Origin: Fodinicurvata sp. EGI_FJ10296
GTDB lineage: Bacteria > Pseudomonadota > Alphaproteobacteria > DSM-16000 > Inquilinaceae
Direction of reading: 5' to 3'
Length of the DNA stretch: 64,000 bases
NCBI RefSeq assembly: GCF_040712075.1
Contig: NZ_JBFCVL010000011.1
Coordinates: 1 to 64,000, forward strand
Under the pieces are notes generated by a model. That model did no database searches and was not told the origin of the DNA. It worked only from the letters and a program-made list of their open reading frames with translations. Below are positions 1-64,000 of the stretch, in pieces. A program made the translations under genes and the position numbers. Positions within the stretch are counted from its first letter, which is position 1. Each line of letters starts with the position of its first letter.

Positions 1-41
1 CGTGTCTGCAGCGCGTCACTTCGTGACCGCGCAGCGCACGG
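1..41 (+). repeat. Partial copy of dispersed hairpin repeat
   Basis: The first ~40 bases match, in the opposite orientation, the central part of the repeat units at 22.9-23.5 kb. They include the interrupted palindrome GTCAC-TTC-GTGAC flanked by GCGC blocks. The copy is cut by the window edge, and its right end diverges after about position 41, before the GACGATCAGG tail seen in other copies. The rest of 42-149 has no recognisable gene. Confidence 0.7.
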
Positions 42-149
42 GAATTGGAGATGGTGGAAGCCGCCCGAACCACCTCTTCCCCTCCCCGGAAGCACGAAGC
101 ACCATTCGGGGAAGGGACAGGAAACGGAATCCGCAGTCCCCCTGGACCC

Positions 150-1196
150 TCAGTTCACGCCCGGTTTGGCGGGAGCCGGCGGGGGCTCCGGCGCGTCTTC
201 GTCGGCCCCGTCGTCTTCTTCGTCGGTTTCGAGATCGGTATCAGTACCTGAATCGTACTCACCCTCGCCCTCTCCTGCCATATCGTCAGCCGGAGGCATC
301 TCGTCGGCGGGAGTTTCGGTATCAGCCTCAGTTTCGGCGGGTCCGGACATGTCGTCGGCGGCCGTTTCTCCGCCAGCGGCATCGTCCGATTCTGGAAGGT
401 CGGGGGGCAGCGGCGGCGGCATCGCCGGTTCGGCATCCTCGTCCGTTGGCGTGGTCGGCAGCGGCGGCGGCTCAACCGGGAACAGGTTGTCCACGGCGTC
501 GACGCTTTCCGCCGCCACCCATGCGTCCATGCCTTCACGCCAGACCAGGGAGTCACGGGTGACGTCGCCGTCGGATATCGCCGTCTCGATTTCGCTCAGC
601 GGCACAGGTCCGACCGTCTCCCCTTCATGCGCATACCACCACTCGGCGATCGGCGGTGCGGAGACGGCGGCGGTTTCACCCGCTGTCGGGCCGGCGCCGG
701 TGCTGGCCTCGGCGGCCACGGTCAGCCGGGCCGACGGCCAACCGGCCATGTCGAAGGTACCGACCCAGATATCATAGAGACCGGCGCGCGCCGAACCGAT
801 CCCGATTGCCGGATTCAATCCGTCGGAATCATCGTTGCACAGCCACTGGCCGTCCGGGGTGCTTATGATCAGCGTCGTATCGGCGGTGGATTGGACTGAC
901 GCATTAAGGCCGACCGTGCCGGCGCCTTGAATCTGAACGCGAAAATCGGGCGCCTGGGCGACCATTCCGACGCAAGCCGGCCCCAGAACCTGCTGGGCAT
1001 TGATATTGCCGCCAGCCTGAAGGTCGATACTGACCTCTCCGCCTTCAGCGGTCGAAAAGGTCTGCGTTCCGTAGCTCGGCGGCAGGTTCTGGGCCGAAGC
1101 GGCACCTACCGACGTCAGTGCCAGCAGTGCTGCCCCGCAGACAGCGGCGTGAGAGCGACGGGCCCGATAACGCGAGATTGCAATGGATACGGACAT
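150..1196 (-). CDS. Secreted GYF_2 (DUF4339) domain protein
   Basis: This 348-residue protein starts with a Sec-type signal peptide: basic stretch RYRARRSHAA, a hydrophobic core, and an ASA-Q cleavage site near residue 35. Residues ~37-165 look like a secreted beta-sandwich domain. Residues ~185-232 form a GYF_2/DUF4339 domain with the pattern WWYAHEGETVGPV ... LVWREGMDAWVAA. The remaining ~110 residues are a low-complexity Pro/Glu/Asp tail. It is divergent from the Sel1-repeat gene that carries a related GYF_2 domain, with a 129-base shared promoter region between them. GYF_2 domains are thought to bind partner proteins; the specific role is unknown. The gene call is firm. Confidence 0.85.
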   Translation of the reverse strand: MSVSIAISRYRARRSHAAVCGAALLALTSVGAASAQNLPPSYGTQTFSTAEGGEVSIDLQAGGNINAQQVLGPACVGMVAQAPDFRVQIQGAGTVGLNASVQSTADTTLIISTPDGQWLCNDDSDGLNPAIGIGSARAGLYDIWVGTFDMAGWPSARLTVAAEASTGAGPTAGETAAVSAPPIAEWWYAHEGETVGPVPLSEIETAISDGDVTRDSLVWREGMDAWVAAESVDAVDNLFPVEPPPLPTTPTDEDAEPAMPPPLPPDLPESDDAAGGETAADDMSGPAETEADTETPADEMPPADDMAGEGEGEYDSGTDTDLETDEEDDGADEDAPEPPPAPAKPGVN

Positions 1197-1325
1197 GGCA
1201 CCAGCAGCCCCATTTTGTTCATTATGTTTTCAAAAGTTACTTGCCTGACAAGACATGCGCAAGTATTTTTCGATTGGCGGCTCGTTGTCGTGCCGCATTC
1301 CATGATTGGCCGCGCAGATGGGAAA

Positions 1326-2531
1326 ATGGCCATGATGCTCAAAGCTGCAATCCGGCTTACCAAAGCCAGATCGGTCGCCCTCGCGATCGCCGTCGCCATA
1401 GCCCTGCCCACCCTGTCGGTGCCCGAGACAAAGGCCCAGTCGACCTCATCAATCACCGTCAATGGCAGCTCGATCACCGTCATCGGTGGTCGCAACCAGT
1501 CCGTTCGATCCGTGAACAATGTCGCCCGCATCGACCTGGACGGCGTCGCGATCTCGATCGAGCCCGGCCTTATTACGGTCGATGGCGAGAGAATTCCCAT
1601 CGAACGGTTCAGCAGGGCGGTGATTGACGCAACCGGCTGGGGGCTGACAATCACCATCGATGACCGGGTTGTTTTCACGATCGACGACATCGAGGGGCTG
1701 CAGGGAGCCGCGGAGGAAGGCGATGCGGCGGCTCAGAACAATCTCGCCAATCGGCTGTCCACCGGGCAGCATTCGACAGGTGGCGGCCCCGAAGAAGATG
1801 CAAGGCGCGCCGCCGAACTCTACCGCCTCGCCGCCGAACAGGGGCTGGTGGTGGCGCAATCGAATTACGCCTATCGGCTGTGGAACGGCAACGGCGTGGC
1901 CGAGGATCGGGCCGAGGCGGTTTCGTGGTTCCGTCAGGCGGCAGATGCCGGCAACATCATCGCCATGGTCGGACTGGCCCAGGCCCTCTTCGAAGGCGAG
2001 GGCACGGCGCAGAATCCGGAACAGGCGCTGGCCTGGTTCGAGCGGGCGGCAGAAGCCGGCAACACCGACGCGATGAATTATATCGGCCATATCCTCGCGA
2101 CCGGCGCCGGGGTCGATCGTGATCCGGAACAGGCGGTGTCGTGGTTCCGCCGCGCCGCCGGTGGCGACCATGCGATGGGCACGCGCAATCTGGCCATCCA
2201 CCTCATGCACGGCGACGGCGTGGAGCAGGACCACGACGAAGCCAGGCGCCTTCTGAATGCGGCCGTCGCCCTGGGCTATGAGCCGGCGCGCGAGGATCTC
2301 GCAATGCTGGAAGCCGATCCTGCGCCTGAAGAGGTGTCAGCGGACGATCCTCCGGTTGAGCACGAGACCGCGGAATACTGGTACGCCCTGCAGCGAGAAT
2401 CCCTGGGGCCGGTTTCGCTGGGTGAACTGCGGGGCATGATGGATGAAGGCCGGATTTCGGAGACGACGCTGGTCTGGCGCCAGGGCACGCCCGACTGGGT
2501 CGCTGCCGGAACGATTGACGCGCTGCAATGA
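1326..2531 (+). CDS. Secreted Sel1-repeat protein with C-terminal GYF_2 domain
   Basis: The protein is about 401 residues long. I chose ATG 1326 (ATGs at 1332 and 1335 are also possible) because it follows GGGAAA and gives a signal peptide ending near TKAQS. The open frame extends upstream to 927, but that part lies antisense to the neighbouring gene and looks non-coding. After a secreted N-terminal region come about five Sel1/TPR-like repeats (examples: AAELYRLAAEQG, AVSWFRQAADAGN, ALAWFERAAEAGN), a protein-interaction solenoid. The C-terminus is a GYF_2 domain (YWYALQRESLGPV ... LVWRQGTPDWVAA) close to that of the divergent neighbour. The two probably work together; the substrate or partner is unknown. 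Confidence 0.88.
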   Translation: MAMMLKAAIRLTKARSVALAIAVAIALPTLSVPETKAQSTSSITVNGSSITVIGGRNQSVRSVNNVARIDLDGVAISIEPGLITVDGERIPIERFSRAVIDATGWGLTITIDDRVVFTIDDIEGLQGAAEEGDAAAQNNLANRLSTGQHSTGGGPEEDARRAAELYRLAAEQGLVVAQSNYAYRLWNGNGVAEDRAEAVSWFRQAADAGNIIAMVGLAQALFEGEGTAQNPEQALAWFERAAEAGNTDAMNYIGHILATGAGVDRDPEQAVSWFRRAAGGDHAMGTRNLAIHLMHGDGVEQDHDEARRLLNAAVALGYEPAREDLAMLEADPAPEEVSADDPPVEHETAEYWYALQRESLGPVSLGELRGMMDEGRISETTLVWRQGTPDWVAAGTIDALQ

Positions 2532-2597
2532 GGGGCGCTTTGCTCGCCGCCCGGCTGCAGCCGGGTTCAACCCAACCGGCCGCCGGGTGCTTGAGGA

Positions 2598-3902
2598 GTG
2601 CCTGACGGAAAACTGGCCGTCGTCCTCGGCGCCTATGGTCTGATCGGTGCTGCCTGTCTGCGGGCACTGAAGGCTGACGGATTCACTGTTGTCGGCGTGG
2701 GGCGCTCGATGAAAGCCGGCGCTGCTACGGATTCCGGCATTCGGTGGCTTTGCCGCGATATCGCGGCCACGCCCGCCACCGTCTGGGCGACCGACCTGGC
2801 GGGTGCCGATGTCGTGGTCAATGCGTCGGGCGCGCTTCAGGACGGCGCGCGGGACAATCTGACCGGCATCCACGAGACGGCGATCTCGCAATTGCTGGCG
2901 GCGCTGTCGGGTACCGGCACCCGATTTATCCAGATTTCGGCCGCCGGCGTCTCCGAAAACGCCTCGACGGCGTTTTTCCGATCCAAGATGCGCGGCGACC
3001 GTCTTGTCATGGCGTCCGATCTCGATTGGGTGATCCTGCGTCCGACCCTCGTCATCGGACCACAGGCCTATGGCGGGACGGCCCTGCTGCGGGGCGGTGC
3101 GGCGTTGCCGCTGGTCACGATCAACATTCACCCCAATGCACCGATACAGACCGTTGCCGTCGATGACGTCGCGCAGGCGGTTGTTCAGGCAGCGCGCGGC
3201 GACATCGCGGGCGGGACGGTCGCGGACCTGACGGAACCGGATGCCTCGACACTGGCGGATGTCACCGCACGCCTCCGGCGGTGGCAGGGGTTCCCGCCCC
3301 GGCGCTTCTCCATCACCATTCCCGAATCGCTGATGCGGGTTGTCGGATCCGCCGCCGACGCCCTTGGCTGGCTGGGCTGGCGGTCGCCGTTGCGGACAAC
3401 CGCACTCAGAACCTTGAAAGACGGCATCACCGGCGATCCTTCGGCATGGCTGGCGGCCGGCGGCCAGCCATGCAAACCGCTGGACAGGACGCTCGTCGAC
3501 ATGCCGGCGACAGTGCAGGAACGGTGGTTCGCCCGGCTCTATCTGCTGATGCCGGTCATGGTCGCGACGCTGGCCCTGTTCTGGCTGGCATCAGGTCTGA
3601 TCGGCATCTGGAGCCGCGAGGCAGCCCAGGCAGTCCTGACCGATCGGGATTTCTCAGGCGCTATCGCGGCGGTTGCGATCGGGGCGGGAATCCTTGCGGA
3701 TATCGGCCTCGGACTGGCGATCCTTTATCGACCCTGGGCGCGTATTGCCTGCTTGGGCATGATCGCCGCCTCGATCGCCTATCTGGCCGGCGCGACGATC
3801 TGGACCGCCGACCTCTGGGCCGACCCCCTGGGTCCGCTGGTAAAGATCCTGCCCGGCATCGTCCTGTCCATGATCCTGGCCGCACTTCTGGACGAACGCT
3901 GA
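2598..3902 (+). CDS. SDR/NmrA-like oxidoreductase fused to a DoxX-like membrane domain
   Basis: This 434-residue fusion has an N-terminal Rossmann domain with the nucleotide-binding loop GAYGLIGAACL near residues 10-20. It is of the extended/atypical SDR type and extends to about residue 280. A C-terminal region with four hydrophobic segments (~310-430) resembles the DoxX_3 family. The start must be GTG 2598 because an in-frame TGA lies at 2592-2594; the GAGGA ribosome site sits unusually close to it. The stop overlaps the next start (TGATG), so the two genes are translationally coupled. A membrane-tethered NAD(P)-dependent enzyme is likely; the substrate is unknown. Confidence 0.85.
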   Translation: MPDGKLAVVLGAYGLIGAACLRALKADGFTVVGVGRSMKAGAATDSGIRWLCRDIAATPATVWATDLAGADVVVNASGALQDGARDNLTGIHETAISQLLAALSGTGTRFIQISAAGVSENASTAFFRSKMRGDRLVMASDLDWVILRPTLVIGPQAYGGTALLRGGAALPLVTINIHPNAPIQTVAVDDVAQAVVQAARGDIAGGTVADLTEPDASTLADVTARLRRWQGFPPRRFSITIPESLMRVVGSAADALGWLGWRSPLRTTALRTLKDGITGDPSAWLAAGGQPCKPLDRTLVDMPATVQERWFARLYLLMPVMVATLALFWLASGLIGIWSREAAQAVLTDRDFSGAIAAVAIGAGILADIGLGLAILYRPWARIACLGMIAASIAYLAGATIWTADLWADPLGPLVKILPGIVLSMILAALLDER

Positions 3903-4369
3903 TGCTCTACGACATCCTTTTGTTCCTGCACATCGTCGGCGCCGCGGTGCTGCTCGGCACTGGCATCGGCATTGCGTTCTTCATGGTCGTTTCCAATCAC
4001 AGTCGCGACCCGGTCCTGATCGCGCATACGGCGAGAACGGTCGTCCTGGCCGATGGCTTGTTCACCGCCACCGCCGTAATAGCCCAGCCGATTACGGGCT
4101 GGCTCCTCGCCCTGGAGGCCGGCTGGCACCTGGCCGAGGATTGGTTGGTGCTGTCGATCGGCCTCTACGGCGTCGTTCTGGCCTTCTGGCTGCCGGTGGT
4201 GTGGATCCAGCTGCGCCTTCGAAATCTGGCGCGGGCGGCGCGCGATGCCGGAGGGCCACTGCCGGGCGCATACCACCGGCTTTACAAGATCTGGTTCGCC
4301 TGCGGATTCCCCGCGCTGTTCGCCCTTTGCGGTATTGTCTGGCTGATGCTCACCAAACCGATCTTCTGA
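3902..4369 (+). CDS. DUF2269 integral membrane protein
   Basis: This is a 155-residue polytopic membrane protein with four hydrophobic stretches, beginning LYDILLFLHIVGAAVLLGTG, a pattern typical of the DUF2269 family. The start codon overlaps the stop of the SDR-DoxX gene, so it is the second gene of that operon. DUF2269 has no assigned biochemistry. Together with the DoxX-like domain upstream this suggests a small inner-membrane redox-related module, which is inference. The stop is followed by 230 bases leading to the polyol operon. Confidence 0.85.
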   Translation: MLYDILLFLHIVGAAVLLGTGIGIAFFMVVSNHSRDPVLIAHTARTVVLADGLFTATAVIAQPITGWLLALEAGWHLAEDWLVLSIGLYGVVLAFWLPVVWIQLRLRNLARAARDAGGPLPGAYHRLYKIWFACGFPALFALCGIVWLMLTKPIF

Positions 4370-4466
4370 GCCTTCCTTCAGGGTCGCTCGTCCATTCCTC
4401 CCTTCCGCACAACAGACGACGCCAGCACGGTTGAATTTGCCGTTTGACAACGCGCGCCTGACCTGC

Positions 4467-4537
4467 GAGCATTTGCTATAAGAATGGGCATAAGCTCGCT
4501 TACAGGGATAATAGCTGGCATTTGAGCAACTGCTCGA
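4467..4537. promoter_or_regulatory. Pair of GAGCA-type palindromes before the polyol ABC operon
   Basis: Two related palindromes lie in the 234-base gap before the binding-protein gene: GAGCATTTGCTA at 4467-4478 and TTGAGCAACTGCTCGA at 4522-4537. Both are built on AGCA-NN-TGCT, with centres about 57 bases apart. The gap also holds a TTGACA (4444-4449), but no convincing -10 at standard spacing. The pattern fits a paired repressor or activator operator for a sugar-responsive regulator that is not encoded in the window. This is inference from symmetry alone. Confidence 0.4.
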
Positions 4538-4603
4538 TCAACAGCGACGCTCCCGAGGTGGCGGGCACCGCGTCACGACAGTCGTGAACCAAGGGAGGAA
4601 ACC

Positions 4604-5923
4604 ATGAGAAGATCCACCGTATCCGCCATCGCCCTTACGGCGGGCGGCGCCGCGTTGCTCGCCGCGGGTGCGGTCAGCGCGCAGTCGCTGACCATCGCCA
4701 CCGTCAACAATTCCGACATGATCATTATGCAGGAGCTGTCGACCCAGTTCGAAGAAGAGACAGGCATCGAACTCGACTGGGTCGTTCTGGAAGAGAACGT
4801 TCTGCGCCAGCGCGTGACCACGGACATCGCGACCGGCGGCGGTCAGTTCGACATCATCACCATCGGTGCTTACGAGACGCCGATCTGGGGCCAGGAAGGC
4901 TGGTTGGAGCCGGTCGACGATCTCGGCGACGACTACGACTACGACGATCTTCTCGACCCCGTGCGCAACGGCCTTTCCCATGACGGCACGATGTATGCCG
5001 TGCCTTTCTATGCCGAAAGCTCGTTCACCTTCTATCGCACCGATCTGTTCGAGGAAGCCGGTCTGGAAATGCCCGACCAGCCAACATACGACGATATCCG
5101 ATCCTTTGCCGAAACACTCCATGATCCGGACAACGAGCAATACGGCATCTGCCTGCGCGGGAAGCCCGGCTGGGGCGAGAACATGGCTTATGTCTCGACG
5201 CTGGTGAACACCTTCGGCGGACGCTGGTTCGACATGGACTGGGAACCGCAGCTCGACAGCGCCGAATGGTCCGACGCCATCAACTTCTATGTCGATCTGC
5301 TCGGCAATTATGGCCCGCCCGGCGCCGCGTCCAACGGCCATAACGAGAACCGGGCGCTGTTCGCCAGCGGCAACTGCGCCATGTGGATCGACGCCACCTC
5401 GGCCGCCGGATACATCTTCAATCCCAGCGACAGCGAGGTGGCCGACGTCACCGGCTTCACGGCGGCACCAACCGAGGCCGTCCCCAACGGTGCCGGCTGG
5501 TCGTGGTCCTGGGCACTTGGCATTCCGTCTTCGTCACAGCAGGTCGAAGCGGCCAAGGAATTCCTGAAATGGGCGACATCGAAGGAATACGTCGAGCTGG
5601 TCGGTGAGACTCAGGGCTGGACCGTCGTCCCTCCCGGCACACGGGCTTCGACCTATGAGCGCGAGGAATATCTCGAAGCCGCGCCGTTCGCTGAATTCGT
5701 CCACGAAGCGATCCTTGCGGCCGATCCGTCAAATCCGACCGCCGACGAGGTGCCCTATACCGGCGTCCAGTTCGTCGCGATACCGGAATTCCAGGGCATC
5801 GGCACGCAGGTGGGGCAATCCATCGCCGCGGCCCTTTCCGGCCAGATGGATGTCGAGCAAGCGCTGCAGGGCGCCCAATCCGCCACCCGGCGGACCATGG
5901 ATCAGGCGGGCTATTACGACTGA
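4604..5923 (+). CDS. Polyol-type ABC transporter substrate-binding protein
   Basis: This 439-residue periplasmic binding protein of extracellular solute-binding family 1 starts at ATG 4604 after a GGGAGGAAACC ribosome site. The signal peptide ends at VSAQS (~27). The mature part begins LTIATVNNSDMIIMQELS and resembles SmoE/MtlE-type sorbitol/mannitol receptors rather than maltose-binding proteins. It is the first gene of an ABC operon with two permeases, an ATPase, an SDR and a GMC oxidoreductase. The most likely ligand is a sugar alcohol; the exact one cannot be read from the sequence. A stable hairpin follows the gene, a common way to keep receptor mRNA more abundant than permease mRNA. Confidence 0.92.
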   Translation: MRRSTVSAIALTAGGAALLAAGAVSAQSLTIATVNNSDMIIMQELSTQFEEETGIELDWVVLEENVLRQRVTTDIATGGGQFDIITIGAYETPIWGQEGWLEPVDDLGDDYDYDDLLDPVRNGLSHDGTMYAVPFYAESSFTFYRTDLFEEAGLEMPDQPTYDDIRSFAETLHDPDNEQYGICLRGKPGWGENMAYVSTLVNTFGGRWFDMDWEPQLDSAEWSDAINFYVDLLGNYGPPGAASNGHNENRALFASGNCAMWIDATSAAGYIFNPSDSEVADVTGFTAAPTEAVPNGAGWSWSWALGIPSSSQQVEAAKEFLKWATSKEYVELVGETQGWTVVPPGTRASTYEREEYLEAAPFAEFVHEAILAADPSNPTADEVPYTGVQFVAIPEFQGIGTQVGQSIAAALSGQMDVEQALQGAQSATRRTMDQAGYYD

Positions 5924-5963
5924 TCCGGGGCCCGAACCGGGCACCATAGTTCCTCCAGACTGC

Positions 5964-5991
5964 GGGACCGGCGTTCTTACCGGCCGGTCCC
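5964..5991 (+). terminator. Hairpin between binding-protein and permease genes
   Basis: GGGACCGGC (5964-5972) and GCCGGTCCC (5983-5991) form a perfect 9-bp stem with a 10-base loop, followed by GGTTTTCTTC. It lies in the 107-base gap between the receptor and first permease genes. It may act as a leaky terminator or an mRNA-stabilising hairpin that lowers downstream expression. Confidence 0.65.
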
Positions 5992-6030
5992 GGTTTTCTT
6001 CAGCTACCGTCCAGATCGGATCGAGACGCC

Positions 6031-6909
6031 ATGGCACGGCCAAAAAGCGAACGACGCGAAGTCAGAACCCTGCCATTGGTCGCGCCATCGGTTATCGTCC
6101 TGCTGATCTGGATGATCGTGCCGCTGGCGATGACGATCTGGTTTTCGTTTCAGCGCTACAATCTGCTCAACCCGACGATCGGCGGGTTCGCCGGTTTCGA
6201 CAACTATACCTATCTCTTCGGCGATCCCGCCTTCTGGGCGGCGATCTCCAATACGCTGCTGCTCGTTGGCAGCGTACTGGCGATCACCGTCGGGCTCGGC
6301 ACGTTGCTGGCGGTGCTGCTGACCCAGGAATTCTTCGGCCGCGGTGTCGCCCGGCTGCTGGTCATCGCGCCGTTCTTCGTCATGCCGACGGTCAGCGCGC
6401 TGATCTGGAAAAACCTGCTGATGCACCCGGTCAACGGCTTCTTCGCCTATGTTACCACATCGCTGGGTATGGGCCGCATCGACTGGCTGTCCGACATACC
6501 GCTGATATCGATCATCATTATCGTGTCGTGGCAATGGCTGCCATTCGCGGTCCTGATCCTGCTGACGGCCATGCAATCGCTGGACGACGATCAGGTCGAA
6601 GCCGCCCGAATGGACGGCGCCCGGCCGGTGTCGATGTTCTTTTACATCATCCTGCCGCATCTATCCCGCTCGATCAGCGTCGTCGTGATGATCCAGACGA
6701 TATTCCTGCTGATCGTATTCGCCGAGATCTTCGTGACCACATCGGGCGGTCCAGGAACGGCCACCACCAATCTGGCCTATCTGATCTATCTTCGCGCGCT
6801 TCTGGAATTCGATGTCGGCGGCGCGTCCGCCGGGGGGGTGATCGCCGTGATCCTCGCCAACATCGTTGCGATCTTCCTGATCCGCACCGTCGCCAAGAAC
6901 CTGGACTGA
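6031..6909 (+). CDS. Sugar/polyol ABC transporter permease (SmoF-like)
   Basis: This 292-residue inner-membrane permease of the MalF/UgpA class has six hydrophobic segments and a clear EAA loop (EAARMDGARPVSMFFYIILP) that contacts the ATPase. The short cytoplasmic N-terminus (MARPKSERREVRTLP) fits SmoF rather than the longer MalF. It is followed after 7 bases by the partner permease. The two form the heterodimeric channel of the polyol uptake system. Confidence 0.92.
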   Translation: MARPKSERREVRTLPLVAPSVIVLLIWMIVPLAMTIWFSFQRYNLLNPTIGGFAGFDNYTYLFGDPAFWAAISNTLLLVGSVLAITVGLGTLLAVLLTQEFFGRGVARLLVIAPFFVMPTVSALIWKNLLMHPVNGFFAYVTTSLGMGRIDWLSDIPLISIIIIVSWQWLPFAVLILLTAMQSLDDDQVEAARMDGARPVSMFFYIILPHLSRSISVVVMIQTIFLLIVFAEIFVTTSGGPGTATTNLAYLIYLRALLEFDVGGASAGGVIAVILANIVAIFLIRTVAKNLD

Positions 6910-6916
6910 GGCCGTC

Positions 6917-7735
6917 ATGCCGTCGACACTGCGCACAAAGGTGATCTACACCATCGTCGGCTGGACCGTCGCACTGGTGATCTTCTTTCCCATCCTCTGG
7001 ATGCTGCTGGCGAGCTTCAAGACCGAGGTGGTTGCGGTAGGCCGGCCGACCCTGTTCTTCGATCCGACTCTGGAGAACTATGTCCAGATCCAGGCGCGGG
7101 CGAACTATTTCCGCTTCGCCCTGAACAGCGTGATCATTTCCGTGGGGTCGACGCTTCTGGGACTGGCGATCGCGATACCGGCGGCCTATGCGATGGCGTT
7201 CTTTCCCACCCGGCGCACCAATTTCACGCTTTTGTGGATGCTGTCGACCAAGATGCTGCCGCCGGTCGGCGTGCTGGTGCCGATCTATCTGATCCTGCGC
7301 GATCTGGGTCTGATCGACAGCCGCATCGCTCTGGTCGTCATCTTCGCGCTCATGAACCTGCCGATCATCGTCTGGATGCTCTACACATTCTTCAAGGAAG
7401 TCCCCCGCGACATTCTGGAAGCCGGGCGCATGGACGGCGCGATGCCGCGCGAGGAACTGATCCATCTGCTGCTGCCGCTGTCTTTGCCCGGTATCGCCTC
7501 GACCTTCCTGCTGTCGGTCATCCTGTGCTGGAACGAGGCGTTCTGGAGCCTCAACCTGACCACATCGCAAGCCGCGCCGCTGACGGCGTTCATCGCCTCG
7601 TTCTCGGCACCCGAGGGGCTTTTCTGGGCGAAACTGTCGGCGGCATCGACCATGGCCATCGCGCCGATCCTGGTATTCGGCTGGCTTACCCAGCGCCAAC
7701 TGGTGCGGGGCCTGACTTTCGGTGCCGTGAAGTGA
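6917..7735 (+). CDS. Sugar/polyol ABC transporter permease (SmoG-like)
   Basis: This 272-residue permease of the MalG class has six membrane segments and an EAA loop (EAGRMDGAMPREELIHLLLP). It starts 7 bases after the SmoF-like gene and is co-transcribed with it. Its length and the conserved opening of MalG-class proteins (short N-terminus, first membrane span at ~12-32) are normal for the family. It partners the upstream permease and the downstream ATPase. Confidence 0.92.
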   Translation: MPSTLRTKVIYTIVGWTVALVIFFPILWMLLASFKTEVVAVGRPTLFFDPTLENYVQIQARANYFRFALNSVIISVGSTLLGLAIAIPAAYAMAFFPTRRTNFTLLWMLSTKMLPPVGVLVPIYLILRDLGLIDSRIALVVIFALMNLPIIVWMLYTFFKEVPRDILEAGRMDGAMPREELIHLLLPLSLPGIASTFLLSVILCWNEAFWSLNLTTSQAAPLTAFIASFSAPEGLFWAKLSAASTMAIAPILVFGWLTQRQLVRGLTFGAVK

Positions 7736-7796
7736 CCCACCGGCAGCAGGCAGCAGCACCCTCGCGGAACAGGCCCGCAATTCGGAGATCTTTTAA

Positions 7797-8927
<1,131 letters not shown>

Positions 8928-8969
8928 CCGGCAATCGGCCGCGACGACCATTCGAGAAGGAAAGAAGCC

Positions 8970-9743
8970 ATGTATCTTGAAAAACTGAGATTGGACGGCC
9001 GCATCGCCGTTGTGACCGGCGGCGGCGGCGGCATCGGCCTTCGATGCTGCCACGCATTGGCCGAAGCGGGCGCCACCGTGATCATGGCGGAACGTGACCC
9101 CAGGGCGATCGAATCCGGCGCCGCCTTTCTGGCTGAACAGGGATACACCGCCGACAGCGTGGAATGCGACGTCGCCGATCCCGACGCAGTCAATGCGGCC
9201 GCGGCGACGGTGATCGAACGCCACGGCCGGGTCGACATTCTGGTCTGTAATGCCGGCATCGCGCGCAGCGGGACTCCGGCCGAGGATGTCACCGACGAAC
9301 ACTGGCGCAACGTCATCGATATCAATCTGAACGGCGTCTTCTGGTGCTGCCGGGCTTTCGGCGCACCGATGCTGAAACAGAAATCCGGTGCGATCGTCAA
9401 TATCGGCTCGATGTCCGGGTTCATCGTCAACAAGCCGCAGCAGCAGGCCTATTACAACGCTTCGAAGGCGGGCGTGCACCAGCTGACGAAATCGCTGGCG
9501 GCGGAATGGGCCGACCGCAATGTCCGGGTGAATGCCGTCGCGCCGACCTATATCGCCACGCCGCTGACCACCTTTGGCGCCGAGGACAAGGAGATGTTCA
9601 AGGTCTGGATGGACGGCACGCCGATGCGCCGGATGGGCGAACCCGAAGAAGTCGCATCGGTCGTTCAGTTTCTGGCATCGGACGCCGCCAGCGTGATGAC
9701 CGGATCGATCGTCATGGCCGATCTCGGCTATACCTGCTGGTAG
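8970..9743 (+). CDS. SDR-family polyol dehydrogenase
   Basis: This 257-residue classical SDR has the cofactor loop TGGGGGIG (residues ~16-23), an NAG motif (CNAGIA), an active-site Ser region (NIGSMSG) and the YYNASK catalytic Tyr/Lys motif. A GAGAAGGAAAG ribosome site precedes ATG 8970. Its position inside a polyol ABC operon suggests NAD-dependent oxidation of the imported sugar alcohol to a ketose, like sorbitol, arabinitol or galactitol dehydrogenases. The substrate is inferred from context only. Confidence 0.88.
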   Translation: MYLEKLRLDGRIAVVTGGGGGIGLRCCHALAEAGATVIMAERDPRAIESGAAFLAEQGYTADSVECDVADPDAVNAAAATVIERHGRVDILVCNAGIARSGTPAEDVTDEHWRNVIDINLNGVFWCCRAFGAPMLKQKSGAIVNIGSMSGFIVNKPQQQAYYNASKAGVHQLTKSLAAEWADRNVRVNAVAPTYIATPLTTFGAEDKEMFKVWMDGTPMRRMGEPEEVASVVQFLASDAASVMTGSIVMADLGYTCW

Positions 9744-9753
9744 GCCGATCGGT

Positions 9754-11403
9754 ATGACGAGCGGGTACGACTACATCATCTGCGGTGGCGGCAGTTCGGC
9801 CTGCGTCGCCGCCGCGCGTCTGGTCCGCGATCACGGCGCGCGGGTGCTGCTGCTGGAAGAAGGCGACAGGGCGCGCGGCATGCTGGTCGACATGCCGGCC
9901 GGCTTCATCAAGTTTCTCAAGGGCCATCCCTATCTGACCATGCACAAGCCGGTGCCGCAGGCCGCGCTCGGCGGTCGGCAACCCATCGTCCCTCAGGGCA
10001 AGGCGCTGGGCGGGTCCAGCATGGTCAACGGCATGGTCTATATCCGGGGCCAGCCGGGCGACTTCGCCGCCTGGGACGCGGCCACCGGCGGCGCCGGCTG
10101 GGGCTATGACGATCTGCTGCCCTATTTCATCCGTCAGGAGGGCAATCAGCGTCTCGGCGGTCGGTATCATGGTGTGCTCGGCCCGCTCAAGGTGTCCGAC
10201 CACATCCACAAATGCGATCTGTCCTATGCCTTCGTCGCCGCCCTGCAGAATATGGGCTATCCGCTCAATCCCGATTTCAACGGCGCACGCCAGGCCGGTG
10301 TCGGCTTCATGCAGTTGACGACGGAAAAGGGCAAGCGCTGCCATGCCTACAAGGCCTTTCTCGAACCGGAAATGGGCAATGGGAACCTGACGGTTCAGAC
10401 CGGGGCGACCGTCACCCGAGTGTTGATGGACGGCGATCGCGCCACCGGCGTGGAATATGTCACCGGCGGACGGACCGAACGCGCCGAAACCGACGGCGAA
10501 ATCCTGTTGGCCTGCGGGGCGTACCAGACGCCGAAACTTCTGATGCTCTCGGGCATCGGCCCCGAAGACCAGCTGCGCCACCATGGCATCACGGTGCATA
10601 CCGATCTGCCGGGGGTGGGCCGGAACCTGATGGATCACCACGAGGTGCCGATCGTGGCGGCCACCAACGGCGCCTATGGTTATTTCGGCCAGGATTCCGG
10701 TTGGCGCATGGTCGCCAATGGCCTGCAATGGCTGCTGTTCAAATCCGGGCCCGTGACGTCCAACGGCGTCGAAGCCTGCGTGTTTCTGAACCCGGACGAT
10801 CCGGCGGCCGATCCGACGATCCAGCTTTATTGCGTGCCGACCGTCTATCTCGACAGTGACGTGGCCGGCGTCGACGCCACCCATGGCGTAACGCTGAACG
10901 CCTGCCTGCTGCGCCCCAAAGCCAGAGGAACCGTCAGCCTGCAAAGTGCCGATCCGACCGCCCTGCCCGTCATCGACAACAACTATCTGGGTGACCCGGA
11001 CGACCTGCGCCTGTCGATCGCCGGGCTGCGGGCCTCACGCGCGATGCTGACCGCGGAACCACTGAAATCCATGATCACCTCCGAGATCCACCCCGGCGAC
11101 AGCGCTACCGACGACGAGGCGCTGGCCGCCCATTGCCGGCGGACGGTCAAGACCAACTATCACCCCAGCGGCACCGCACGCATGGGCGCCGACGACGATC
11201 CGATGGCGGTTCTGACGCCGGATCTGGCCGTGCGCGGCGTCCGCGGGCTGCGGGTGATCGACGCCTCGATGATGCCCAACATCGTCTCCGGCAACACCAA
11301 CGCCACGGTGCTGGCCGTCGCAGACCGGGCCGTCGACCTGATCACCGGCACCCCGCCGCTGGAGCCTGTTCCCGCCGCAACACCCGCACCTGATCGCCCC
11401 TGA
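9754..11403 (+). CDS. GMC-family FAD oxidoreductase (choline/polyol dehydrogenase-like)
   Basis: This 549-residue flavoprotein has the FAD-binding motif YIICGGGSSACVAAARL near the N-terminus, the GMC signature GKALGGSSMVNGMVYIRG, and the C-terminal His/Asn region (YHPSGTARMG ... SGNTNATVLAVAD). It starts 10 bases after the SDR gene, so it belongs to the polyol operon. GMC enzymes oxidise primary or secondary alcohols and pass electrons to O2 or quinones. In this setting an alternative first oxidation of the imported polyol, or oxidation of a related alcohol, is likely. The coding end runs directly into the tandem repeats: the TGA lies inside the first repeat hairpin. Confidence 0.9.
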   Translation: MTSGYDYIICGGGSSACVAAARLVRDHGARVLLLEEGDRARGMLVDMPAGFIKFLKGHPYLTMHKPVPQAALGGRQPIVPQGKALGGSSMVNGMVYIRGQPGDFAAWDAATGGAGWGYDDLLPYFIRQEGNQRLGGRYHGVLGPLKVSDHIHKCDLSYAFVAALQNMGYPLNPDFNGARQAGVGFMQLTTEKGKRCHAYKAFLEPEMGNGNLTVQTGATVTRVLMDGDRATGVEYVTGGRTERAETDGEILLACGAYQTPKLLMLSGIGPEDQLRHHGITVHTDLPGVGRNLMDHHEVPIVAATNGAYGYFGQDSGWRMVANGLQWLLFKSGPVTSNGVEACVFLNPDDPAADPTIQLYCVPTVYLDSDVAGVDATHGVTLNACLLRPKARGTVSLQSADPTALPVIDNNYLGDPDDLRLSIAGLRASRAMLTAEPLKSMITSEIHPGDSATDDEALAAHCRRTVKTNYHPSGTARMGADDDPMAVLTPDLAVRGVRGLRVIDASMMPNIVSGNTNATVLAVADRAVDLITGTPPLEPVPAATPAPDRP

Positions 11404-11824
11404 CACCGATCAGGGGCCCGAGTTACATGCACCTGGCTCGCATTGCGACATCGCAAGCTGCTGCTCGAGGTCCCCGCTCAAGGCGGGGACGATCAGGGAG
11501 TGGCGGCGCGGACGATCAGGTTGAGTTTCCTACCCCTACCTGAGCGCCCCTGACACCGATCAGGGGCCTCGAGCCGCATGCACCCGGCTCGTGTGTCGGT
11601 ATCGCAAGTTGTCGCGCGAGGTCCCCGCTCAAGGCGGGGACGATCAGGGGGTGGCGGCGCGGACGATCAGGCTAAGCTATTACCCCCTACCTGATCGCCC
11701 CTGACACCGATCAGGGGCCCCGATCCGCATGAGCCCGGCCCGCGTGTCGACATCCCAAGTTGCTGCTGCCGAGGTCCCCGCTCAAGGCGGCGACGATCAG
11801 GGGGTGGCGACGCGAACGATCAGG
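11397..11824 (+). repeat. Three tandem ~150-bp hairpin repeats (short-hairpin type)
   Basis: Three head-to-tail copies begin at 11397, 11547 and 11698 (periods 150 and 151); the third is cut short. Each opens with the hairpin CCCCTGA-caccga-TCAGGGG, carries a GCATG(A/C)(G/A)CCCGG block, then a second hairpin GTCCCCGC-tcaag-GCGGGGAC (perfect in copies 1 and 2), and ends with GACGATCAGG. The stop codon of the GMC gene lies in copy 1 and the stop of the convergent GIY-YIG gene lies in copy 3. The array therefore fills the whole convergent intergenic gap. No open frame here looks real. The family is shared with 22.9-23.5 kb and the window start. Confidence 0.9.
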
Positions 11825-12155
11825 ACGGCGGCAATGCACTTTCAACCGGCGAGCCCCAATCTTGGTCGATTTCGCGCCAGTCCGGATTCAGACTCTCGAT
11901 CAGTTCCACTTTCCACTGCCGACGCCATTTCTTGATTTGGCGCTCACGGCGAAGCGCCGCGATCATGGACGCATGGCACTCGATGTACACCAGCCGACAG
12001 ATCCCGTATTTGCGCGTATGTCCGGCAACGAGACCGTTGCGATGCTCCCAAAGTCGCTTTCCGACGAATTCGGTCGCACCGACATACAAGGCACCATGGG
12101 GCCTGCTGGCAAGAATGTAGACCCAGGCGGCTGGACAGTGGCCGACCGTCGGCAC
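11820..12155 (-). CDS. GIY-YIG domain nuclease family protein
   Basis: This 111-residue single-domain protein opens with the GIY-YIG signature written here as VYILASRPHGALYVGAT. It is followed by the conserved Arg/His helix (RLWEHRNG), a downstream Tyr (YGICRLVYIE) and Glu-rich helix (RRERQIKKWRR). It belongs to the small UvrC-N/YhbQ-like group of uncertain substrate. It lies 2 bases after radC on the same strand and is probably co-transcribed. The last codons and the TGA stop lie inside the third repeat copy. Confidence 0.88.
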   Translation of the reverse strand: MPTVGHCPAAWVYILASRPHGALYVGATEFVGKRLWEHRNGLVAGHTRKYGICRLVYIECHASMIAALRRERQIKKWRRQWKVELIESLNPDWREIDQDWGSPVESALPPS

Positions 12156-12157
12156 CC

Positions 12158-12898
12158 TCAGATCAGCCCCATGGCTTTCAAGCTGTTATAGCCATTGCGG
12201 GCGATGATCACGTGGTCGTGCAGGTGGACCTCAACGGTCTTGAGGGCGCGGGCAACGACGCGGGTCATCTCGATATCGGCGGTCGACGGCTTGGGATCGC
12301 CGGAGGGGTGGTTGTGGACCAGCAACACCGACGACGCATTCAGTTCAAGGCTGCGCCGGGCAACTTCGCGCGGATAGACGGGTGCGTGGTCGACGGTTCC
12401 CTTCTGCTGGCATTCGTCGAGGATGACGCGGAGCTTCTTGTTCAGATAGATGACGCGGAATTCTTCGGTTTCGAGGTATTGCATTGACAGCGCCAGATAA
12501 TTGATCACCGCCTGCCAGTTCGACAGGATCGGCTTGCCCTGGTAATCCTCGCGCAGCATACGTCGCGTACAGGCCGCGACGATCTTGACCTGTGCCGCCT
12601 GTGTGCGGCTTAGACCGGCCGAGCGCTCCAACTGGCCGGCTTCGGCGTTCAGCACGCCGCCAAGAGTACCGAACCGCTTGATCAGCGCCTTGGCCAGTGG
12701 CTTGACATCGCGCCGGGGAATGGCCCCGAAGAGCAACACCTCCAGCAGTTCGTGATCGGACAGCGCATCGTCACCGCTATCCAGAAAACGCGATCTCAGC
12801 CGCTTTCTATGCCCGCTATTGGCGTGTTCGACGGCGCCAGTGGCCGCCGGGGCCTCACCGTCGCCGACGGCGGCCCCGTTGTCGTCGAGCCCGGTCAC
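12158..12898 (-). CDS. radC: RadC/JAB-family protein
   Basis: This 246-residue RadC homologue has an N-terminal helix-hairpin-helix region (~30-110) and a C-terminal JAB/MPN metalloprotease-like domain. The zinc motif HNHPSGDPKPS ends with the conserved Asp of the JAMM signature (H-x-H ... D). The true function of RadC is unsettled despite the DNA-repair name. The start codon overlaps the map stop by four bases (ATGA), so the two are translationally coupled. Confidence 0.93.
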   Translation of the reverse strand: MTGLDDNGAAVGDGEAPAATGAVEHANSGHRKRLRSRFLDSGDDALSDHELLEVLLFGAIPRRDVKPLAKALIKRFGTLGGVLNAEAGQLERSAGLSRTQAAQVKIVAACTRRMLREDYQGKPILSNWQAVINYLALSMQYLETEEFRVIYLNKKLRVILDECQQKGTVDHAPVYPREVARRSLELNASSVLLVHNHPSGDPKPSTADIEMTRVVARALKTVEVHLHDHVIIARNGYNSLKAMGLI

Positions 12899-13752
12899 CG
12901 GCTCGACGTATCGGCTGTATAGGGAGGACGGGTGTATCCGGCGGGCGACAGCGTGAAAATCTCGCAGCCGGTATCGGTCATGCCGATCGAATGTTCGAAC
13001 TGAGCCGACAGACCCTTGTCGCGGGTCACGGCCGTCCAGCCGTCCGACAGCACTTTGACGTCGGCCTTGCCCGTGTTGATCATCGGCTCGATGGTAAAGA
13101 ACATGCCGGGCTTGAGCACCGCGCCCTCACCTGGTCGGCCGTAATGCAGCACGCTGGGCGGAGCGTGGAACTGCCGGCCCAGACCGTGGCCGCAGAAATC
13201 GCGCACGACCGAGAAGCGCTGCGATTCCGCCAGCGTCTGAATGGCGTGCCCGATATCGCCCAGCGTGGCGCCCGGCTTGACGACGTCGATGCCCGCCATC
13301 AGGCAATCATAGGTAACATCGCACAGGCGCCGTGCCTTGATGCTGACCTTGTCGCCGGAGATGAACATCCGGCTGGTGTCGCCATGCCAGCCATCCAGAA
13401 TGACCGTGATATCGATATTCAGGATATCGCCATTGCGCAGCCGCCGATCGCCGGGGATGCCGTGGCAGACGACGTGATTGAGCGAAATGCAGGTGGCCTT
13501 GGGAAAGCCGCGATAGTCAAGCGGCGCCGGCACGGCACCGTTATCGCGAATATAGGCATGACACAGCGCATCAAGTTCCCCGGTCGTGGCGCCCGGAACG
13601 ACATGCGGGGTGATGTAATCCAGCACCTCGGAGGCCAGACGGCCAGCACGGCGCATGCCCTCGAAGTCATCGGGGCCATGTATGGGTATTCCGGCCTCCG
13701 CCGTCCTGTCGATTGCCGCCTCGATCACCTGACCATCCCCGAATTCTTCCAC
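12895..13752 (-). CDS. map: Type I methionine aminopeptidase
   Basis: This 285-residue enzyme removes the N-terminal Met from new proteins. The five metal ligands of the family are visible: Asp in ILNIDITV, Asp in GWHGDTSRMF, His in CGHGLGRQFH, Glu in FFTIEPMIN and Glu in SAQFEHSIG. It has a ~20-residue N-terminal extension before the usual core (start IHGPDDFEGMRRAGR). The start at ATG 13752 is the only plausible one. It is followed by radC with a 4-base overlap and preceded by sfsA after 53 bases. Confidence 0.96.
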   Translation of the reverse strand: MEEFGDGQVIEAAIDRTAEAGIPIHGPDDFEGMRRAGRLASEVLDYITPHVVPGATTGELDALCHAYIRDNGAVPAPLDYRGFPKATCISLNHVVCHGIPGDRRLRNGDILNIDITVILDGWHGDTSRMFISGDKVSIKARRLCDVTYDCLMAGIDVVKPGATLGDIGHAIQTLAESQRFSVVRDFCGHGLGRQFHAPPSVLHYGRPGEGAVLKPGMFFTIEPMINTGKADVKVLSDGWTAVTRDKGLSAQFEHSIGMTDTGCEIFTLSPAGYTRPPYTADTSSR

Positions 13753-13805
13753 CGAAAATCCCCGCGCAGGCCGTCAAACAGACATGCTGCCCGGCCCGCC
13801 TGCTT

Positions 13806-14537
13806 CTATATAACAACCGGCAGCCGCCGATCCACCGTGATACCGCCCACAGCGATCCGGCAAGCGTAACATACGATCTCCACCCCTTGTTCGGCTACCC
13901 TGGAAAGGGTGGCAGCATAGACCGGATCGATATCGGCAGCGGGGCGGAAATGGTCGCAATCCATCCGCTGAACGATAAAGCACATCACCGCCCGTCCGCC
14001 CCCGGCAACCACCGCCGCCAGTTCGCGCAGATGCCGGGTGCCGCGCGCGGTGACGCAATCGGGAAATTCAGCGGCGGTCGGATGGAGCCCGTCCTCGCGG
14101 CGGAGATGGACGTTCTTGACCTCGACATAACAGTCCGGGACCTCGCGCGCCGGGGCGTCCGCCGCCCCCGACAGAACCAGATCGACGCGGCTGTTGGTGC
14201 CGTATTTGACTTCGTGCCGAACGGTGGCATAGCCGGAAAGTTCGGAAAGGGTACCGGCCGCGATTGCTTCGGCCGCCAAACGATTCGGAAGCCCGGTATT
14301 GACGCCGACGAGTCCGGACGGCAAATCCACCAGTTCCAGCGTGTGCGGATATTTGCGCGTCGCCACCGCCGATTCGGAGATCCATACCGGCAGACCCGGC
14401 GCGGCCAGCCCCAGCATCGCCCCCGGATTGGGGCAATGGACGGTCAGATCCCGGCCATCGTCCAGCGTGACATCGGCCAGAAACCGCTTGTACCGGCGTT
14501 GCAGCCGACCGGGGATCAACGGGGCGGGAAAATTCAT
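13806..14537 (-). CDS. sfsA: SfsA family DNA/RNA-binding or nuclease protein
   Basis: This 243-residue protein starts at ATG 14537 (MNFPAPLIPGRLQRRYKRFL), the standard SfsA opening. An upstream in-frame extension overlaps the divergent gene and is rejected. Conserved SfsA blocks are present: HCPNPGAML, NTGLPNRLA, the PD-(D/E)XK-like region SRVDLVLS ... CYVEVKNVHL, and EFPDCVTARGTRHL. Named for sugar fermentation stimulation; its molecular role is poorly known. First gene of the sfsA-map-radC-GIY-YIG run. Confidence 0.94.
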   Translation of the reverse strand: MNFPAPLIPGRLQRRYKRFLADVTLDDGRDLTVHCPNPGAMLGLAAPGLPVWISESAVATRKYPHTLELVDLPSGLVGVNTGLPNRLAAEAIAAGTLSELSGYATVRHEVKYGTNSRVDLVLSGAADAPAREVPDCYVEVKNVHLRREDGLHPTAAEFPDCVTARGTRHLRELAAVVAGGGRAVMCFIVQRMDCDHFRPAADIDPVYAATLSRVAEQGVEIVCYACRIAVGGITVDRRLPVVI

Positions 14538-14624
14538 GCCGGCGACCCTAGAAACGCAGCGCCCGGAGTGCAAGTCCGCTTGTGCTGTCGTATGGTGCAG
14601 CGGACGAAAGCGAGGAAACACCCG

Positions 14625-15377
14625 ATGACATCCGACACCACGGTTACCGCCTGCCTGCTGCTGATCGGCAACGAGATCCTGTCCGGCCGCACCAAGGACG
14701 CCAATCTGTCCTGGCTGGCCGAGGCACTGGGCGCGGCGGGCATCCGCCTGCGCGAGGCGCGCGTGATCCCCGACGATCCGGAGGAGATCGTCGCCGCCGT
14801 CAATCATTGCCGCGCCCGCTATGATCACGTCTTTACCACCGGCGGCATCGGCCCGACCCATGACGACATAACGGCCGGCTGCATTGCCCGCGCATTCGGC
14901 GTGCCGCTGGAACGCAATGCCGACGCCATCGGCCGGCTCGAACGGCACTACAACGACCCCAGCAAGCTGAACGAGGCCCGGCTGAAGATGGCCGAGATTC
15001 CGGTCGGGGCGAGCCTGATCGACAATCCGGTCAGCGCCGCGCCCGGTTTCACCCTGGAAAACGTCCATGTGCTGCCCGGCGTGCCGAAGATCATGCAGGC
15101 CATGGCCGAAGGGTTGATCAAGACGCTCAAGGGTGGCCGGGTCATGCTGTCCAGGACGCTCGTCTGCCGGATCATGGAAGGCACGGTCGCCGAAACGCTG
15201 GGACGGGTGCAGGCAGCCCACCCGGACGTCGAGATCGGCAGCTATCCGTATATGAGCCCGAACAACGCCGGGGTCAGCCTCGTCTTCCGCTGTGACGACG
15301 CCGCAAAGCTGGAACTGGCGGTGGCGGCGATGGAGGGGGAACTGAAGGCACTCGACACCGAATACCGGGTCGAATAG
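14625..15377 (+). CDS. Molybdopterin-binding (CinA N-terminal type) protein
   Basis: This 250-residue protein consists of the MoCF/CinA N-terminal domain only. Conserved elements are LLIGNEILSGRTKDANLSWLA, FTTGGIGPTHDDIT and VLPGVPKIM. It lacks the C-terminal nicotinamide-mononucleotide deamidase domain of full CinA, as many alphaproteobacterial paralogues do. The ATG at 14625 follows GCGAGGAAACACC. It is divergent from sfsA, with an 87-base gap. The function is probably nucleotide-pyrophosphate hydrolysis or cofactor binding, inferred from the domain. Confidence 0.9.
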   Translation: MTSDTTVTACLLLIGNEILSGRTKDANLSWLAEALGAAGIRLREARVIPDDPEEIVAAVNHCRARYDHVFTTGGIGPTHDDITAGCIARAFGVPLERNADAIGRLERHYNDPSKLNEARLKMAEIPVGASLIDNPVSAAPGFTLENVHVLPGVPKIMQAMAEGLIKTLKGGRVMLSRTLVCRIMEGTVAETLGRVQAAHPDVEIGSYPYMSPNNAGVSLVFRCDDAAKLELAVAAMEGELKALDTEYRVE

Positions 15378-15395
15378 CGCGCGGATGCCCCGCCT

Positions 15396-15578
15396 TCAGC
15401 GCCAGCCCATATCGGCACCGAAGAACTGGTACACCGCCGCGATCGCGACGATGACCCCCAGCCAGATCGCGGCATAAAGCAGGACCGGCTTGCCACGCGA
15501 CATGGCGATCATGCGCGGGAAGTTCCACGCGATCAGCGCCACCATGCTGATCAGCGCCAGAATCTGAACGGTCGTCAT
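15396..15578 (-). CDS. Small two-helix membrane protein
   Basis: This 60-residue protein (start ATG 15578) has two hydrophobic stretches (VQILALISMVALIAW and LLYAAIWLGVIVAIAAVYQF) joined by a short basic loop (PRMIAMSRGK). Similar small proteins of unknown function are common next to housekeeping genes in alphaproteobacteria. A start at 15623 is open but adds an unlikely Arg-rich leader. It converges with the CinA-like gene. Confidence 0.65.
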   Translation of the reverse strand: MTTVQILALISMVALIAWNFPRMIAMSRGKPVLLYAAIWLGVIVAIAAVYQFFGADMGWR

Positions 15579-15701
15579 GTCTGAGCGGCCCCTTCTGCTG
15601 CGGCTCGCGCCACCCGTCGGCACGACGTCCCGACATCCTTAACGACCGAGAGCCCTTGCGTCCACCCGTTGCTGCCGGTAAGAAATCGGGCGTGATTGCG
15701 G

Positions 15702-15788
15702 GCGGACGTGGCGGAATCGGTAGACGCACCAGACTTAAAATCTGTTTCCCTTTTGGGAGTGGGGGTTCAAGTCCCCCCGTCCGCACCA
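15702..15788 (+). tRNA. tRNA-Leu (anticodon UAA)
   Basis: The 87-base sequence folds as a class II tRNA. The acceptor stem GCGGACG pairs with CGTCCGC, followed by discriminator A and an encoded CCA. The D-arm is TGGCGGAATCGGTAGACGCA, the anticodon loop is CTTAAAA (anticodon TAA) on the stem CAGA/TCTG, there is a long variable arm (TTCCCTTTTGGGAG), and the T-arm is GGGGGTTCAAGTCCCCC. It decodes UUA. The DNA to its right soon becomes AT-rich, and tRNA 3' ends are frequent integration targets. Confidence 0.97.
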
Positions 15789-16297
15789 CTCGGTCACCGA
15801 AGGTCGCCTCTGCGGCCGAACACAGCCACATGATTTGCCTGTTTTTTGGCCCAGGATGACCTGTGCGCAGCACATGTATCATGAAATCGAGGAATGCCAT
15901 GCCTCCATCACCGGGGCCTGATCAGAAAAGGACGTGGCGGTCCATGCTCCGGGTTCGCTGTGGCTTTAATCGGCCGAGCGACCAGAATCGAATTTCCACG
16001 GCGGACCGGGAACCAAGCTTCTGGCCTTTGCCTGAGCCGGACCCAAAGTCCGCCTGAACGCACGCAACATGAAGCTGTCCTCGGCGCAAAACGCCCGGAT
16101 CCAGCGCAGGATATGAAGAAGTCCAGTAGCAGCCAATTTTGTGGCAGGCCCTTTTTTTCTGACGATAGCGAGCCGGCAATCATACTTAAGAAAAAATCCC
16201 GCTTATAAGTTGGGTAATCTTGTGATTGACTGAAACTTGGGCGTCACTAAAATTCGTAATAAATGTACGCACGTCATGATTCCGACAAAAATTTGCT
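15789..16297. other. Gene-free stretch after tRNA-Leu
   Basis: This 509-base stretch has no convincing gene. It holds several short overlapping open frames on both strands without ribosome sites or recognisable domains. Its first ~350 bases have the host base composition; from about 16120 it turns AT-rich and leads into the DUF3644 gene. I found no second copy of the tRNA 3' end here that would mark an attachment site. Confidence 0.5.
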
Positions 16298-17488
16298 CTA
16301 TCTTGTCTCCTTTAGTGCATTATACTCTTCCTCTGATGAAATTTTCTCAACAACCAAGGAAACCCAAGCATCATTATACGTGTAATCACCATGGGCCTTG
16401 TGGAATATGCAATACCTCTTGTCTGTATTACTCTTTTCAGTCGCACCTGATTGAGGTCTAACCTTATACCTTTTCCAAGCTTGCTTGTGATTATATAGTG
16501 TGAATTTCCTTCCAGACATTTCGCGTATTTTTTCTCTCGCCTGATCCGGCTTATAAGGATAGTCATCGTCCGCAATAACCCGTTTTTCGAGAATATTATG
16601 TATCTTCTTACCTTCCTTCGATTCAGGTCTAACGAACTCAAAGTTCGCTTTATTTTTCGACGCTCCCTCTAATAAATATACAACGCGAAAACGATATTCC
16701 AAGTCGGCCTTTTCTGCCTCCGATAACCTTCCTTCCAGCTCTGCATCCAAGGCGGAAATGTGCTCCGGAATGTCATACTTCTGAAGATCATTCAACTGCG
16801 TGAAATTCATCTTTGCAAACTGTAGCGCAATTGATAAATCAGATTTAAGAGATATGCTATTTCCAAATAATTCGCATATAGATTGATCGAAATTTAAACA
16901 TGCGGCCTGAAATAATGAGAAAAATTTTACATCTGATCGACCAAGAAGTTTGTGCTCAACGGCATCTCTAATTTCGTTGATATCTCTGATATTATTTCTT
17001 ATGCCGTCACTCAGAGGAAAATCACTTCTTTCAACCATTTTTGATAGAGAAAATGTTCTGCCATTTTTGTGAACAATATTTTTATCTTTACGAATATAGT
17101 ACTCATGCAAAAGATAGGTCCACGCTATATTTGACTGAACAGCAAATTGTTCCGTTTTAAAACGAAGACTAGGACTATTAAAGCTTTGCACTGCGAGAAT
17201 CATAGCCTCACGTGCCCGAATGAGACGTTCGTCATCATATAAATTTAGACCAGTTACGGGATCGTAGGAATTTTTTTTATGCATATAGAACTCTAGGTGA
17301 TCGGATGCCGCCGGCTCGACGTCGGCACTATTCTTTACCTCGGTTATCCGTGCACTGTTAACGGTCGCAATGCGGCCTCGGTTAATAAGGTGCTGAATGT
17401 CTTGGTTGCGCCACCCCTTTGCGAGCAAAGCCTTAACGATGCACCTCTCTTCACAGGTGAGTGCGCCCTGTGGTTTGCGTATCACCAT
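16298..17488 (-). CDS. DUF3644 family protein with HEPN-like R-x4-H motif
   Basis: I start this 396-residue protein at ATG 17488, preceded by GGAGAAAG at good spacing; ATG 17509 is open but has no site. Residues ~8-52 form a small winged-helix-like N-terminus typical of DUF3644 (KALLAKGWRNQDIQHLINRG). Residues ~85-300 are the DUF3644 core (RAREAMILAVQSFNSP, SNIAWTYLLHEYY). Within it RDAVEH (174-179) matches the R-[polar]-x3-H signature of HEPN ribonucleases, here in an IRDAVEHKLLG helix. The gene is clearly AT-rich against GC-rich neighbours and stands alone beside tRNA-Leu, a pattern of recent transfer. An RNA-cleaving defence or toxin role is plausible; this is inference from the motif and context. 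Confidence 0.8.
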   Translation of the reverse strand: MVIRKPQGALTCEERCIVKALLAKGWRNQDIQHLINRGRIATVNSARITEVKNSADVEPAASDHLEFYMHKKNSYDPVTGLNLYDDERLIRAREAMILAVQSFNSPSLRFKTEQFAVQSNIAWTYLLHEYYIRKDKNIVHKNGRTFSLSKMVERSDFPLSDGIRNNIRDINEIRDAVEHKLLGRSDVKFFSLFQAACLNFDQSICELFGNSISLKSDLSIALQFAKMNFTQLNDLQKYDIPEHISALDAELEGRLSEAEKADLEYRFRVVYLLEGASKNKANFEFVRPESKEGKKIHNILEKRVIADDDYPYKPDQAREKIREMSGRKFTLYNHKQAWKRYKVRPQSGATEKSNTDKRYCIFHKAHGDYTYNDAWVSLVVEKISSEEEYNALKETR

Positions 17489-18185
17489 AGTTCTTTCTCC
17501 ATAGATCATCTAAAATCGGAAATCGAGATCTGTATAGTGGTGGCAAATTTACATTACTATGAATTCAGTCGTAATAATCATACTTCTTAAATACTAAAAT
17601 ATTCGCCAGTTGCGCAAAATTATCAGTACGTTACTAGTATAGTTTATATATTTAGCTAATTTTTATAATTAAATATTTTGTTTTAATAGTATATTAAACA
17701 TAATATAGAATATAATGAATGTTTTAATGGATTAGAATCAAATTTTTATTATCATTAGGTCCAGAGAGATGGATCAATAAGATTTTTTTCCCACTCGACT
17801 CAGCGACTCCCTTCTCGGCCAACTGTCATACATCGTACTCTAAGCCGATGTATGGTGCGCACGCTAGAGTTAATCGCCACGCATATACACAACCATAAGA
17901 TTTGCCGTCTTGACTCAATCACCCAGCTTGCATATTTACGGGCGTCGGGAAAAGCCGCCAGAGTGCAGATCATCATCAGAACCAACGGCTTTTGCCCAGA
18001 TTCGGGGCTCACTTCTCAAGACCCCAAATTCTGCCTATCTATAAAGAATACACCTCACCATTCGAGATGACTGTGCCCTGCGCCGCACGCAAGTGACGCT
18101 CCGCCCGAGCGAGGGCAGGGGCAAAATGCCAATTAATCCACGGGTGTCTAGCGAGTGGGGATGCGTCAGTCAGAACACGGCCCAC
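17489..18185. other. AT-rich leader and gene-free stretch
   Basis: The first ~280 bases (to about 17770) are very AT-rich and contain the likely promoter of the DUF3644 gene. The rest returns gradually to the local composition. Short open frames at 17800-18070 on both strands lack ribosome sites and recognisable content. No repeat of the tRNA-Leu end, integrase or terminal inverted repeats could be seen. Confidence 0.5.
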
Positions 18186-19085
18186 TCAGATCGGCTTCAG
18201 CCAGTCCAGTTGATCCAGCACCGTCTGCGCGGCATCGACGACGGCATTGACGGCCGGCCGCCAATCGTTGCTGCGATAGGCGGCGCACATCAGCGACGGC
18301 TCGATCTGCGGCCGACATTGTAGTGCCGTCAGATCGCCGGCACCCAGCCGGTTCTGGACCAGCCGCCGGGGCAGGATGGCGATGCCGACGCCGGCGGCGA
18401 CCAGATGGGCGATGACCGTGATGCTGTTGCTGAGCGAAATCTGCTTTGGCTCCAGCCCTGCCGCGCTGAACCAGCTCGTCGTCTGCTGAAAGCCCGGCGA
18501 CGGGCTGGGGGTGGTCAGGATCAGGTAATGCGCGATGTCGTGCGGCCGGACAACCGGCGGCAGATCGGCCGTGCCGTCCGTGAACCACGCCGCCTCTTGG
18601 ACACCCAGCGGCGTTACCCTCAGCCTCGGCGCGGAGCTGAGATTGATCCCGAAAGCCAGATCGATCTTGCCGCTCAACAGATCCCGCTCCAGGGCGCCGC
18701 TGGTGCCGATTTCGATGTCGAGGCGCAGGGCGGGATGTCTGGCTGCCAGATCCGGCAGCATTTTCGACAGGCCGGCCAGGGCAAAGGCCTCGCTGACGCC
18801 GACCTTGACCAGCCCCGACGTTTCCTCCGGCCGCGCCTTGCGATAGATCTCCTCGACCTCGCCGACGACGCGCGCGGCATGGTCCAGAATTGCAAGGCCG
18901 TCGGGGGTCAGGCGCACGCCGCGCCCTTCGCGGCTCATGATCGGTTTGCCGACCGCCGTGCTCAGATCGCGCAACCGCAGGGAAACGGTTGGCTGCGTCA
19001 CGTTCAGGTGCCGGGCCGCCTCGGAAATGCTGCCGAGGCGCACCGCCCAGAACAGCGCCTCAAGTTGCGCGAGACTGATCTTCAT
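18186..19085 (-). CDS. LysR-type transcriptional regulator
   Basis: This 299-residue LTTR has an N-terminal winged helix-turn-helix (SISEAARHLNVTQPTVSLRL, residues ~18-37) and a C-terminal periplasmic-binding-like effector domain. It is divergent from the TRAP transporter genes, with a 156-base shared region that contains a CATAG-N6-CTATG palindrome. By LTTR logic it probably controls the TRAP operon and itself, with the transported compound or a derivative as effector. Confidence 0.92.
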   Translation of the reverse strand: MKISLAQLEALFWAVRLGSISEAARHLNVTQPTVSLRLRDLSTAVGKPIMSREGRGVRLTPDGLAILDHAARVVGEVEEIYRKARPEETSGLVKVGVSEAFALAGLSKMLPDLAARHPALRLDIEIGTSGALERDLLSGKIDLAFGINLSSAPRLRVTPLGVQEAAWFTDGTADLPPVVRPHDIAHYLILTTPSPSPGFQQTTSWFSAAGLEPKQISLSNSITVIAHLVAAGVGIAILPRRLVQNRLGAGDLTALQCRPQIEPSLMCAAYRSNDWRPAVNAVVDAAQTVLDQLDWLKPI

Positions 19086-19128
19086 CCATAAGTTTCTTCA
19101 ATACCCCATCCACGGATATACTAATTAG

Positions 19129-19144
19129 CATAGCGTTCCCTATG
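19129..19144. promoter_or_regulatory. Candidate LysR binding palindrome
   Basis: CATAG-cgttcc-CTATG is a perfect interrupted palindrome midway in the divergent LysR/TRAP intergenic region. Its size and place suit an LTTR recognition site. A ribosome site (AAGGGAGG, near 19229-19236) precedes the TRAP receptor gene. No experimental support can be given. Confidence 0.45.
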
Positions 19145-19241
19145 TTGATACGATCCTTCCTGAATACCATCCTCTGCAGGCCGCTGGCTCCACCGGCCGG
19201 ACCGGCCCGATAGCAGGGCTTCGTTCAAGGGAGGCTTTGAG

Positions 19242-20309
19242 ATGTTGAAATTCCCAGGGATCACCGGCTCCGTTGCCGCTCTCGCATTGGCCGCCGCGTC
19301 GGGTGGCGCTTTCGCCGACGACCTTCAGAGCGTCGACCTGAAGGTTTCCGGCGGCAACCAGACCCAGAACCAGTTCCGCTATGTGCAGGAGCCGTTCTTC
19401 AACGACCATCTGCCCGAAGCATCCGGCGGCGCGATCACCACGACCTTCAATTCGCTGGACGATCTGGGTATTCAGGGCCCGGAGGTCCTCAGGCTGCTGC
19501 GCCTCGGCATGTTCGACATATCAGAGGGCACGCTCAGCTACATGGCGGGCGAGGCACCCCATTTCGAGGCCCTCGACCTGCCCGGGCTGACTGCTGACAT
19601 CGACGAACAGCGGGAAATGACCGACGCCTTCCGGGCGGAACTGGCCGAAGTGATGGAGCGCGATTTCGGCGTCACGCTGCTGTCCATGTCGCCGATCGCG
19701 CTGCAGGTGCTGTATTGCAGCGTGGAGGTCAACGAACTGGCCGATCTCGAAGGCCGGACCGTGCGCACCTTCAACCGTTCGATGTCGGAACTGGTCGAAG
19801 CGATCGGCGCCCAGCCCGTCAACATTCCCTTTGCCGAAGTCGTGCCCGCCATGGAACGCGGTGTCGCTGACTGCGCCATTACCGGCACGTCGGCCGGCAA
19901 TACGGCGCGCTGGTGGGAGGTGACCGACCATCTGGTCATGCTGCCAATGGGCTGGGCGATGACTTTCTTCGCCGCCAATTCCGAGAACTGGAATCGTCTT
20001 GACGAGGAAACGCGCGACTTCCTGCGCGAAGAGTTCGCCGGCATGGAAGACCGGCAATGGGAGCAGGCCGCCGCCGATATTCAGGACGGCATCAACTGCA
20101 ACACGGCCGAAGGTGATTGCAACGACGGCATCGTGGCAGAGCCGGCCATGACCCTGGTGGAACTGTCCGACGAGGACCAGGCGCTTGCCCGCGAACTGCT
20201 GCTGGAAAGCGTGCTGCCGGATTGGGCCGAGCGTTGCGGCGCCGATTGTGCCGAAGCCTGGAACGCGCAGGTCGGCTCGGTCGTCGGTATCGACGTCGCC
20301 GTCAACTAG
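19242..20309 (+). CDS. TRAP transporter substrate-binding protein (DctP family)
   Basis: This 355-residue periplasmic receptor has a signal peptide ending at GGAFADD (~26). DctP hallmarks include LADLEGRTVRTFNRSMSELV (the family's R-x-x-x motif region) and the following VPAMERGVADCAITG block, which contributes the carboxylate-binding Arg. An unusual Cys-containing C-terminus (CNTAEGDCNDG and ERCGADCAEAW) could form disulfides. It is the first gene of a TRAP-HD operon and probably binds an organic acid; the ligand is unknown. Confidence 0.92.
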   Translation: MLKFPGITGSVAALALAAASGGAFADDLQSVDLKVSGGNQTQNQFRYVQEPFFNDHLPEASGGAITTTFNSLDDLGIQGPEVLRLLRLGMFDISEGTLSYMAGEAPHFEALDLPGLTADIDEQREMTDAFRAELAEVMERDFGVTLLSMSPIALQVLYCSVEVNELADLEGRTVRTFNRSMSELVEAIGAQPVNIPFAEVVPAMERGVADCAITGTSAGNTARWWEVTDHLVMLPMGWAMTFFAANSENWNRLDEETRDFLREEFAGMEDRQWEQAAADIQDGINCNTAEGDCNDGIVAEPAMTLVELSDEDQALARELLLESVLPDWAERCGADCAEAWNAQVGSVVGIDVAVN

Positions 20310-20324
20310 GGCCGAATCGGCACG

Positions 20325-20936
20325 ATGATCGAGCGGTTCTTCGCCTTTGTCTCTCTGCTGATGGCCAGGATCGGCGGCGCCCTGCTACTGGGCGCCGCAA
20401 TCCTGATCGGGACGGAAGTCATCCTGCGCTACTCGCGTCTGGGGGCTTTCAGCCTCGGCACGGAGTTGTCGTCATACGCCCTGGCCGTCGGCGCCAGTTG
20501 GGCGCTGGCCTATGTCGTGTTCGAACGCGGCCATGTGCGCATCGACGTCCTGCCCCAGCGCCTGCCGGCGCGCGCGAAAGCCGTTCTGGACATCCTCGGC
20601 CTCGCCAGTCTGGCCGGCATTGGCTTCGTCCTGTCGGCCGGGGCGTTGGAAATGTTCCAGACGTCGTGGGGTCTGTCGGCCAGAGCCAACACGCCGCTTG
20701 GCACTCCGCTGGTCATTCCACAGGGGGCCTGGACGGCAGGGCTGTTCTGGTTCACGGCCATCGCGGCCTGGCGCACGGGCCGGGCCTTTGTCGCCATGAT
20801 CGCGGCGGACTTCGCCCGCGTCGACACCATCGCCGGGTCGCCCGGCACTGAAGAGGAGGTCGAGGAAGCAATCAGCGAGACGCAACAATGGCTGGGGAAA
20901 TCCCCCGATAGAGCCGACGACAGGGGGACCGTCTGA
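20325..20936 (+). CDS. TRAP transporter small permease (DctQ family)
   Basis: This 203-residue protein has four hydrophobic helices and the DctQ signature between helices 2 and 3 (FERGHVRIDVLPQRLPARAK). It carries a longer acidic C-terminal tail (~residues 165-203) than most family members. It starts 15 bases after the receptor and its stop overlaps the start of the large permease by one base. It forms the membrane complex with DctM. Confidence 0.92.
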   Translation: MIERFFAFVSLLMARIGGALLLGAAILIGTEVILRYSRLGAFSLGTELSSYALAVGASWALAYVVFERGHVRIDVLPQRLPARAKAVLDILGLASLAGIGFVLSAGALEMFQTSWGLSARANTPLGTPLVIPQGAWTAGLFWFTAIAAWRTGRAFVAMIAADFARVDTIAGSPGTEEEVEEAISETQQWLGKSPDRADDRGTV

Positions 20937-22222
20937 TGGTGCCGGTGACACTTTCCCTGCTGTTCGGGCTGCTGGCACTCGGCCTGCCGGTCGCCGCAGT
21001 CATGCTGATCCTGGCGCTCGGCCTCGACTGGATCTATTCTCCCATGCCGCTCTATCTCGCGGCGGGCGAACTGAGCTGGGTGTCGTCGTCGAACTATCTG
21101 CTGGTCAGCATCCCCCTGTTCGTCATGCTGGGCGAGATCCTTCTGCGGTCGGGGCTGGCGGAACGGCTGTATGGGGCGATGACGCAGTGGATCGGCTGGC
21201 TTCCGGGCGGTCTGATGCACGCCAATATCGGCGCCAGCACCGCCTTCGCGGCGACGTCCGGGTCCAGCGTCGCGACGGCGGCAACCGTCAGCGTCGTCGC
21301 CCGGCCGATGGTCGACCGCTATGGCTACAGCGAGCCCCTGTTTTACGGCTCGATCGCGGCCGGCGGAACGCTGGGCATCCTGATCCCGCCATCGATCAAC
21401 CTGATCCTGTACGGATGGCTGACGAACACATCGGTACCCGCGCTCTATATGGCCGGGTTCGTGCCGGGCCTGCTTCTGGCCGCCGTCTTTTCGTTTGCCA
21501 TTATCGTGCTGTGCGTCCTGCGGCCCGGGCTGGGCGGGCGGCGGGTCGAGACCGACTGGGGCGGCCGCCTGCGCAGCCTGCCCGACCTGCTGCCGCCGCT
21601 GGCGATCTTCGTCGTCGTCATCGGCAGCATCTATGCCGGTGTGGCGACGCCGACGGAATCCGCCGCGCTTGGTGTCATTGCCGCCCTTGTGCTGGCGGCG
21701 TTCAATGGCCGCCTGAACGGGCGCATGCTGCTGGAGGTGCTCGACGGCACCATGAGAACCACGGGCATGATCATGCTGATCGTTATGGCGGCGTGGTTCC
21801 TGAATTTCGTGCTGTCGGCGATGGGGCTGGTGACGGCGGTCAATCAGGCGGTCACCGAGATGGGGCTGAGCCCGTTCGGGCTGCTGCTGACCATCATCGC
21901 CATCTATCTCGTGCTCGGCTGCTTCATGGACCCGTTGCCGATGATGATCGTGACGGTGCCGGTGCTGACGCCGCTGGTCGTCAATGCGGGGTTCGACCCG
22001 GTCTGGTTCGGCATTCTCATCGTGGTCCTTTGCGAAACGGCCCTCATCACGCCGCCGATCGGGATGAACCTGTTCGTCGTCCAGGGCGTTCGCCGCAGCG
22101 GATCGATCGTCGACATCATGGCCGGCGTCATGCCGTTCATGCTGGCGCTCGCCCTCATGATTGTCCTGCTTATCGCCTTTCCACAGATCGCGCTGTGGCT
22201 GCCGGAACTGATCCGGGGCTGA
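20936..22222 (+). CDS. TRAP transporter large permease (DctM family)
   Basis: This 428-residue protein has about 12 membrane segments. Family signatures include SNYLLVSIPLFVMLGEIL, GASTAFAATSGSSVATAA, GTLGILIPPSINLILYG and the paired VTPPIG-like stretch LITPPIGMNLFVVQG. It is a Na+-coupled organic acid importer subunit. The start ATG overlaps the DctQ stop (TGATG). The operon continues after 27 bases with an HD-domain hydrolase. Confidence 0.94.
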   Translation: MVPVTLSLLFGLLALGLPVAAVMLILALGLDWIYSPMPLYLAAGELSWVSSSNYLLVSIPLFVMLGEILLRSGLAERLYGAMTQWIGWLPGGLMHANIGASTAFAATSGSSVATAATVSVVARPMVDRYGYSEPLFYGSIAAGGTLGILIPPSINLILYGWLTNTSVPALYMAGFVPGLLLAAVFSFAIIVLCVLRPGLGGRRVETDWGGRLRSLPDLLPPLAIFVVVIGSIYAGVATPTESAALGVIAALVLAAFNGRLNGRMLLEVLDGTMRTTGMIMLIVMAAWFLNFVLSAMGLVTAVNQAVTEMGLSPFGLLLTIIAIYLVLGCFMDPLPMMIVTVPVLTPLVVNAGFDPVWFGILIVVLCETALITPPIGMNLFVVQGVRRSGSIVDIMAGVMPFMLALALMIVLLIAFPQIALWLPELIRG

Positions 22223-22249
22223 CGTGCGGCATTCACAACCGAGGAAACC

Positions 22250-22900
22250 ATGTCAGAGGAATTCACCGTTCGCCTTCGCGGCACCACGGTCGTCGTTACA
22301 GAGGCCATGCGCATGGCCATGCTGGAAGAAATGCCGGAGATCGACTGGATCGAATCCACCGACCTGCGTACGAAGGTGCTCAACGCCTGGGCTGCGGCCC
22401 TGGCCGCAAGCGGCCTGAACCGCCTGGGCGACCTGAAGCCGTCGGGCAACTATAACTCAAAGCCGCTGCGCGTCGGCACCCAGGCCGACCATATCCGCTC
22501 GGTGACGCGCCTCGCGGTCAAGATGGCCGAGGAGATGGACCAGTTGTTCCCCGACTTCACCTATGACCGCGATATCCTGATCGCCGGATCGCTGTGCCAC
22601 GATATCGGCAAGGTCTGGGAATTCGATCCGGCCAATGTCGCACGCTGGACCGACGACCCCTCCAGGGTCGGCCAGCCGTCGATGCGCCATCCCGGCTACG
22701 GCATTCACATCTGCCTGACCTGCGATCTGCCCGAGGCCGTGGCCCATATGGCCGGCGCCCATTCCGGCGAGGGCGATCTGCTGACCCGCAGCAAGGAAAA
22801 CACCATCCTGCACTGGGCCGACTACAGCTTCTGGCAGATCGCCGAAGCGGGCGGCCAGCTCTCCGACACCGACCCGTGGCTCGATCAGTCCAGGAAGTGA
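22250..22900 (+). CDS. HD-domain phosphohydrolase in TRAP operon
   Basis: This 216-residue protein carries an HD domain. The metal motif HD sits in GSLCHDIGKVWEF, with an upstream His (ADHIRSVTRLA), later His residues (MRHPGYGIHICL and AHMAGAHSGEG), and a closing Asp (LHWADYSFW), the H...HD...H...H...D order of the superfamily. It starts 28 bases after dctM on the same strand with a GAGGAAACC ribosome site, so it is very probably co-transcribed. HD proteins cleave phosphate esters or act on small molecules. A role in processing the TRAP substrate is inferred from position. Confidence 0.85.
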   Translation: MSEEFTVRLRGTTVVVTEAMRMAMLEEMPEIDWIESTDLRTKVLNAWAAALAASGLNRLGDLKPSGNYNSKPLRVGTQADHIRSVTRLAVKMAEEMDQLFPDFTYDRDILIAGSLCHDIGKVWEFDPANVARWTDDPSRVGQPSMRHPGYGIHICLTCDLPEAVAHMAGAHSGEGDLLTRSKENTILHWADYSFWQIAEAGGQLSDTDPWLDQSRK

Positions 22901-22922
22901 CCCTCCCGGTGGTGACCTCGAC

Positions 22923-23457
22923 GGTATTCACACAACGAAATCGATCGCGGAAACCGTGATTCTGCACCCTGATCGTCCCGGGCGCTGCGCGGCCACGAAG
23001 TGACGCGCCGCCAACCCGGGACCTCGGCAGCAGCGACTCTCGATCGTGAAACACGAACCGGGCTCATGCGTCTCGGGGTCCCCGATCGGTGTCCTACGGC
23101 ATTCCCACAACGTGATCGATAGCGGAAATGGTGAGTTCCGCCCCCTGATCGTCCCGGGCGCTGCGCGGCCACGAAGTGACGCGCTGCAGACCCGGGACCT
23201 CGTGCAGCAACTCTCGGTCGTGAAACACGAACCGGGCTCATGCGTCTCGGGGTCCCCGATCGGGGTCCTGGGCATTCCCACAATGTGATCGATAGCGGAA
23301 ACGGTGAGTTCCACCCCCTGATCGTCCCGGGCGCTGCGCCGCCATGAAGTGACGCGCTGCCGACCTGGGACCTCGTGCGGCAACTCTCGATCGTGACACG
23401 CGAACCGGGCTCATGCGTCTCGGGGTCCCCGATCGGTGTCGGGGACGATCAGGAGGG
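22923..23457 (-). repeat. Three tandem ~175-bp hairpin repeats (long-hairpin type)
   Basis: Unit starts (CTGATCGTCCC) lie at 22969, 23145 and 23318, giving periods of 176 and 173; a partial unit precedes them from 22923. Read on the minus strand, each unit has the same arms as the 11.4-kb array: a GATCGGGGACCCC block, GCATGAGCCCGG, then CGAGGTCCC ... GGGACGATCAGG. The centre is a longer imperfect hairpin around GTCAC-TTC-GTGG/GACG flanked by GCGC-rich arms. Copy 3 ends with the perfect hairpin GTCCCCGA-tcggtg-TCGGGGAC. The array fills the convergent gap between the HD gene and the dehydratase gene. Confidence 0.9.
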
Positions 23458-23534
23458 GATAGCGTTGCCGCTGGCGATCTGTGAATCGCATAGAGTGGTG
23501 ACCCTCGTTGGGCCGGCCGCTCCCGGGACTTCTC

Positions 23535-24479
23535 CTAACCCTGGGCCCCTTCCGGCCCGGCCCCGCAGACCAGCGCGCAGACCCGCGATCCCGGCGGTAT
23601 GGTGATCGCCCCGTGGCGGAGTGCCGCCAGAGCCGCCGCGCCGCTGAGATCGGCCGAAAGGCCCATCTCGAACCACAGCCACGCCGCCGTGTCGCGCATC
23701 TGGTCGTCGTCGACGAGAACAATCTCGTCGACCCGGTCGCGAACGATTTCGTAAATGCCCTCATCGGTACGACTGCAGGCCAGTGTCGGCACAGACGTCG
23801 TGATCCGGTCGAGCGTCACCACGCCGCCGGCTTCCAGCGAATTCTTCAGGGTCGGCGCGCCCACCGCCTCGACGCCCACGACCCGCACCGACGGTGCCAG
23901 TGACTTCAGCGCGGTGGCGGTGCCGGCGATCAGCCCGCCGCCGCCGATCGCGATGATGACGGTATCGACATCAGGCATCTGCTCCAGAATCTCCAGTCCG
24001 GTCGTGCCTTGCCCGGCGACGATCAGCGGATCGGCGAAGGGGTGGAAATAGGCGGCGCCTGTCTCTTCCACACGCTTCAGCGCGGCGGCATTGGCTTCGT
24101 CCCAGACCGACCCGGTGATCACGGTCTCTGCATTCCAGGCCTGAAGCTTGGTCACCTTCGACGGCGACACGTTTTCCGGCAGAAAGATCGTCGTCGGCAC
24201 GCCGGCCAGATAGCCGGCTCGGGCCGTTGCCAGTCCGTGATTGCCGCCGGATGCCGCCACGATGCCCTTCGTTAGCGTTTCCTCCGGGGTCGCCATCAGC
24301 TTGTTCGTGGCGCCGCGCGCCTTGAACGAGCCCGTCACCTGCAGCAGTTCGAGTTTCAGTAGCAGGTCGCTTCCCTTGATGGCCGGGGCCTTGAAATGGC
24401 TCGCCTCGACCATCGGTGTATGCCGGACGTGGCGGTCGATGCGGGCAGCGGCGGCGCGGATATCCTCGATATCGATCAT
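23535..24479 (-). CDS. PLP-dependent threonine dehydratase-like enzyme (EutB-like)
   Basis: This 314-residue fold-type II PLP enzyme has the Schiff-base Lys motif GSFKARGATNKL (~residue 50), the SGGNHGLATA substrate loop and the phosphate-binding run IAIGGGGLIAGTA. It lacks the C-terminal ACT regulatory domain of biosynthetic IlvA, so it is a catabolic type. Its stop-side neighbour is the repeat array. Its start overlaps the deacylase stop by four bases. Next to a DoeB-like deacylase and an Ehu-like ABC importer, it best matches EutB, the hydroxyectoine dehydratase-like enzyme. A plain threonine/serine ammonia-lyase is the alternative. Confidence 0.85.
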   Translation of the reverse strand: MIDIEDIRAAAARIDRHVRHTPMVEASHFKAPAIKGSDLLLKLELLQVTGSFKARGATNKLMATPEETLTKGIVAASGGNHGLATARAGYLAGVPTTIFLPENVSPSKVTKLQAWNAETVITGSVWDEANAAALKRVEETGAAYFHPFADPLIVAGQGTTGLEILEQMPDVDTVIIAIGGGGLIAGTATALKSLAPSVRVVGVEAVGAPTLKNSLEAGGVVTLDRITTSVPTLACSRTDEGIYEIVRDRVDEIVLVDDDQMRDTAAWLWFEMGLSADLSGAAALAALRHGAITIPPGSRVCALVCGAGPEGAQG

Positions 24480-25501
24480 TTCAGCTCACCCTCATACGGT
24501 ACGGCGACGACGAAGCAGCAGTTCCCGGGCACGACCCGGCCGGGCTGACGCCAGCCATACAGTAACCCGTCAGCGCCGAAACGCAGAATCTCCGGCGGCC
24601 TTGCCGGGTCGGTCAGGTGATGAACACGGCCTGCTTCCTGTCCGGCCCGAACCATGGTGCCCAACGGGTGAAAGCTTTCGAACACGCCGCTGGTGGGCGC
24701 GAAGACATAGCCCGACGGGCCGGGGATCTTCAGGATCCGGCGCTCGCCGGCCGGGCTGGAAGCCGAACTTTTTTCCGGCGCCGGCAGCACGCCCAGATGC
24801 GCCAGCACATTCCGGACCCCTTGGCGGCACACTTTCAGCGCGTCGAGCGAGACCGTGCCGCCGCCGCCCATTTCGGTGCCGACGGTCGTCAACCCTGCCC
24901 TGACGGATGTCGCGGTCGAAGTGCGCGCTTCGCCGAGATTGTCCACGACCACGGTCAACGGCGCGTCGAAGGCCAGAACGGCCGCGACATTTCGTTTGTG
25001 ATGTTCCGGATCGACGGTCGGCTCGACGATGGCGCTGGGCAGAATCATCAGCGACGATCCGCCGGAATGCAGGTCGAGAAATGCGTCACCCATGGGGTAA
25101 ATGACGTCGGTGACATATGCGGATATCTGCTGTGTGATGGTGCCGGCCGGATCGCCCGGATAGGTCCGGTTCATGTTGAGCCCGTCGACCGGGGACGTCC
25201 GGCGCCCCATCTCGACCGCGGCCACATTGATCGCGGGCAATATGATCAGGCGGCCCTGTATCGAGGAGGGATCAAGATCGCGCAGGATCTCGCCCAGCAC
25301 GATGGGTCCTTCGTATTCGTCGCCGTGGCAGCCGCCCTGCAGAATGACGGTCGGGCCGCTGCCGTTCGCGATGACGGCGAGCGGGATGCGCGTCACGCCC
25401 CAGGCATCTTCATGGGGAGAATGCGGGATATGGAGAAACCCGGTCTGTTTGCCCTGTTTCTCGAAATCGATATCCGTGAAGGCCGTGGACTTGCGCGCCA
25501 T
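24476..25501 (-). CDS. AstE/AspA-family zinc deacylase (DoeB/EutE-like)
   Basis: This 341-residue enzyme has zinc ligands in GGCHGDEYEGP (H and E) and the later His in FLDLHSGGSS, with the substrate motif NMNRTYPGDP. It closely resembles DoeB (EutE), which removes the acetyl group from N-alpha-acetyl-diaminobutyrate in ectoine breakdown. The family also includes other amidohydrolases of N-acylated amino acids. It is coupled to the dehydratase gene by an ATGA overlap. No DoeA ectoine hydrolase is encoded nearby, so an ectoine role is not proven. Confidence 0.85.
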   Translation of the reverse strand: MARKSTAFTDIDFEKQGKQTGFLHIPHSPHEDAWGVTRIPLAVIANGSGPTVILQGGCHGDEYEGPIVLGEILRDLDPSSIQGRLIILPAINVAAVEMGRRTSPVDGLNMNRTYPGDPAGTITQQISAYVTDVIYPMGDAFLDLHSGGSSLMILPSAIVEPTVDPEHHKRNVAAVLAFDAPLTVVVDNLGEARTSTATSVRAGLTTVGTEMGGGGTVSLDALKVCRQGVRNVLAHLGVLPAPEKSSASSPAGERRILKIPGPSGYVFAPTSGVFESFHPLGTMVRAGQEAGRVHHLTDPARPPEILRFGADGLLYGWRQPGRVVPGNCCFVVAVPYEGELK

Positions 25502-25595
25502 GTTCAGATCTTCATGTTTCAGTTGCCAGAATCGGGCGAATAAAAATCGGGCGGAAAAATGGGGCGCATCGAGACGCGCCCCATCAGCATCGTGG

Positions 25596-26384
25596 TCAGA
25601 GGCTCGGGAACGCGTCGGGAAGCGGCTCGCCCAGCCATTCCTCGGTCAGATCCGAAAGGCGGTTGTTGTTCAGGTTATAGAAGACGAAGGTATCGACCCA
25701 GCGCAGCAGTTCCGGGTTGCCCTTGGGCACGCCCACATGGGTCGGCGAGTAGCGGAAGACGATCTTCGATTCCAGGGGATTGTCGGGATCGCGCTCGGTA
25801 AGGTCCTTGGCGATGATGTTGGCCGTTGCGAACAGATCGGTCTGACCGGAGAGATAGGCCGACGCCGCCGTCGCGTCATCGTCGAACCGGCTGATATTGG
25901 CGTCCGGCGCCATGGCGGTCAGTTCGATGTCCTGGGTCGTGCCCCGGGCCACGGCGATGGAGTAGTCGCCGATGTCTTCGACGCCCGAAACGTCGATGTC
26001 CGGCGGGCCGTAGAGACCAATGGACAGCGCCGAATAGGGCGACGAAAAATCGATCTGGAGCGCGCGCTCCGGCGTTGCGCCCATGGCACAGATGGTAAGA
26101 TCGATCCGCCCCGTGGCGAGATACGAGATCCGGTTCGCACTGGTAACGTGCTGCAACTCCAGTTCGACCCCCAGGGCTTCGGCCACCATGCGGGCGACCT
26201 CGATGTCGAGGCCGATCGGCTCGTTGCTTTCGTCGAGATAGCCGAAAGGCGGCACATCGACCGGCACGCCGATACGGATCGTGCCGGCGTCGAGAATATC
26301 CTGAAGGTCGGCCTTGGCCGGCGATCCGAATGCGAGGGCGGCGGTCAGGGCCAGTGCCGCGAAGCCAGTCAATTTTTTCAGCAT
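25596..26384 (-). CDS. Amino-acid type ABC substrate-binding protein (SBP family 3)
   Basis: This 262-residue periplasmic receptor has a signal peptide (ALALTAALAFGSPAKA, ~25 residues). The mature start LQDILDAGTIRIGVPVDVPP and the later GLDIEVARMVAEALG and NRISYLATGRIDLTI are family 3 signatures. It belongs with the ATPase and two permeases on the same strand. EhuB-like binding of ectoine or another zwitterionic amino acid derivative is suggested by the neighbouring enzymes. Aromatic residues that would form an ectoine cage cannot be confirmed by eye. Confidence 0.9.
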   Translation of the reverse strand: MLKKLTGFAALALTAALAFGSPAKADLQDILDAGTIRIGVPVDVPPFGYLDESNEPIGLDIEVARMVAEALGVELELQHVTSANRISYLATGRIDLTICAMGATPERALQIDFSSPYSALSIGLYGPPDIDVSGVEDIGDYSIAVARGTTQDIELTAMAPDANISRFDDDATAASAYLSGQTDLFATANIIAKDLTERDPDNPLESKIVFRYSPTHVGVPKGNPELLRWVDTFVFYNLNNNRLSDLTEEWLGEPLPDAFPSL

Positions 26385-26411
26385 ATGATTTTCCTTCTCC
26401 CGGTTCTGCCG

Positions 26412-27143
26412 TTAATGGAGAACGGCGTTCAGAAAGCTCTTCAATTCGGGCGTCTTGGGGTCGGTCAGCGTTTCAGCCGCCTTCCCTTCTTCGCGGATGC
26501 GCCCTTCGTGCATAAATACCGTCCGCGTTCCGACAGTCTTGGCGAAGTTCATTTCGTGGGTGACGAGCATCATCGTCATCCCGTCCTGAGCCAGGGATTC
26601 CAGCGTGCGCAGAACCTCGCCGACCAGTTCCGGGTCGAGGGCCGAGGTTATCTCGTCGAAAAGCATGATCTTCGGCCCCATTGCGAGCGACCGGGCGATC
26701 GCCACCCGCTGTTGCTGCCCGCCGGACAGTTCTTCGGGATAGGCCTTGAGCCGGTCGGCCAGCCCGACCTTGGCGACCATGTCGGCGGCGATGTCGCGGG
26801 CTTCGGCGTCAGGTGTATTGCGGACGACCTTGAGCGCCAGCATGACGTTACGCTCAACATTCAGATGCGGGAACAGGTTATAGCTCTGGAACACCATGCC
26901 GACCCGCTGCCTGAGCGCATTCAGGTCGGCGCCGGGCGCGGTGACGTCGGTTCCGTCAACCGTGATGCGGCCCTTCTGAACGGGTTCCAGGCCGTTGACG
27001 CAGCGCAGTAGCGTGGACTTGCCGGAGCCGGAGCGACCGATGATCGTGACGATCTCCGACGTTTCGATGTCCAGCGTGATGTCCTTCAGCACCTCGACCT
27101 TACCGAACGCCTTGTAAACGCCCTCAAGCTCAACGAGCGACAT
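26412..27143 (-). CDS. Polar amino acid ABC transporter ATP-binding protein
   Basis: This 243-residue GlnQ/EhuA-class ATPase has Walker A GRSGSGKST, signature LSGGQQQR, Walker B IMLFDEITSALDPE and the H-loop THEM. The start ATG 27143 follows GGAGATACC. The longer open frame to 27212 overlaps the permease gene and has no ribosome site. The true start still overlaps the permease stop by 14 bases, a sign of coupling. Confidence 0.94.
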   Translation of the reverse strand: MSLVELEGVYKAFGKVEVLKDITLDIETSEIVTIIGRSGSGKSTLLRCVNGLEPVQKGRITVDGTDVTAPGADLNALRQRVGMVFQSYNLFPHLNVERNVMLALKVVRNTPDAEARDIAADMVAKVGLADRLKAYPEELSGGQQQRVAIARSLAMGPKIMLFDEITSALDPELVGEVLRTLESLAQDGMTMMLVTHEMNFAKTVGTRTVFMHEGRIREEGKAAETLTDPKTPELKSFLNAVLH

Positions 27144-27780
27144 GGTATCTCCGTTCGAATTTGACACTGGCCTGCGAAAGGCTGAAGCAGATGACGAAAT
27201 AGATCGCCGCAACGGTCAAATAGACAGTCATCGGCGCGAAGGTCGTATTGTTCATGATCTGGCCGGCGCGGGTCAGTTCGACAAAACCGATGACCGATGC
27301 CAGCGACGTGTTCTTGACCAGTTGCACCAGGAACCCGACAGTCGGCGGGATGCTGATCCGGACGGCCTGGGGAATGATCACATAGCGCAGACGCTGCACG
27401 TATTTCAGTCCGAGGGCCGCCGATGTTTCCCATTGAGTCTTCGGCACGGATTGCAGGCTGCCACGCCAGATCTCGGCCAGAAACGCGCTGGCATAGATCG
27501 AGAATGCGGTTACCGCCGCCGTCCAGGCATCGACATTGAGGCCGAAAATGCTGAGACCGAAAAAGAAAACGAAGAGCTGGCCGAGGATCGGCGTTCCCTG
27601 AATGAGATTGATGTAGCCGATCGCCAGCCAGTTGGCCGGACGGAACGGTACGATCCGCAGAATGGCGACGAACAGGGCGATAGCGCCGCCGATCAGGGCG
27701 GAAACAACGGTCAGAAGCACGGTCCAGCGCGCCGCGAGAAGCAGATAGACGGCATCGTCGAACCCGAATTCGCGCATCAT
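27130..27780 (-). CDS. Polar amino acid ABC transporter permease
   Basis: This 216-residue HisM/EhuD-class permease has about five membrane segments. The family motif reads YINLIQGTPILGQLFVFFFGL, and the EAA loop is reduced to ETSAALGLKYVQRLRYVIIPQAV. It overlaps both neighbours (ATPase downstream by 14 bases, other permease upstream by 4). It pairs with the following permease to form the membrane channel. Confidence 0.93.
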   Translation of the reverse strand: MMREFGFDDAVYLLLAARWTVLLTVVSALIGGAIALFVAILRIVPFRPANWLAIGYINLIQGTPILGQLFVFFFGLSIFGLNVDAWTAAVTAFSIYASAFLAEIWRGSLQSVPKTQWETSAALGLKYVQRLRYVIIPQAVRISIPPTVGFLVQLVKNTSLASVIGFVELTRAGQIMNNTTFAPMTVYLTVAAIYFVICFSLSQASVKFERRYHVAR

Positions 27781-28448
27781 CGGGCGGGCCTCCTCACAAA
27801 CACGATCCAGTAAAAGGCGGCAAAAGCCGATCGGAACCCAAGGGTCAGCACCAGATAAATCAACGTGATGGCGGTATAGACCTCGAAGGAGCGGAAGGTG
27901 CGGGAGTCGATGAACGAGGCGGTGTGGAACAGCTCGTTCGCCCCGATCGTCGACACGATGCTCGTGGTCAGCATCAGCAGTATGAACTGGCTCGTCAGTG
28001 CCGGATAAATCGCCTTGAGTGCCTGAAACAGGATGACGTATCGGAATACCTGGAATCCGTTCAGCCCCAGCGCGAAACCCGCCTCGCGCTGGCTTTTGTG
28101 AACGGATTCGATACCGGCGCGGATGATTTCCGCACTATAGGCGCCCAGATTCAGTGACAGCGCCAGGAGTGCGGCCTCGTTGGCCGAAAACCGCAGGCCA
28201 AGGCTCGAAAGACCGAAAAACACGATGAATAGTTGGACGAGAAGCGGCGTGTTCCGGAAAGCTTCGACATACGACTTCGCCAGTATCTGCAGCAGCCGGG
28301 GACCGCCAGTCCGCAACGCAGCCACCAGAATACCGATGAGGAGTCCAATGAGAATGGCGATCGCCGACAATTGCAGGGTCAGCACCACGCCTTCGACGAT
28401 GTCGTCCCAATAAGGCGCGAGCGCCCCAAATCTGAAGTTGTAGTTCAT
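27777..28448 (-). CDS. Polar amino acid ABC transporter permease
   Basis: This 223-residue HisQ/EhuC-class permease carries the motif YVEAFRNTPLLVQLFIVFFG and the EAA-type loop REAGFALGLNGFQVFRYVIL. It is the first gene of the leftward operon and is divergent from the IclR regulator across a 129-base gap that holds a candidate operator. It overlaps the second permease by four bases (ATGA). Confidence 0.93.
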   Translation of the reverse strand: MNYNFRFGALAPYWDDIVEGVVLTLQLSAIAILIGLLIGILVAALRTGGPRLLQILAKSYVEAFRNTPLLVQLFIVFFGLSSLGLRFSANEAALLALSLNLGAYSAEIIRAGIESVHKSQREAGFALGLNGFQVFRYVILFQALKAIYPALTSQFILLMLTTSIVSTIGANELFHTASFIDSRTFRSFEVYTAITLIYLVLTLGFRSAFAAFYWIVFVRRPAR

Positions 28449-28525
28449 TAGCGCAGCCCACTCCCTGCCATGCCTGCTTAATCGCGATTATTCTGGGGCT
28501 CAGCGTTTCCATAATGCTATATCTG

Positions 28526-28558
28526 GTTCATATGTAAGGTCAAGACTCATGTATGAAA
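28526..28558. promoter_or_regulatory. Candidate IclR operator
   Basis: An inverted repeat GTTCATA (28526-28532) and TATGAAAC (28552-28559), separated by about 19 bases, lies between the divergent ABC operon and the iclR-type gene. It sits 20 bases before the regulator's start, well placed for autoregulation and control of the transporter operon. The assignment rests on symmetry and position only. Confidence 0.4.
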
Positions 28559-28577
28559 CGAATCCTGGTGCGATCGC

Positions 28578-29369
28578 ATGACAAAGGAACAGGCGACTTA
28601 TGCGGCCCCCGCGCTCGAAAAGGGCCTGGACATTCTGGAATTGCTGGCGGCAGAGGGCCGTGCTCTGACAACCCGCGACATCGCCGAAAGGCTCGGCCGT
28701 TCAAAGAACGAGATTTTCCGGATGGTTCGCGTCCTGATCAATCGGGGCTATATCGCCCGCGACCGCGACGGCGAAGGGCTGACGCTGACCAACAAACTTT
28801 TCGCACTGGGTATGCAGACGGCAAAGACCCGCGATCTCGTCGCTGTTGCCGGACCAGTGGTCGAAAATCTGGCCGAAGAAACCCGCCAGTCGGTTCATCT
28901 GGTCGTGGCCAACCGCGGCGAGACGGTTGTCATCGCAGCCGCGTCGGGCGGTTCGGACATGATGTTCACATTGCGCCTGGGATATCGCCGACCGCTGATC
29001 GACGCCCATTCCGGTTTGTTGCTGATCGCTTTCCAGCCCGCAGAAACCCGCCGCCGCATGATCCAGGAAAGCATCATCCTCATGCGCAGCGACGTCGACA
29101 TGGCGGCGCTGGAAGCCGACCTCGACGCAGTTCGGCAGGAAGGTTCGCTCGTCCGCGACAGCCGGGACATCGTCGGTATCACCGACATTGCCTCGCCGGT
29201 AGTGCTGAATGACGGCCGCGCCGTCGCCTCTCTTATCGTCGCTTATCTCAACCGCCGCGAAACGACAGCAAACTACGAAGCGGTTCGGGAAAAAGTCATT
29301 GATGCCTGCGCCGATATCGCCGCCGGGCTGGAGGATTATCGTCCGCCGGCAATGCAAGCCAGGCAATAA
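28578..29369 (+). CDS. IclR-family transcriptional regulator
   Basis: This 263-residue regulator has a winged helix N-terminus (ALEKGLDILELLAAEG ... LTTRDIAERLGRSKNEIFRM) and a C-terminal IclR effector domain (SVHLVVANRGETVVIAA ... VGITDIASPV). It is divergent from the ABC/dehydratase/deacylase operon and most likely controls it in response to the imported compound. Ectoine loci more often use EnuR/GntR- or AsnC-type regulators, so an IclR regulator is a small mark against a pure ectoine role. Confidence 0.92.
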   Translation: MTKEQATYAAPALEKGLDILELLAAEGRALTTRDIAERLGRSKNEIFRMVRVLINRGYIARDRDGEGLTLTNKLFALGMQTAKTRDLVAVAGPVVENLAEETRQSVHLVVANRGETVVIAAASGGSDMMFTLRLGYRRPLIDAHSGLLLIAFQPAETRRRMIQESIILMRSDVDMAALEADLDAVRQEGSLVRDSRDIVGITDIASPVVLNDGRAVASLIVAYLNRRETTANYEAVREKVIDACADIAAGLEDYRPPAMQARQ

Positions 29370-29482
29370 AAGCATGGACCGATGAAAGGGCCGTGCGACT
29401 AGGGGAAAACCGACCGGGCACCATTGCAGGGAATTCTATAGGATGCGCCCTCTCAAGAATCCGAACCTGGGGGAGAGCCGGA

Positions 29483-30019
29483 ATGATTTTGCCGAGACAG
29501 AAGACGCCAGACTTGTCGGTCAACGTGATCGAAGGTGACAGATTTGACATCGATGCGGTCTCGTCGCCTCGCGGCGTTCTGATCTGCGTCTATCGGGGGC
29601 TGCACTGCCCGATCTGCGCGACCTATCTGAAAACGCTGGACAAGCTGACGCCGGAATTCGCGCAACGGGACGTCGAAACCATCGCCATCAGCGGCGACGG
29701 CGAGGAACGAGCTGCCGGAATGGCGGCGCAACTCGAAACCAGAGCGTTGAGGATCGGCTACGACCTGCCTTTGTCAACGGCCCGGGCCTGGGGCCTTTAT
29801 CTTTCGACATCACGCGGCAAAACCTCGATCGGAATCGAGGAACCCCCATTGTTCCCGGAACCCGGCGTCTTCCTCGTCCGGCCCGACCGAAGCCTCTATT
29901 ACAGCTATATCCAGACGATGCCGTTCGTCCGACCGGATTTCCGGGAACTGCTGAAGGCGCTCGATAACGTGATCGAAAAGAATTACCCGGCGCGCGGCGA
30001 GTATGACGGCCCGGTTTGA
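29483..30019 (+). CDS. AhpC/TSA-like peroxiredoxin family protein
   Basis: This 178-residue thioredoxin-fold protein starts at ATG 29483 behind a GGGGGAGAG ribosome site. The open frame to 29393 has no site. The active-site segment reads RGLHCPICATYLKTLDKL, giving a CxxC pair in place of the single peroxidatic Cys of typical AhpC. It is therefore of the peroxiredoxin-like group with a thiol-disulfide role. The substrate is unknown. It stands alone between iclR and a small secreted protein. Confidence 0.85.
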   Translation: MILPRQKTPDLSVNVIEGDRFDIDAVSSPRGVLICVYRGLHCPICATYLKTLDKLTPEFAQRDVETIAISGDGEERAAGMAAQLETRALRIGYDLPLSTARAWGLYLSTSRGKTSIGIEEPPLFPEPGVFLVRPDRSLYYSYIQTMPFVRPDFRELLKALDNVIEKNYPARGEYDGPV

Positions 30020-30202
30020 CATGCGGCTCGCCCGGTTTGTGGCGGGGACGTTCAGATGGCTGGCTACACGGGGGATCAGCTGTTTTAAGATAAGCATCCA
30101 GGACTGACCGGGGACCACACGACCGGCGTTCTCCCGGTCTGTATGGCCCCCGGACGTCAAATTGCCGCAAGTTCGGTTGGCCTCAGGCCAGTACCCTTCG
30201 GG

Positions 30203-30529
30203 TCAGTAGGACGGAACGCCGGCAATCCGCCCGCCGAACCGGGTGTAGACCTGCTTGACGCTGCCGCTTGGCCGCAGTTCAACAACAAGATATCCAGGCT
30301 CGCCGCCGGGGATCTCCACCCAGGCTCTGTAGCCGTCGGAATATTCGTTGTCACCGGTCCGGACCTTCATTTCATGGATGGACAGACTGCCGCTGTTCAT
30401 TGGAATACCATGCTGCTGCATGACTCCATATACGGACTGCTGTATTCTTTCCGGCGCGGCGCCCATGACCGCCGCGGACGCGAAAATCGCGGCGCTGCCG
30501 ACTACAATCGCTGCTGAAAGCCGTTTCAT
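30203..30529 (-). CDS. Small secreted protein of unknown function
   Basis: This 108-residue protein has a signal peptide (MKRLSAAIVVGSAAIFASAA, cleaved near VMGAAP). The mature part is ~85 residues with alternating charged and hydrophobic positions (KVRTGDNEYSDGYRAWVEI, GYLVVELRPSG) suggestive of a small beta-rich periplasmic domain. I recognise no family. An AGAAGGTAG ribosome site precedes ATG 30529. No clear operon partner. Confidence 0.7.
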   Translation of the reverse strand: MKRLSAAIVVGSAAIFASAAVMGAAPERIQQSVYGVMQQHGIPMNSGSLSIHEMKVRTGDNEYSDGYRAWVEIPGGEPGYLVVELRPSGSVKQVYTRFGGRIAGVPSY

Positions 30530-30879
30530 GATCGACTACCTTCTCGTCATATTCGTTAAATAGAGCGCCCCTACGATCCTCGGCATTACATGGTATGCTA
30601 GAGGCTGGCACTCAATAGCAATATCAAGGCTGCCCCCCATGTTTTCTCGGGTAGCCCCCTTTGCGCAGGGACCCGATCATTCGGATCGCTCTCCCGGCGC
30701 TGATTACTGCTGAATTCCGATCGTGCAACGGTTTCGGTCCGCGCTGCTGTCATGAAACTGCTCGCCATAACATCGAACATCGCCGTAACTCCTGCTAGGA
30801 TTGTGCGACCATCAGCATCTCCGTTTCCGTGACGAAACGTGAATCATGAATGGTTACCAATCGTAAGCTGGAGTTACAG
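30530..30879. other. Intergenic stretch between secreted protein and LysR gene
   Basis: About 350 bases with the promoters of the two divergent flanking genes. A 60-codon frame on the minus strand (30598-30780) ends in a hydrophobic run (AALILLLSASL), but it has no recognised family, so I do not call it. Confidence 0.4.
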
Positions 30880-31779
30880 ATGGACTGGTCTGCCCTGCCG
30901 TCGCTTTCCTGCCTGAAGGCGTTTGAGTCCGCGGCACGGCATCGAAGCTATACCGCCGCCGGCCGCGAGATGAACGTCAGCCACGCCGCTGTCCTGCAGC
31001 AGGTGCGGCGGCTGGAGTCGTGTCTCGATATGCCGCTGATGCAGCGCGACGGCTCGCGGCTCTCGCTGACGCAGGAAGGCGCAGCTCTGGCGGCCCGGCT
31101 GTCGGAAGGTTTCGGCATCGTTCACGACGCAGTTTCCGCGCTGATTGCGCAGGAGGCTGACCGGCCACTGCGGATCTCCATGACGCCGAGCTTTGCGGTA
31201 CGCTGGCTGATGCCGCGCATCGCCTCATTCCGCGCCGAAAACCCCGACATCGAACTGATGCTTAATCCGTCCGTCGACCTGGTCGACATCAAGGGCGGGA
31301 CGTTTGACCTCGCCATCCGCTTCGGCACCGGCGGCTGGCCGGGCCTGGACGAAGAACTGCTGGTGCCCTCGAACTTCGTCGTCGTGGCGGCCCGGGAACT
31401 GGTCGACCGCGAGAAAATCGCGACGCTGGAGGATCTGATGCGCGTGCCGTGGCTACAGGAACTGGGTACCGACGAGTTCATTCGCTGGCTGGGCGTGCGC
31501 GGCGTCAAGGTCGAGAACAAGCACGACATAACCCACTTGCCTGGACACATGTTACTGGACGCCCTGCGCGACGGTCAGGGGATCGGCAGCGTGGCGCGAG
31601 TCTTCGTCGAGGAAGAAGTCCGGGCGGGCCGGCTCGTCGTTCTGTTCGAGGAGGATCCGGCCGTACCCACGGGCTATCGTCTCGTCTATCGCCCCGGCGT
31701 AATGCGGCCCGCACTCAAGAGCTTCACCTCCTGGCTTCGCCGCGCGGCCCGTGAAGACGTCGAGGTTCGGTCCGCCTGA
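30880..31779 (+). CDS. LysR-type regulator, GcvA-like
   Basis: This 299-residue regulator begins MDWSALPSLSCLKAFESAAR and continues SYTAAGREMNVSHAAVLQQV (helix-turn-helix), the pattern of GcvA-like LTTRs. I chose ATG 30880 because GGAG lies 6 bases upstream; ATG 30850 has no such site. A full effector domain follows (TPSFAVRWLMPRIASFRAEN, DLAIRFGTGGWPGL). No obvious divergent target; it is followed by an AI-2E family permease on the same strand after 110 bases. Confidence 0.9.
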   Translation: MDWSALPSLSCLKAFESAARHRSYTAAGREMNVSHAAVLQQVRRLESCLDMPLMQRDGSRLSLTQEGAALAARLSEGFGIVHDAVSALIAQEADRPLRISMTPSFAVRWLMPRIASFRAENPDIELMLNPSVDLVDIKGGTFDLAIRFGTGGWPGLDEELLVPSNFVVVAARELVDREKIATLEDLMRVPWLQELGTDEFIRWLGVRGVKVENKHDITHLPGHMLLDALRDGQGIGSVARVFVEEEVRAGRLVVLFEEDPAVPTGYRLVYRPGVMRPALKSFTSWLRRAAREDVEVRSA

Positions 31780-31889
31780 TCGCGGCGATTTTGGTTGCGA
31801 CTGGCAGTTGGGGTATCCTCGTCCATGCGCGACTCGGCGGCTCCGCCGTGCTGCACGATACCCACGGCAAACCCGGACAGGCTAACCGC

Positions 31890-32993
31890 GTGAAACACCC
31901 TTTTGGAACGGACCGGGTTCAGACATGGTTGCTGGCGATCATCGCCACCGGCTTCATGCTCATCGTCCTCGAACAGGGCCGCTCGTTCCTGCTGCCACTA
32001 GCGATCGCGATCCTGATCTTCAGCCTGCTGACCGCTGCCGCCGACAGTATCACGCGAGTCCGGATTCTGGGGGTTTCGGCGCCTTACTGGCTGTCCAACA
32101 TCATCGTCATTTCGGTCAGCGCGCTCTTTATCCTGATCATCGCCGGCATCCTGGCCGGTCAGATTGACGCATTTGCAGCGGCCGCCCCGCACTATGCTGC
32201 AAGAGTTCAGGAAATCGTGATCGATCTGTTCTCGTGGCTTGGCGATGACATATCGGCCGGATTGGTCGACAGCGTCGCCGAGATCGATTTCGGCTTCCAC
32301 GCCCGCTGGGTCGCCGGCTCCGCCGGTTATGGCCTGACCACGGTCATCCTGATCGTCATCTATATCGGCTTTCTCATGGCCGAACGCTCCCATGCGTCGC
32401 GCAAGTTCGACCGCCTTTTTACCAGCCCCAGGCGGGCCGAGGTCGTGCGCGGCGTCGTCCAATCGATCGGCTCAAGCATTCGGCGGTATATTCTGGTCAA
32501 GACGATCGTCAGTTCCCTGACCGGCCTGCTCACCTACGCCGCCCTGAAATCGATCGGCGTCGACTTTGCCGAAACGTGGGGGCTGCTGGCGTTCCTTCTG
32601 AATTTCATCCCCAATATCGGCTCGATCATCGCCTCGGTCCTGCCGACGCTGGCGTCGATGGTGCAATTCGAAATCTGGACGCCGGTGCTCGTCGTGTTCC
32701 TCGGCCTCGGAACTCTTCAGTTCGTGATCGGCAACATCGTCGAGCCAATGTTGATGGGGCGGACCCTCAACCTCAGTTCGTTCGCCATCATATTGTCACT
32801 GACATTCTGGGGCGCGGTGTGGGGGATCGTCGGCATGTTCCTGGCGGTGCCTATTACCGTGATGCTGATGATCATCTGCGCCCATGTCACGCCCCTGCGG
32901 CCACTGGCCGTCCTCTTGTCGGCCGACGGTGAGCCGCCGGACAATCTGCCCGAGTCGTCACACCTGTCGCCCGATCATCACGAGGCGGGATGA
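31890..32993 (+). CDS. AI-2E family transporter / membrane exporter
   Basis: This ~367-residue protein is started at GTG 31890; an upstream TTG (31791) is open but gives an unlikely leader. It has about eight hydrophobic segments of the AI-2E/PerM/TqsA fold: LLAIIATGFMLIVLEQGRSF at the start, the hydrophilic central part (GVVQSIGSSIRRYILVKTI), and the conserved FLLNFIPNIGSIIASVLPTL. Family members export small molecules or act as Na+/H+ antiporters; the substrate is unknown. It converges on the DUF3137 gene with a 16-base overlap of coding ends. Confidence 0.85.
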   Translation: MKHPFGTDRVQTWLLAIIATGFMLIVLEQGRSFLLPLAIAILIFSLLTAAADSITRVRILGVSAPYWLSNIIVISVSALFILIIAGILAGQIDAFAAAAPHYAARVQEIVIDLFSWLGDDISAGLVDSVAEIDFGFHARWVAGSAGYGLTTVILIVIYIGFLMAERSHASRKFDRLFTSPRRAEVVRGVVQSIGSSIRRYILVKTIVSSLTGLLTYAALKSIGVDFAETWGLLAFLLNFIPNIGSIIASVLPTLASMVQFEIWTPVLVVFLGLGTLQFVIGNIVEPMLMGRTLNLSSFAIILSLTFWGAVWGIVGMFLAVPITVMLMIICAHVTPLRPLAVLLSADGEPPDNLPESSHLSPDHHEAG

Positions 32994-33997
32994 ATGCCGT
33001 GCAGACGGTCGATGATGCGGTACACCAGTGCGAGGTCGTCAAAGACGGCGTGGAGATCGTCCTCGATCCCGGTCACCGGCGTCTGCAGCGATCCCATCTT
33101 GAGGAAATCCTCCTTGCGGCTGAGGGCCAGGAAAAAGCGATCCTCATGGAAACCGGCCTGCAGGCCGCGCGGTCCCTCGGACCCGCCCTCGGCCTCGGCG
33201 ATCGCGATCAGATTGTCCAGGAAAGCCGGGGCCAGAACGGCGCGCGCTGCCTCAGGGTCGTCGGCATACACTTCGAACTGTGATTCAAACTTCTCATGCG
33301 GCAGTGCGACCTTGGGCATGCCGCGGCCGGACTTGCCGGAGAACATCTCGGTCAGCTTGTTTCCCACGCCGCCATAATCCCGGGCGATCAGAATTCGCGT
33401 CCGCAGGGTTTCCGGCACGCCGATGCTGAATAACAGGCCGTCGAAAAGCGTCTTCGACGAACTGCTGCTGTTGTCGTCATTGTTGCTGCTTTTGCTTTTC
33501 AGCTTCGCCTCAACCATTTCGAACGGGGTCTCACGATAACGGCCTTCGAGCCGGTCGCTGAGCGTGGACTCGTGGAACGACTTTATGACGCCAAGTCTTT
33601 GCATCCGCTCCAGCGGAAACCCCTTGTCGGCCTCGCGATCATAGGCAAGGTCGCCGACAAAATCGCACACGGCCGGCATCACGGCCTGAGCGACAGATCC
33701 TTCCCATTGCTTCTCCTGGCGCTTCCACAGGATGAACGCGCCCACAGCGCTGATCGCCACCGGGATGCCGAAACCGAACGCATAGCCGGCTATGCCGGCC
33801 GAATTGCCCCCGGTCCAGACCAGCAGCAGGCCCAGAACCAAACCGATGCCGACCGCAATTGCCATATGACGTTTGGCCGTTGCCAGCAATTGACGGCGGA
33901 CACCTTCGAGGCGATCGAGCTCAGGCGCGACACGGTCAGCGAAGACGGCCGCAAAGCCACCTTCGGCCGGCGAACGTTCGGTAAATGTTGCGGTCAT
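32978..33997 (-). CDS. DUF3137 membrane protein
   Basis: This 339-residue protein has two membrane helices (HMAIAVGIGLVLGLLLVW and AGYAFGFGIPVAISAVGAFI) followed by a large cytoplasmic DUF3137 domain. Notable is a low-complexity insertion, KSKSSNNDDNSSSSSKTL, near residue 165. The family has no known function. The 3' end overlaps the convergent AI-2E gene by 16 bases. The start ATG 33997 precedes a 205-base gap with the promoter. Confidence 0.85.
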   Translation of the reverse strand: MTATFTERSPAEGGFAAVFADRVAPELDRLEGVRRQLLATAKRHMAIAVGIGLVLGLLLVWTGGNSAGIAGYAFGFGIPVAISAVGAFILWKRQEKQWEGSVAQAVMPAVCDFVGDLAYDREADKGFPLERMQRLGVIKSFHESTLSDRLEGRYRETPFEMVEAKLKSKSSNNDDNSSSSSKTLFDGLLFSIGVPETLRTRILIARDYGGVGNKLTEMFSGKSGRGMPKVALPHEKFESQFEVYADDPEAARAVLAPAFLDNLIAIAEAEGGSEGPRGLQAGFHEDRFFLALSRKEDFLKMGSLQTPVTGIEDDLHAVFDDLALVYRIIDRLHGIHPAS

Positions 33998-34202
33998 GAA
34001 GCCCCATTGTATTTATGTATCGGTAGGTTATGGTCGCGCGGATTGCCACTGGTCAGCACTTATATACGCCAACCCACGATAACGGAGGCGGGCCTATACT
34101 GGAACCCCACCGGATCAGATGAATGAGGATTGCAGGGACTTGGCGGAAATGCGGGGCGGAAATGCGCCCGGTGCGCAACCTGAACAAGGGTGTGGAGCCT
34201 GA

Positions 34203-35096
34203 ATGAGCACATCTTCGAGCCTATGGGGCGGGACCCGATCCAACGGCCAGGCGATCGCCGTCATGAGCGCCGGCATTCTGTGTCTGGTCGTGAACGACGC
34301 CATGGCAAAATGGCTTACCGATTTCTATTCGCCGCTTCAGATCGTCTTCCTGCGCAATCTGCTGGCGATGCCGATGATTGCCGGTATCGTCTTCGCAGTC
34401 GGCGGTCGATCGGCGTTCCTGACGCCCCATCTCGGACTTCACGCCCTGCGGGGGCTGTTTCTGGTCGGCGGCGCCTATGCATTCTTTATGGCGCTGTCGT
34501 TCCTTCCGCTGGCAGAAGCGACGTCGCTTATTTTCGCCGCGCCGATCTTCATCACCGCGCTTTCGGTGCCGTTTCTGGGCGAGCAGGTCGGCTGGCGGCG
34601 CTGGACGGCGGTGATTGTCGGGTTCGCAGGTGTCCTGATCGTCGTCAGGCCCGGCGCGGCCGCGTTCCAGCCCGCATCCCTTCTCGTCGTCGGCACGGCC
34701 GCGTTATATGCCCTCGCCATGATCAGCGCACGCTGGATCAGCCGCGACGAAACGGTCTGGACGATGATGTTCCACGTCGTCTTCTTTCCGCTGCTGATCA
34801 GCGCGGCCCTGGCGCCGCTCGCCTGGCAGACGCCGCAAATGAACCACTTGCCGCTGTTCTTCGGCATGGCCGTGTTCGGCACCCTGGGCATGACCTTCAT
34901 CACCCAGGCCTTTCGCATGGCACCGGCAGCGATCGTCGCGCCTTTCGACTATACCGCTCTTGTCTGGGCCAGCCTGTTCGGCTGGTTGATCTGGGGCGAA
35001 ATGCCCGGCGTCTGGACCTATACCGGCGCCGCCGTGATCATCGCCAGCGGCATTTATATCGTCGTTCGGGAAACGCGCAAGACCCCTGCCCTATGA
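34203..35096 (+). CDS. DMT-superfamily (EamA) transporter
   Basis: This 297-residue protein has ten hydrophobic segments arranged as two EamA repeats. Typical elements are AKWLTDFYSPLQIVFLRNLL and ALSFLPLAEATSLIFAAPIF in repeat 1, and FDYTALVWASLFGWLIWGE in repeat 2. It is probably an exporter of a metabolite or amino acid. The 3' end overlaps the convergent TetR gene by six bases. A second, similar DMT gene lies at 37.3 kb. Confidence 0.9.
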   Translation: MSTSSSLWGGTRSNGQAIAVMSAGILCLVVNDAMAKWLTDFYSPLQIVFLRNLLAMPMIAGIVFAVGGRSAFLTPHLGLHALRGLFLVGGAYAFFMALSFLPLAEATSLIFAAPIFITALSVPFLGEQVGWRRWTAVIVGFAGVLIVVRPGAAAFQPASLLVVGTAALYALAMISARWISRDETVWTMMFHVVFFPLLISAALAPLAWQTPQMNHLPLFFGMAVFGTLGMTFITQAFRMAPAAIVAPFDYTALVWASLFGWLIWGEMPGVWTYTGAAVIIASGIYIVVRETRKTPAL

Positions 35097-35702
35097 CCTG
35101 AACAATGCCTGCAGCCCGGCAAGCTGATAGCGCCAGAACAGACCGAACGCCCGACGGATGGAGTCGGCATCCCCGGAATGGCGCAATATCGCCGCGATCA
35201 TGCCGACGGTATGGTCGAATGTCTGGCGAATGACGAACACCATTTCGGGTGTCAGTGACTCCGGACCTTGCCGTTCCCGCAGCCAGGCAACGGCCAGACG
35301 TTCCATTTCCCGGGCGATCAGCACACGGACATGCTCGTACCTCGTACCGTCGGATCCGTCCAGAAGGATCAGAACCGCCAGTCGTTGCTCGATCCAGAAT
35401 GACAGCAGCGCGTCGGCCCGGCGCGACCCTTGCGCATCCGCGGCCGGCCAATCCTCCATCGTCCCCAATTCGCGGACCCGCGCCCGAAGCAACCTCAGGA
35501 GCCGCGCCGCCGTGGGCGGGGTCACGACATCATTGAACAGGTCGTCCTTGCCGCCGAAATACTTGTAGATGTTCCCGGTACTGAGATCGGCCTTTGCCGC
35601 AATGTCGGACAACCTGGCGCCGGTGTATCCCTTTTCGGCGAATACGGCGGCGGCGGCGGCAACGATCCCTGCGCGGATTTCCGGCTTCAGTCGCTGCGGC
35701 AC
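35091..35702 (-). CDS. TetR-family transcriptional regulator
   Basis: This 203-residue TetR regulator has the N-terminal helix-turn-helix (VFAEKGYTGARLSDIAAKAD then STGNIYKYFGGKDDLF), followed by a helical effector domain. Its start overlaps the end of the amidase gene by 16 bases, so it is co-translated with it. It likely represses the amidase/TetR operon, perhaps through the inverted repeat upstream of the amidase, and possibly the divergent DMT gene. Confidence 0.92.
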   Translation of the reverse strand: MPQRLKPEIRAGIVAAAAAVFAEKGYTGARLSDIAAKADLSTGNIYKYFGGKDDLFNDVVTPPTAARLLRLLRARVRELGTMEDWPAADAQGSRRADALLSFWIEQRLAVLILLDGSDGTRYEHVRVLIAREMERLAVAWLRERQGPESLTPEMVFVIRQTFDHTVGMIAAILRHSGDADSIRRAFGLFWRYQLAGLQALFRS

Positions 35703-37135
35703 GCCAGTGCCTCCGCCAGCGCCACCAGCCGGGGCTGCCAGGGCGCCGCGGCCTCCAGCTGATATGCCAGTGAAAACAGCACTTCGTCCCGGCCCGGCGA
35801 TGCCGCGAAATGACAGCCGATTGGCAGCCCCTCGTCTGTCCAGTACAGCGATACGGACATTGCCGGCGAACCGGCCATCGATGCGGCGAACCTATAGCCG
35901 GCCAATCGCCCGGTGAAGTCGATCAGGGCGTCGGTGTCACGATCCGGCCCGTATTGCCCCAACTCAAAGGCGGCAAAGGGCACGGTCGGAGAAAGGACGG
36001 CATCGAACGGCGCCATCGCGTCGATCAAACCGCGCTCGGCGTCGGTCAACGCGGATTGCGAGCGCTCGTATGCCTCGGGCCCAAGACCCTGCGCCCGCCG
36101 GATGACTTCGCGGGTATGTGGCTCCAGCAGCGTGTCGTCGAAGGCCGCTCCCATCATCGCCCTGAACTGGGCCACCATACCGTTCAGAACCAGTCCGGTA
36201 AGGGCAAAGAACGCCCGGCTGGTTTCATCGGCATCGAATGGCGGGGATTCGATCTCGACAACCTCATGGCCCAGATCCTGGCAGAGGCGCCAGGCCGTCT
36301 CCAGGGCGGCGTCGGCTTCGGGGCTTGGCGGCCGGCCGAACGCGTCGCAGCGATAGGCGCCGATCCGCAGCGGCGCTGGCGCGGAATCGCGGGACGAGGA
36401 TCGACCCTGGTCGGGCTGCTCGGTCGCTTCCAGCCATGCGGCACTGTCGCGAACGGATCGGCTCACACAATGCTCGCTGACCAATCCTGCGGTCGGCAGA
36501 TCGGCGGGCATGCCGGCCGACACCGTCCGCCCCCGGCTCGGTTTAAAGCCGAACAGGCCACAGAACGATGCCGGCCCCCTGATCGATCCGCCGCCGTCGG
36601 AGGCATGCGCGATCGCCACCATGCCCGATGCGACGGCAGCCACGGCCCCGCCGGATGATCCGCCGGGCGAGCGGCGAAGATCCCACGGATTGCGCGTCGC
36701 GCCGTTGGCGGCCGTCTCGGTCGTGCCAAGCAGACCGAATTCCGAGGTCGCGCTCTTGCCCAGAACGACAAGGCCGCTTTCGTCGAGAGCTTCGGTATAG
36801 GGCGACCCGCCCTGTGCCTTCTGCCCTTTGAACAGGCGCGATCCCAAGGCACATTCATAACCGGGATAGGCAAGCAGATCCTTGAGCAGGGTCGGCACCC
36901 CGGCAAACACGCCCTGCCCGGCCGCATCTCGCGAATGCTGACGCGCAAGATCGAAATCGGCCGACGCAAGGGCATTGATCCGCGGATTCAGCCGCTCAAT
37001 GCGGCCAATAGCAGCCTCAGTCAGTTCCAGCGCCGTGACCTCGCCGTCGCGGACCAGCCGCCCTTGCTCCGTGGCATCCATATGGACGAATTCATCCATT
37101 CGCGATTGCGTGTCGCGGGACTGTCCTGGTTGCAT
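35687..37135 (-). CDS. Amidase-signature hydrolase
   Basis: This 482-residue enzyme starts at ATG 37135 behind GAGGGGGCGG. It has the Ser-cisSer-Lys triad: Lys in VPTLLKDLLAY, the cis-Ser in the SDGGGSIRGPAS block, and the nucleophile Ser in the linker RRSPGGSSGGAVAAVASGM. It hydrolyses an amide bond; the precise substrate cannot be deduced. The TetR gene overlaps its end. A DMT transporter starts divergently 182 bases away. Confidence 0.92.
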   Translation of the reverse strand: MQPGQSRDTQSRMDEFVHMDATEQGRLVRDGEVTALELTEAAIGRIERLNPRINALASADFDLARQHSRDAAGQGVFAGVPTLLKDLLAYPGYECALGSRLFKGQKAQGGSPYTEALDESGLVVLGKSATSEFGLLGTTETAANGATRNPWDLRRSPGGSSGGAVAAVASGMVAIAHASDGGGSIRGPASFCGLFGFKPSRGRTVSAGMPADLPTAGLVSEHCVSRSVRDSAAWLEATEQPDQGRSSSRDSAPAPLRIGAYRCDAFGRPPSPEADAALETAWRLCQDLGHEVVEIESPPFDADETSRAFFALTGLVLNGMVAQFRAMMGAAFDDTLLEPHTREVIRRAQGLGPEAYERSQSALTDAERGLIDAMAPFDAVLSPTVPFAAFELGQYGPDRDTDALIDFTGRLAGYRFAASMAGSPAMSVSLYWTDEGLPIGCHFAASPGRDEVLFSLAYQLEAAAPWQPRLVALAEALACRSD

Positions 37136-37156
37136 AACCGCCCCCTCTTCGCCAGA

Positions 37157-37178
37157 AGAATAATGAATAATATATTCT
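37157..37178. promoter_or_regulatory. Inverted repeat in amidase/DMT promoter region
   Basis: AGAATA (37157-37162) and TATTCT (37173-37178) form an inverted repeat with a 10-base spacer in an AT-rich patch just upstream of the amidase gene. It is a candidate operator for the TetR protein encoded with the amidase. Weakly supported. Confidence 0.35.
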
Positions 37179-37317
37179 CTTTTCAGTGTCAACATCGACC
37201 GCGCTGCCCGATCGGCAGGTTCCGAAACCCTGGACTTCGGGCGGATGCGGCTTGTATCGTCGACTTTCCCGACGGTCACCCTCGCCGGTAAAAACAAACG
37301 CCAGGTTGCGGACAAGC

Positions 37318-38265
37318 ATGGCCCCTATGAGCGACAACATGCGCGGCGCCGCTCTGATGATGGGCAGCATGGCCGCTTTCGTGACCAACGACACGCTGAT
37401 CAAGCTGGCATCACAGGAGATGTCGCTTTTTCAGGCGATCCTCGTGCGCGGCATATTCGCGACGCTGCTGATCGCCGTCGTTGCGTGGCGGCAAAAGGCA
37501 TTGCTCGTCCGCCTGCCGCCGAACGACCGGCGTCTGGTCGTGCTGCGGACCACCGGCGAAGTAGGCGCGACGGTCTGCTTTCTGACCGCGCTGATCAACA
37601 TGCCGCTGGCCAATGCGACGGCGATCCTGCAATCGGTCCCGCTGGCGCTGACGCTGGCCGCCGCCATTTTTCTAAAGGAACCGGTGGGCTGGCGCCGATA
37701 CGCCGCCATCATCATCGGCTTCGGCGGCGTCATGATGATCGTTCGCCCCGGTGCGGCCGACTTCAACAGCTATTCACTGCTGGCCCTGGCGGCGGTGGGG
37801 TTCATCGTTCTGCGCGAGTTGACGACTTACCGACTGTCACCGGGCATTCCGTCCCTGCATGTCGCCTTCGTCGCCTCGGCAGCGATCCTGGTGCTGGGGG
37901 CCGGCGGCTCGACGCTCGGCCCGTGGACGCCAATGACCGCTTACGGCGTGATCGTCCTTGCCGGCGCTGGCCTGTGCCTGTTCGCCGGTTATGTGCTCGC
38001 GGTCATGACCATGCGGGTCGGCGAGATCGGCTTCGTCACGCCATTCCGCTATTCGATCCTGATTTGGGCGATTATCCTGGGCATGGTGGTTTTCGGCGAT
38101 ATTCCCGACGTCTGGACCGTGCTGGGGATTACAATCGTTGTCATGACGGGGTTGTTTACAATTTACAGGGAGCGCAAACTGAGCCGGCAGGCAGCGGCCG
38201 AAAGGACCCGCGACACGACAACCGGCCATGCCGCAGCCCGGCGTAGCGAAGCCGACGAAGGATGA
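37318..38265 (+). CDS. DMT-superfamily (EamA) transporter
   Basis: This ~315-residue protein is taken from ATG 37318; ATG 37327 is equally possible, and the open frame further upstream is not coding. There are ten hydrophobic segments in two EamA repeats, with KEPVGWRRYAAIIIGFGGV and the repeated RPGAADF-type junction. It is 27 bases from ATG 37318 to the next internal Met and has no strong ribosome site, so the start is uncertain. It is divergent from the amidase gene and followed after 6 bases by the PAS protein. Confidence 0.88.
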   Translation: MAPMSDNMRGAALMMGSMAAFVTNDTLIKLASQEMSLFQAILVRGIFATLLIAVVAWRQKALLVRLPPNDRRLVVLRTTGEVGATVCFLTALINMPLANATAILQSVPLALTLAAAIFLKEPVGWRRYAAIIIGFGGVMMIVRPGAADFNSYSLLALAAVGFIVLRELTTYRLSPGIPSLHVAFVASAAILVLGAGGSTLGPWTPMTAYGVIVLAGAGLCLFAGYVLAVMTMRVGEIGFVTPFRYSILIWAIILGMVVFGDIPDVWTVLGITIVVMTGLFTIYRERKLSRQAAAERTRDTTTGHAAARRSEADEG

Positions 38266-38271
38266 CGGAGA

Positions 38272-38838
38272 TTGAGTTTGACGAACGAGGCTCCCGGTAA
38301 ACGATGGGGATTTATCGACCGGGCACCGGCGCGCTCGAAGCTGATCGACCCGATGTTCGAAGAACTGGCCGCGCCGGTCGGCCCGAAGGCCCGGGCGCTC
38401 TTCGATCTCTGGCGCGAGGTTTCGCCGCCGGGGGACCTGCCTAACCGGACCGCCTTTACCTTCGAGCGCATACAGGAATGCGGTTCGATGGGGTATTTCT
38501 TCGTGATCGAGCCCATGGACGGCGGCCGGGACTGGCGCTACCGCCTCGTCGGCTCCCGCATTACATGGTTGTTCGGCGAGGATACGACGAATGTGCCGTT
38601 TACGGTGCATTTTTATCCCGACGAAGCCGAACAGTGCATCGCGCTGTCGAACAGTGTCGTGAGAACGCGCGTCCCTTTGTTCCTCAGGGCCCGCTTCGTC
38701 TCGGGCAATTTCTCAGGTGAACTGGAAACCATGTCGCTGCCCGTCCACAGTCCCGACAACTCGGAACTGTGGCTGGTTGGCGCGTCCTATCCGACCGGAG
38801 AGGCAGCGCGGCTCGCCGGCATCCAGGGCGACGGCTAG
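38272..38838 (+). CDS. PAS_5 domain protein
   Basis: This 188-residue single-domain protein has a PAS_5-type fold: RAPARSKLIDPMFEELA at the start, then DRYRLVG-like text (DWRYRLVGSRITWLFGED) and LWLVGASYPTGEAARLAG at the end. Such proteins are common in marine and soil alphaproteobacteria and have no known partner. The start is a TTG: 38272 is possible but GGAG lies only one base away, so TTG 38278 is the better-spaced alternative. Probably co-transcribed with the DMT gene. Confidence 0.8.
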   Translation: MSLTNEAPGKRWGFIDRAPARSKLIDPMFEELAAPVGPKARALFDLWREVSPPGDLPNRTAFTFERIQECGSMGYFFVIEPMDGGRDWRYRLVGSRITWLFGEDTTNVPFTVHFYPDEAEQCIALSNSVVRTRVPLFLRARFVSGNFSGELETMSLPVHSPDNSELWLVGASYPTGEAARLAGIQGDG

Positions 38839-38841
38839 AGC

Positions 38842-40272
38842 TTATGTGACGGAATACGCAGCGTAGTCATCCGCCGTCTGCGTCGCCGCCACGCGCACGA
38901 AATGCACCCACGCCGCCAGGCCGTCGGTCAGGCCGCTCATTCGAAAGAATTCGTTGGGCGCGTGATAATCCTCGTCAGCGGTGGCAAAGGCCAGCGGCAC
39001 GGTATCGAGACCCAACTCGGTTTTCATGATCGCCGTCAGTGGCAGCGTCGCGCCCATCCGCACACGCAGCGGCTGGGTACCGAGAGTCCGGGCGAAAGCC
39101 GTCTCGACAGCGGCCAGCAGCGGGTGGTCCAGCGGCGTGGAATAGGCCGCGCAGCCGCCGCGATTGTCGTCGATCGCCACGGAAGCACCCGCCGGACAGG
39201 CCGCTTTCAGATGAGCGACGACGGCGGCCTGCGCGGTGTCGGGATCCTGGCCCGGACCAAGACGCATGGTCAGTTTTGCCGTGGCCCGATTGGGAATGAC
39301 AGTCTTCGACCCCTCGCCGGTATAGCCGCCCCACATGCCGTTGACCTCGATCGTCGGGCGGTACCACAGCCGCTCCAGCACATCGAATCCGGCCTCGCCG
39401 GTATCGACCGTTCCCAACGCGTCGAAGAATCCCGCCCGGTCAAACGGGATCGCCATCATCGCCTCGCGCTCGGCGTCGGTCGGCGGAATCAGGCCGTCAG
39501 TGAAACCCGAAACGGCGATGGCCCCATCCGGACGGTGCAGGCCCGCCAACAGTCCCGCCATGACATGCAGGGCATTGGGCACCGCGCCGCCGTACCGGCC
39601 CGAATGCAGGTCCTTGACCGCCGTCGTGACGGTCACCTCGAAGCCGTTGTTGCCGCGGGAACCGACATTGACAGTCGCCAGATCGGCGCGCCAGCGGGCG
39701 CCGTCGGCGGAAACGACGGCATCGGCGGCCAGACGGTCGCGATGGTGCCGGCAAATCGCCGCCAGGCTCCGGCTGCCGGTCTCTTCCTCGCCTTCCAGCA
39801 GGATCTTCACATTGATCGGCAGCCGCCCCTCTATCGATATGAAGGCGCCGAGTGCCTCGATCGCCGTCAGAACCGGGGCCTTGTCGTCCGACACGCCCCG
39901 GCCATAGAGGCGGCCGTCGCGCTCGGTCAGGGTAAAGGGCGGCGTCGTCCACAAGTCGAGCGGATCGGGCGGCTGGACGTCGTAATGGCCATAGATCAGC
40001 AACGTCGGCGCACCCGGCGCCTCCAGTGACTGGGCATACACCGCCGGTTCGCCGCCGGCTTCCAGTGTCGTGACGCCGGAAAATCCCAACGCCCGAAGCC
40101 GGTCGACCAGAAACGCACGGGCGTCAGCCATGCCCTGGGCATAAGCAGAATCCGTCCCCACCGACGGAAAGGCCACATAATGGGCCAGACGATGGACCAA
40201 TTCGTCGACCCGGCCCAGCAGATCGTTAAGCACCGGATCGTCGGTACCGGATGGCAGAGGCGTCGTGGACAT
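38842..40272 (-). CDS. M20-family metallopeptidase / dipeptidase
   Basis: This 476-residue zinc hydrolase has ligands typical of M20: His in IYGHYDVQPP, Asp in GRGVSDDKAP, the Glu pair in LEGEEETGS and the C-terminal His in EDYHAPNE. It has a dimerisation domain in the middle (NGFEVTVTTAVKDLHSGRYG). Most relatives cleave dipeptides or N-acyl amino acids. It follows the BKACE gene by 11 bases and is the last gene of the leftward TRAP operon. Confidence 0.92.
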   Translation of the reverse strand: MSTTPLPSGTDDPVLNDLLGRVDELVHRLAHYVAFPSVGTDSAYAQGMADARAFLVDRLRALGFSGVTTLEAGGEPAVYAQSLEAPGAPTLLIYGHYDVQPPDPLDLWTTPPFTLTERDGRLYGRGVSDDKAPVLTAIEALGAFISIEGRLPINVKILLEGEEETGSRSLAAICRHHRDRLAADAVVSADGARWRADLATVNVGSRGNNGFEVTVTTAVKDLHSGRYGGAVPNALHVMAGLLAGLHRPDGAIAVSGFTDGLIPPTDAEREAMMAIPFDRAGFFDALGTVDTGEAGFDVLERLWYRPTIEVNGMWGGYTGEGSKTVIPNRATAKLTMRLGPGQDPDTAQAAVVAHLKAACPAGASVAIDDNRGGCAAYSTPLDHPLLAAVETAFARTLGTQPLRVRMGATLPLTAIMKTELGLDTVPLAFATADEDYHAPNEFFRMSGLTDGLAAWVHFVRVAATQTADDYAAYSVT

Positions 40273-40283
40273 GGCTCGCTTTC

Positions 40284-41222
40284 TCAGAAATTGACCCGGT
40301 CGCCGCCCTTCAGCGTCAACATTTCCCGCGTTTCGGTCGGCGTCGCCACTTCCAGGTCGAGCGCCTCGATGATGGTGCGGATCTTGGTTACCTGTTCGGC
40401 GTTGTTCGCCGCCAGTTGCCCCGGCCCGAGATAAAGGCTGTCCTCCAGGCCGACACGGACATTGCCGCCCATGACCAGCGCCTGGGTCAGGCTCGGCATC
40501 TGGTGGCGCCCGGCCGCCAGAACCGACCAGACGAAATCATTGCCGAACAGCTTGTCGGCGGTGTGCTTCATGAAGGTCACGTTCTCGGGATCGGCCCCGA
40601 TTCCGCCCAGAATGCCAAAAATCGTCTGGACCAGGAACGGTGGCTTGATCATGCCGCGATCCACGAAATGCGCCAGAGTGTAAAGATGCCCGACATCGTA
40701 GCACTCGAACTCGAAGCGGGTGCCGTGCCCCTCGCCCAGTTCGCGCAGGATATAGTCGATATCCTTGAAGGTGTTGCGGAAAATGAAATCGTCGGAAGCT
40801 TCGAGAAACGGCTTTTCCCAATCGAACTTCCAGTCCTTGTAGCGCGCGGCCATGGGGAAGATGCCGAAATTCATCGACCCCATATTCAGCGAGCACATTT
40901 CCGGCGCCGCCTTCATCGGCGCGGCCAGCCGCTGATCGACGGTCATGCCCATGCCGCCGCCGGTGGTGATGTTTACCACGGCATCGGTGCTCTGCTTGAT
41001 CACCGGCAGGAACTGCATGAACACGTCCGGATCGGGCGTCGGGCGGCCATCGTCGGGGTCGCGGGCGTGCAGATGCAGGATAGACGCGCCGGCCTCGGCG
41101 GCAGCGATCGCCTGGGATGCGATATCGGCCGGTTTATACGGCAGCCCCTCCGACATGGTCGGCGTGTGTATCCCGCCGGTGACGGCGCAGGTGACGATGA
41201 CTTTGCGTTTCGGTTTGGCCAT
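40284..41222 (-). CDS. BKACE-family beta-keto acid cleavage enzyme
   Basis: This 312-residue enzyme starts at ATG 41222 (MAKPKRKVIVTCAVTGGIHT), seven bases after GGAG. The open frame reaches ATG 41261, but that start lacks a site and overlaps the cyclase gene. The zinc motif HLHARDPDDG, PMKAAPEMCSLNMGSMNFG, and the C-terminal GGNVRVGLEDSLYLGPG mark the 3-keto-5-aminohexanoate cleavage (Kce/BKACE) family. These enzymes condense a beta-keto acid with acetyl-CoA to give acetoacetate and a new acyl-CoA. The substrate here is unknown. Confidence 0.9.
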   Translation of the reverse strand: MAKPKRKVIVTCAVTGGIHTPTMSEGLPYKPADIASQAIAAAEAGASILHLHARDPDDGRPTPDPDVFMQFLPVIKQSTDAVVNITTGGGMGMTVDQRLAAPMKAAPEMCSLNMGSMNFGIFPMAARYKDWKFDWEKPFLEASDDFIFRNTFKDIDYILRELGEGHGTRFEFECYDVGHLYTLAHFVDRGMIKPPFLVQTIFGILGGIGADPENVTFMKHTADKLFGNDFVWSVLAAGRHQMPSLTQALVMGGNVRVGLEDSLYLGPGQLAANNAEQVTKIRTIIEALDLEVATPTETREMLTLKGGDRVNF

Positions 41223-41247
41223 GGCGGCGCTGCTCCGGCTGTTGAGG

Positions 41248-42030
41248 TTATCGATCGTCATCGAGGATCGCGACCGCCCGGACGAATCCGGCCGACGCGT
41301 TCCTTATCTTGAACGGAAAGCACGAAAGCGTGAACCCGGTTGCGGGCAATTTGTCGAGATTGGTCAATTTTTCGATGTGGCAGTAGCCGATTTCCATACT
41401 GGCGCGGTGACCCTCCCATATCAGGGTGGGATCGCCGGTTTCCTCGAACCGCCGGCGCGTATGCGAGAATGGCGCATCCCAGCTCCAGCCATCGGTGCCG
41501 GTGACGCGAACGCCCTGCTCCAGCAGCCATAGCGTCGCCGCGCGGCCGACACCGCAGCCCCGGTCGATATAGTCGTCGTCGCCATAAGCCGCACCAGCCG
41601 CCGTGTTGACGACCACGATTTCCAGCGGCGACAGGGTATGGCCGATCCGCGCCAGTTCAGCCTCGACATCGTCCGGCGTGACCACATAGCCGTCGGGCAT
41701 GTGCCGGAAGTCCAGCTTTACGCCCGGCTGGAAGCACCAGTCCAGCGGCACCTCGTCGATGGTGATCGCCCGCTTGCCCCCGTCCATGGTCGAATGGTGG
41801 TGATAAGGCGCATCGAGATGGGTGCCGTTGTGGGTGATGATGTCGAGCTTCTCGATCGCCCAGCCCTCGCCGCCGGGGAGATCTTGCGGGCGCAGACCCG
41901 GGAACAGCCCGGCGACCTGCTCGGCCGTCTGCTCGTGCCCAAGATACGTGATTTCCGGCTCGAAACCCGGCGGGTCGGAGGCAATTCCGGTTTCCAGGGC
42001 GACAGAGAGGTCGATGATGCGGCGAGACAT
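41248..42030 (-). CDS. Cyclase-family (kynurenine formamidase-like) hydrolase
   Basis: This 260-residue protein starts at ATG 42030 (MSRRIIDLSVALETG), eight bases after GGAG. The open frame to 42069 is not needed. The metal-binding signature HxGTHxDxPxH is fully present as HNGTHLDAPYHHH, shared with KynB arylformamidase and isatin hydrolase. GDDDYIDRGCGVGRAATLWL and TDGWSWDAPF complete the fold. It is located between a TRAP transporter and a BKACE gene, and its divergent neighbour across the regulator is kynureninase, so hydrolysis of formylkynurenine or isatin-like compounds is attractive but unproven. Confidence 0.88.
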   Translation of the reverse strand: MSRRIIDLSVALETGIASDPPGFEPEITYLGHEQTAEQVAGLFPGLRPQDLPGGEGWAIEKLDIITHNGTHLDAPYHHHSTMDGGKRAITIDEVPLDWCFQPGVKLDFRHMPDGYVVTPDDVEAELARIGHTLSPLEIVVVNTAAGAAYGDDDYIDRGCGVGRAATLWLLEQGVRVTGTDGWSWDAPFSHTRRRFEETGDPTLIWEGHRASMEIGYCHIEKLTNLDKLPATGFTLSCFPFKIRNASAGFVRAVAILDDDR

Positions 42031-42087
42031 GGCGGTGGCTCCGTTGGCGTATTGGCAAGCCGTGGGCATCGGGCTGCGACGAGCCCG

Positions 42088-43404
42088 CTATAACAGACCC
42101 GTGGCGATGGGCGGGAAGGCAACGATCAGGGCCAGCACGAACAGCATGATCACCGCGAAGGGCGCCGCCCCTGCAAATACGTCACCCAGTCCGATCTCCG
42201 GGTCGTCCAATGCCCCCTTGATAACATAGACCGACAGGCCGAGTGGCGGCGTCAGCAATCCGATTTCCACCGCCAGCACCGTGATGATGCCGAACCAGAT
42301 CAGATCGATCTGCATCGCCCCGGCAACCGGCAACGCCAGGGGCAGGGTGATCAGCATGATCGACGAACTGTCCAGGATCGTTCCCAGCACGATCAGCACC
42401 AGCACATAGAAGAAAATGAACCCGTAGATTCCGGAATCGAGGGCGATGATCCATTGTGTCATTGCCGCCGGCAGGCCGGAAAGCGCGAGCATGCGGCTGT
42501 ACATGGTCGCGGCGATGATCAGGAAGCAGATCGCCGCTGTGATATGACCCGTCTCCAGCGTCACGCCCCAGAGCGCGCGAACCCCCATGCGGCGCTTGAC
42601 CACAGCAATCGCGATGGCGCCCAGCGCGCCCACCGCCCCGGCTTCGGTCGGCGTGAAGATGCCGCCATATATGCCACCAAGCACCAGTGTGACCAGAGCC
42701 AGGATCGGCAGCAGCTTGCCGATGCTGTCCGCGAGCAACCCGCGCCGCGCTGACGTATCCGGCGCAGGCGCGACCGGGACACCGGTAAACCCGCTCCAGA
42801 ACCTGACCATTACCCAGATGCCGGCGCAAAAGGCGACCGCCAGCAGAATGCCGGGAAGAATACCGGCGATGAACAACAGGCCAACCGACTGTTCGGCGAT
42901 GATGCCATACAGGATCAGCAGCAGGCTGGGCGGGATCAGCATGCCGAGAACGGAACTGCCCGCCACGACGCCGGTCGCAAAGCGCGGCGTATGACCGATG
43001 CGCAGCATTTCCGGCACGGCGACCTTGGCGAAAACAGCCGCCGACGCGATCGAGATGCCGGTGATAGCGGCAAATACCGCGTTGGCTCCGACCGTCGCCA
43101 TGCCCAGCCCGCCGCGCACGCGGCGAAAGATCCGGTTGGCGACGTCGAAGGTATCCCGGCCGATATCCGCCCGGCTGACCACCAGCCCCATCAGAACGAA
43201 TAGCGGCACGACACCGAACAGATAGCTGGAGATGCTCTCTCGCGCGGCCAGGGACAGGATCCCGGCCGCCTGATCGGCGTTGCCGCGCAGCAACCAGATA
43301 CCGACAAAGCTTACCAGCGACAGCGCGATGCCGACATGCATCCCCAGCCAGATAAGGATCAGGATGGCGGCGAGCGATCCAAGCCCGATCTCCATGCCCG
43401 TCAT
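42088..43404 (-). CDS. TRAP transporter large permease (DctM family)
   Basis: This 438-residue polytopic protein has the DctM signatures GVVPLFVLMGLVVSRADIG, GVVAGSSVLGMLIPPSLLLI and TPTEAGAVGALGAIAIAVV, and the C-terminal LTPPLGLSVYVIKGAL. It overlaps the small-permease stop by four bases (ATGA). It belongs to the TRAP set DctP-DctQ-DctM read leftward from the TetR regulator. The substrate is probably an organic anion. Confidence 0.94.
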   Translation of the reverse strand: MTGMEIGLGSLAAILILIWLGMHVGIALSLVSFVGIWLLRGNADQAAGILSLAARESISSYLFGVVPLFVLMGLVVSRADIGRDTFDVANRIFRRVRGGLGMATVGANAVFAAITGISIASAAVFAKVAVPEMLRIGHTPRFATGVVAGSSVLGMLIPPSLLLILYGIIAEQSVGLLFIAGILPGILLAVAFCAGIWVMVRFWSGFTGVPVAPAPDTSARRGLLADSIGKLLPILALVTLVLGGIYGGIFTPTEAGAVGALGAIAIAVVKRRMGVRALWGVTLETGHITAAICFLIIAATMYSRMLALSGLPAAMTQWIIALDSGIYGFIFFYVLVLIVLGTILDSSSIMLITLPLALPVAGAMQIDLIWFGIITVLAVEIGLLTPPLGLSVYVIKGALDDPEIGLGDVFAGAAPFAVIMLFVLALIVAFPPIATGLL

Positions 43405-43982
43405 TCCGCCGCTTCCCCGAGCCCGTTCCTGTTCACTTCGCCGCGAAAGGCCAGCACGAACAAAGCGGCGGTGCGGGACAGGAAGACCATGCAGAGCACC
43501 ACCGAACCGGCAAGAACGATGCCATGGACCGGCCAGATCGGCGCGTTGAACTGGCCGACCGCGCCGACCATTTCGTTGCGGCCATAGCTGCGCAGGAACA
43601 GCGGCCAGAACGCGTTGATCAGGACGCCGATCAGGAAGGCGCCGCCAAGATGCATCACGCCGTCCAGCAGTCGGCCGGCCCTGGGAGAACGCCGGTACAG
43701 GGCGCCCAGGAGGGCGTCGGATCGGGTCAGCTTGCCGCGCGCCAGCGTATTCGCGATCTGCAGGAACACGATGGCGAGGATCGACATGGCCACGATCTCG
43801 GGCACCCCGGCGATCGGCGCGCCGAGCGCCGCCCGCCCGACCACGTCGGCAACGATCAGCATCATGATGACCAGGATGATGGCCGTACCGACCGCGCTCA
43901 TGATCGCAGTCAGCCGGTCCAGGGCGACCGATACCCGATCGAGCAACCCGATGCCGGTCGAGAGATTCTGCGTCGTTGCCAC
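43401..43982 (-). CDS. TRAP transporter small permease (DctQ family)
   Basis: This 193-residue protein starts at GTG 43982, five bases after a GGAGG site. The longer frame to 44168 has an Arg-rich leader and is rejected. It has four hydrophobic helices with DRLTAIMSAVGTAIILVIMM at the start and the DctQ connector LARGKLTRSDALLGALYRR. It pairs with the overlapping large permease. Confidence 0.9.
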   Translation of the reverse strand: MATTQNLSTGIGLLDRVSVALDRLTAIMSAVGTAIILVIMMLIVADVVGRAALGAPIAGVPEIVAMSILAIVFLQIANTLARGKLTRSDALLGALYRRSPRAGRLLDGVMHLGGAFLIGVLINAFWPLFLRSYGRNEMVGAVGQFNAPIWPVHGIVLAGSVVLCMVFLSRTAALFVLAFRGEVNRNGLGEAAE

Positions 43983-44020
43983 GTTGCCTCCACTATGTCG
44001 CAAGCCGGACCGGGCGGTTA

Positions 44021-45097
44021 TTACCTGTCCGACCAGTCCCGTGGCAGTTCGACACCGGCTTCGGTCAAGGCCGCGATATAGGCGTCCAGCACGGCGTTTG
44101 CCGGCAAGCCCCGGGACTCGGCATCCTCGGCCCAGTTGCCGGCGACGTCCGGCAGCGCCTCCGCCCAACGCGCCCGTTCCCCGGCGGACAGTTCACTGAC
44201 CGAGCCGTCTCCCCCGGTCAGGGTCTCGAAGGCGGCTTCGACACGCTCGGACTGCTCGGCGATATAAGCTTCGGTATAGGCGCCGGCCCCCGTCCGCAGG
44301 GCATTCTGTACGGTCTCGGGCAAGTTGTCGTACCACGGCCCGTTGGCGACGACGGAGCCAGCATACTGAGCGCCGAAATTGGTGATGGTCAGGTGCGGCG
44401 CTACCTCGTGCAAGCGGGCCGGTGCGGCCGCCGTCGGGAACACAATCACGCCGTCAAACACGCCTGTTTGAATATCATTGTAATAGCTGGTCAGATCGCC
44501 GGAAACGCCGACCGCGCCCGTGCCTTCCAGCCAGTTGACGGCCGGTCCCGGCGCCGCGATGCGCCGACCTTGCAGGTCGTCGAGCGTCTCAACCGGAAAA
44601 TTCGTCATCAGCAGGTAGTTATCCAATGCGAACCCGCCGCCGAGATATTCGATGTCGTATTCACGCCAGCTTTCGACCATGCCCGGAACCGTCTCGTGCA
44701 GGTCGTTGACGACATCGAGCACCAGCTCGGCATCCGATGTGCCGAACGGCGTGAAATAGGTGACGTTCTGCAGCGGCAGGGAGTTGGGCTCGAACACCGT
44801 CGGGACGACGCCGACTTCTGCCAGGCCGATCTCCAGGGCTTCAAGCTCACCGCCGACTGCCGCCAGCGACCCGCCATACGCTTCCTGCCATGCTATGGAA
44901 TGCCCACTCCCCTCAAGCGCGGCATCGACGGCTGGAATGAAGGTTTCGGTCAGGTGTTTCACCCACAGAAAGATCGGCGGGTGACCATTGACCACTGTAA
45001 TGTTGAAATCATCGGCCGCGGCCGGACCGGCGGCGGCCCCCGCGGCGATCACGGCCGCTGTGGCGCCCAGCAGGGCGTGGCGAATACGGTATGTCAT
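44021..45097 (-). CDS. TRAP transporter substrate-binding protein (DctP family)
   Basis: This 358-residue periplasmic receptor starts at ATG 45097 behind GGAGGAAAC. ATG 45121 is open but has no site. The signal peptide ends at AAAGPAAADDF (~29). DctP features are LQGRRIAAPGPAVNWLEGTG, the region that carries the ligand-binding Arg, and TGVFDGVIVFPTAAAPARLH. It sits just below the TetR gene. The ligand is unknown; a small aromatic or keto acid would fit the enzymes nearby. Confidence 0.92.
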   Translation of the reverse strand: MTYRIRHALLGATAAVIAAGAAAGPAAADDFNITVVNGHPPIFLWVKHLTETFIPAVDAALEGSGHSIAWQEAYGGSLAAVGGELEALEIGLAEVGVVPTVFEPNSLPLQNVTYFTPFGTSDAELVLDVVNDLHETVPGMVESWREYDIEYLGGGFALDNYLLMTNFPVETLDDLQGRRIAAPGPAVNWLEGTGAVGVSGDLTSYYNDIQTGVFDGVIVFPTAAAPARLHEVAPHLTITNFGAQYAGSVVANGPWYDNLPETVQNALRTGAGAYTEAYIAEQSERVEAAFETLTGGDGSVSELSAGERARWAEALPDVAGNWAEDAESRGLPANAVLDAYIAALTEAGVELPRDWSDR

Positions 45098-45129
45098 CAA
45101 GGGTTTCCTCCGTGATTGCATGATTATTG

Positions 45130-45822
45130 TTATAGCGGTTGTTTATGCGGGTCCCGGCCCGCAAGGGCACGAGTGCCGGCCGCGATAAAGGCGATCGCCC
45201 GACCCATTACGTCCTCGACATCATCGTCCCGGCACTCGCCGTCGGAAAGCGCGGCCGCCCGCCCGGTTCGCGCCATCAGCGAAAGCGCAACGGCGATCGC
45301 ATTCAGATAGGCCCATGCGGCATCAGTTTTCGACAATCCCGGCACCGCAGCCTGGATCTCGGCAATGAAGACACGCGCGATATCGTTGTATTGCGCCGCC
45401 GTCAGGCGCTGGGAGCGATCATCGGTACCGCTGGCGACATGAACCACCAGCCGGGCATAGAATTGACCACCGCGCGCCGTATCACGGCCCAGTTCGATCG
45501 TCGGGCGTAACAGGGCGTCCAGGACCGCTTCCAGCGTCGGGCCCGATCCGCCGGCATGAAGATCCGCGATCATCGACCGGCGGCGCGCATTGATGGCGTC
45601 CGAACGACGCTCGAACACGGCGTTGAACAGCTTTTCCTTGTTGCCGAAGTAATAGTGGATCAGCGCCAGATTAACCCCGGCGCGGTCGGCGATCGGCCGC
45701 GTCGACGCCCCGTCGAAGCCCCGATCGGCAAAGATGGCCTCGGCGGCATCCAGGATCGCCGTCGCCGCGTCGCGTTTTTCGGGTTCCGCCCCGGCGGACG
45801 CCGAAACCGCCGGCTGCTCCAT
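45130..45822 (-). CDS. TetR-family regulator of TRAP/kynureninase locus
   Basis: This 230-residue TetR protein has the HTH region EAIFADRGFDGASTRPIADR then VNLALIHYYFGNKEKLFNAV, followed by a C-terminal effector domain. It lies at the head of the leftward operon; kynureninase starts divergently 116 bases away. A near-perfect 19-base palindrome lies between them. The location fits a local repressor of both transcription units, relieved by a pathway compound. Confidence 0.92.
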   Translation of the reverse strand: MEQPAVSASAGAEPEKRDAATAILDAAEAIFADRGFDGASTRPIADRAGVNLALIHYYFGNKEKLFNAVFERRSDAINARRRSMIADLHAGGSGPTLEAVLDALLRPTIELGRDTARGGQFYARLVVHVASGTDDRSQRLTAAQYNDIARVFIAEIQAAVPGLSKTDAAWAYLNAIAVALSLMARTGRAAALSDGECRDDDVEDVMGRAIAFIAAGTRALAGRDPHKQPL

Positions 45823-45846
45823 CCCCTCCTCCCGGAATTAATTATT

Positions 45847-45865
45847 CGACTGATTTAATCAGTTG
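45847..45865. promoter_or_regulatory. Candidate TetR operator (19-base palindrome)
   Basis: CGACTGATTTAATCAGTTG is a palindrome centred on T45856 with one mismatch. It lies 24 bases before the tetR start and 73 bases before kynU. Size and symmetry fit TetR-family operators. It would control both the leftward TetR/TRAP/enzyme operon and kynureninase. Confidence 0.6.
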
Positions 45866-45938
45866 ATTACATGACGCCACTCGTTGTCAATATCCTTCAA
45901 TTCGCCATCCTCGATGATGCAGACCCGGCAAACCACAG

Positions 45939-47183
45939 ATGATCGAACGGCTCATGACCCCATCGACGACGCCTGACATCCGCGATTCCGACGATCCGCT
46001 GGCACCGTATCGCGAACGGTTCGATTTGCCCGAGGGCGTCATCTACCTCGACGGAAATTCGCTCGGCCCGCTGCCGCGAGGGGTATCCGACAGGGTCGCC
46101 GCCACCGTCGCCGACCAGTGGGGGACAAGCCTGATCCGTGGCTGGAACGACCATGCCTGGATGGATCTGCCGACGACGGTCGGCGACAAGATCGCCCGGC
46201 TGATCGGTGCCCCGGCCGGCAGCGTCGTCGCCGGAGACTCAACATCGATCAATGTTTTCAAGGCGCTATCGGCCGCTTTGCGCCTTCGCCCGGGGCGCAC
46301 AACCATCCTGTCGGATACAGGAAACTTTCCGACCGACCTTTATGTCGCCCAGGAACTGGCCGCGCTTCTGGGCAGCGGTTACCAGCTCGAAACGGTCACG
46401 CCGGACGCCGTTGAAAGCCGCATTGATGCCGATGTCGCCGTGGTCATGCTGACGGAGGTCGACTATCGCACCGGACGCCGCCACGACATGAAGGCCCTGA
46501 CCCGTGCCGCCCATGCCGCTGGTGCGCTGATCATCTGGGATCTGGCCCATAGTGCAGGCGCGTTTCCGGTTCACCTTCAGGACTGCGGCGCCGATTTCGC
46601 GGTCGGGTGCGGCTATAAATACCTGAATGGCGGCCCGGGTGCGCTGGCATTCCTTTTTGTTGCACCGGAACACCAGGCCCACCTGCGCCCGGCGATCGCC
46701 GGCTGGATGGGCCACGACGCCCCCTTCGCCTTCGATCCCGACTACCGCCCGGCACCTGACATCAGGCGGATGCAGGTCGGCACGCCGCCGATCCTGGCCA
46801 TGGCGGCACTGGATGCGGCGCTGGACGTGTTCGCGGACGTCGATATGGAGGCCGTACGCCGGAAATCGGTGGCACTGTGCAATCTGTTCATCGACGAAGT
46901 GGAGCGCCGGTGCCCGCAACTGGAATTGGTGACCCCGCGCGAGGCCGACCGGCGCGGCAGCCAGGTGTCATTCCGGACGCCTGAGGGCTACGCCATGATG
47001 CAAGCGCTGATCGCCCATGGCGTGATCGGCGATTTTCGCGCACCCGACATCATGCGCTTCGGCTTTACTCCGCTCTACCTGCGCTATCACGACGTCATCG
47101 CCGCCGCCGAGATGCTGGAACGCGTCGTCAACGAGCGGCTCTGGGATCAGGAACAGTTCAGGCACCGGCGCAAGGTCACCTGA
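45939..47183 (+). CDS. kynU: Kynureninase
   Basis: This 414-residue PLP enzyme cleaves kynurenine to anthranilate and alanine. Motifs are VIYLDGNSLGPLPRGV at the start, the PLP region VVAGDSTSINVFKALS, LIIWDLAHSAGAFPV, and the Lys-containing GCGYKYLNGGPGAL. Full length for the family (~410-420). A second start at ATG 45954 is possible. It is divergent from the TetR regulator with the shared palindrome. No tryptophan dioxygenase is present, so kynurenine may come from outside the cell or from genes elsewhere. Confidence 0.95.
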   Translation: MIERLMTPSTTPDIRDSDDPLAPYRERFDLPEGVIYLDGNSLGPLPRGVSDRVAATVADQWGTSLIRGWNDHAWMDLPTTVGDKIARLIGAPAGSVVAGDSTSINVFKALSAALRLRPGRTTILSDTGNFPTDLYVAQELAALLGSGYQLETVTPDAVESRIDADVAVVMLTEVDYRTGRRHDMKALTRAAHAAGALIIWDLAHSAGAFPVHLQDCGADFAVGCGYKYLNGGPGALAFLFVAPEHQAHLRPAIAGWMGHDAPFAFDPDYRPAPDIRRMQVGTPPILAMAALDAALDVFADVDMEAVRRKSVALCNLFIDEVERRCPQLELVTPREADRRGSQVSFRTPEGYAMMQALIAHGVIGDFRAPDIMRFGFTPLYLRYHDVIAAAEMLERVVNERLWDQEQFRHRRKVT

Positions 47184-47238
47184 CTGAGAGACCGAAGCCG
47201 CCTTGTGATTCTTCGTCTTTGGTCGGGATGCGCCGGAT

Positions 47239-49113
47239 TCAATTCGAAATTACGATTTGTGGCGCGAATTGAGACACCAGGACTCCCGCCGCATTGACGC
47301 TCAAATGCGAATTATCGATGGTTACCGGAAGTCCCTCACTGTCCAGATTCATGCATGTAACCGGACCATACGGGCACGTATATTTGAGCAGAGAAACGAA
47401 CTGTACGCCAGAACCGTCAAAAAGATCTTCTAAATCCCTGCTAATTTCAAATTGATCAGACTGAATGGCCCGATCAAGCAAAGAATTCAAATCTTCACTT
47501 GGCACACTAGAGTAAAATCTTGGAAATAAGCTCGGAAGATTTGGCTGATAAAACTGAATTGGCCCCAACACCGTAACCGGCACTGTCTCTGAAAGCTCAA
47601 TCGCAAACTCCGCCATTCCGTCGGCGTCTTCACGAGAATTTCCAAAGACGCTAATTATTACCCTTTCATATTTTATGACATCGTCACCACTCAACCACTC
47701 GAGAGTTTCATCGCAGGCCTCCCTGAAGCCGTAATTCATCGTACAACTGTCAGTCGCCAGGAGATCGACGTTGATACTCGGCCACTCAGATGCCAACCCT
47801 GCTCGGAACTGCGCCGCATGAGAATCACCGACGAGCAGCACGTCAGTCTGATTGGATGCTGGATCAAGACACCGACGTATGAGAGCCTCCATGTCAACAA
47901 CACCTCCCATCCAACAGTCGGCGCGACTAGCTGCCTGTCGTTGCGCAGACCTCAGGCCTGCAAGAGTTCTTTCGTACTCAACTGCCGCCGGGAACCTCGC
48001 AGGAAAACCGTCACCCAAGACCACCGCAATTCCCAGCGAAGCCAGGGCTGCAGTAGATGTCAAGTAAGTGATGCCAAGGGATTTGCCGGATTGGAAGAAC
48101 TTTCGCCTGCGCACCGGTCCCTCAATCAGGAAATAGGAGGCGATGGAAAGCCCGACAGAAGCGGCTATCCCGACCCAGAGATGATGGGCTGCAGGCGCTA
48201 TCAGCGCAAAATCAAGAAAAGCAAAGATCGGCCAATGCCAAAGATACAGAGCGTAGGATATCAATCCAAGCCAGACGACAGGCCGAATTTCAAGTAACCT
48301 GGATACAAAACTTCCCCGGCTGGCTATCACCATAGCTGTCCCAAGCGTAGGTGCCAGCGCTGTCAGCCCCGGAAACGCCATGCCTTCGGCGTAGTAAAAA
48401 AGACTGAAAAGAATGACACAAAGCCCCGCGCCGCCAACCATGTGACGTACCGACCGGGACCAACCCCGAAACGTCAAAGTTGCCAGCACCCCACCCACGG
48501 CAATTTCCCAAAACCGCGCAAAAGAGTTAAAAAACGCCCCGGAACTATCCTCTATAGCGATTAATGTCGCACCATAAGAAAGCGAAATAAATAAAACAGC
48601 GCACAGAAACCAACGTACTGCACATATACCGTATCGATTCAGCAACAATATTGGTGCCGGGAACAGTATATAAAATTGCTCCTCTATAGACAGGGACCAA
48701 GTGTGAAGAAGGGGCTTTAATTCGCTTGGGGCGTCGAAATAGCCATCGCCAAGCCAGAAATACCAGTTTGAAGCGAAAAAAAGAAAAGACAGGAAGCTCT
48801 GCCCGAGATCGCGCAAGCCCTCGCCCGGAAACAACAACCACGAAAAAAGGCCGACAAAGCAGAAAACCGGAATGGTCGGGGGGATCAGCCGGCGTATCCG
48901 GCGCTCGTAAAAGCGCAAGAGGAATTCGCGCACCGACCCCTCGTGTGCGAGGATAATACTTGTAATGAGATAGCCGGAAATCACGAAAAAGATATCGACG
49001 CCGACGAATCCGCCCGGAATCCAATCGAAGCCTGCGTGGTACAGAACCACACCGCCGACGGCCAGCGCTCTCAACCCGTCGATGTCGCCTCGATACGAAG
49101 TTTCAGGGATCAT
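47239..49113 (-). CDS. Acyltransferase-3/SGNH O-acyltransferase
   Basis: This 624-residue protein has an N-terminal ten-helix acyltransferase-3 domain (YRGDIDGLRALAVGGVVLYH, FFVISGYLITSII, FYERRIRRLIPP, LHTWSLSIEEQFYILFPAPI) and a C-terminal SGNH domain with GDSHAAQF and the closing DNSHLS. It O-acylates an extracellular polysaccharide or lipid head group in the inner membrane. The base composition is visibly AT-richer than that of its neighbours, which suggests transfer, as is common for surface-polysaccharide genes. No other polysaccharide genes lie near it. Confidence 0.93.
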   Translation of the reverse strand: MIPETSYRGDIDGLRALAVGGVVLYHAGFDWIPGGFVGVDIFFVISGYLITSIILAHEGSVREFLLRFYERRIRRLIPPTIPVFCFVGLFSWLLFPGEGLRDLGQSFLSFLFFASNWYFWLGDGYFDAPSELKPLLHTWSLSIEEQFYILFPAPILLLNRYGICAVRWFLCAVLFISLSYGATLIAIEDSSGAFFNSFARFWEIAVGGVLATLTFRGWSRSVRHMVGGAGLCVILFSLFYYAEGMAFPGLTALAPTLGTAMVIASRGSFVSRLLEIRPVVWLGLISYALYLWHWPIFAFLDFALIAPAAHHLWVGIAASVGLSIASYFLIEGPVRRRKFFQSGKSLGITYLTSTAALASLGIAVVLGDGFPARFPAAVEYERTLAGLRSAQRQAASRADCWMGGVVDMEALIRRCLDPASNQTDVLLVGDSHAAQFRAGLASEWPSINVDLLATDSCTMNYGFREACDETLEWLSGDDVIKYERVIISVFGNSREDADGMAEFAIELSETVPVTVLGPIQFYQPNLPSLFPRFYSSVPSEDLNSLLDRAIQSDQFEISRDLEDLFDGSGVQFVSLLKYTCPYGPVTCMNLDSEGLPVTIDNSHLSVNAAGVLVSQFAPQIVISN

Positions 49114-49484
49114 TGGCGTTCCAATGTTGATTAGCTACATCCGAAACCATGCTTCTGGCGAAGTGGAAAGAAGCGCATCGCAACCTCCGGTTCCGCATCG
49201 TCCCGCGTCGTACAAAATCTGTACAACCGAGCGCAAGGCTATTTTGCTAAAATCACTCTTTTTTTGCGAATCCCTTGGCCGATCATGGCAATGGATTCCA
49301 GCAGGAGTGGCCAGGTGAATTAATTGAAACGAGCGCCTGGTTCGACAATAGTTTACTATTTCGGATACCATTTTCATGTAGACGCCGTCGCACAGCACCG
49401 GCCCGAAATGGGTGCGGAGAATTCGCCTGAAGCCACAGCGGAATTGAGCCGGCTGCTGCGGGGGCTCTTTCCCTCGGATCCGGA
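49114..49484. other. Intergenic region upstream of acyltransferase
   Basis: 371 bases with mixed composition; the AT-rich part near the acyltransferase probably holds its promoter. A short plus-strand frame (49324-49572) lacks a ribosome site and any domain and overlaps the metallophosphoesterase end antisense, so it is not called. Confidence 0.4.
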
Positions 49485-51242
49485 TCAGCCGTATTCAGGC
49501 ACCTGGGTGATATCGACCTCTTCAGGAGGCAGCAGGTGCAACCGACCGTGGGGTCCCGTTGCCAGCCTTTGAATGTGGAAGTGCGGCGACGGCGGGCGGC
49601 TCATCACCGGCGACGGGGCCGAGGCGATCCGCAATTCACCGCACTCGCCCATCCAGTCGAAATGCCGATGACCGTGCATTACCAGCGTTCGTCCGGCAAT
49701 CGGCCGCAAGAGCCGGACGAACCGGCTGCCATTGATCAGCGCCGTGCCGATTCTTTCCGCCAGTCCGCGCGACTTCATCGGGTACTCCACCAGATGATGA
49801 TGCAGGGCGACGATCCATCCCGCCCGCGGATAGGCTTGCGCCACGGCCACAACCTGTCGCTCCTGCTCGGCCGGCACGACGCCGAGCGCATTGGTGAACG
49901 AGAAATGCGATTCCGCATTCGAATTCAGGATCATGACGCCAATGCCGTCTGCCGTTGGCGGCGGCAGAACCATGGGAAAGACGTCGGACCAGACCTGGGC
50001 GAGCCTGAACGACTGGCGCATCGTTCCCCGGGCCGCAAATTCGGCTATGTCGTCGCGCAGCGGGACCAGCATGTCGGATAATGTGGCGCCAACCCGCCCG
50101 GTCTCGGCGTCGACCACATGCACGCGGCTGCCCTGTATGGCGTCGATCGCGGACAACGCCCGCATCTGACGCAGCCGCTTGCCGGGGCTGGTGGGCAGAT
50201 CGAGGCGCGCCGGATTGGCCCGATCCACGACGTTCAGATCATGGTTGCCCGGCAGCATCAGCATGCGCTCGGCCAGCGACGGATGCCTGTTGACCGCGTC
50301 CAGGAACTCGGCCCATTCCGAGGACCGTCCTGCATCGGTCATGTCGCCGGTAATCACGATCAGGTCGAGCGGCGATTGCGCATGTCGTTCGGCAAGCCGG
50401 TCCAGCACATGGGCCATCTGGTGATTGCCGCGCGGACCGTTACGCCCGCTTTCGATCCTGAACTCGTATCGGCCGCCCACCGTATGAAAGTCCGAAAGAT
50501 GGGCCACGCGCCACACCCGGCCGGCCCCCTCGCCGATCTTGTCAAACGCCTCCAGATCGCGGGGCTGGTCCATCGTGCCGTCGGCAAAACCCCACACGAG
50601 TGCCGCCGCAGCCAGATACGCGGCTACGATCACGACGCTGTTGGCCAGCGCCGGCAGCAGCAGTCGATAAGGAAACAGCAGATCGGCAACGCTGCCGACC
50701 CATCTTGTGCCGGGCCACGCGGCTGCGGCCAGCCCCAGCGCGGCAATCGCCACCAGAACGCCGGCGCCGATCGCCGCCAGCGACCGCAGCCGGGCGCGCC
50801 ATAACCGATCCTCGTGCCGTGCCAGAAGGGATTCCACCAGATGGCGTATCCCCTCGCGCCCCATGGCGTAGAACGGCTGTACCGCCAGAGAGTTCAGCGC
50901 CCAGAAACTGCGCTCGGCGGCACGCAGCAGCGACCGCCCGAAATATCGCGCCGCGACAAGGCCGATGAACAGAACCAAAAGGGGCCAGATACCGGCAAAA
51001 GGATCGAGGACCCCGCGCGAAACGGCCGCGATCCAGCCGGTGACGACAAGCGGCGCCACGCCCAGTGCCGCCGCCGGCAGAATCACGAGCATGACCAGTG
51101 CGATCACCAGCTTTACCGAGCTTATCTCACTCAGCAAACTCCCGCCGATCGTCAGCAGCGACCGGCCATGCAGGCTCGATACGTCGTCCTCGGCATCGCC
51201 ATTGCGCGGATCGATCAACGGGCGACGGTTCAACCGGGGCAC
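49485..51242 (-). CDS. Membrane-anchored metallophosphoesterase
   Basis: This 585-residue protein starts at GTG 51242. The first ~210 residues contain several hydrophobic segments (VKLVIALVMLVILPAAALGV, LLVLFIGLVAARYFG). The phosphoesterase domain follows with AHLSDFHTVG, VITGDMTD, LPGNHDLNVV, ALHHHLVEYP and the metal pair MHGHRHFDW, the full calcineurin-like set. It is the last gene of the DUF4177/53-aa/UPF0173/FucU run. The substrate is unknown; the membrane anchor argues for a lipid or cyclic-nucleotide phosphodiester, which is inference. Confidence 0.9.
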   Translation of the reverse strand: MPRLNRRPLIDPRNGDAEDDVSSLHGRSLLTIGGSLLSEISSVKLVIALVMLVILPAAALGVAPLVVTGWIAAVSRGVLDPFAGIWPLLVLFIGLVAARYFGRSLLRAAERSFWALNSLAVQPFYAMGREGIRHLVESLLARHEDRLWRARLRSLAAIGAGVLVAIAALGLAAAAWPGTRWVGSVADLLFPYRLLLPALANSVVIVAAYLAAAALVWGFADGTMDQPRDLEAFDKIGEGAGRVWRVAHLSDFHTVGGRYEFRIESGRNGPRGNHQMAHVLDRLAERHAQSPLDLIVITGDMTDAGRSSEWAEFLDAVNRHPSLAERMLMLPGNHDLNVVDRANPARLDLPTSPGKRLRQMRALSAIDAIQGSRVHVVDAETGRVGATLSDMLVPLRDDIAEFAARGTMRQSFRLAQVWSDVFPMVLPPPTADGIGVMILNSNAESHFSFTNALGVVPAEQERQVVAVAQAYPRAGWIVALHHHLVEYPMKSRGLAERIGTALINGSRFVRLLRPIAGRTLVMHGHRHFDWMGECGELRIASAPSPVMSRPPSPHFHIQRLATGPHGRLHLLPPEEVDITQVPEYG

Positions 51243-51264
51243 AGCTTGCCCCCCGCGTCATGGA

Positions 51265-51714
51265 TCAACCGAAAATCACGCCTTTCTTCAGCATGAAGCA
51301 GCCATAGGGACGGGCCTCGGCGCACTGCACGATGGCGAATGCCGACCTGGCCGCCTCGTAAAAAGCGAATCGCTCCATTCGCTCCAATGTCAGCGACCGG
51401 CCTTCGGCCGCTTCGGCGATGGCCAGCATTTCGCGGTGGATCGGCAGTTCCGTCTCCGGCTCGCCAACGACCTCCATGCCGACAATCGGCGCTTCGACGA
51501 ATCCGTCGAGCTGCAGGACCGACAGGATCGCCTGCAGCAGTTCGGCCTCCCCGGCGCCCTGGACGCGGATCAACTGCCCCGACGCCGTCTCCGGCGCAAT
51601 CGCCGTACCGGGAAAATTCCGGTCGACCACGACCACATCGTCGCCATGCCCCATTGCGCCCAAAACCCACAGCAGGTCGGGGCTCAACAACGGCGATACG
51701 CCTTTCAGCATCAT
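51265..51714 (-). CDS. fucU: RbsD/FucU-family sugar mutarotase
   Basis: This 149-residue protein has the classical opening MLKGVSPLLSPDLLWVLGAMGHGDDVVVVDRNFP, split here as LKGVSPLLSPDLL and AMGHGDDVVV, with the catalytic His in MGHGD. The C-terminal RPYGCFMLKKGVIFG is also conserved. It speeds anomer interconversion of L-fucose or a related sugar. No fucose catabolic genes are nearby, so it may act on another sugar. Confidence 0.9.
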   Translation of the reverse strand: MMLKGVSPLLSPDLLWVLGAMGHGDDVVVVDRNFPGTAIAPETASGQLIRVQGAGEAELLQAILSVLQLDGFVEAPIVGMEVVGEPETELPIHREMLAIAEAAEGRSLTLERMERFAFYEAARSAFAIVQCAEARPYGCFMLKKGVIFG

Positions 51715-51750
51715 GCTCTCCCGAAGTTTTCGATAGCGTCGAACACAGTA

Positions 51751-52440
51751 TCAGACGTCTATGGTTTCGCCCGGCCCGGGTATGCGCACCTCGCCTTTGT
51801 TTACCAGAGACTTGAACTGCTGCGGATCGCCGGGAACCAGCGGCCAGGTGCCATAATGGCACGGCAGCACGAGCTTGAGGTCCAGAAACTCGTTGCAGGC
51901 AATCGCCGCCTGTTCCGGATCCATCGTAAAGCGGTCGCCGATCGGCAATATGCCGATATCCGGCCTGAACACCCGCTGGATCAATTGCATGTCGGAAAAC
52001 AGTCCGGTGTCGCCGGCATGATAGACGGCATGCTCGCTGCTTGTGATCACCAGACCGGCGGGGTCACCCATGGTGATCGGCTTGCCGTCCTCGATGATCG
52101 CCGAGCTGTGCTGAGCATTGACCATCGAGAACTTGATACCGCCCGTGACGATCGAACCGCCGATATTCATCGGCTCCAGCTTTTCGAGTCCCTGCGCACC
52201 CAGATACTGGACGATCTCGTACATGGCGACGACGGTCGCGTCATACGCCTTCGCCAGGCGCAGAGTATCGCCGAAATGGTCGCCATGCCCGTGGGTCAGG
52301 GCGATGATATCGACCTTTGTCAGCGTGTCTTCGTACCCTTCGGGAAAGGACGGGTTGCCGGTAAAAAACGGGTCGACCAGAATATCCTTGCCGTCGGTCT
52401 GTATGTGAAAGGCCGAATGACCCAGCCATGTAATCTTCAT
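51751..52440 (-). CDS. UPF0173 metal-dependent hydrolase (MBL fold)
   Basis: This 229-residue metallo-beta-lactamase-fold protein has TWLGHSAFHIQTDGKDILVD at the start, the HxHxDH motif in LTHGHGDHFGD, a further metal Asp in VYHAGDTGLFSD, and the terminal His in LPCHYGTWP. UPF0173 enzymes have no settled substrate. The start ATG 52440 overlaps the TGA of a 53-codon frame (ATGA), which suggests translational coupling. The next gene in the run is fucU. Confidence 0.93.
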   Translation of the reverse strand: MKITWLGHSAFHIQTDGKDILVDPFFTGNPSFPEGYEDTLTKVDIIALTHGHGDHFGDTLRLAKAYDATVVAMYEIVQYLGAQGLEKLEPMNIGGSIVTGGIKFSMVNAQHSSAIIEDGKPITMGDPAGLVITSSEHAVYHAGDTGLFSDMQLIQRVFRPDIGILPIGDRFTMDPEQAAIACNEFLDLKLVLPCHYGTWPLVPGDPQQFKSLVNKGEVRIPGPGETIDV

Positions 52441-52598
52441 ATCCTCGTCACCTCAACCTGATGGTATTCGCTGTCAGGAGTTTGGGGTATCACTGGTCCC
52501 TGATCAATCCCGGGATCAATCTGGGGATCAACCTGGGGATCGATCTCCGGCACAGCCGCAGGCACCCGACGGGGCCGCGTTGCAAACCGTACACACAT
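52437..52598 (-). CDS. Possible 53-residue protein coupled to UPF0173 gene
   Basis: A 53-codon frame from ATG 52598 ends in an ATGA overlap with the UPF0173 start. Its middle carries a near-repeat of the tripeptide DPQ/DPG (EIDPQVDPQIDPGIDQG). A GGGGAGAG site lies about 11 bases upstream. No family is recognised. It fills the gap between the DUF4177 gene and the UPF0173 gene. It may be a coupling leader rather than a stable protein. Confidence 0.4.
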   Translation of the reverse strand: MCVRFATRPRRVPAAVPEIDPQVDPQIDPGIDQGPVIPQTPDSEYHQVEVTRI

Positions 52599-52645
52599 GT
52601 CCGTCAATCTCTCCCCTGAATCTCTGCGGCGGCCGGACGGATCCG

Positions 52646-52843
52646 TCAGGCCAGCCGTCGCTTCAGGAACAGCATCACGGACTTGGTTGTCATGCCCTCG
52701 CCCACGATCGGCGCGACGCCGACAAGTTCCCAGCCGTCGGCGCCGAGGTCGTTCAGCGCCGCCTCGGCGGCGTCTTCGGGAATGTCCTTGGTGACCCATC
52801 CCTCGGCCTTTCGGGTCACGACCCTGTATTCCCATTTTTCCAT
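52646..52843 (-). CDS. DUF4177-type small protein
   Basis: This 65-residue protein starts at ATG 52843 with MEKWEYRVVTRKAEGWVTKD and a well-placed GGGAGACC site. The sequence ADGWELVGVAPIVGEG and the final LFLKR are the DUF4177 pattern (EY.VV ... GWELV ... FKR). The longer open frame to 53242 lies antisense to the thiolase start and is rejected. Small cytoplasmic protein of unknown function. Confidence 0.78.
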   Translation of the reverse strand: MEKWEYRVVTRKAEGWVTKDIPEDAAEAALNDLGADGWELVGVAPIVGEGMTTKSVMLFLKRRLA

Positions 52844-52979
52844 CGGTGGTCTCCCATTGTGCAAGGGCGGGCCGGCATGATCGCGTGGTGCCAGCGAATG
52901 CGATTGCGTAACGTCCAACTCGGCGGCACAAAGATGGAAACGCCAGTGAAGCATGAACATCAGCGCAAGGGTATCGGTC

Positions 52980-54152
52980 ATGTCAGAAAGCGCCGTAATC
53001 GTCGGCTGGTCCCATTCCCCCTTCGGCAAGCTCGACGACCCGGACGTCGAATCGCTGACCGGCCGTGTCGCGGCCTCGGCCATCGAGCATGCCGGCCTGA
53101 CCGCTGCGGATATCGACCTGATCACCGTCGGCGTGCTGAACAACGGTTTCTCGCGCCAGGGATTCGAGGCCGGGCTGGTCGGCGCGGCCACGCCGGAACT
53201 GGCGGCAATTCCGGCGATGCGGCTTGAGAACGCCTGCGCCACCGGTTCGACTGCGCTTTATGCCGCCATGGACCACATCGAAAGCGGCCGCGGCCGGGTC
53301 GCACTGGTCGTCGGCGCGGAAAAAATGACCGCCACGCCGACGGCCGAGGTGGGAGACATCCTGCTCTCGGCGAGCTATCGCAAGGAAGAGGCCGATATCG
53401 ACGGCGGCTTCGCGGGGATCTTCGGGCGTATCGCGCAAAGCTATTTCCAGCGCTATGGCGACCACAGCGCCGATCTGGCGCGCATCGCGGCCAAGAACCA
53501 CGCCAATGGCATGGCCAACCCGCTGGCCCATATCCGCAAGGATCTGGGATTCGAGTTCTGCAACACTGTTTCCGACAAGAACCCGATCGTCGCCAACCCG
53601 TTGCGGCGGACCGATTGCTCGCTGATTTCCGATGGTTCGGCGGCCATCGTCGTGGCGTCGGAGTCGGTCGCCGCCGATCTCGACCGAGCGATCCGGCTGC
53701 GGTCCCGGACCCTGCAGAACGACGCGCTGCCGCTGTCGCGCCGCGACCCGACCGCATTCGACGGCGCTCGTCGTGCCTGGCAGAAGGCGCTGACAGACGC
53801 CGGTGCGACGCTGGAAGATCTCGATTTCGTCGAAACCCATGACTGCTTCACGATTGCCGAGCTGATCGAATATGAAGCCATGGGGCTGACCGCGCCCGGC
53901 GAGGGGGCGCGCGCCATCCGCGAAGGCTGGACACAAAAGGACGGCCGGCTGCCGGTCAATCCGTCGGGCGGGCTGAAATCCAAAGGCCATCCGATCGGCG
54001 CAACCGGCGTCTCCATGCATATCATGGCCTGCATGCAGTTGATGGCCGAAGCCGAAGACATGCAGATCGGCGGCGCCGAACTGGGTGCCGTATTCAATAT
54101 GGGCGGCGCGGCGGTGGCCAACTGCGTTTCGATCCTGGAGCGGATGAAATGA
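52980..54152 (+). CDS. Thiolase-family protein (SCP2/acetyl-CoA acetyltransferase-like)
   Basis: This ~390-residue protein is started at ATG 52980 (MSESAVIVGWSHSPFGKLDD) with AAGG upstream; ATG 52953 is open but has no site. The nucleophile Cys lies in LENACATGSTALYAA, with a second Cys/His part in VETHDCFTIAELIE and the closing GHPIGATGVSMHI. It belongs to the SCP2-type thiolases that do not carry a full CxHxGxG second Cys motif. It is coupled to an acyl-CoA ligase gene by an ATGA overlap, suggesting thiolytic or condensing chemistry on an activated acid. Confidence 0.88.
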   Translation: MSESAVIVGWSHSPFGKLDDPDVESLTGRVAASAIEHAGLTAADIDLITVGVLNNGFSRQGFEAGLVGAATPELAAIPAMRLENACATGSTALYAAMDHIESGRGRVALVVGAEKMTATPTAEVGDILLSASYRKEEADIDGGFAGIFGRIAQSYFQRYGDHSADLARIAAKNHANGMANPLAHIRKDLGFEFCNTVSDKNPIVANPLRRTDCSLISDGSAAIVVASESVAADLDRAIRLRSRTLQNDALPLSRRDPTAFDGARRAWQKALTDAGATLEDLDFVETHDCFTIAELIEYEAMGLTAPGEGARAIREGWTQKDGRLPVNPSGGLKSKGHPIGATGVSMHIMACMQLMAEAEDMQIGGAELGAVFNMGGAAVANCVSILERMK

Positions 54153-55762
54153 CCGAGACAGGAGGCCCGGCGGGCCAGCGCGTCATGAATCTGGCGACTC
54201 TGCTGACCCAGGCGGCGCGGCGCCGGGGGCCGCACCCGGGACTTATCAAGGGCGAGCAACGCTGGAGCTGGGCCGATCTCGAACGCGACACCGGCCGTCT
54301 GGCGGCGGCGCTGATCGGACTTGGTATCGGCAAGGGCGATCGCATCCTTGCGCATTCGCGCAACGGCCACGAGCTGGTCATTGCCATGTTCGCGGTGTTC
54401 CGCATCGGCGCCATCTGGGTGCCGACGAATTTCCGGCTGACGCCGGGCGAGGTTGTGGACCAGGCCGAGACCGCGGGCGCTTGCGTCTTCCTGTGCGACG
54501 GTGGCTTTCCCGAGCACGCCGCGGCCGTCGCCGAGCGCGCGTCCACCGTTCGGCACATCGTGCGCATGTGCGAAGGCACGTTTGGCGACACGACGCTGGC
54601 GTCGCTGATCGAGACCTGTCCGCCGGACGCGGTCCGACCGGCGGCAGCCGTGACCTACAACGATCCCTGCTGGTTCTTTTTTACCTCGGGCACCACCGGC
54701 AAGTCCAAGGCCGCCATCCTGACCCATGGGCAGATGGCGTTCGTGATCACCAATCATCTGGCCGATCTGGTGCCGGGCACCGACAGCGACGACGCCTCCC
54801 TGGTCGTCGCCCCACTGTCGCACGGCGCCGGTGTCCACATGCTCAATCAGGTCGCCCGGGCGGCACGGACGGTGCTTCCCGATTCCGACCGCTTCGACGC
54901 CGCCCTGCTCTGGCGGCTGATCGACGCGCACCGGATCACCAACATGTTCACGGTGCCCACAATTCTGACCATGCTCTCTGACCACCCCGATGCCGCCGCA
55001 CGCCCCCATCCATCACTTCGATACGTCATCTATGCCGGGGCGCCGATGTATCGCGAGGACCAGAAGCGAATCCTTGCCACGATAGGCCCCGTGATCGTCC
55101 AGTATTTCGGTCTGGGCGAGGTCACCGGCAACATCACGGTTCTGCCCCCGGCGCTGCATTCCCTCGACGACGGACCAGACGCCCGCATCGGCACCTGCGG
55201 CATCGAGCGTACGGGCATGCAGGTGAGCGTACAGGACGACCGTGGGAAGGAGGTGCCGCCGCTGGAGACCGGCGAAATCTGCGTTATCGGTCCGGCGGTG
55301 TTCCCGGGCTATTTCGACAATCCAAAGGCCAATGCCGAGGTCTTTCGCGACGGCTGGTTTCGCACCGGCGATGTCGGCCACATGGACCGCGAGGGCTTTG
55401 TCTATATAACCGGCCGAAAGTCCGACATGTATATTTCCGGCGGGTCCAACATCTATCCACGCGAAATCGAGGAAAAGATTCTGACGAACCCGGCCGTCGC
55501 CGAAGTGGCGGTGCTGGGCGTACCCGATGCGAAATGGGGCGAAAGCGGTATCGCCGTCTGCGCGCTGAAGCCCGGAACGGCATTGTCCGAGACCCAGCTG
55601 CTGACATGGCTGGAGACTCATATTTCGCGTTATAAGTTGCCCAAACGTGTGGTTTTTCTCGATGCTTTGCCGAAATCCGGCTACGGCAAGGTGCCAAAGC
55701 GGCTGGTGCGCCAGACGCTTGAAGAGCGTGGCCTGTTGCCGGAACCAACCGGGGAGACATGA
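54149..55762 (+). CDS. AMP-dependent acyl-CoA synthetase
   Basis: This 537-residue ANL enzyme has the P-loop FTSGTTGKSKAAIL, the A5 motif region YFGLGEVTGN, A7-like text GWFRTGDVGHMDREGF and the A8 hinge GRKSDMYISGGSNIYPREIE with the A10 Lys in KSGYGKVPKR. It activates a carboxylate as acyl-CoA. It overlaps the thiolase stop by four bases and the next gene by four, so the operon is tightly coupled. The acid substrate is unknown. Confidence 0.94.
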   Translation: MTETGGPAGQRVMNLATLLTQAARRRGPHPGLIKGEQRWSWADLERDTGRLAAALIGLGIGKGDRILAHSRNGHELVIAMFAVFRIGAIWVPTNFRLTPGEVVDQAETAGACVFLCDGGFPEHAAAVAERASTVRHIVRMCEGTFGDTTLASLIETCPPDAVRPAAAVTYNDPCWFFFTSGTTGKSKAAILTHGQMAFVITNHLADLVPGTDSDDASLVVAPLSHGAGVHMLNQVARAARTVLPDSDRFDAALLWRLIDAHRITNMFTVPTILTMLSDHPDAAARPHPSLRYVIYAGAPMYREDQKRILATIGPVIVQYFGLGEVTGNITVLPPALHSLDDGPDARIGTCGIERTGMQVSVQDDRGKEVPPLETGEICVIGPAVFPGYFDNPKANAEVFRDGWFRTGDVGHMDREGFVYITGRKSDMYISGGSNIYPREIEEKILTNPAVAEVAVLGVPDAKWGESGIAVCALKPGTALSETQLLTWLETHISRYKLPKRVVFLDALPKSGYGKVPKRLVRQTLEERGLLPEPTGET

Positions 55763-56640
55763 TGATGCGCTGCGTTTCCCAACCCGGCCCTGCGACGGAC
55801 CCGCGAACCATCGCAATTCCGGCCGGGGCCGTCGACATCGATGCGACGCTGGCGCCCGGCGCACCGCTGCTCGACCAGTTGTACGACCTCCTCCGCCGGC
55901 ACGGATGTGAAAGCGGCGTGTTCCACATGACCGGCGGCACGCTCGATCCGTTCGCCTATGTGATTCCGGCGCTGTCGCCCAACGAACAGCACGCGGCCTA
56001 TTACAGTGAGACGTTCCGCCCGGCCGGCCCATCGCACTTATCGCAGGGCGCAGTGACCATGGGTCTGCGCGACGGCGAACCCTTTTTTCACTGCCACGCC
56101 TTCTGGACCGAAAGCGGGGGCAAATCGGCTGGCGGCCACATCCTGCCGTTCGAAACCATCGTCGCCGGCGCCATTCGTGTCGTCGGCATCGGCCTGAAGG
56201 GCGCGGCCTTCGAAACACACGCCGATGCCGAGACCGGCTTCCCTCTGTTCACGCCGGTCCCGGCCGGGAGCCATGACGCAATCCCGGCCCCGGAATTGAT
56301 CCCGGCACTGGCCGTGCGTCTCAAACCGCACGAGGACATCGTCACCAGTCTCGAAGGCGTGGTGCGGGCCGTAGGCTGGCAACGGGCGCGTGTGCACGGT
56401 GGCGTCGGCAGCATCATCGGCGCCCGCTACATCGACGCGCCGCCGGTCGATCCGTTCGCGACCGAAATGTTCCTGACCGACGGCATGATCGATCCGCTTG
56501 GCGACCACAGCCATCTCGAAACCGGCCTCGTCGATCTGACCGGCGCGCTTAGCAGCGGCAGCCTCGTGCCCGAGGACAACCCGATCCTGATGACGCTCGA
56601 AGTCGTTCTGACGCAATGCCAGAGTAGCGTGAGCCGATAG
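55759..56640 (+). CDS. PPC/DUF296 domain protein
   Basis: This 293-residue protein has the DUF296 (PPC/PCC) metal-binding signature: the two His of FHCHAFWTESGG followed by GGHILPFETIVAGAIRV, with a second partial repeat near the C-terminus (RVHGGVGSIIGARYI). In plants PPC is linked to AT-hook DNA binding; in bacteria it is a small metal-bound enzyme-like domain of unknown activity. It starts within the stop of the acyl-CoA ligase gene. Its presence in an acyl-CoA operon hints at a metabolic rather than a DNA role. Confidence 0.83.
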   Translation: MMMRCVSQPGPATDPRTIAIPAGAVDIDATLAPGAPLLDQLYDLLRRHGCESGVFHMTGGTLDPFAYVIPALSPNEQHAAYYSETFRPAGPSHLSQGAVTMGLRDGEPFFHCHAFWTESGGKSAGGHILPFETIVAGAIRVVGIGLKGAAFETHADAETGFPLFTPVPAGSHDAIPAPELIPALAVRLKPHEDIVTSLEGVVRAVGWQRARVHGGVGSIIGARYIDAPPVDPFATEMFLTDGMIDPLGDHSHLETGLVDLTGALSSGSLVPEDNPILMTLEVVLTQCQSSVSR

Positions 56641-56708
56641 TGCCGGGAGTCATTGCTCGCCGCGAGCCCGCCACTCCAACTGTAGCCACTGGAAACGGAG
56701 ATCAGAGT

Positions 56709-56957
56709 ATGATGATGACAGGACCATCAGTCGCATTCGTGGCTATGCTGTTTCTATCCTGGACGGTACCGGACGGAGCGCCGTATCGCGACCTTCTGGC
56801 CGACCCCGGCAATGCCGAGATGGCGGTGGAAATCATGGGCTTTGCCGATGCGGAAACGTGCGAGGCCTTCATCGACAAAATACGCGAGGATGACTCAGGG
56901 GCGTTTCTGCCCTATGACGGCGCCACCGTCTCCCGCGCGGAATGCCGTCCGTACTGA
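56709..56957 (+). CDS. Small secreted protein of unknown function
   Basis: This 82-residue protein starts at ATG 56709 with GGAG eight bases upstream. A hydrophobic N-terminus (VAFVAMLFLSWTV) is a likely signal peptide, followed by ~60 residues with two Cys (ADAETCEAFIDK and SRAECRPY). I recognise no family. It lies between the PPC gene and the threonine synthase homologue on the same strand and could be a separate small gene or part of the operon. Confidence 0.6.
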   Translation: MMMTGPSVAFVAMLFLSWTVPDGAPYRDLLADPGNAEMAVEIMGFADAETCEAFIDKIREDDSGAFLPYDGATVSRAECRPY

Positions 56958-57011
56958 TCGGTGGCGGCCCTGCAAATGGAACACCCCCAGCGACCCGAGG
57001 ATAGCGGCGAC

Positions 57012-58229
57012 ATGAGCCAAACACCTACCTTCGTCACCCATCTCGAATGCTCGATGACGGGAGAGCGGTATGAAGCCGACCAGCCGCACAACCTCTCGAA
57101 GGCGGGCAAGCCGCTTCTGGTGCGTTACGATCTGGATGCGCTGAAAGCCGCTTTCTCCAAAGATGTGCTGGCGGGACGCCAGTTTGAGGGGCTCTGGCGG
57201 TACCGCGAGATGCTGCCGGTGCGCCGGGCGGAGAACCGGGTTTCGCTGGGCGAGGTCGTCACCCCCCTGATCGACCTGCCAAAGCTCGCCGGCGGGGCCG
57301 GCCGACTCTCGGTCAAGGATGAAGGCCATCTGCCGACCGGAAGTTTCAAGGCACGCGGGCTGGTCATGGCGGTAGCGATGGCAAAGGAACTGGGACTGAA
57401 CCATCTGGCCATGCCGACGAACGGCAATGCCGGTGCCGCTCTGGCGGCCTATGCCGGCCGGGCCGGGCAGCGGGCAACGGTCTTCTGCCCGGATGACACG
57501 CCCGAGATCAATGTCCGCGAGATCCAGGCCCAGGGCGCGAGGGTCTACCGGGTCAACGGCCTGATCAACGATTGCGGCAAGATCGTCGGCGACGGCAAGG
57601 CCGCTGCCGGCTGGTTCGACGTTTCCACCCTCAAGGAGCCGTATCGGATCGAGGGTAAAAAGACGATGGGCCTGGAACTGGCCGAGCAACTCGGCTGGGA
57701 ACTGCCCGACGTCATTTTTTATCCCACTGGTGGCGGCACCGGACTGATCGGCATGTGGAAGGCTTTCGCCGAACTGGAGGCCATGGGCTGGATATCGGGG
57801 AAGAAACCCCGCATGGTCGCCGTCCAGGCCACCGGTTGCGCGCCGATCGTCAAGGCCTATGAGGCCGGCGAGGAGCACGCCCCGCTGTGGGAAAACGCCC
57901 ACACGGTCGCCGCCGGCATTCGCGTACCGGTCGCAGTCGGCGATTTCCTGATCCTGCGCGCTGTTCGCGAAAGCGGCGGGTTCGCCATCGCCATCGACGA
58001 CGACACGATCATGGCGGCCCGTGACGAAGTGGCGGCGGGCGAAGGGCTACTGTTGTGCCCGGAAGGGGCGGCCACTTATGCGGCTTATCGTCAGGCGCTG
58101 GCCGACGGCAAGGTCGCGGCGACCGATCGTTGCGTCCTGTTCAACTGCGCCACCGGCCTGAAATACCCCCTGCCCGAGGTCACCCGCAGCATCGACCGGC
58201 ACGCCCCGATCGATTACGCGGCACTGTAG
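57012..58229 (+). CDS. Threonine synthase-family PLP enzyme
   Basis: This ~405-residue protein is started at ATG 57012 (MSQTPTFVTHLECSMTGERY); the open frame back to 56961 has no site. PLP-binding Lys is in LPTGSFKARGLVM, the substrate loop is MPTNGNAGAALAAYAG, and the glycine-rich phosphate loop is YPTGGGTGLIGMW. It is of the archaeal/plant-type ThrC subfamily. Real threonine synthesis and a catabolic PLP-lyase role in this acyl-CoA operon are both possible; the setting beside thiolase/ligase genes is unusual for housekeeping ThrC. Confidence 0.85.
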   Translation: MSQTPTFVTHLECSMTGERYEADQPHNLSKAGKPLLVRYDLDALKAAFSKDVLAGRQFEGLWRYREMLPVRRAENRVSLGEVVTPLIDLPKLAGGAGRLSVKDEGHLPTGSFKARGLVMAVAMAKELGLNHLAMPTNGNAGAALAAYAGRAGQRATVFCPDDTPEINVREIQAQGARVYRVNGLINDCGKIVGDGKAAAGWFDVSTLKEPYRIEGKKTMGLELAEQLGWELPDVIFYPTGGGTGLIGMWKAFAELEAMGWISGKKPRMVAVQATGCAPIVKAYEAGEEHAPLWENAHTVAAGIRVPVAVGDFLILRAVRESGGFAIAIDDDTIMAARDEVAAGEGLLLCPEGAATYAAYRQALADGKVAATDRCVLFNCATGLKYPLPEVTRSIDRHAPIDYAAL

Positions 58230-58308
58230 TAAACAAGAAAAAATTGCAACATCCCATCGAAACCACTACCAGTGCGGGCGTTACATTGCGAACCGCCCCG
58301 CTGGTGAC

Positions 58309-59313
58309 ATGCCGCCCCCCACTACTCCTCATGATGACCTTTTCAAGGCGCTGCTCGACGACCCGCGCCGTGCGGCAGCGGTTCTGAACGACTATCTCCC
58401 GCCGGAGATCGCACCGATGCTGGGGCATGCGCTGCCGGAGCCGATCGACGGCAGCTTCATCGACGAGGACCTCGCCAACAGCCAGAGCGACCGGCTGTTC
58501 CGGGTGCAGACCCGCGACGGGCGATCGGCCTTCGTCTATGCCCTGCTGGAGCACAAGAGTTCGGTCGACCCGGCGACGCCGATCCAGCTGGGCACCTATC
58601 TGCTGCGCATCTGGCGCCGGCATGGCGATGCTCCGGACGGGAATTTCCGCCGGCTGCCGCCGATCATCCCGATCGTGTTCTACCATGGCCGCCAGCCGTG
58701 GAGCGTCCCGACCGCGATCATCGATTGCATCGATGCCGACGCGCCGCTCAAGGAGCAGCTCCGCGACCTCCGCTACACCGTCCATCACCTGAACGAACGT
58801 CCCGACAACGCCCTGTCCAACCATCGCGACGTCGCCGCGGTGTTCCTGGCGCTCAAGCATCTGCGCGAGGAACCGGCGGCGTTCGACACCCTGGTGCGGA
58901 TCCTTGAGCTGCCGGCAGCCGACACGCAATTGCTGAAACAGCTGATCCAATATATCCTGACGACCCAGCCTTCCATCGACCGCGATGGCTGGCAACAGCT
59001 GATATCCGCAGCCCGACCGCAGGAGGAGGACACCGTCATGTCGATCGCGATCCGTCAATGGCAGGAAGAAGGCCGCCTGCAGGGGCTGGTACAGGGGAAG
59101 GCCGAGGGAAAAGCCGAAGGAATAACAGAGGGAATGGCCAAAGGAATGGCCGATAGCCTTATCCAGATCCTTGAAACCCGCTTCCACGAACTCGACGAGG
59201 ATGTCAAGAGCCGGATCCGGAACCAATCAGCCGACGCCCTCAGCATGGCGACCAAACGTGCACTCGTCGCACCGACGTTTGAGCAGGCGCTCGACGGATT
59301 GACGCACCATTAG
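58309..59313 (+). CDS. Rpn-family PD-(D/E)XK nuclease
   Basis: This 334-residue protein belongs to the Rpn (recombination-promoting nuclease/putative transposase) family. Residues ~5-200 form the nuclease domain: PHDDLFKALLDDPRRAAAVL, the catalytic run SDRLFRVQTRDGRSAFVYAL and then LLEHKSSVDP (the E-x-K pair). The C-terminal ~90 residues are a helical tail with GKAEG repeats. The start ATG 58309 has only a weak site, whereas an internal ATG (59038) has an excellent one. In E. coli, RpnA-type genes make a toxic antiphage nuclease and a short C-terminal antitoxin from the same gene; the sequence here matches that design. Confidence 0.9.
   Translation: MPPPTTPHDDLFKALLDDPRRAAAVLNDYLPPEIAPMLGHALPEPIDGSFIDEDLANSQSDRLFRVQTRDGRSAFVYALLEHKSSVDPATPIQLGTYLLRIWRRHGDAPDGNFRRLPPIIPIVFYHGRQPWSVPTAIIDCIDADAPLKEQLRDLRYTVHHLNERPDNALSNHRDVAAVFLALKHLREEPAAFDTLVRILELPAADTQLLKQLIQYILTTQPSIDRDGWQQLISAARPQEEDTVMSIAIRQWQEEGRLQGLVQGKAEGKAEGITEGMAKGMADSLIQILETRFHELDEDVKSRIRNQSADALSMATKRALVAPTFEQALDGLTHH
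59038..59313 (+). CDS. Putative intragenic Rpn C-terminal protein (RpnS-like)
   Basis: This frame starts at an internal Met (residue 244 of the Rpn gene) preceded at 7 bases by AGGAGGAGGA (59021-59030), far stronger than the site of the full-length start. It would yield 91 residues starting MSIAIRQWQEEGRLQG with GKAEG-type repeats. The same start and sequence occur as a separate small gene at 59393. In known Rpn systems the C-terminal short protein binds and inhibits the full nuclease. Independent translation here is inferred. Confidence 0.65.
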   Translation: MSIAIRQWQEEGRLQGLVQGKAEGKAEGITEGMAKGMADSLIQILETRFHELDEDVKSRIRNQSADALSMATKRALVAPTFEQALDGLTHH

Positions 59314-59392
59314 CGACAGGGATCTGCCGGGGAGAGATCCTTGTCAGGTCACTTTGGCACCCCGCCCCGCCACACACGAAGAGAATATCTTC

Positions 59393-59632
59393 ATGTCGAT
59401 CGCGATCCGTCAATGGCAGGAAGAAGGCCGCCTGCAGGGGCTGGTGCAGGGAAAGGCCGAAGGAATGGCCGAAAGCCTCATCCGGGTCCTCGAAGCCCGC
59501 TTTCACCCGCTCGATCAGAGTGTGAAAAACCGGATCAGAATGCAGTCTGTCGAGGCGCTTGAAACAGCGACCGGGCGGGCGCTGGCCGCACCGACACTTG
59601 ATCACGTGCTAGACGGATTCTCGCAGCATTAG
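59393..59632 (+). CDS. Free-standing duplicate of Rpn C-terminal domain
   Basis: This 79-residue protein begins exactly like the internal Rpn start. The first ~50 bases of both copies are identical, then they diverge. The duplicate has one GKAEG unit where the full gene has an expanded run, 12 residues shorter overall, and both end in (D/L)DG(L/F)(T/S)(H/Q)H-like tails. The nuclease domain is absent. It fits a stand-alone antitoxin-like gene made by tandem duplication, or a remnant of a second rpn gene. A weak AAGAGA lies upstream. Confidence 0.65.
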   Translation: MSIAIRQWQEEGRLQGLVQGKAEGMAESLIRVLEARFHPLDQSVKNRIRMQSVEALETATGRALAAPTLDHVLDGFSQH

Positions 59633-59641
59633 GGCCGTCGC

Positions 59642-59669
59642 CTGATCGTCGCGACGAGCAGACGATCAG
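59642..59669. terminator. Hairpin between rpn duplicate and cysH
   Basis: CTGATCGTC (59642-59650) and GACGATCAG (59661-59669) make a perfect 9-bp stem with a 10-base loop between two convergent genes; it overlaps the last four bases of cysH. It has no U-tract but may end transcription in both directions. The stem repeats the CTGATCGTC/GACGATCAG core that also occurs in the dispersed repeats. Confidence 0.5.
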
Positions 59670-60382
59670 CAGCCGACGGGGCCGAGCATGTGTATGCCGC
59701 ACTCGGTCTTGGCCATACCGCGCCACCGGCCGTCCCGCACCTCTTCGCCGGGACGCCGGCGCGAGGTGCAGGGAATGCAGCCGACACTGTCATACCCCTT
59801 GTCCTGCATCGGATGGCGCGGCAGATTCAGACTCTCGAACCTCTGCTCGACGTCCTTTGGATCAAGCGCTGCCAGCGGATTGACTTTGAGGCGCGGCCCC
59901 TCGACCTCGACGACCGGTATGCGTGACCGCTGGCCGCCGTGATAGCGCTTGCGCCCATTGGCCCACGCCGCCATCCCGTCCAGCGCGCGTTCCAGCGGCC
60001 TTACCTTGCGCATGTGACAGCACGCATCGGGATCCGAAGCCCACAGGAATTCCTCCGGGTCGCGCTCCGCCTGATCTGCGGCATCGGGATGCAGCGAGCG
60101 GACATTCGTCAACCTCAGGCGGTCCACCAGCCGGTCGCGATAGTCCAGCGTCTCCGGGAAAAGCCAGCCGGTGTCGAGCAGCAACACCTCGATGGTGCCA
60201 TCCACCCGCGCCATCGCGTCGAGCAGCACGGCCGATTCCGTACCGAACGATGACACCACCGCGAACCTGCCGGGGGCAACGGTTTCACGGATGGCATCGA
60301 TCACGACTTCCGGCGCCGCACCTTCCAGGCTCGCGTTCAGGATGCGGGCCTTTTCGGTCAGAGATGCGTCCAGGTCCACCAT
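59666..60382 (-). CDS. cysH: Adenylyl-sulfate (APS) reductase
   Basis: This 238-residue enzyme reduces activated sulfate to sulfite. The Cys pairs ACCHMRKVRPLERAL and VGCIPCTSRR give the CC...CxxC ligands of the [4Fe-4S] cluster that mark APS-type (rather than PAPS-type) reductases. The C-terminal catalytic Cys is in AKTECGIHMLG. The P-loop-like SSFGTESAVLLDA binds the nucleotide. It is the last gene of the cysG-DUF2849-cysI-DUF934-cysH operon; its start overlaps the DUF934 stop by one base. Confidence 0.95.
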   Translation of the reverse strand: MVDLDASLTEKARILNASLEGAAPEVVIDAIRETVAPGRFAVVSSFGTESAVLLDAMARVDGTIEVLLLDTGWLFPETLDYRDRLVDRLRLTNVRSLHPDAADQAERDPEEFLWASDPDACCHMRKVRPLERALDGMAAWANGRKRYHGGQRSRIPVVEVEGPRLKVNPLAALDPKDVEQRFESLNLPRHPMQDKGYDSVGCIPCTSRRRPGEEVRDGRWRGMAKTECGIHMLGPVGC

Positions 60383-60894
60383 CAGCTGGCCACTCCCGCC
60401 CCGCCTACGCGGGCTCTGAATGCTGTCATGCGGTTATCGGCGCCGGGTTGATACACAACGGGAATGCTCGCAACCTCGCGGTCGAACGCGTCCGCGTCGG
60501 CATCGCGGGCGACCAGCAAGGCGTCAAAGCCGGCACGCACCATGAAGGCGAACTGGTCCCGGAGTACCTGACCGGTCGCCCGGATTTCGCCGCTGAAGCC
60601 GTAATGCTCGCGCAGTTGACGCGCCTGGCTGTATGCCCTGCCGTCCTTGAAGGTCGGAAAGGACAGACAGACCAGCGACAGTCGATCCAGATGGGGTGCC
60701 AGATCCGACACCGGCCGGTCGTTGGGCCATGTGACCCCCCATCGGGCATCGGGCCGCGCCTCCACAGGCACCGCACCGTAGTCAGCCAGTTGGTCGGCCG
60801 TGAGGAGAAGGTGGTCGCCCGCAGGCGGCGCCGTAGCATCCGCAACGGCAATCCATACATCCGCTACCGGTCGACCGTGCTTAAGCAGCGGCAT
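60382..60894 (-). CDS. DUF934 protein of the sulfite reductase operon
   Basis: This 170-residue protein has the DUF934 core (RLSLVCLSFPTFKDGRAYSQ, RQLREHYGFSGEIRATGQVL, DQFAFMVRAGFDALLV). Family members sit between sulfite reductase and CysH in many alphaproteobacteria; the biochemical role is unknown, perhaps in assembly or electron transfer. It overlaps cysI by 14 bases. Confidence 0.93.
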   Translation of the reverse strand: MPLLKHGRPVADVWIAVADATAPPAGDHLLLTADQLADYGAVPVEARPDARWGVTWPNDRPVSDLAPHLDRLSLVCLSFPTFKDGRAYSQARQLREHYGFSGEIRATGQVLRDQFAFMVRAGFDALLVARDADADAFDREVASIPVVYQPGADNRMTAFRARVGGAGVAS

Positions 60895-62545
60895 TGGCTT
60901 GCTCCTTGAATGGCTCGATCCCCAGACGCCCGACCAGATCGATGAACCGCTCTTCGGGTCCGTGCCTATGGGCGAGATAAGTGTCGATCAGGTCTTCAAC
61001 CACGTCGACGACGCGGTCGGCGGGCACGGCCGGGCCCAGCAACTGACCAAGCGTGGCATCGTCGTCGGACCGGCCGCCAAGCGTGATCTGGTAGACTTCC
61101 TGGCCCTGCTTCTCGACGCCGAGAAGGCCTATATGCCCGACATGATGGTGTCCGCAAGCATTGATGCAGCCAGAAATGTTGATGCGGACGGGACCAATGC
61201 CGTGCACGCGGTCAATATCGGCAAAGCGGCGTGTGATTGCCTGGGCAATGGGAATGGACCGCGTGTTGGCCAGACTGCAGAAATCCAGCCCCGGGCAGGC
61301 GATGATGTCGGTCAGATGGCCGACATTGGCCGTCGACAGTCCGGACTCGGCCAAAGCGGCGTAAAGTGCCGGAAGATCGCGCTGACGGACATGGGGCAGA
61401 ACCACGTTCTGCTGGTGCGTAATCCGAAGTTCACCGAAGCCGAACCGGTCCGACAGATCGGCCAGGGCCTCGATCTGGGCGGCGGTCGCGTCCCCCGGCG
61501 CGCCGTCTTCCGGCTTCAGCGACACCGTCACTGCGGCATAGCCGGGCTTGCGGTGCGGGCTCACCGATGCCCGATGCCATCGGGCAAAAGCCGGCTCCAT
61601 CAGCGCGCCCGCCAGCGCCGGATCGTCGCCGTCGAGCGATTCATAAGCGTGCTCCGTGAAGCGCTCCGCGACCGCCGAAATCATGTCATCGGTCAGCGTC
61701 AGCGCCCCGCCGCGGATCGTCTCGAACACCGCATCGACTTCGCGGCGGAAGGCGTCGATACCCAGATCGTGGACCAGGATCTTGATGCGGGCCTTGTAGA
61801 TATTGTCGCGCCGTCCGTGGGCGTTGTAGACGCGCAGAATCGCCTCGACATAGCTCAGCAGATCCGACGGCTCGACAAACTCGGCGATCGTCTTGCCCAG
61901 GAACGGCGTCCGGCCGAGACCGCCGCCGACCAGCACTTCGAAGCCGACATCCCCGTCGGCCTTGCCATCGCGCCGGCGCATGCGCAGGCCGATGTCGTGA
62001 ACCTGTACTGCCGCCCGGTCGTTGGGCGATCCGGTCAGTGCAATCTTGAACTTGCGCGGCAGGAACGAGAATTCCGGATGCAGGCTGGACCACTGGCGCA
62101 GGATCTCCGCCCAGATGCGCGGATCGGCGATCTCGTCAGGCGCGACACCGGCAAAGGCGTCGGTGGTGACGTTGCGGATGCAATTGCCGCTGGTCTGGAT
62201 GCCGTGCATCTGCGCCGCCGCCAGATCGGCCATCGCGTCGGGCAGATCCTTGAGCGCGATCCAGTTGAACTGGATGTTCTGCCGCGTCGTGAAATGGCCG
62301 TAGCCGCGGTCATAGGTCCGCGCGACATGCGCCAGCACCCGCATCTGGTCCGACGAGAGGGTGCCATACGGGATGGCGATGCGCAGCATATAGGCATGGA
62401 GTTGAAGATAAACGCCATTCATCAGCCGCAGCGGCTTGAATTCGTCCTCGGTCAGTTCTCCGGAAAGACGGCGGGCCACCTGGTCGCGGAACTGGTCAAC
62501 GCGGGCGGAGACCAGAGCCTGATCGTGTTCGTCGTACTGATACAT
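60881..62545 (-). CDS. cysI: Sulfite reductase hemoprotein (nitrite/sulfite reductase family)
   Basis: This 554-residue enzyme starts at ATG 62545 (MYQYDEHDQALVSARVDQFR); the open frame back to 62794 is not coding. The siroheme/[4Fe-4S] ligands are in IIACPGLDFCSLANT and NISGCINACGHHHVG. Two ferredoxin-like repeats and siroheme-binding Arg-rich loops (HFTTRQNIQFNWI, THQQNVVLPHV) complete the family pattern. It reduces sulfite to sulfide with siroheme made by the adjacent CysG. Confidence 0.94.
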   Translation of the reverse strand: MYQYDEHDQALVSARVDQFRDQVARRLSGELTEDEFKPLRLMNGVYLQLHAYMLRIAIPYGTLSSDQMRVLAHVARTYDRGYGHFTTRQNIQFNWIALKDLPDAMADLAAAQMHGIQTSGNCIRNVTTDAFAGVAPDEIADPRIWAEILRQWSSLHPEFSFLPRKFKIALTGSPNDRAAVQVHDIGLRMRRRDGKADGDVGFEVLVGGGLGRTPFLGKTIAEFVEPSDLLSYVEAILRVYNAHGRRDNIYKARIKILVHDLGIDAFRREVDAVFETIRGGALTLTDDMISAVAERFTEHAYESLDGDDPALAGALMEPAFARWHRASVSPHRKPGYAAVTVSLKPEDGAPGDATAAQIEALADLSDRFGFGELRITHQQNVVLPHVRQRDLPALYAALAESGLSTANVGHLTDIIACPGLDFCSLANTRSIPIAQAITRRFADIDRVHGIGPVRINISGCINACGHHHVGHIGLLGVEKQGQEVYQITLGGRSDDDATLGQLLGPAVPADRVVDVVEDLIDTYLAHRHGPEERFIDLVGRLGIEPFKEQANAAA

Positions 62546-62597
62546 GGTCGCTTTCTCGATAGCATTGCCGGGGGCCTGAAAAGCCGGAACGCCGGTC

Positions 62598-62963
62598 TCA
62601 GGAAACGGGGCCGACTGTCGGATCCAGCCCAGCCGCCGCCGTGGCTGACCGGTCGCCGGCATATTTCGGTATCGGCGTTGTCGGACCCGACGCGCGGATG
62701 CGCTCGCGAAGGTTCCCTGGCCGGACCGTGCCGTCATCGTCCCGAATGACCGGCGCGACATAGGCGCCCACGGCGCGTGGGTCAGCGTCCGCATCGACCA
62801 GCAGCGCCCTGGCCGCGTCTTCCGTCGTCACGACGATGGCGCCCGGCAACGATCGCGACCAGCCGCTGCCGGTCCACCAGAGAACCCCACCATCGGCCAA
62901 ACCATTCGCGGTCACCACGACGGGCCCCTTCACGCGGAGCTTCTGTTGATGGGGAGACGTCAT
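62598..62963 (-). CDS. DUF2849 protein of the sulfite reductase operon
   Basis: This 121-residue protein starts at ATG 62963 (MTSPHQQKLRVKGPVVVTAN) behind GAGGGCAG. The longer frame to 63029 overlaps cysG and is rejected. DUF2849 proteins (GGVLWWTGSGWSRSLPGAIV, GAYVAPV, LRERIRASGPT) occur almost only between cysG and cysI in alphaproteobacteria; the function is unknown. Confidence 0.92.
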   Translation of the reverse strand: MTSPHQQKLRVKGPVVVTANGLADGGVLWWTGSGWSRSLPGAIVVTTEDAARALLVDADADPRAVGAYVAPVIRDDDGTVRPGNLRERIRASGPTTPIPKYAGDRSATAAAGLDPTVGPVS

Positions 62964-63009
62964 TCTGCCCTCGTGCTTGCGGGTTCGAACATGATTGGAA
63001 AAGGACGGG

Positions 63010-64000
63010 CTATTCGCCAGCGACAGCAAGGAAGCGCGTCTCGGCAGCGTCGATCCAGGGTCGCGACAGGCTTACGACATCGCCGACGATGAACAGCACC
63101 GGCGCCGACGGCGTCGCGGCGGTCAGCGCGGCCAATGCCGGCAGACCGTCGAGGCGGCCGACATGCGTCACGGCATCAGGGCGGGTCCCGGAAGCAATGA
63201 CAGCAACCGGTGTGTCCGGCGCGCGTCCGGCGGCGATGAGCCCGTTGGCGACCGTCGCGGCGGCACTCCGCCCCATATAAACCGCCACGGTGGTGTCCTC
63301 GTCCGCCAGGGGCTGCCAGTTCACCGCCTCTGCGTCGGCGCGCCGGTGCGCGGCAACCGTCGCCAGCCGCGACGCCAGGCGCCGATGCGTCAACGGCAAT
63401 TCCAGCGACGCTGCACAGCCAACTGCGGCCGTAATGCCGGGAACGACGTCGAACGCGATCCCCGCTTCCCGCAGAGCTTCGATTTCTTCGCCACCACGAC
63501 CGAAAACGAAGGGGTCGCCGCCCTTCAGCCGCACCACCGCGCGACCAGAACGGGCGTGGTCGATCATCAGCCGGTGGATCGCCTCCTGCCCGAGACCGGG
63601 CGTCCCGGCGCGCTTGCCGACGAACACCTTTTCGGCGTCCCGGCGAATGCGGTCCAGAATCGGTGCGGTCACCAGATCGTCATAAAGGACGATGTCGGCG
63701 TCCTGCAACGCACGCAGGGCCTTGACCGTCAGCAGATCCGGATCGCCGGGACCGGCGCCGACCAGTTGCACCGAACCGACCGCGTCCTCGCCTGTTTGCG
63801 CATCGCGCAACGACGCGACACCTGCTGCCGCCTCGCCCTCGCGGCCGGCCAACACCGCCGCGCCGATCGGACCGTCGATCACCCGCTCCCAGAACCGGCG
63901 CCGGGCGGCGGTCGACCAGGCGGCAATCGGCGCGCGATGGGCGGCGATGAAGGCACCAAGCCGGCCTATGCCCTCGGGAAGCAGTGCTTCGATCCGTTCG
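63010..64000 (-). CDS. cysG: Siroheme synthase CysG (5' end cut by window edge)
   Basis: The frame remains open to the right edge, so the N-terminal part (precorrin-2 dehydrogenase/ferrochelatase) lies outside. Residues visible next to the edge (ERIEALLPEGIGRL ... ARRRFWERVIDGPIG) match the CysG dimerisation region. The C-terminal ~260 residues are the uroporphyrinogen-III methyltransferase with VGAGPGDPDLLT, RLKGGDPFVFGRGGEE and TVAVYMGRSAA. The product supplies siroheme to CysI. It is the first visible gene of the sulfur operon. Confidence 0.93.
   Translation of the reverse strand, partial: ERIEALLPEGIGRLGAFIAAHRAPIAAWSTAARRRFWERVIDGPIGAAVLAGREGEAAAGVASLRDAQTGEDAVGSVQLVGAGPGDPDLLTVKALRALQDADIVLYDDLVTAPILDRIRRDAEKVFVGKRAGTPGLGQEAIHRLMIDHARSGRAVVRLKGGDPFVFGRGGEEIEALREAGIAFDVVPGITAAVGCAASLELPLTHRRLASRLATVAAHRRADAEAVNWQPLADEDTTVAVYMGRSAAATVANGLIAAGRAPDTPVAVIASGTRPDAVTHVGRLDGLPALAALTAATPSAPVLFIVGDVVSLSRPWIDAAETRFLAVAGE

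Follow-up and report, generated by a model that had tools for sequence, protein, structure and literature searches.

The window analyzed here, a stretch of 64,000 nucleotides from Fodinicurvata sp. EGI_FJ10296, contains a full-length rpn gene that is followed by a separate gene for its C-terminal tail alone. The reading that we lean toward is that the full-length gene encodes a toxin-antitoxin nuclease (RpnL/RpnS), while the free RpnS paralogue downstream is a mismatched orphan antitoxin and a spare tail, with a shared seam that would permit switching. The anatomy of the locus (Table 1), the identity of the seam, and the mismatch in repeat number were directly observed, as were fused and unfused equivalents of this arrangement among E. 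coli rpnE strains.

Table 1. Features of the rpn locus (positions within the window).
Feature	Position	Strand	Basis
rpnL, full-length Rpn (PD-(D/E)XK nuclease)	58309..59313	+	PF04754, RpnE alignment
Internal ribosome site AGGAGGAGGA of rpnS	59021..59030	+	Sequence; pairing -12.1 kcal/mol
Intragenic rpnS, 91 aa, predicted antitoxin	59038..59313	+	Internal start; rule of Rpn family
53-nt seam, copy 1	59038..59090	+	Identical to 59393-59445
53-nt seam, copy 2	59393..59445	+	Identical to 59038-59090
11-bp hairpin between rpn and free copy, no T-run	59315..59345	+	Fold z -1.28
Decayed upstream homology, ribosome site lost	59345..59392	+	Six-frame match, alignment, pairing
Free rpnS paralogue, 79 aa, DUF4351-like	59393..59632	+	PF14261, tail profile, AlphaFold helices

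A full-length rpn gene with a strong internal start

The rpnL frame is intact, starts with ATG, and encodes 334 amino acids. Its product matches the Pfam family PF04754 (E=1.9e-47, 161.9 bits as compared to a cut-off of 21) and, judging by the Rpn family, would be an anti-phage DNA nuclease. A transposase, as the old Pfam name suggests, was ruled out on the evidence of Zhong et al. (2023, PMC10327210). The catalytic residues D11, D63, E82, and Q84 were defined in RpnA (Kingston et al. 2017, PMC5350276); with this numbering moved onto E. coli RpnE, the sequence that we aligned to the rpnL product, they correspond to D9, D61, E81, and K83. The lysine at the place of Gln84 calls for caution, because the RpnA-Q84K variant is inactive (Kingston et al. 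2017, PMC5350276), and it may alter the activity in some backgrounds.

The main start of rpnL lacks a ribosome site, with a pairing to the anti-Shine-Dalgarno (anti-SD) sequence of -2.8 kcal/mol. In contrast, the internal ATG, which corresponds to Met244 of the same frame, pairs at -12.1 kcal/mol, a value matched by 0.1% of the 1021 ATGs of the window. The ribosome site itself encodes the conserved Q-E-E-D directly before Met244. We then surveyed 130 rpn genes from many genomes, counting an SD with five or more matching bases as strong. Such a site was present at the tail start of 101 of the 130 genes, compared to 13 at the main start and 7 in a control block within the nuclease domain. Thus, weak initiation of the full-length form together with strong initiation of the short form is a rule among rpn genes rather than a peculiarity of the window.

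In E. coli, RpnS is translated within rpn and binds and blocks RpnL. The four-residue repeats of its first helix tune the choice of partner, and RpnCS with one added repeat fails to block RpnC (Zhong et al. 2023, PMC10327210). The intragenic rpnS of the window has a Met-to-RF register of 49 residues.

A separate gene for the tail with fewer repeats

The downstream ORF has its own reading frame, which encodes the C-terminal Rpn domain but no nuclease domain. From its ATG onward, the first 53 bases equal those of the internal tail and the first 24 residues are identical; if the 51 differences were scattered randomly among the 240 aligned bases, 53 leading bases free of differences would occur with a P of about 5e-7. 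The identity of the two tails climbs sharply right at the ATG of the free copy. According to the repeat finder, a stretch of 99 nt is 89% identical and the final 185 nt are 73% identical; the free tail has three tetrads (12 amino acids) fewer. Its register of 37 residues, as compared to 49 in the neighboring toxin, means that the repeat numbers are unequal. The initial annotation had described a weak Rpn start, an excellent internal site before Met244, and a separate, diverged downstream gene with the same ~50 initial bases and fewer repeats, and our measurements agree with it on each of these points. It had also compared the gene to E. coli toxins with an intragenic antitoxin and noted the additional free short form; this layout is indeed that of E. 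coli rpnE/ypaA, and intragenic RpnS combined with free downstream copies is already known from rpnE/ypaA and rpnC (Zhong et al. 2023, PMC10327210).

Compared to PF14261 (DUF4351), the free tail scored 21.1 bits (E=3e-4), with a cut-off of 25. Its AlphaFold model (pLDDT 77) has a long helix that spans residues 4-37, together with two or three short ones. Such an arrangement may correspond to that published for RpnAS (PDB entry 7TH0), a three-helix bundle with a long first helix. Fold searches gave no meaningful match; 7TH0 was missing as well, an absence that does not count as evidence. A search of PDB sequences using the tail profile returned nothing relevant.

Upstream of its start, the free copy continues to match the internal tail region for about 14 codons (APRPATHEENIF versus AARPQEEDTV; six-frame match from 59348). 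Within this stretch, AGGAGGAGGA is changed to CGAAGAGAAT, and the pairing of -2.9 kcal/mol is that of an average ATG. This loss of the strong ribosome site is a detail that was absent from the initial annotation. A promoter and terminator scan detected none on the + strand. The fold of the hairpin between the two genes was not significant, and the hairpin was not scored as a terminator; it may represent either a remnant or the end of a transcript.

We propose that the free RpnS paralogue would have arisen by partial tandem duplication of the rpn tail. As to origin and not function, a second full-length rpn in tandem might also have lost its nuclease part by deletion and left the free copy as its 3' remainder, which we consider rather unlikely. 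Such a remainder would be in line with the homology that precedes the tail start and with the tandem full-length rpn genes found in a genome of the same family (L024). However, one-step duplication of the tail with its upstream site, of the kind seen in E. coli, where the unit starts at the SD, explains the same facts, and no trace of a nuclease domain was found in the 79 nt that separate rpn from the free copy.

Rpn paralogues of the genome and the identity of the tail start

The genome carries six rpn genes and only one free tail. The rpn gene on contig 4 (C4) is 94% identical to that of the window. The two differ at 4 of 300 bases at 58549-58848 and at 1 of 180 at 58909-59088, and the divergence leaps to 28 of 201 bases in the tail. 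The three-way site patterns of the window, C4, and free tails were clustered (P=5e-5). Moreover, the comparison of the free copy with C4 gave a dS of 0 over the first 24 codons and of 0.77 over the rest. The closest other paralogue (C6a; L003; contig 6, 230581-231533; 70% identity) has silent differences within the same start stretch. Because of these, the identity of the start is not accounted for by constraint at the RNA level; the substitution patterns point instead to recent exchange across it.

The Met-to-RF registers in this genome are all different, being 49 in the window gene, 41 in C4, 50, 42, and 45 in the others, and 37 in the free tail. C6a is the only Rpn of the genome with the repeat register of the free tail. 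In the C6a tail itself, the frame shifts about 13 codons past the internal Met (110 nt versus 111 expected), which may be either a true change or an assembly error.

Two further rpn genes, on contigs 6 and 2 (L004 and L005), form a near-identical pair that is mainly two tail repeats apart; their registers of 50 and 42 resemble those of the window/C4 pair. Elsewhere in the same family, genome G001 has 25 rpn matches (L012-L033), which include the tandem full-length genes mentioned above and, at the end of a contig, a frame for the tail alone (L023). None of the 15 other genomes of the family had rpn matches.

Signs of maintenance and of decay in the free copy

The reading frame of the free copy is open. 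Scored with a profile built from 82 other Rpn tails, its distal domain reached 43.0 bits, compared to 32.6 for the window tail and 26.3 for the C4 tail, and 0 of 1500 neutral mutants of the window and C4 tails attained the score of the free tail. The branch leading to the free copy carries 12 silent versus 20 replacement changes, which is not clearly non-neutral (P 0.06-0.13); part of this branch was possibly spent in a full-length gene, so the constraint is not assignable to the free gene alone.

The main rival to an orphan antitoxin and spare tail is that the free copy is an untranslated relic of a tandem tail duplication, the identical start being the last patch of gene conversion. We regard this as possible rather than probable. 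It would account for the fall of the ribosome site from -12.1 to -2.9 kcal/mol, the decayed upstream homology, the lack of significance of the silent-change excess, and the presence of a single copy in the genome. A relic is harder to reconcile with the open frame, with a distal domain that is nearer to the family profile than the tail of its neighbor and was not equaled by any neutral mutant, and with an identity that jumps exactly at the ATG. Furthermore, the SD test is weak here: in a calibration on window genes, predicted starts and control blocks scored alike. Thus, the lost SD is not decisive, and the weak ribosome site does not prove that translation is absent. As the window copy is an exception among free tails in this respect, its lost SD nevertheless weighs against strong translation. 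Decay, already considered in the initial annotation, is visible in the ribosome site, but not in the frame or in the family-like sequence of the domain, and the silent-change excess on its branch does not reach significance.

Free tails at other rpn loci differ from their neighbors

We surveyed 125 distinct rpn genes, for each of which 500 nt or more of sequence were available downstream. A downstream tail match was present at 6 of the 125 loci, and at one of these (L089), it sits in another, longer ORF. Free downstream tails were found at five loci, namely the window, E. coli, L133, L134, and L117, with L133 and L134 representing one homologous locus in two genomes. A separate search identified an additional free tail in Bryobacterales (L010), where a stop interrupts the rpn frame just ahead of the tail. 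The initial annotation had suggested looking in related genomes for rpn genes followed by a small rpn-tail gene, and these loci have such a layout. A scan of genome contigs for close relatives returned three remote loci only.

All free tails examined differ from the neighboring tail in repeat number or length. Relative to the neighbor, the free tail has three repeats fewer in the window, one more in E. coli K-12, one fewer in L133/L134, and two fewer in L010, while that of L117 is shorter and has diverged too far for a repeat count. The L133/L134 and L117 loci (proteobacterial) and L010 thus resemble the window in having a downstream free tail of another repeat number or length with an internal-type start. 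In contrast to the window copy, their free copies retain a strong SD (-8.9 to -12.6 kcal/mol), as does that of E. coli, and their mismatch is smaller, at one repeat in L133/L134 and two in L010.

According to the initial annotation, the free copy might give extra immunity or respond to another Rpn. An additional antitoxin directed against the neighboring RpnL, raising the antitoxin dose, would be compatible with the position directly downstream in the same orientation, with the 24 identical residues, and with the production of RpnES (YpaA) in E. coli. However, three repeats are missing and the distal part is clearly diverged (73% nucleotide identity), whereas a single repeat suffices to break the RpnC pairing; the mismatch recurs in every free/intragenic pair examined, and the ribosome site is weak. 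Because of the three-repeat mismatch, we rank this explanation as the least likely and consider it quite improbable. Of the two suggestions, a free copy that answers another Rpn allele is the more likely.

A role in phage counter-defense was rejected, as viral contigs and phage records contained no relative of the free tail. Rpn genes were frequent on plasmids, yet below 60% identity.

Fused and unfused tails in E. coli rpnE strains

In E. coli, free rpnS genes lie downstream of rpnE (ypaA) and, in some strains, of rpnC, where the second rpnS arose independently. The RpnES (YpaA) protein is made, and free rpnS genes can be lost through deletion or fusion (Zhong et al. 2023, PMC10327210). By its published description, the rpnC-rpnCS arrangement resembles the window in having a second rpnS downstream. 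At rpnE-ypaA, as in the window, an Rpn gene with an intragenic RpnS is followed by a separate free RpnS with unequal repeats; in K-12, the first 19 residues are identical, the free copy is one repeat longer, and the ends have diverged. The two loci differ in that ypaA keeps a strong SD (AAAAGGAGAG) directly at the rpnE stop, whereas in the window, a 79-nt gap intervenes, the SD is lost, and the mismatch is three repeats instead of one. RefSeq labels most of the E. coli free copies (rpnE loci L050-L062 and L153-L163) as pseudogenes "missing N-terminus." K-12 ypaA is also a RefSeq pseudogene, although its protein is made (Zhong et al. 2023, PMC10327210), and the annotation thereby hides this class of genes.

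We compared 24 E. coli rpnE loci. Two recognizable tails were present in 15 of them, with the intragenic end always reading ...FEREIVLA.TQLTDADIPN.. and the free end ...DRD.VLAATQLSEADLAANNH. These 15 strains showed eight distinct repeat combinations, none of them matched. By chance, 0.5 of the 8 would be expected to match, and the absence is consistent with avoidance, without being proof of it, and also with chance. In all single-tail strains (7/7), the RpnE nuclease domain is joined to an end of the free type; in L054 and L158, the free copy is present and the rpnE tail is without the motif. In the shared start (the SD and 57 nt), 2-6 of 71 positions differ, compared to 14-18 of 90 in the ends. 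These sequences indicate that an event spanning this start, which could be either a deletion or a duplication, links the one-tail and two-tail states. What is a free tail type in one E. coli strain is the own tail type of the toxin in another. Because strains without the free gene carry its end fused, the identical start probably acts as an in-frame seam for tail swaps; the fused single-tail state comes from E. coli rpnE strains only, and the window locus is known from one strain.

Discussion

By analogy to the family, RpnL of the window would cut DNA, and RpnS, translated inside the gene, would bind and block it. The free tail, three repeats shorter, would not hold the neighboring RpnL. It should fail to neutralize its neighbor because the repeat number differs and one repeat governs specificity, a rule that derives from one E. 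coli protein, RpnC; in the window, repeat number would set the pairing as it does in the family. The free tail would instead fit an Rpn allele with another repeat number and thus serve as an orphan antitoxin. Both tails begin with the same in-frame sequence, which would be a recombination seam, and one deletion or exchange across it would give the nuclease the free tail, so that the specificities of toxin and antitoxin would switch together. We infer for Fodinicurvata sp. EGI_FJ10296 that the free tail is expressed, that it does not bind its neighbor, and that such switching occurs.

Orphan (solitary) antitoxins of type II toxin-antitoxin systems are antitoxin-like genes without a cognate toxin that possibly act on a related toxin. 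The free tail is similar to them in being an antitoxin-like gene that would lack a cognate toxin. Unlike in these systems, the Rpn antitoxin is the C-terminal domain of the toxin itself, and a tail swap alters both partners together.

As a tentative extension, free rpnS genes may represent standing tail cassettes: recombination at the seam would swap the tail of the nuclease, and in the meantime, the free copy would guard against the other allele when it is brought in by gene transfer.

The purpose of free rpnS genes and the way in which repeat numbers change were left open by Zhong et al. (2023, PMC10327210). New here are the generality of strong internal and weak external starts, the rarity and constant mismatch of free tails, the fused free-type ends and tail-swap seam in E. 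coli, and the lost SD of the window free copy. The window provides an example beyond E. coli. Its genome has several rpn paralogues, and no two of their intact tails share a repeat number. The mismatch of free tails, taken together with the fused single-tail E. coli alleles, amounts to a testable switch, and we propose that mismatch and tail swap are the part of the finding worth testing. As the antitoxin is the own tail of the toxin, a tail swap would renew a matched pair in one go.
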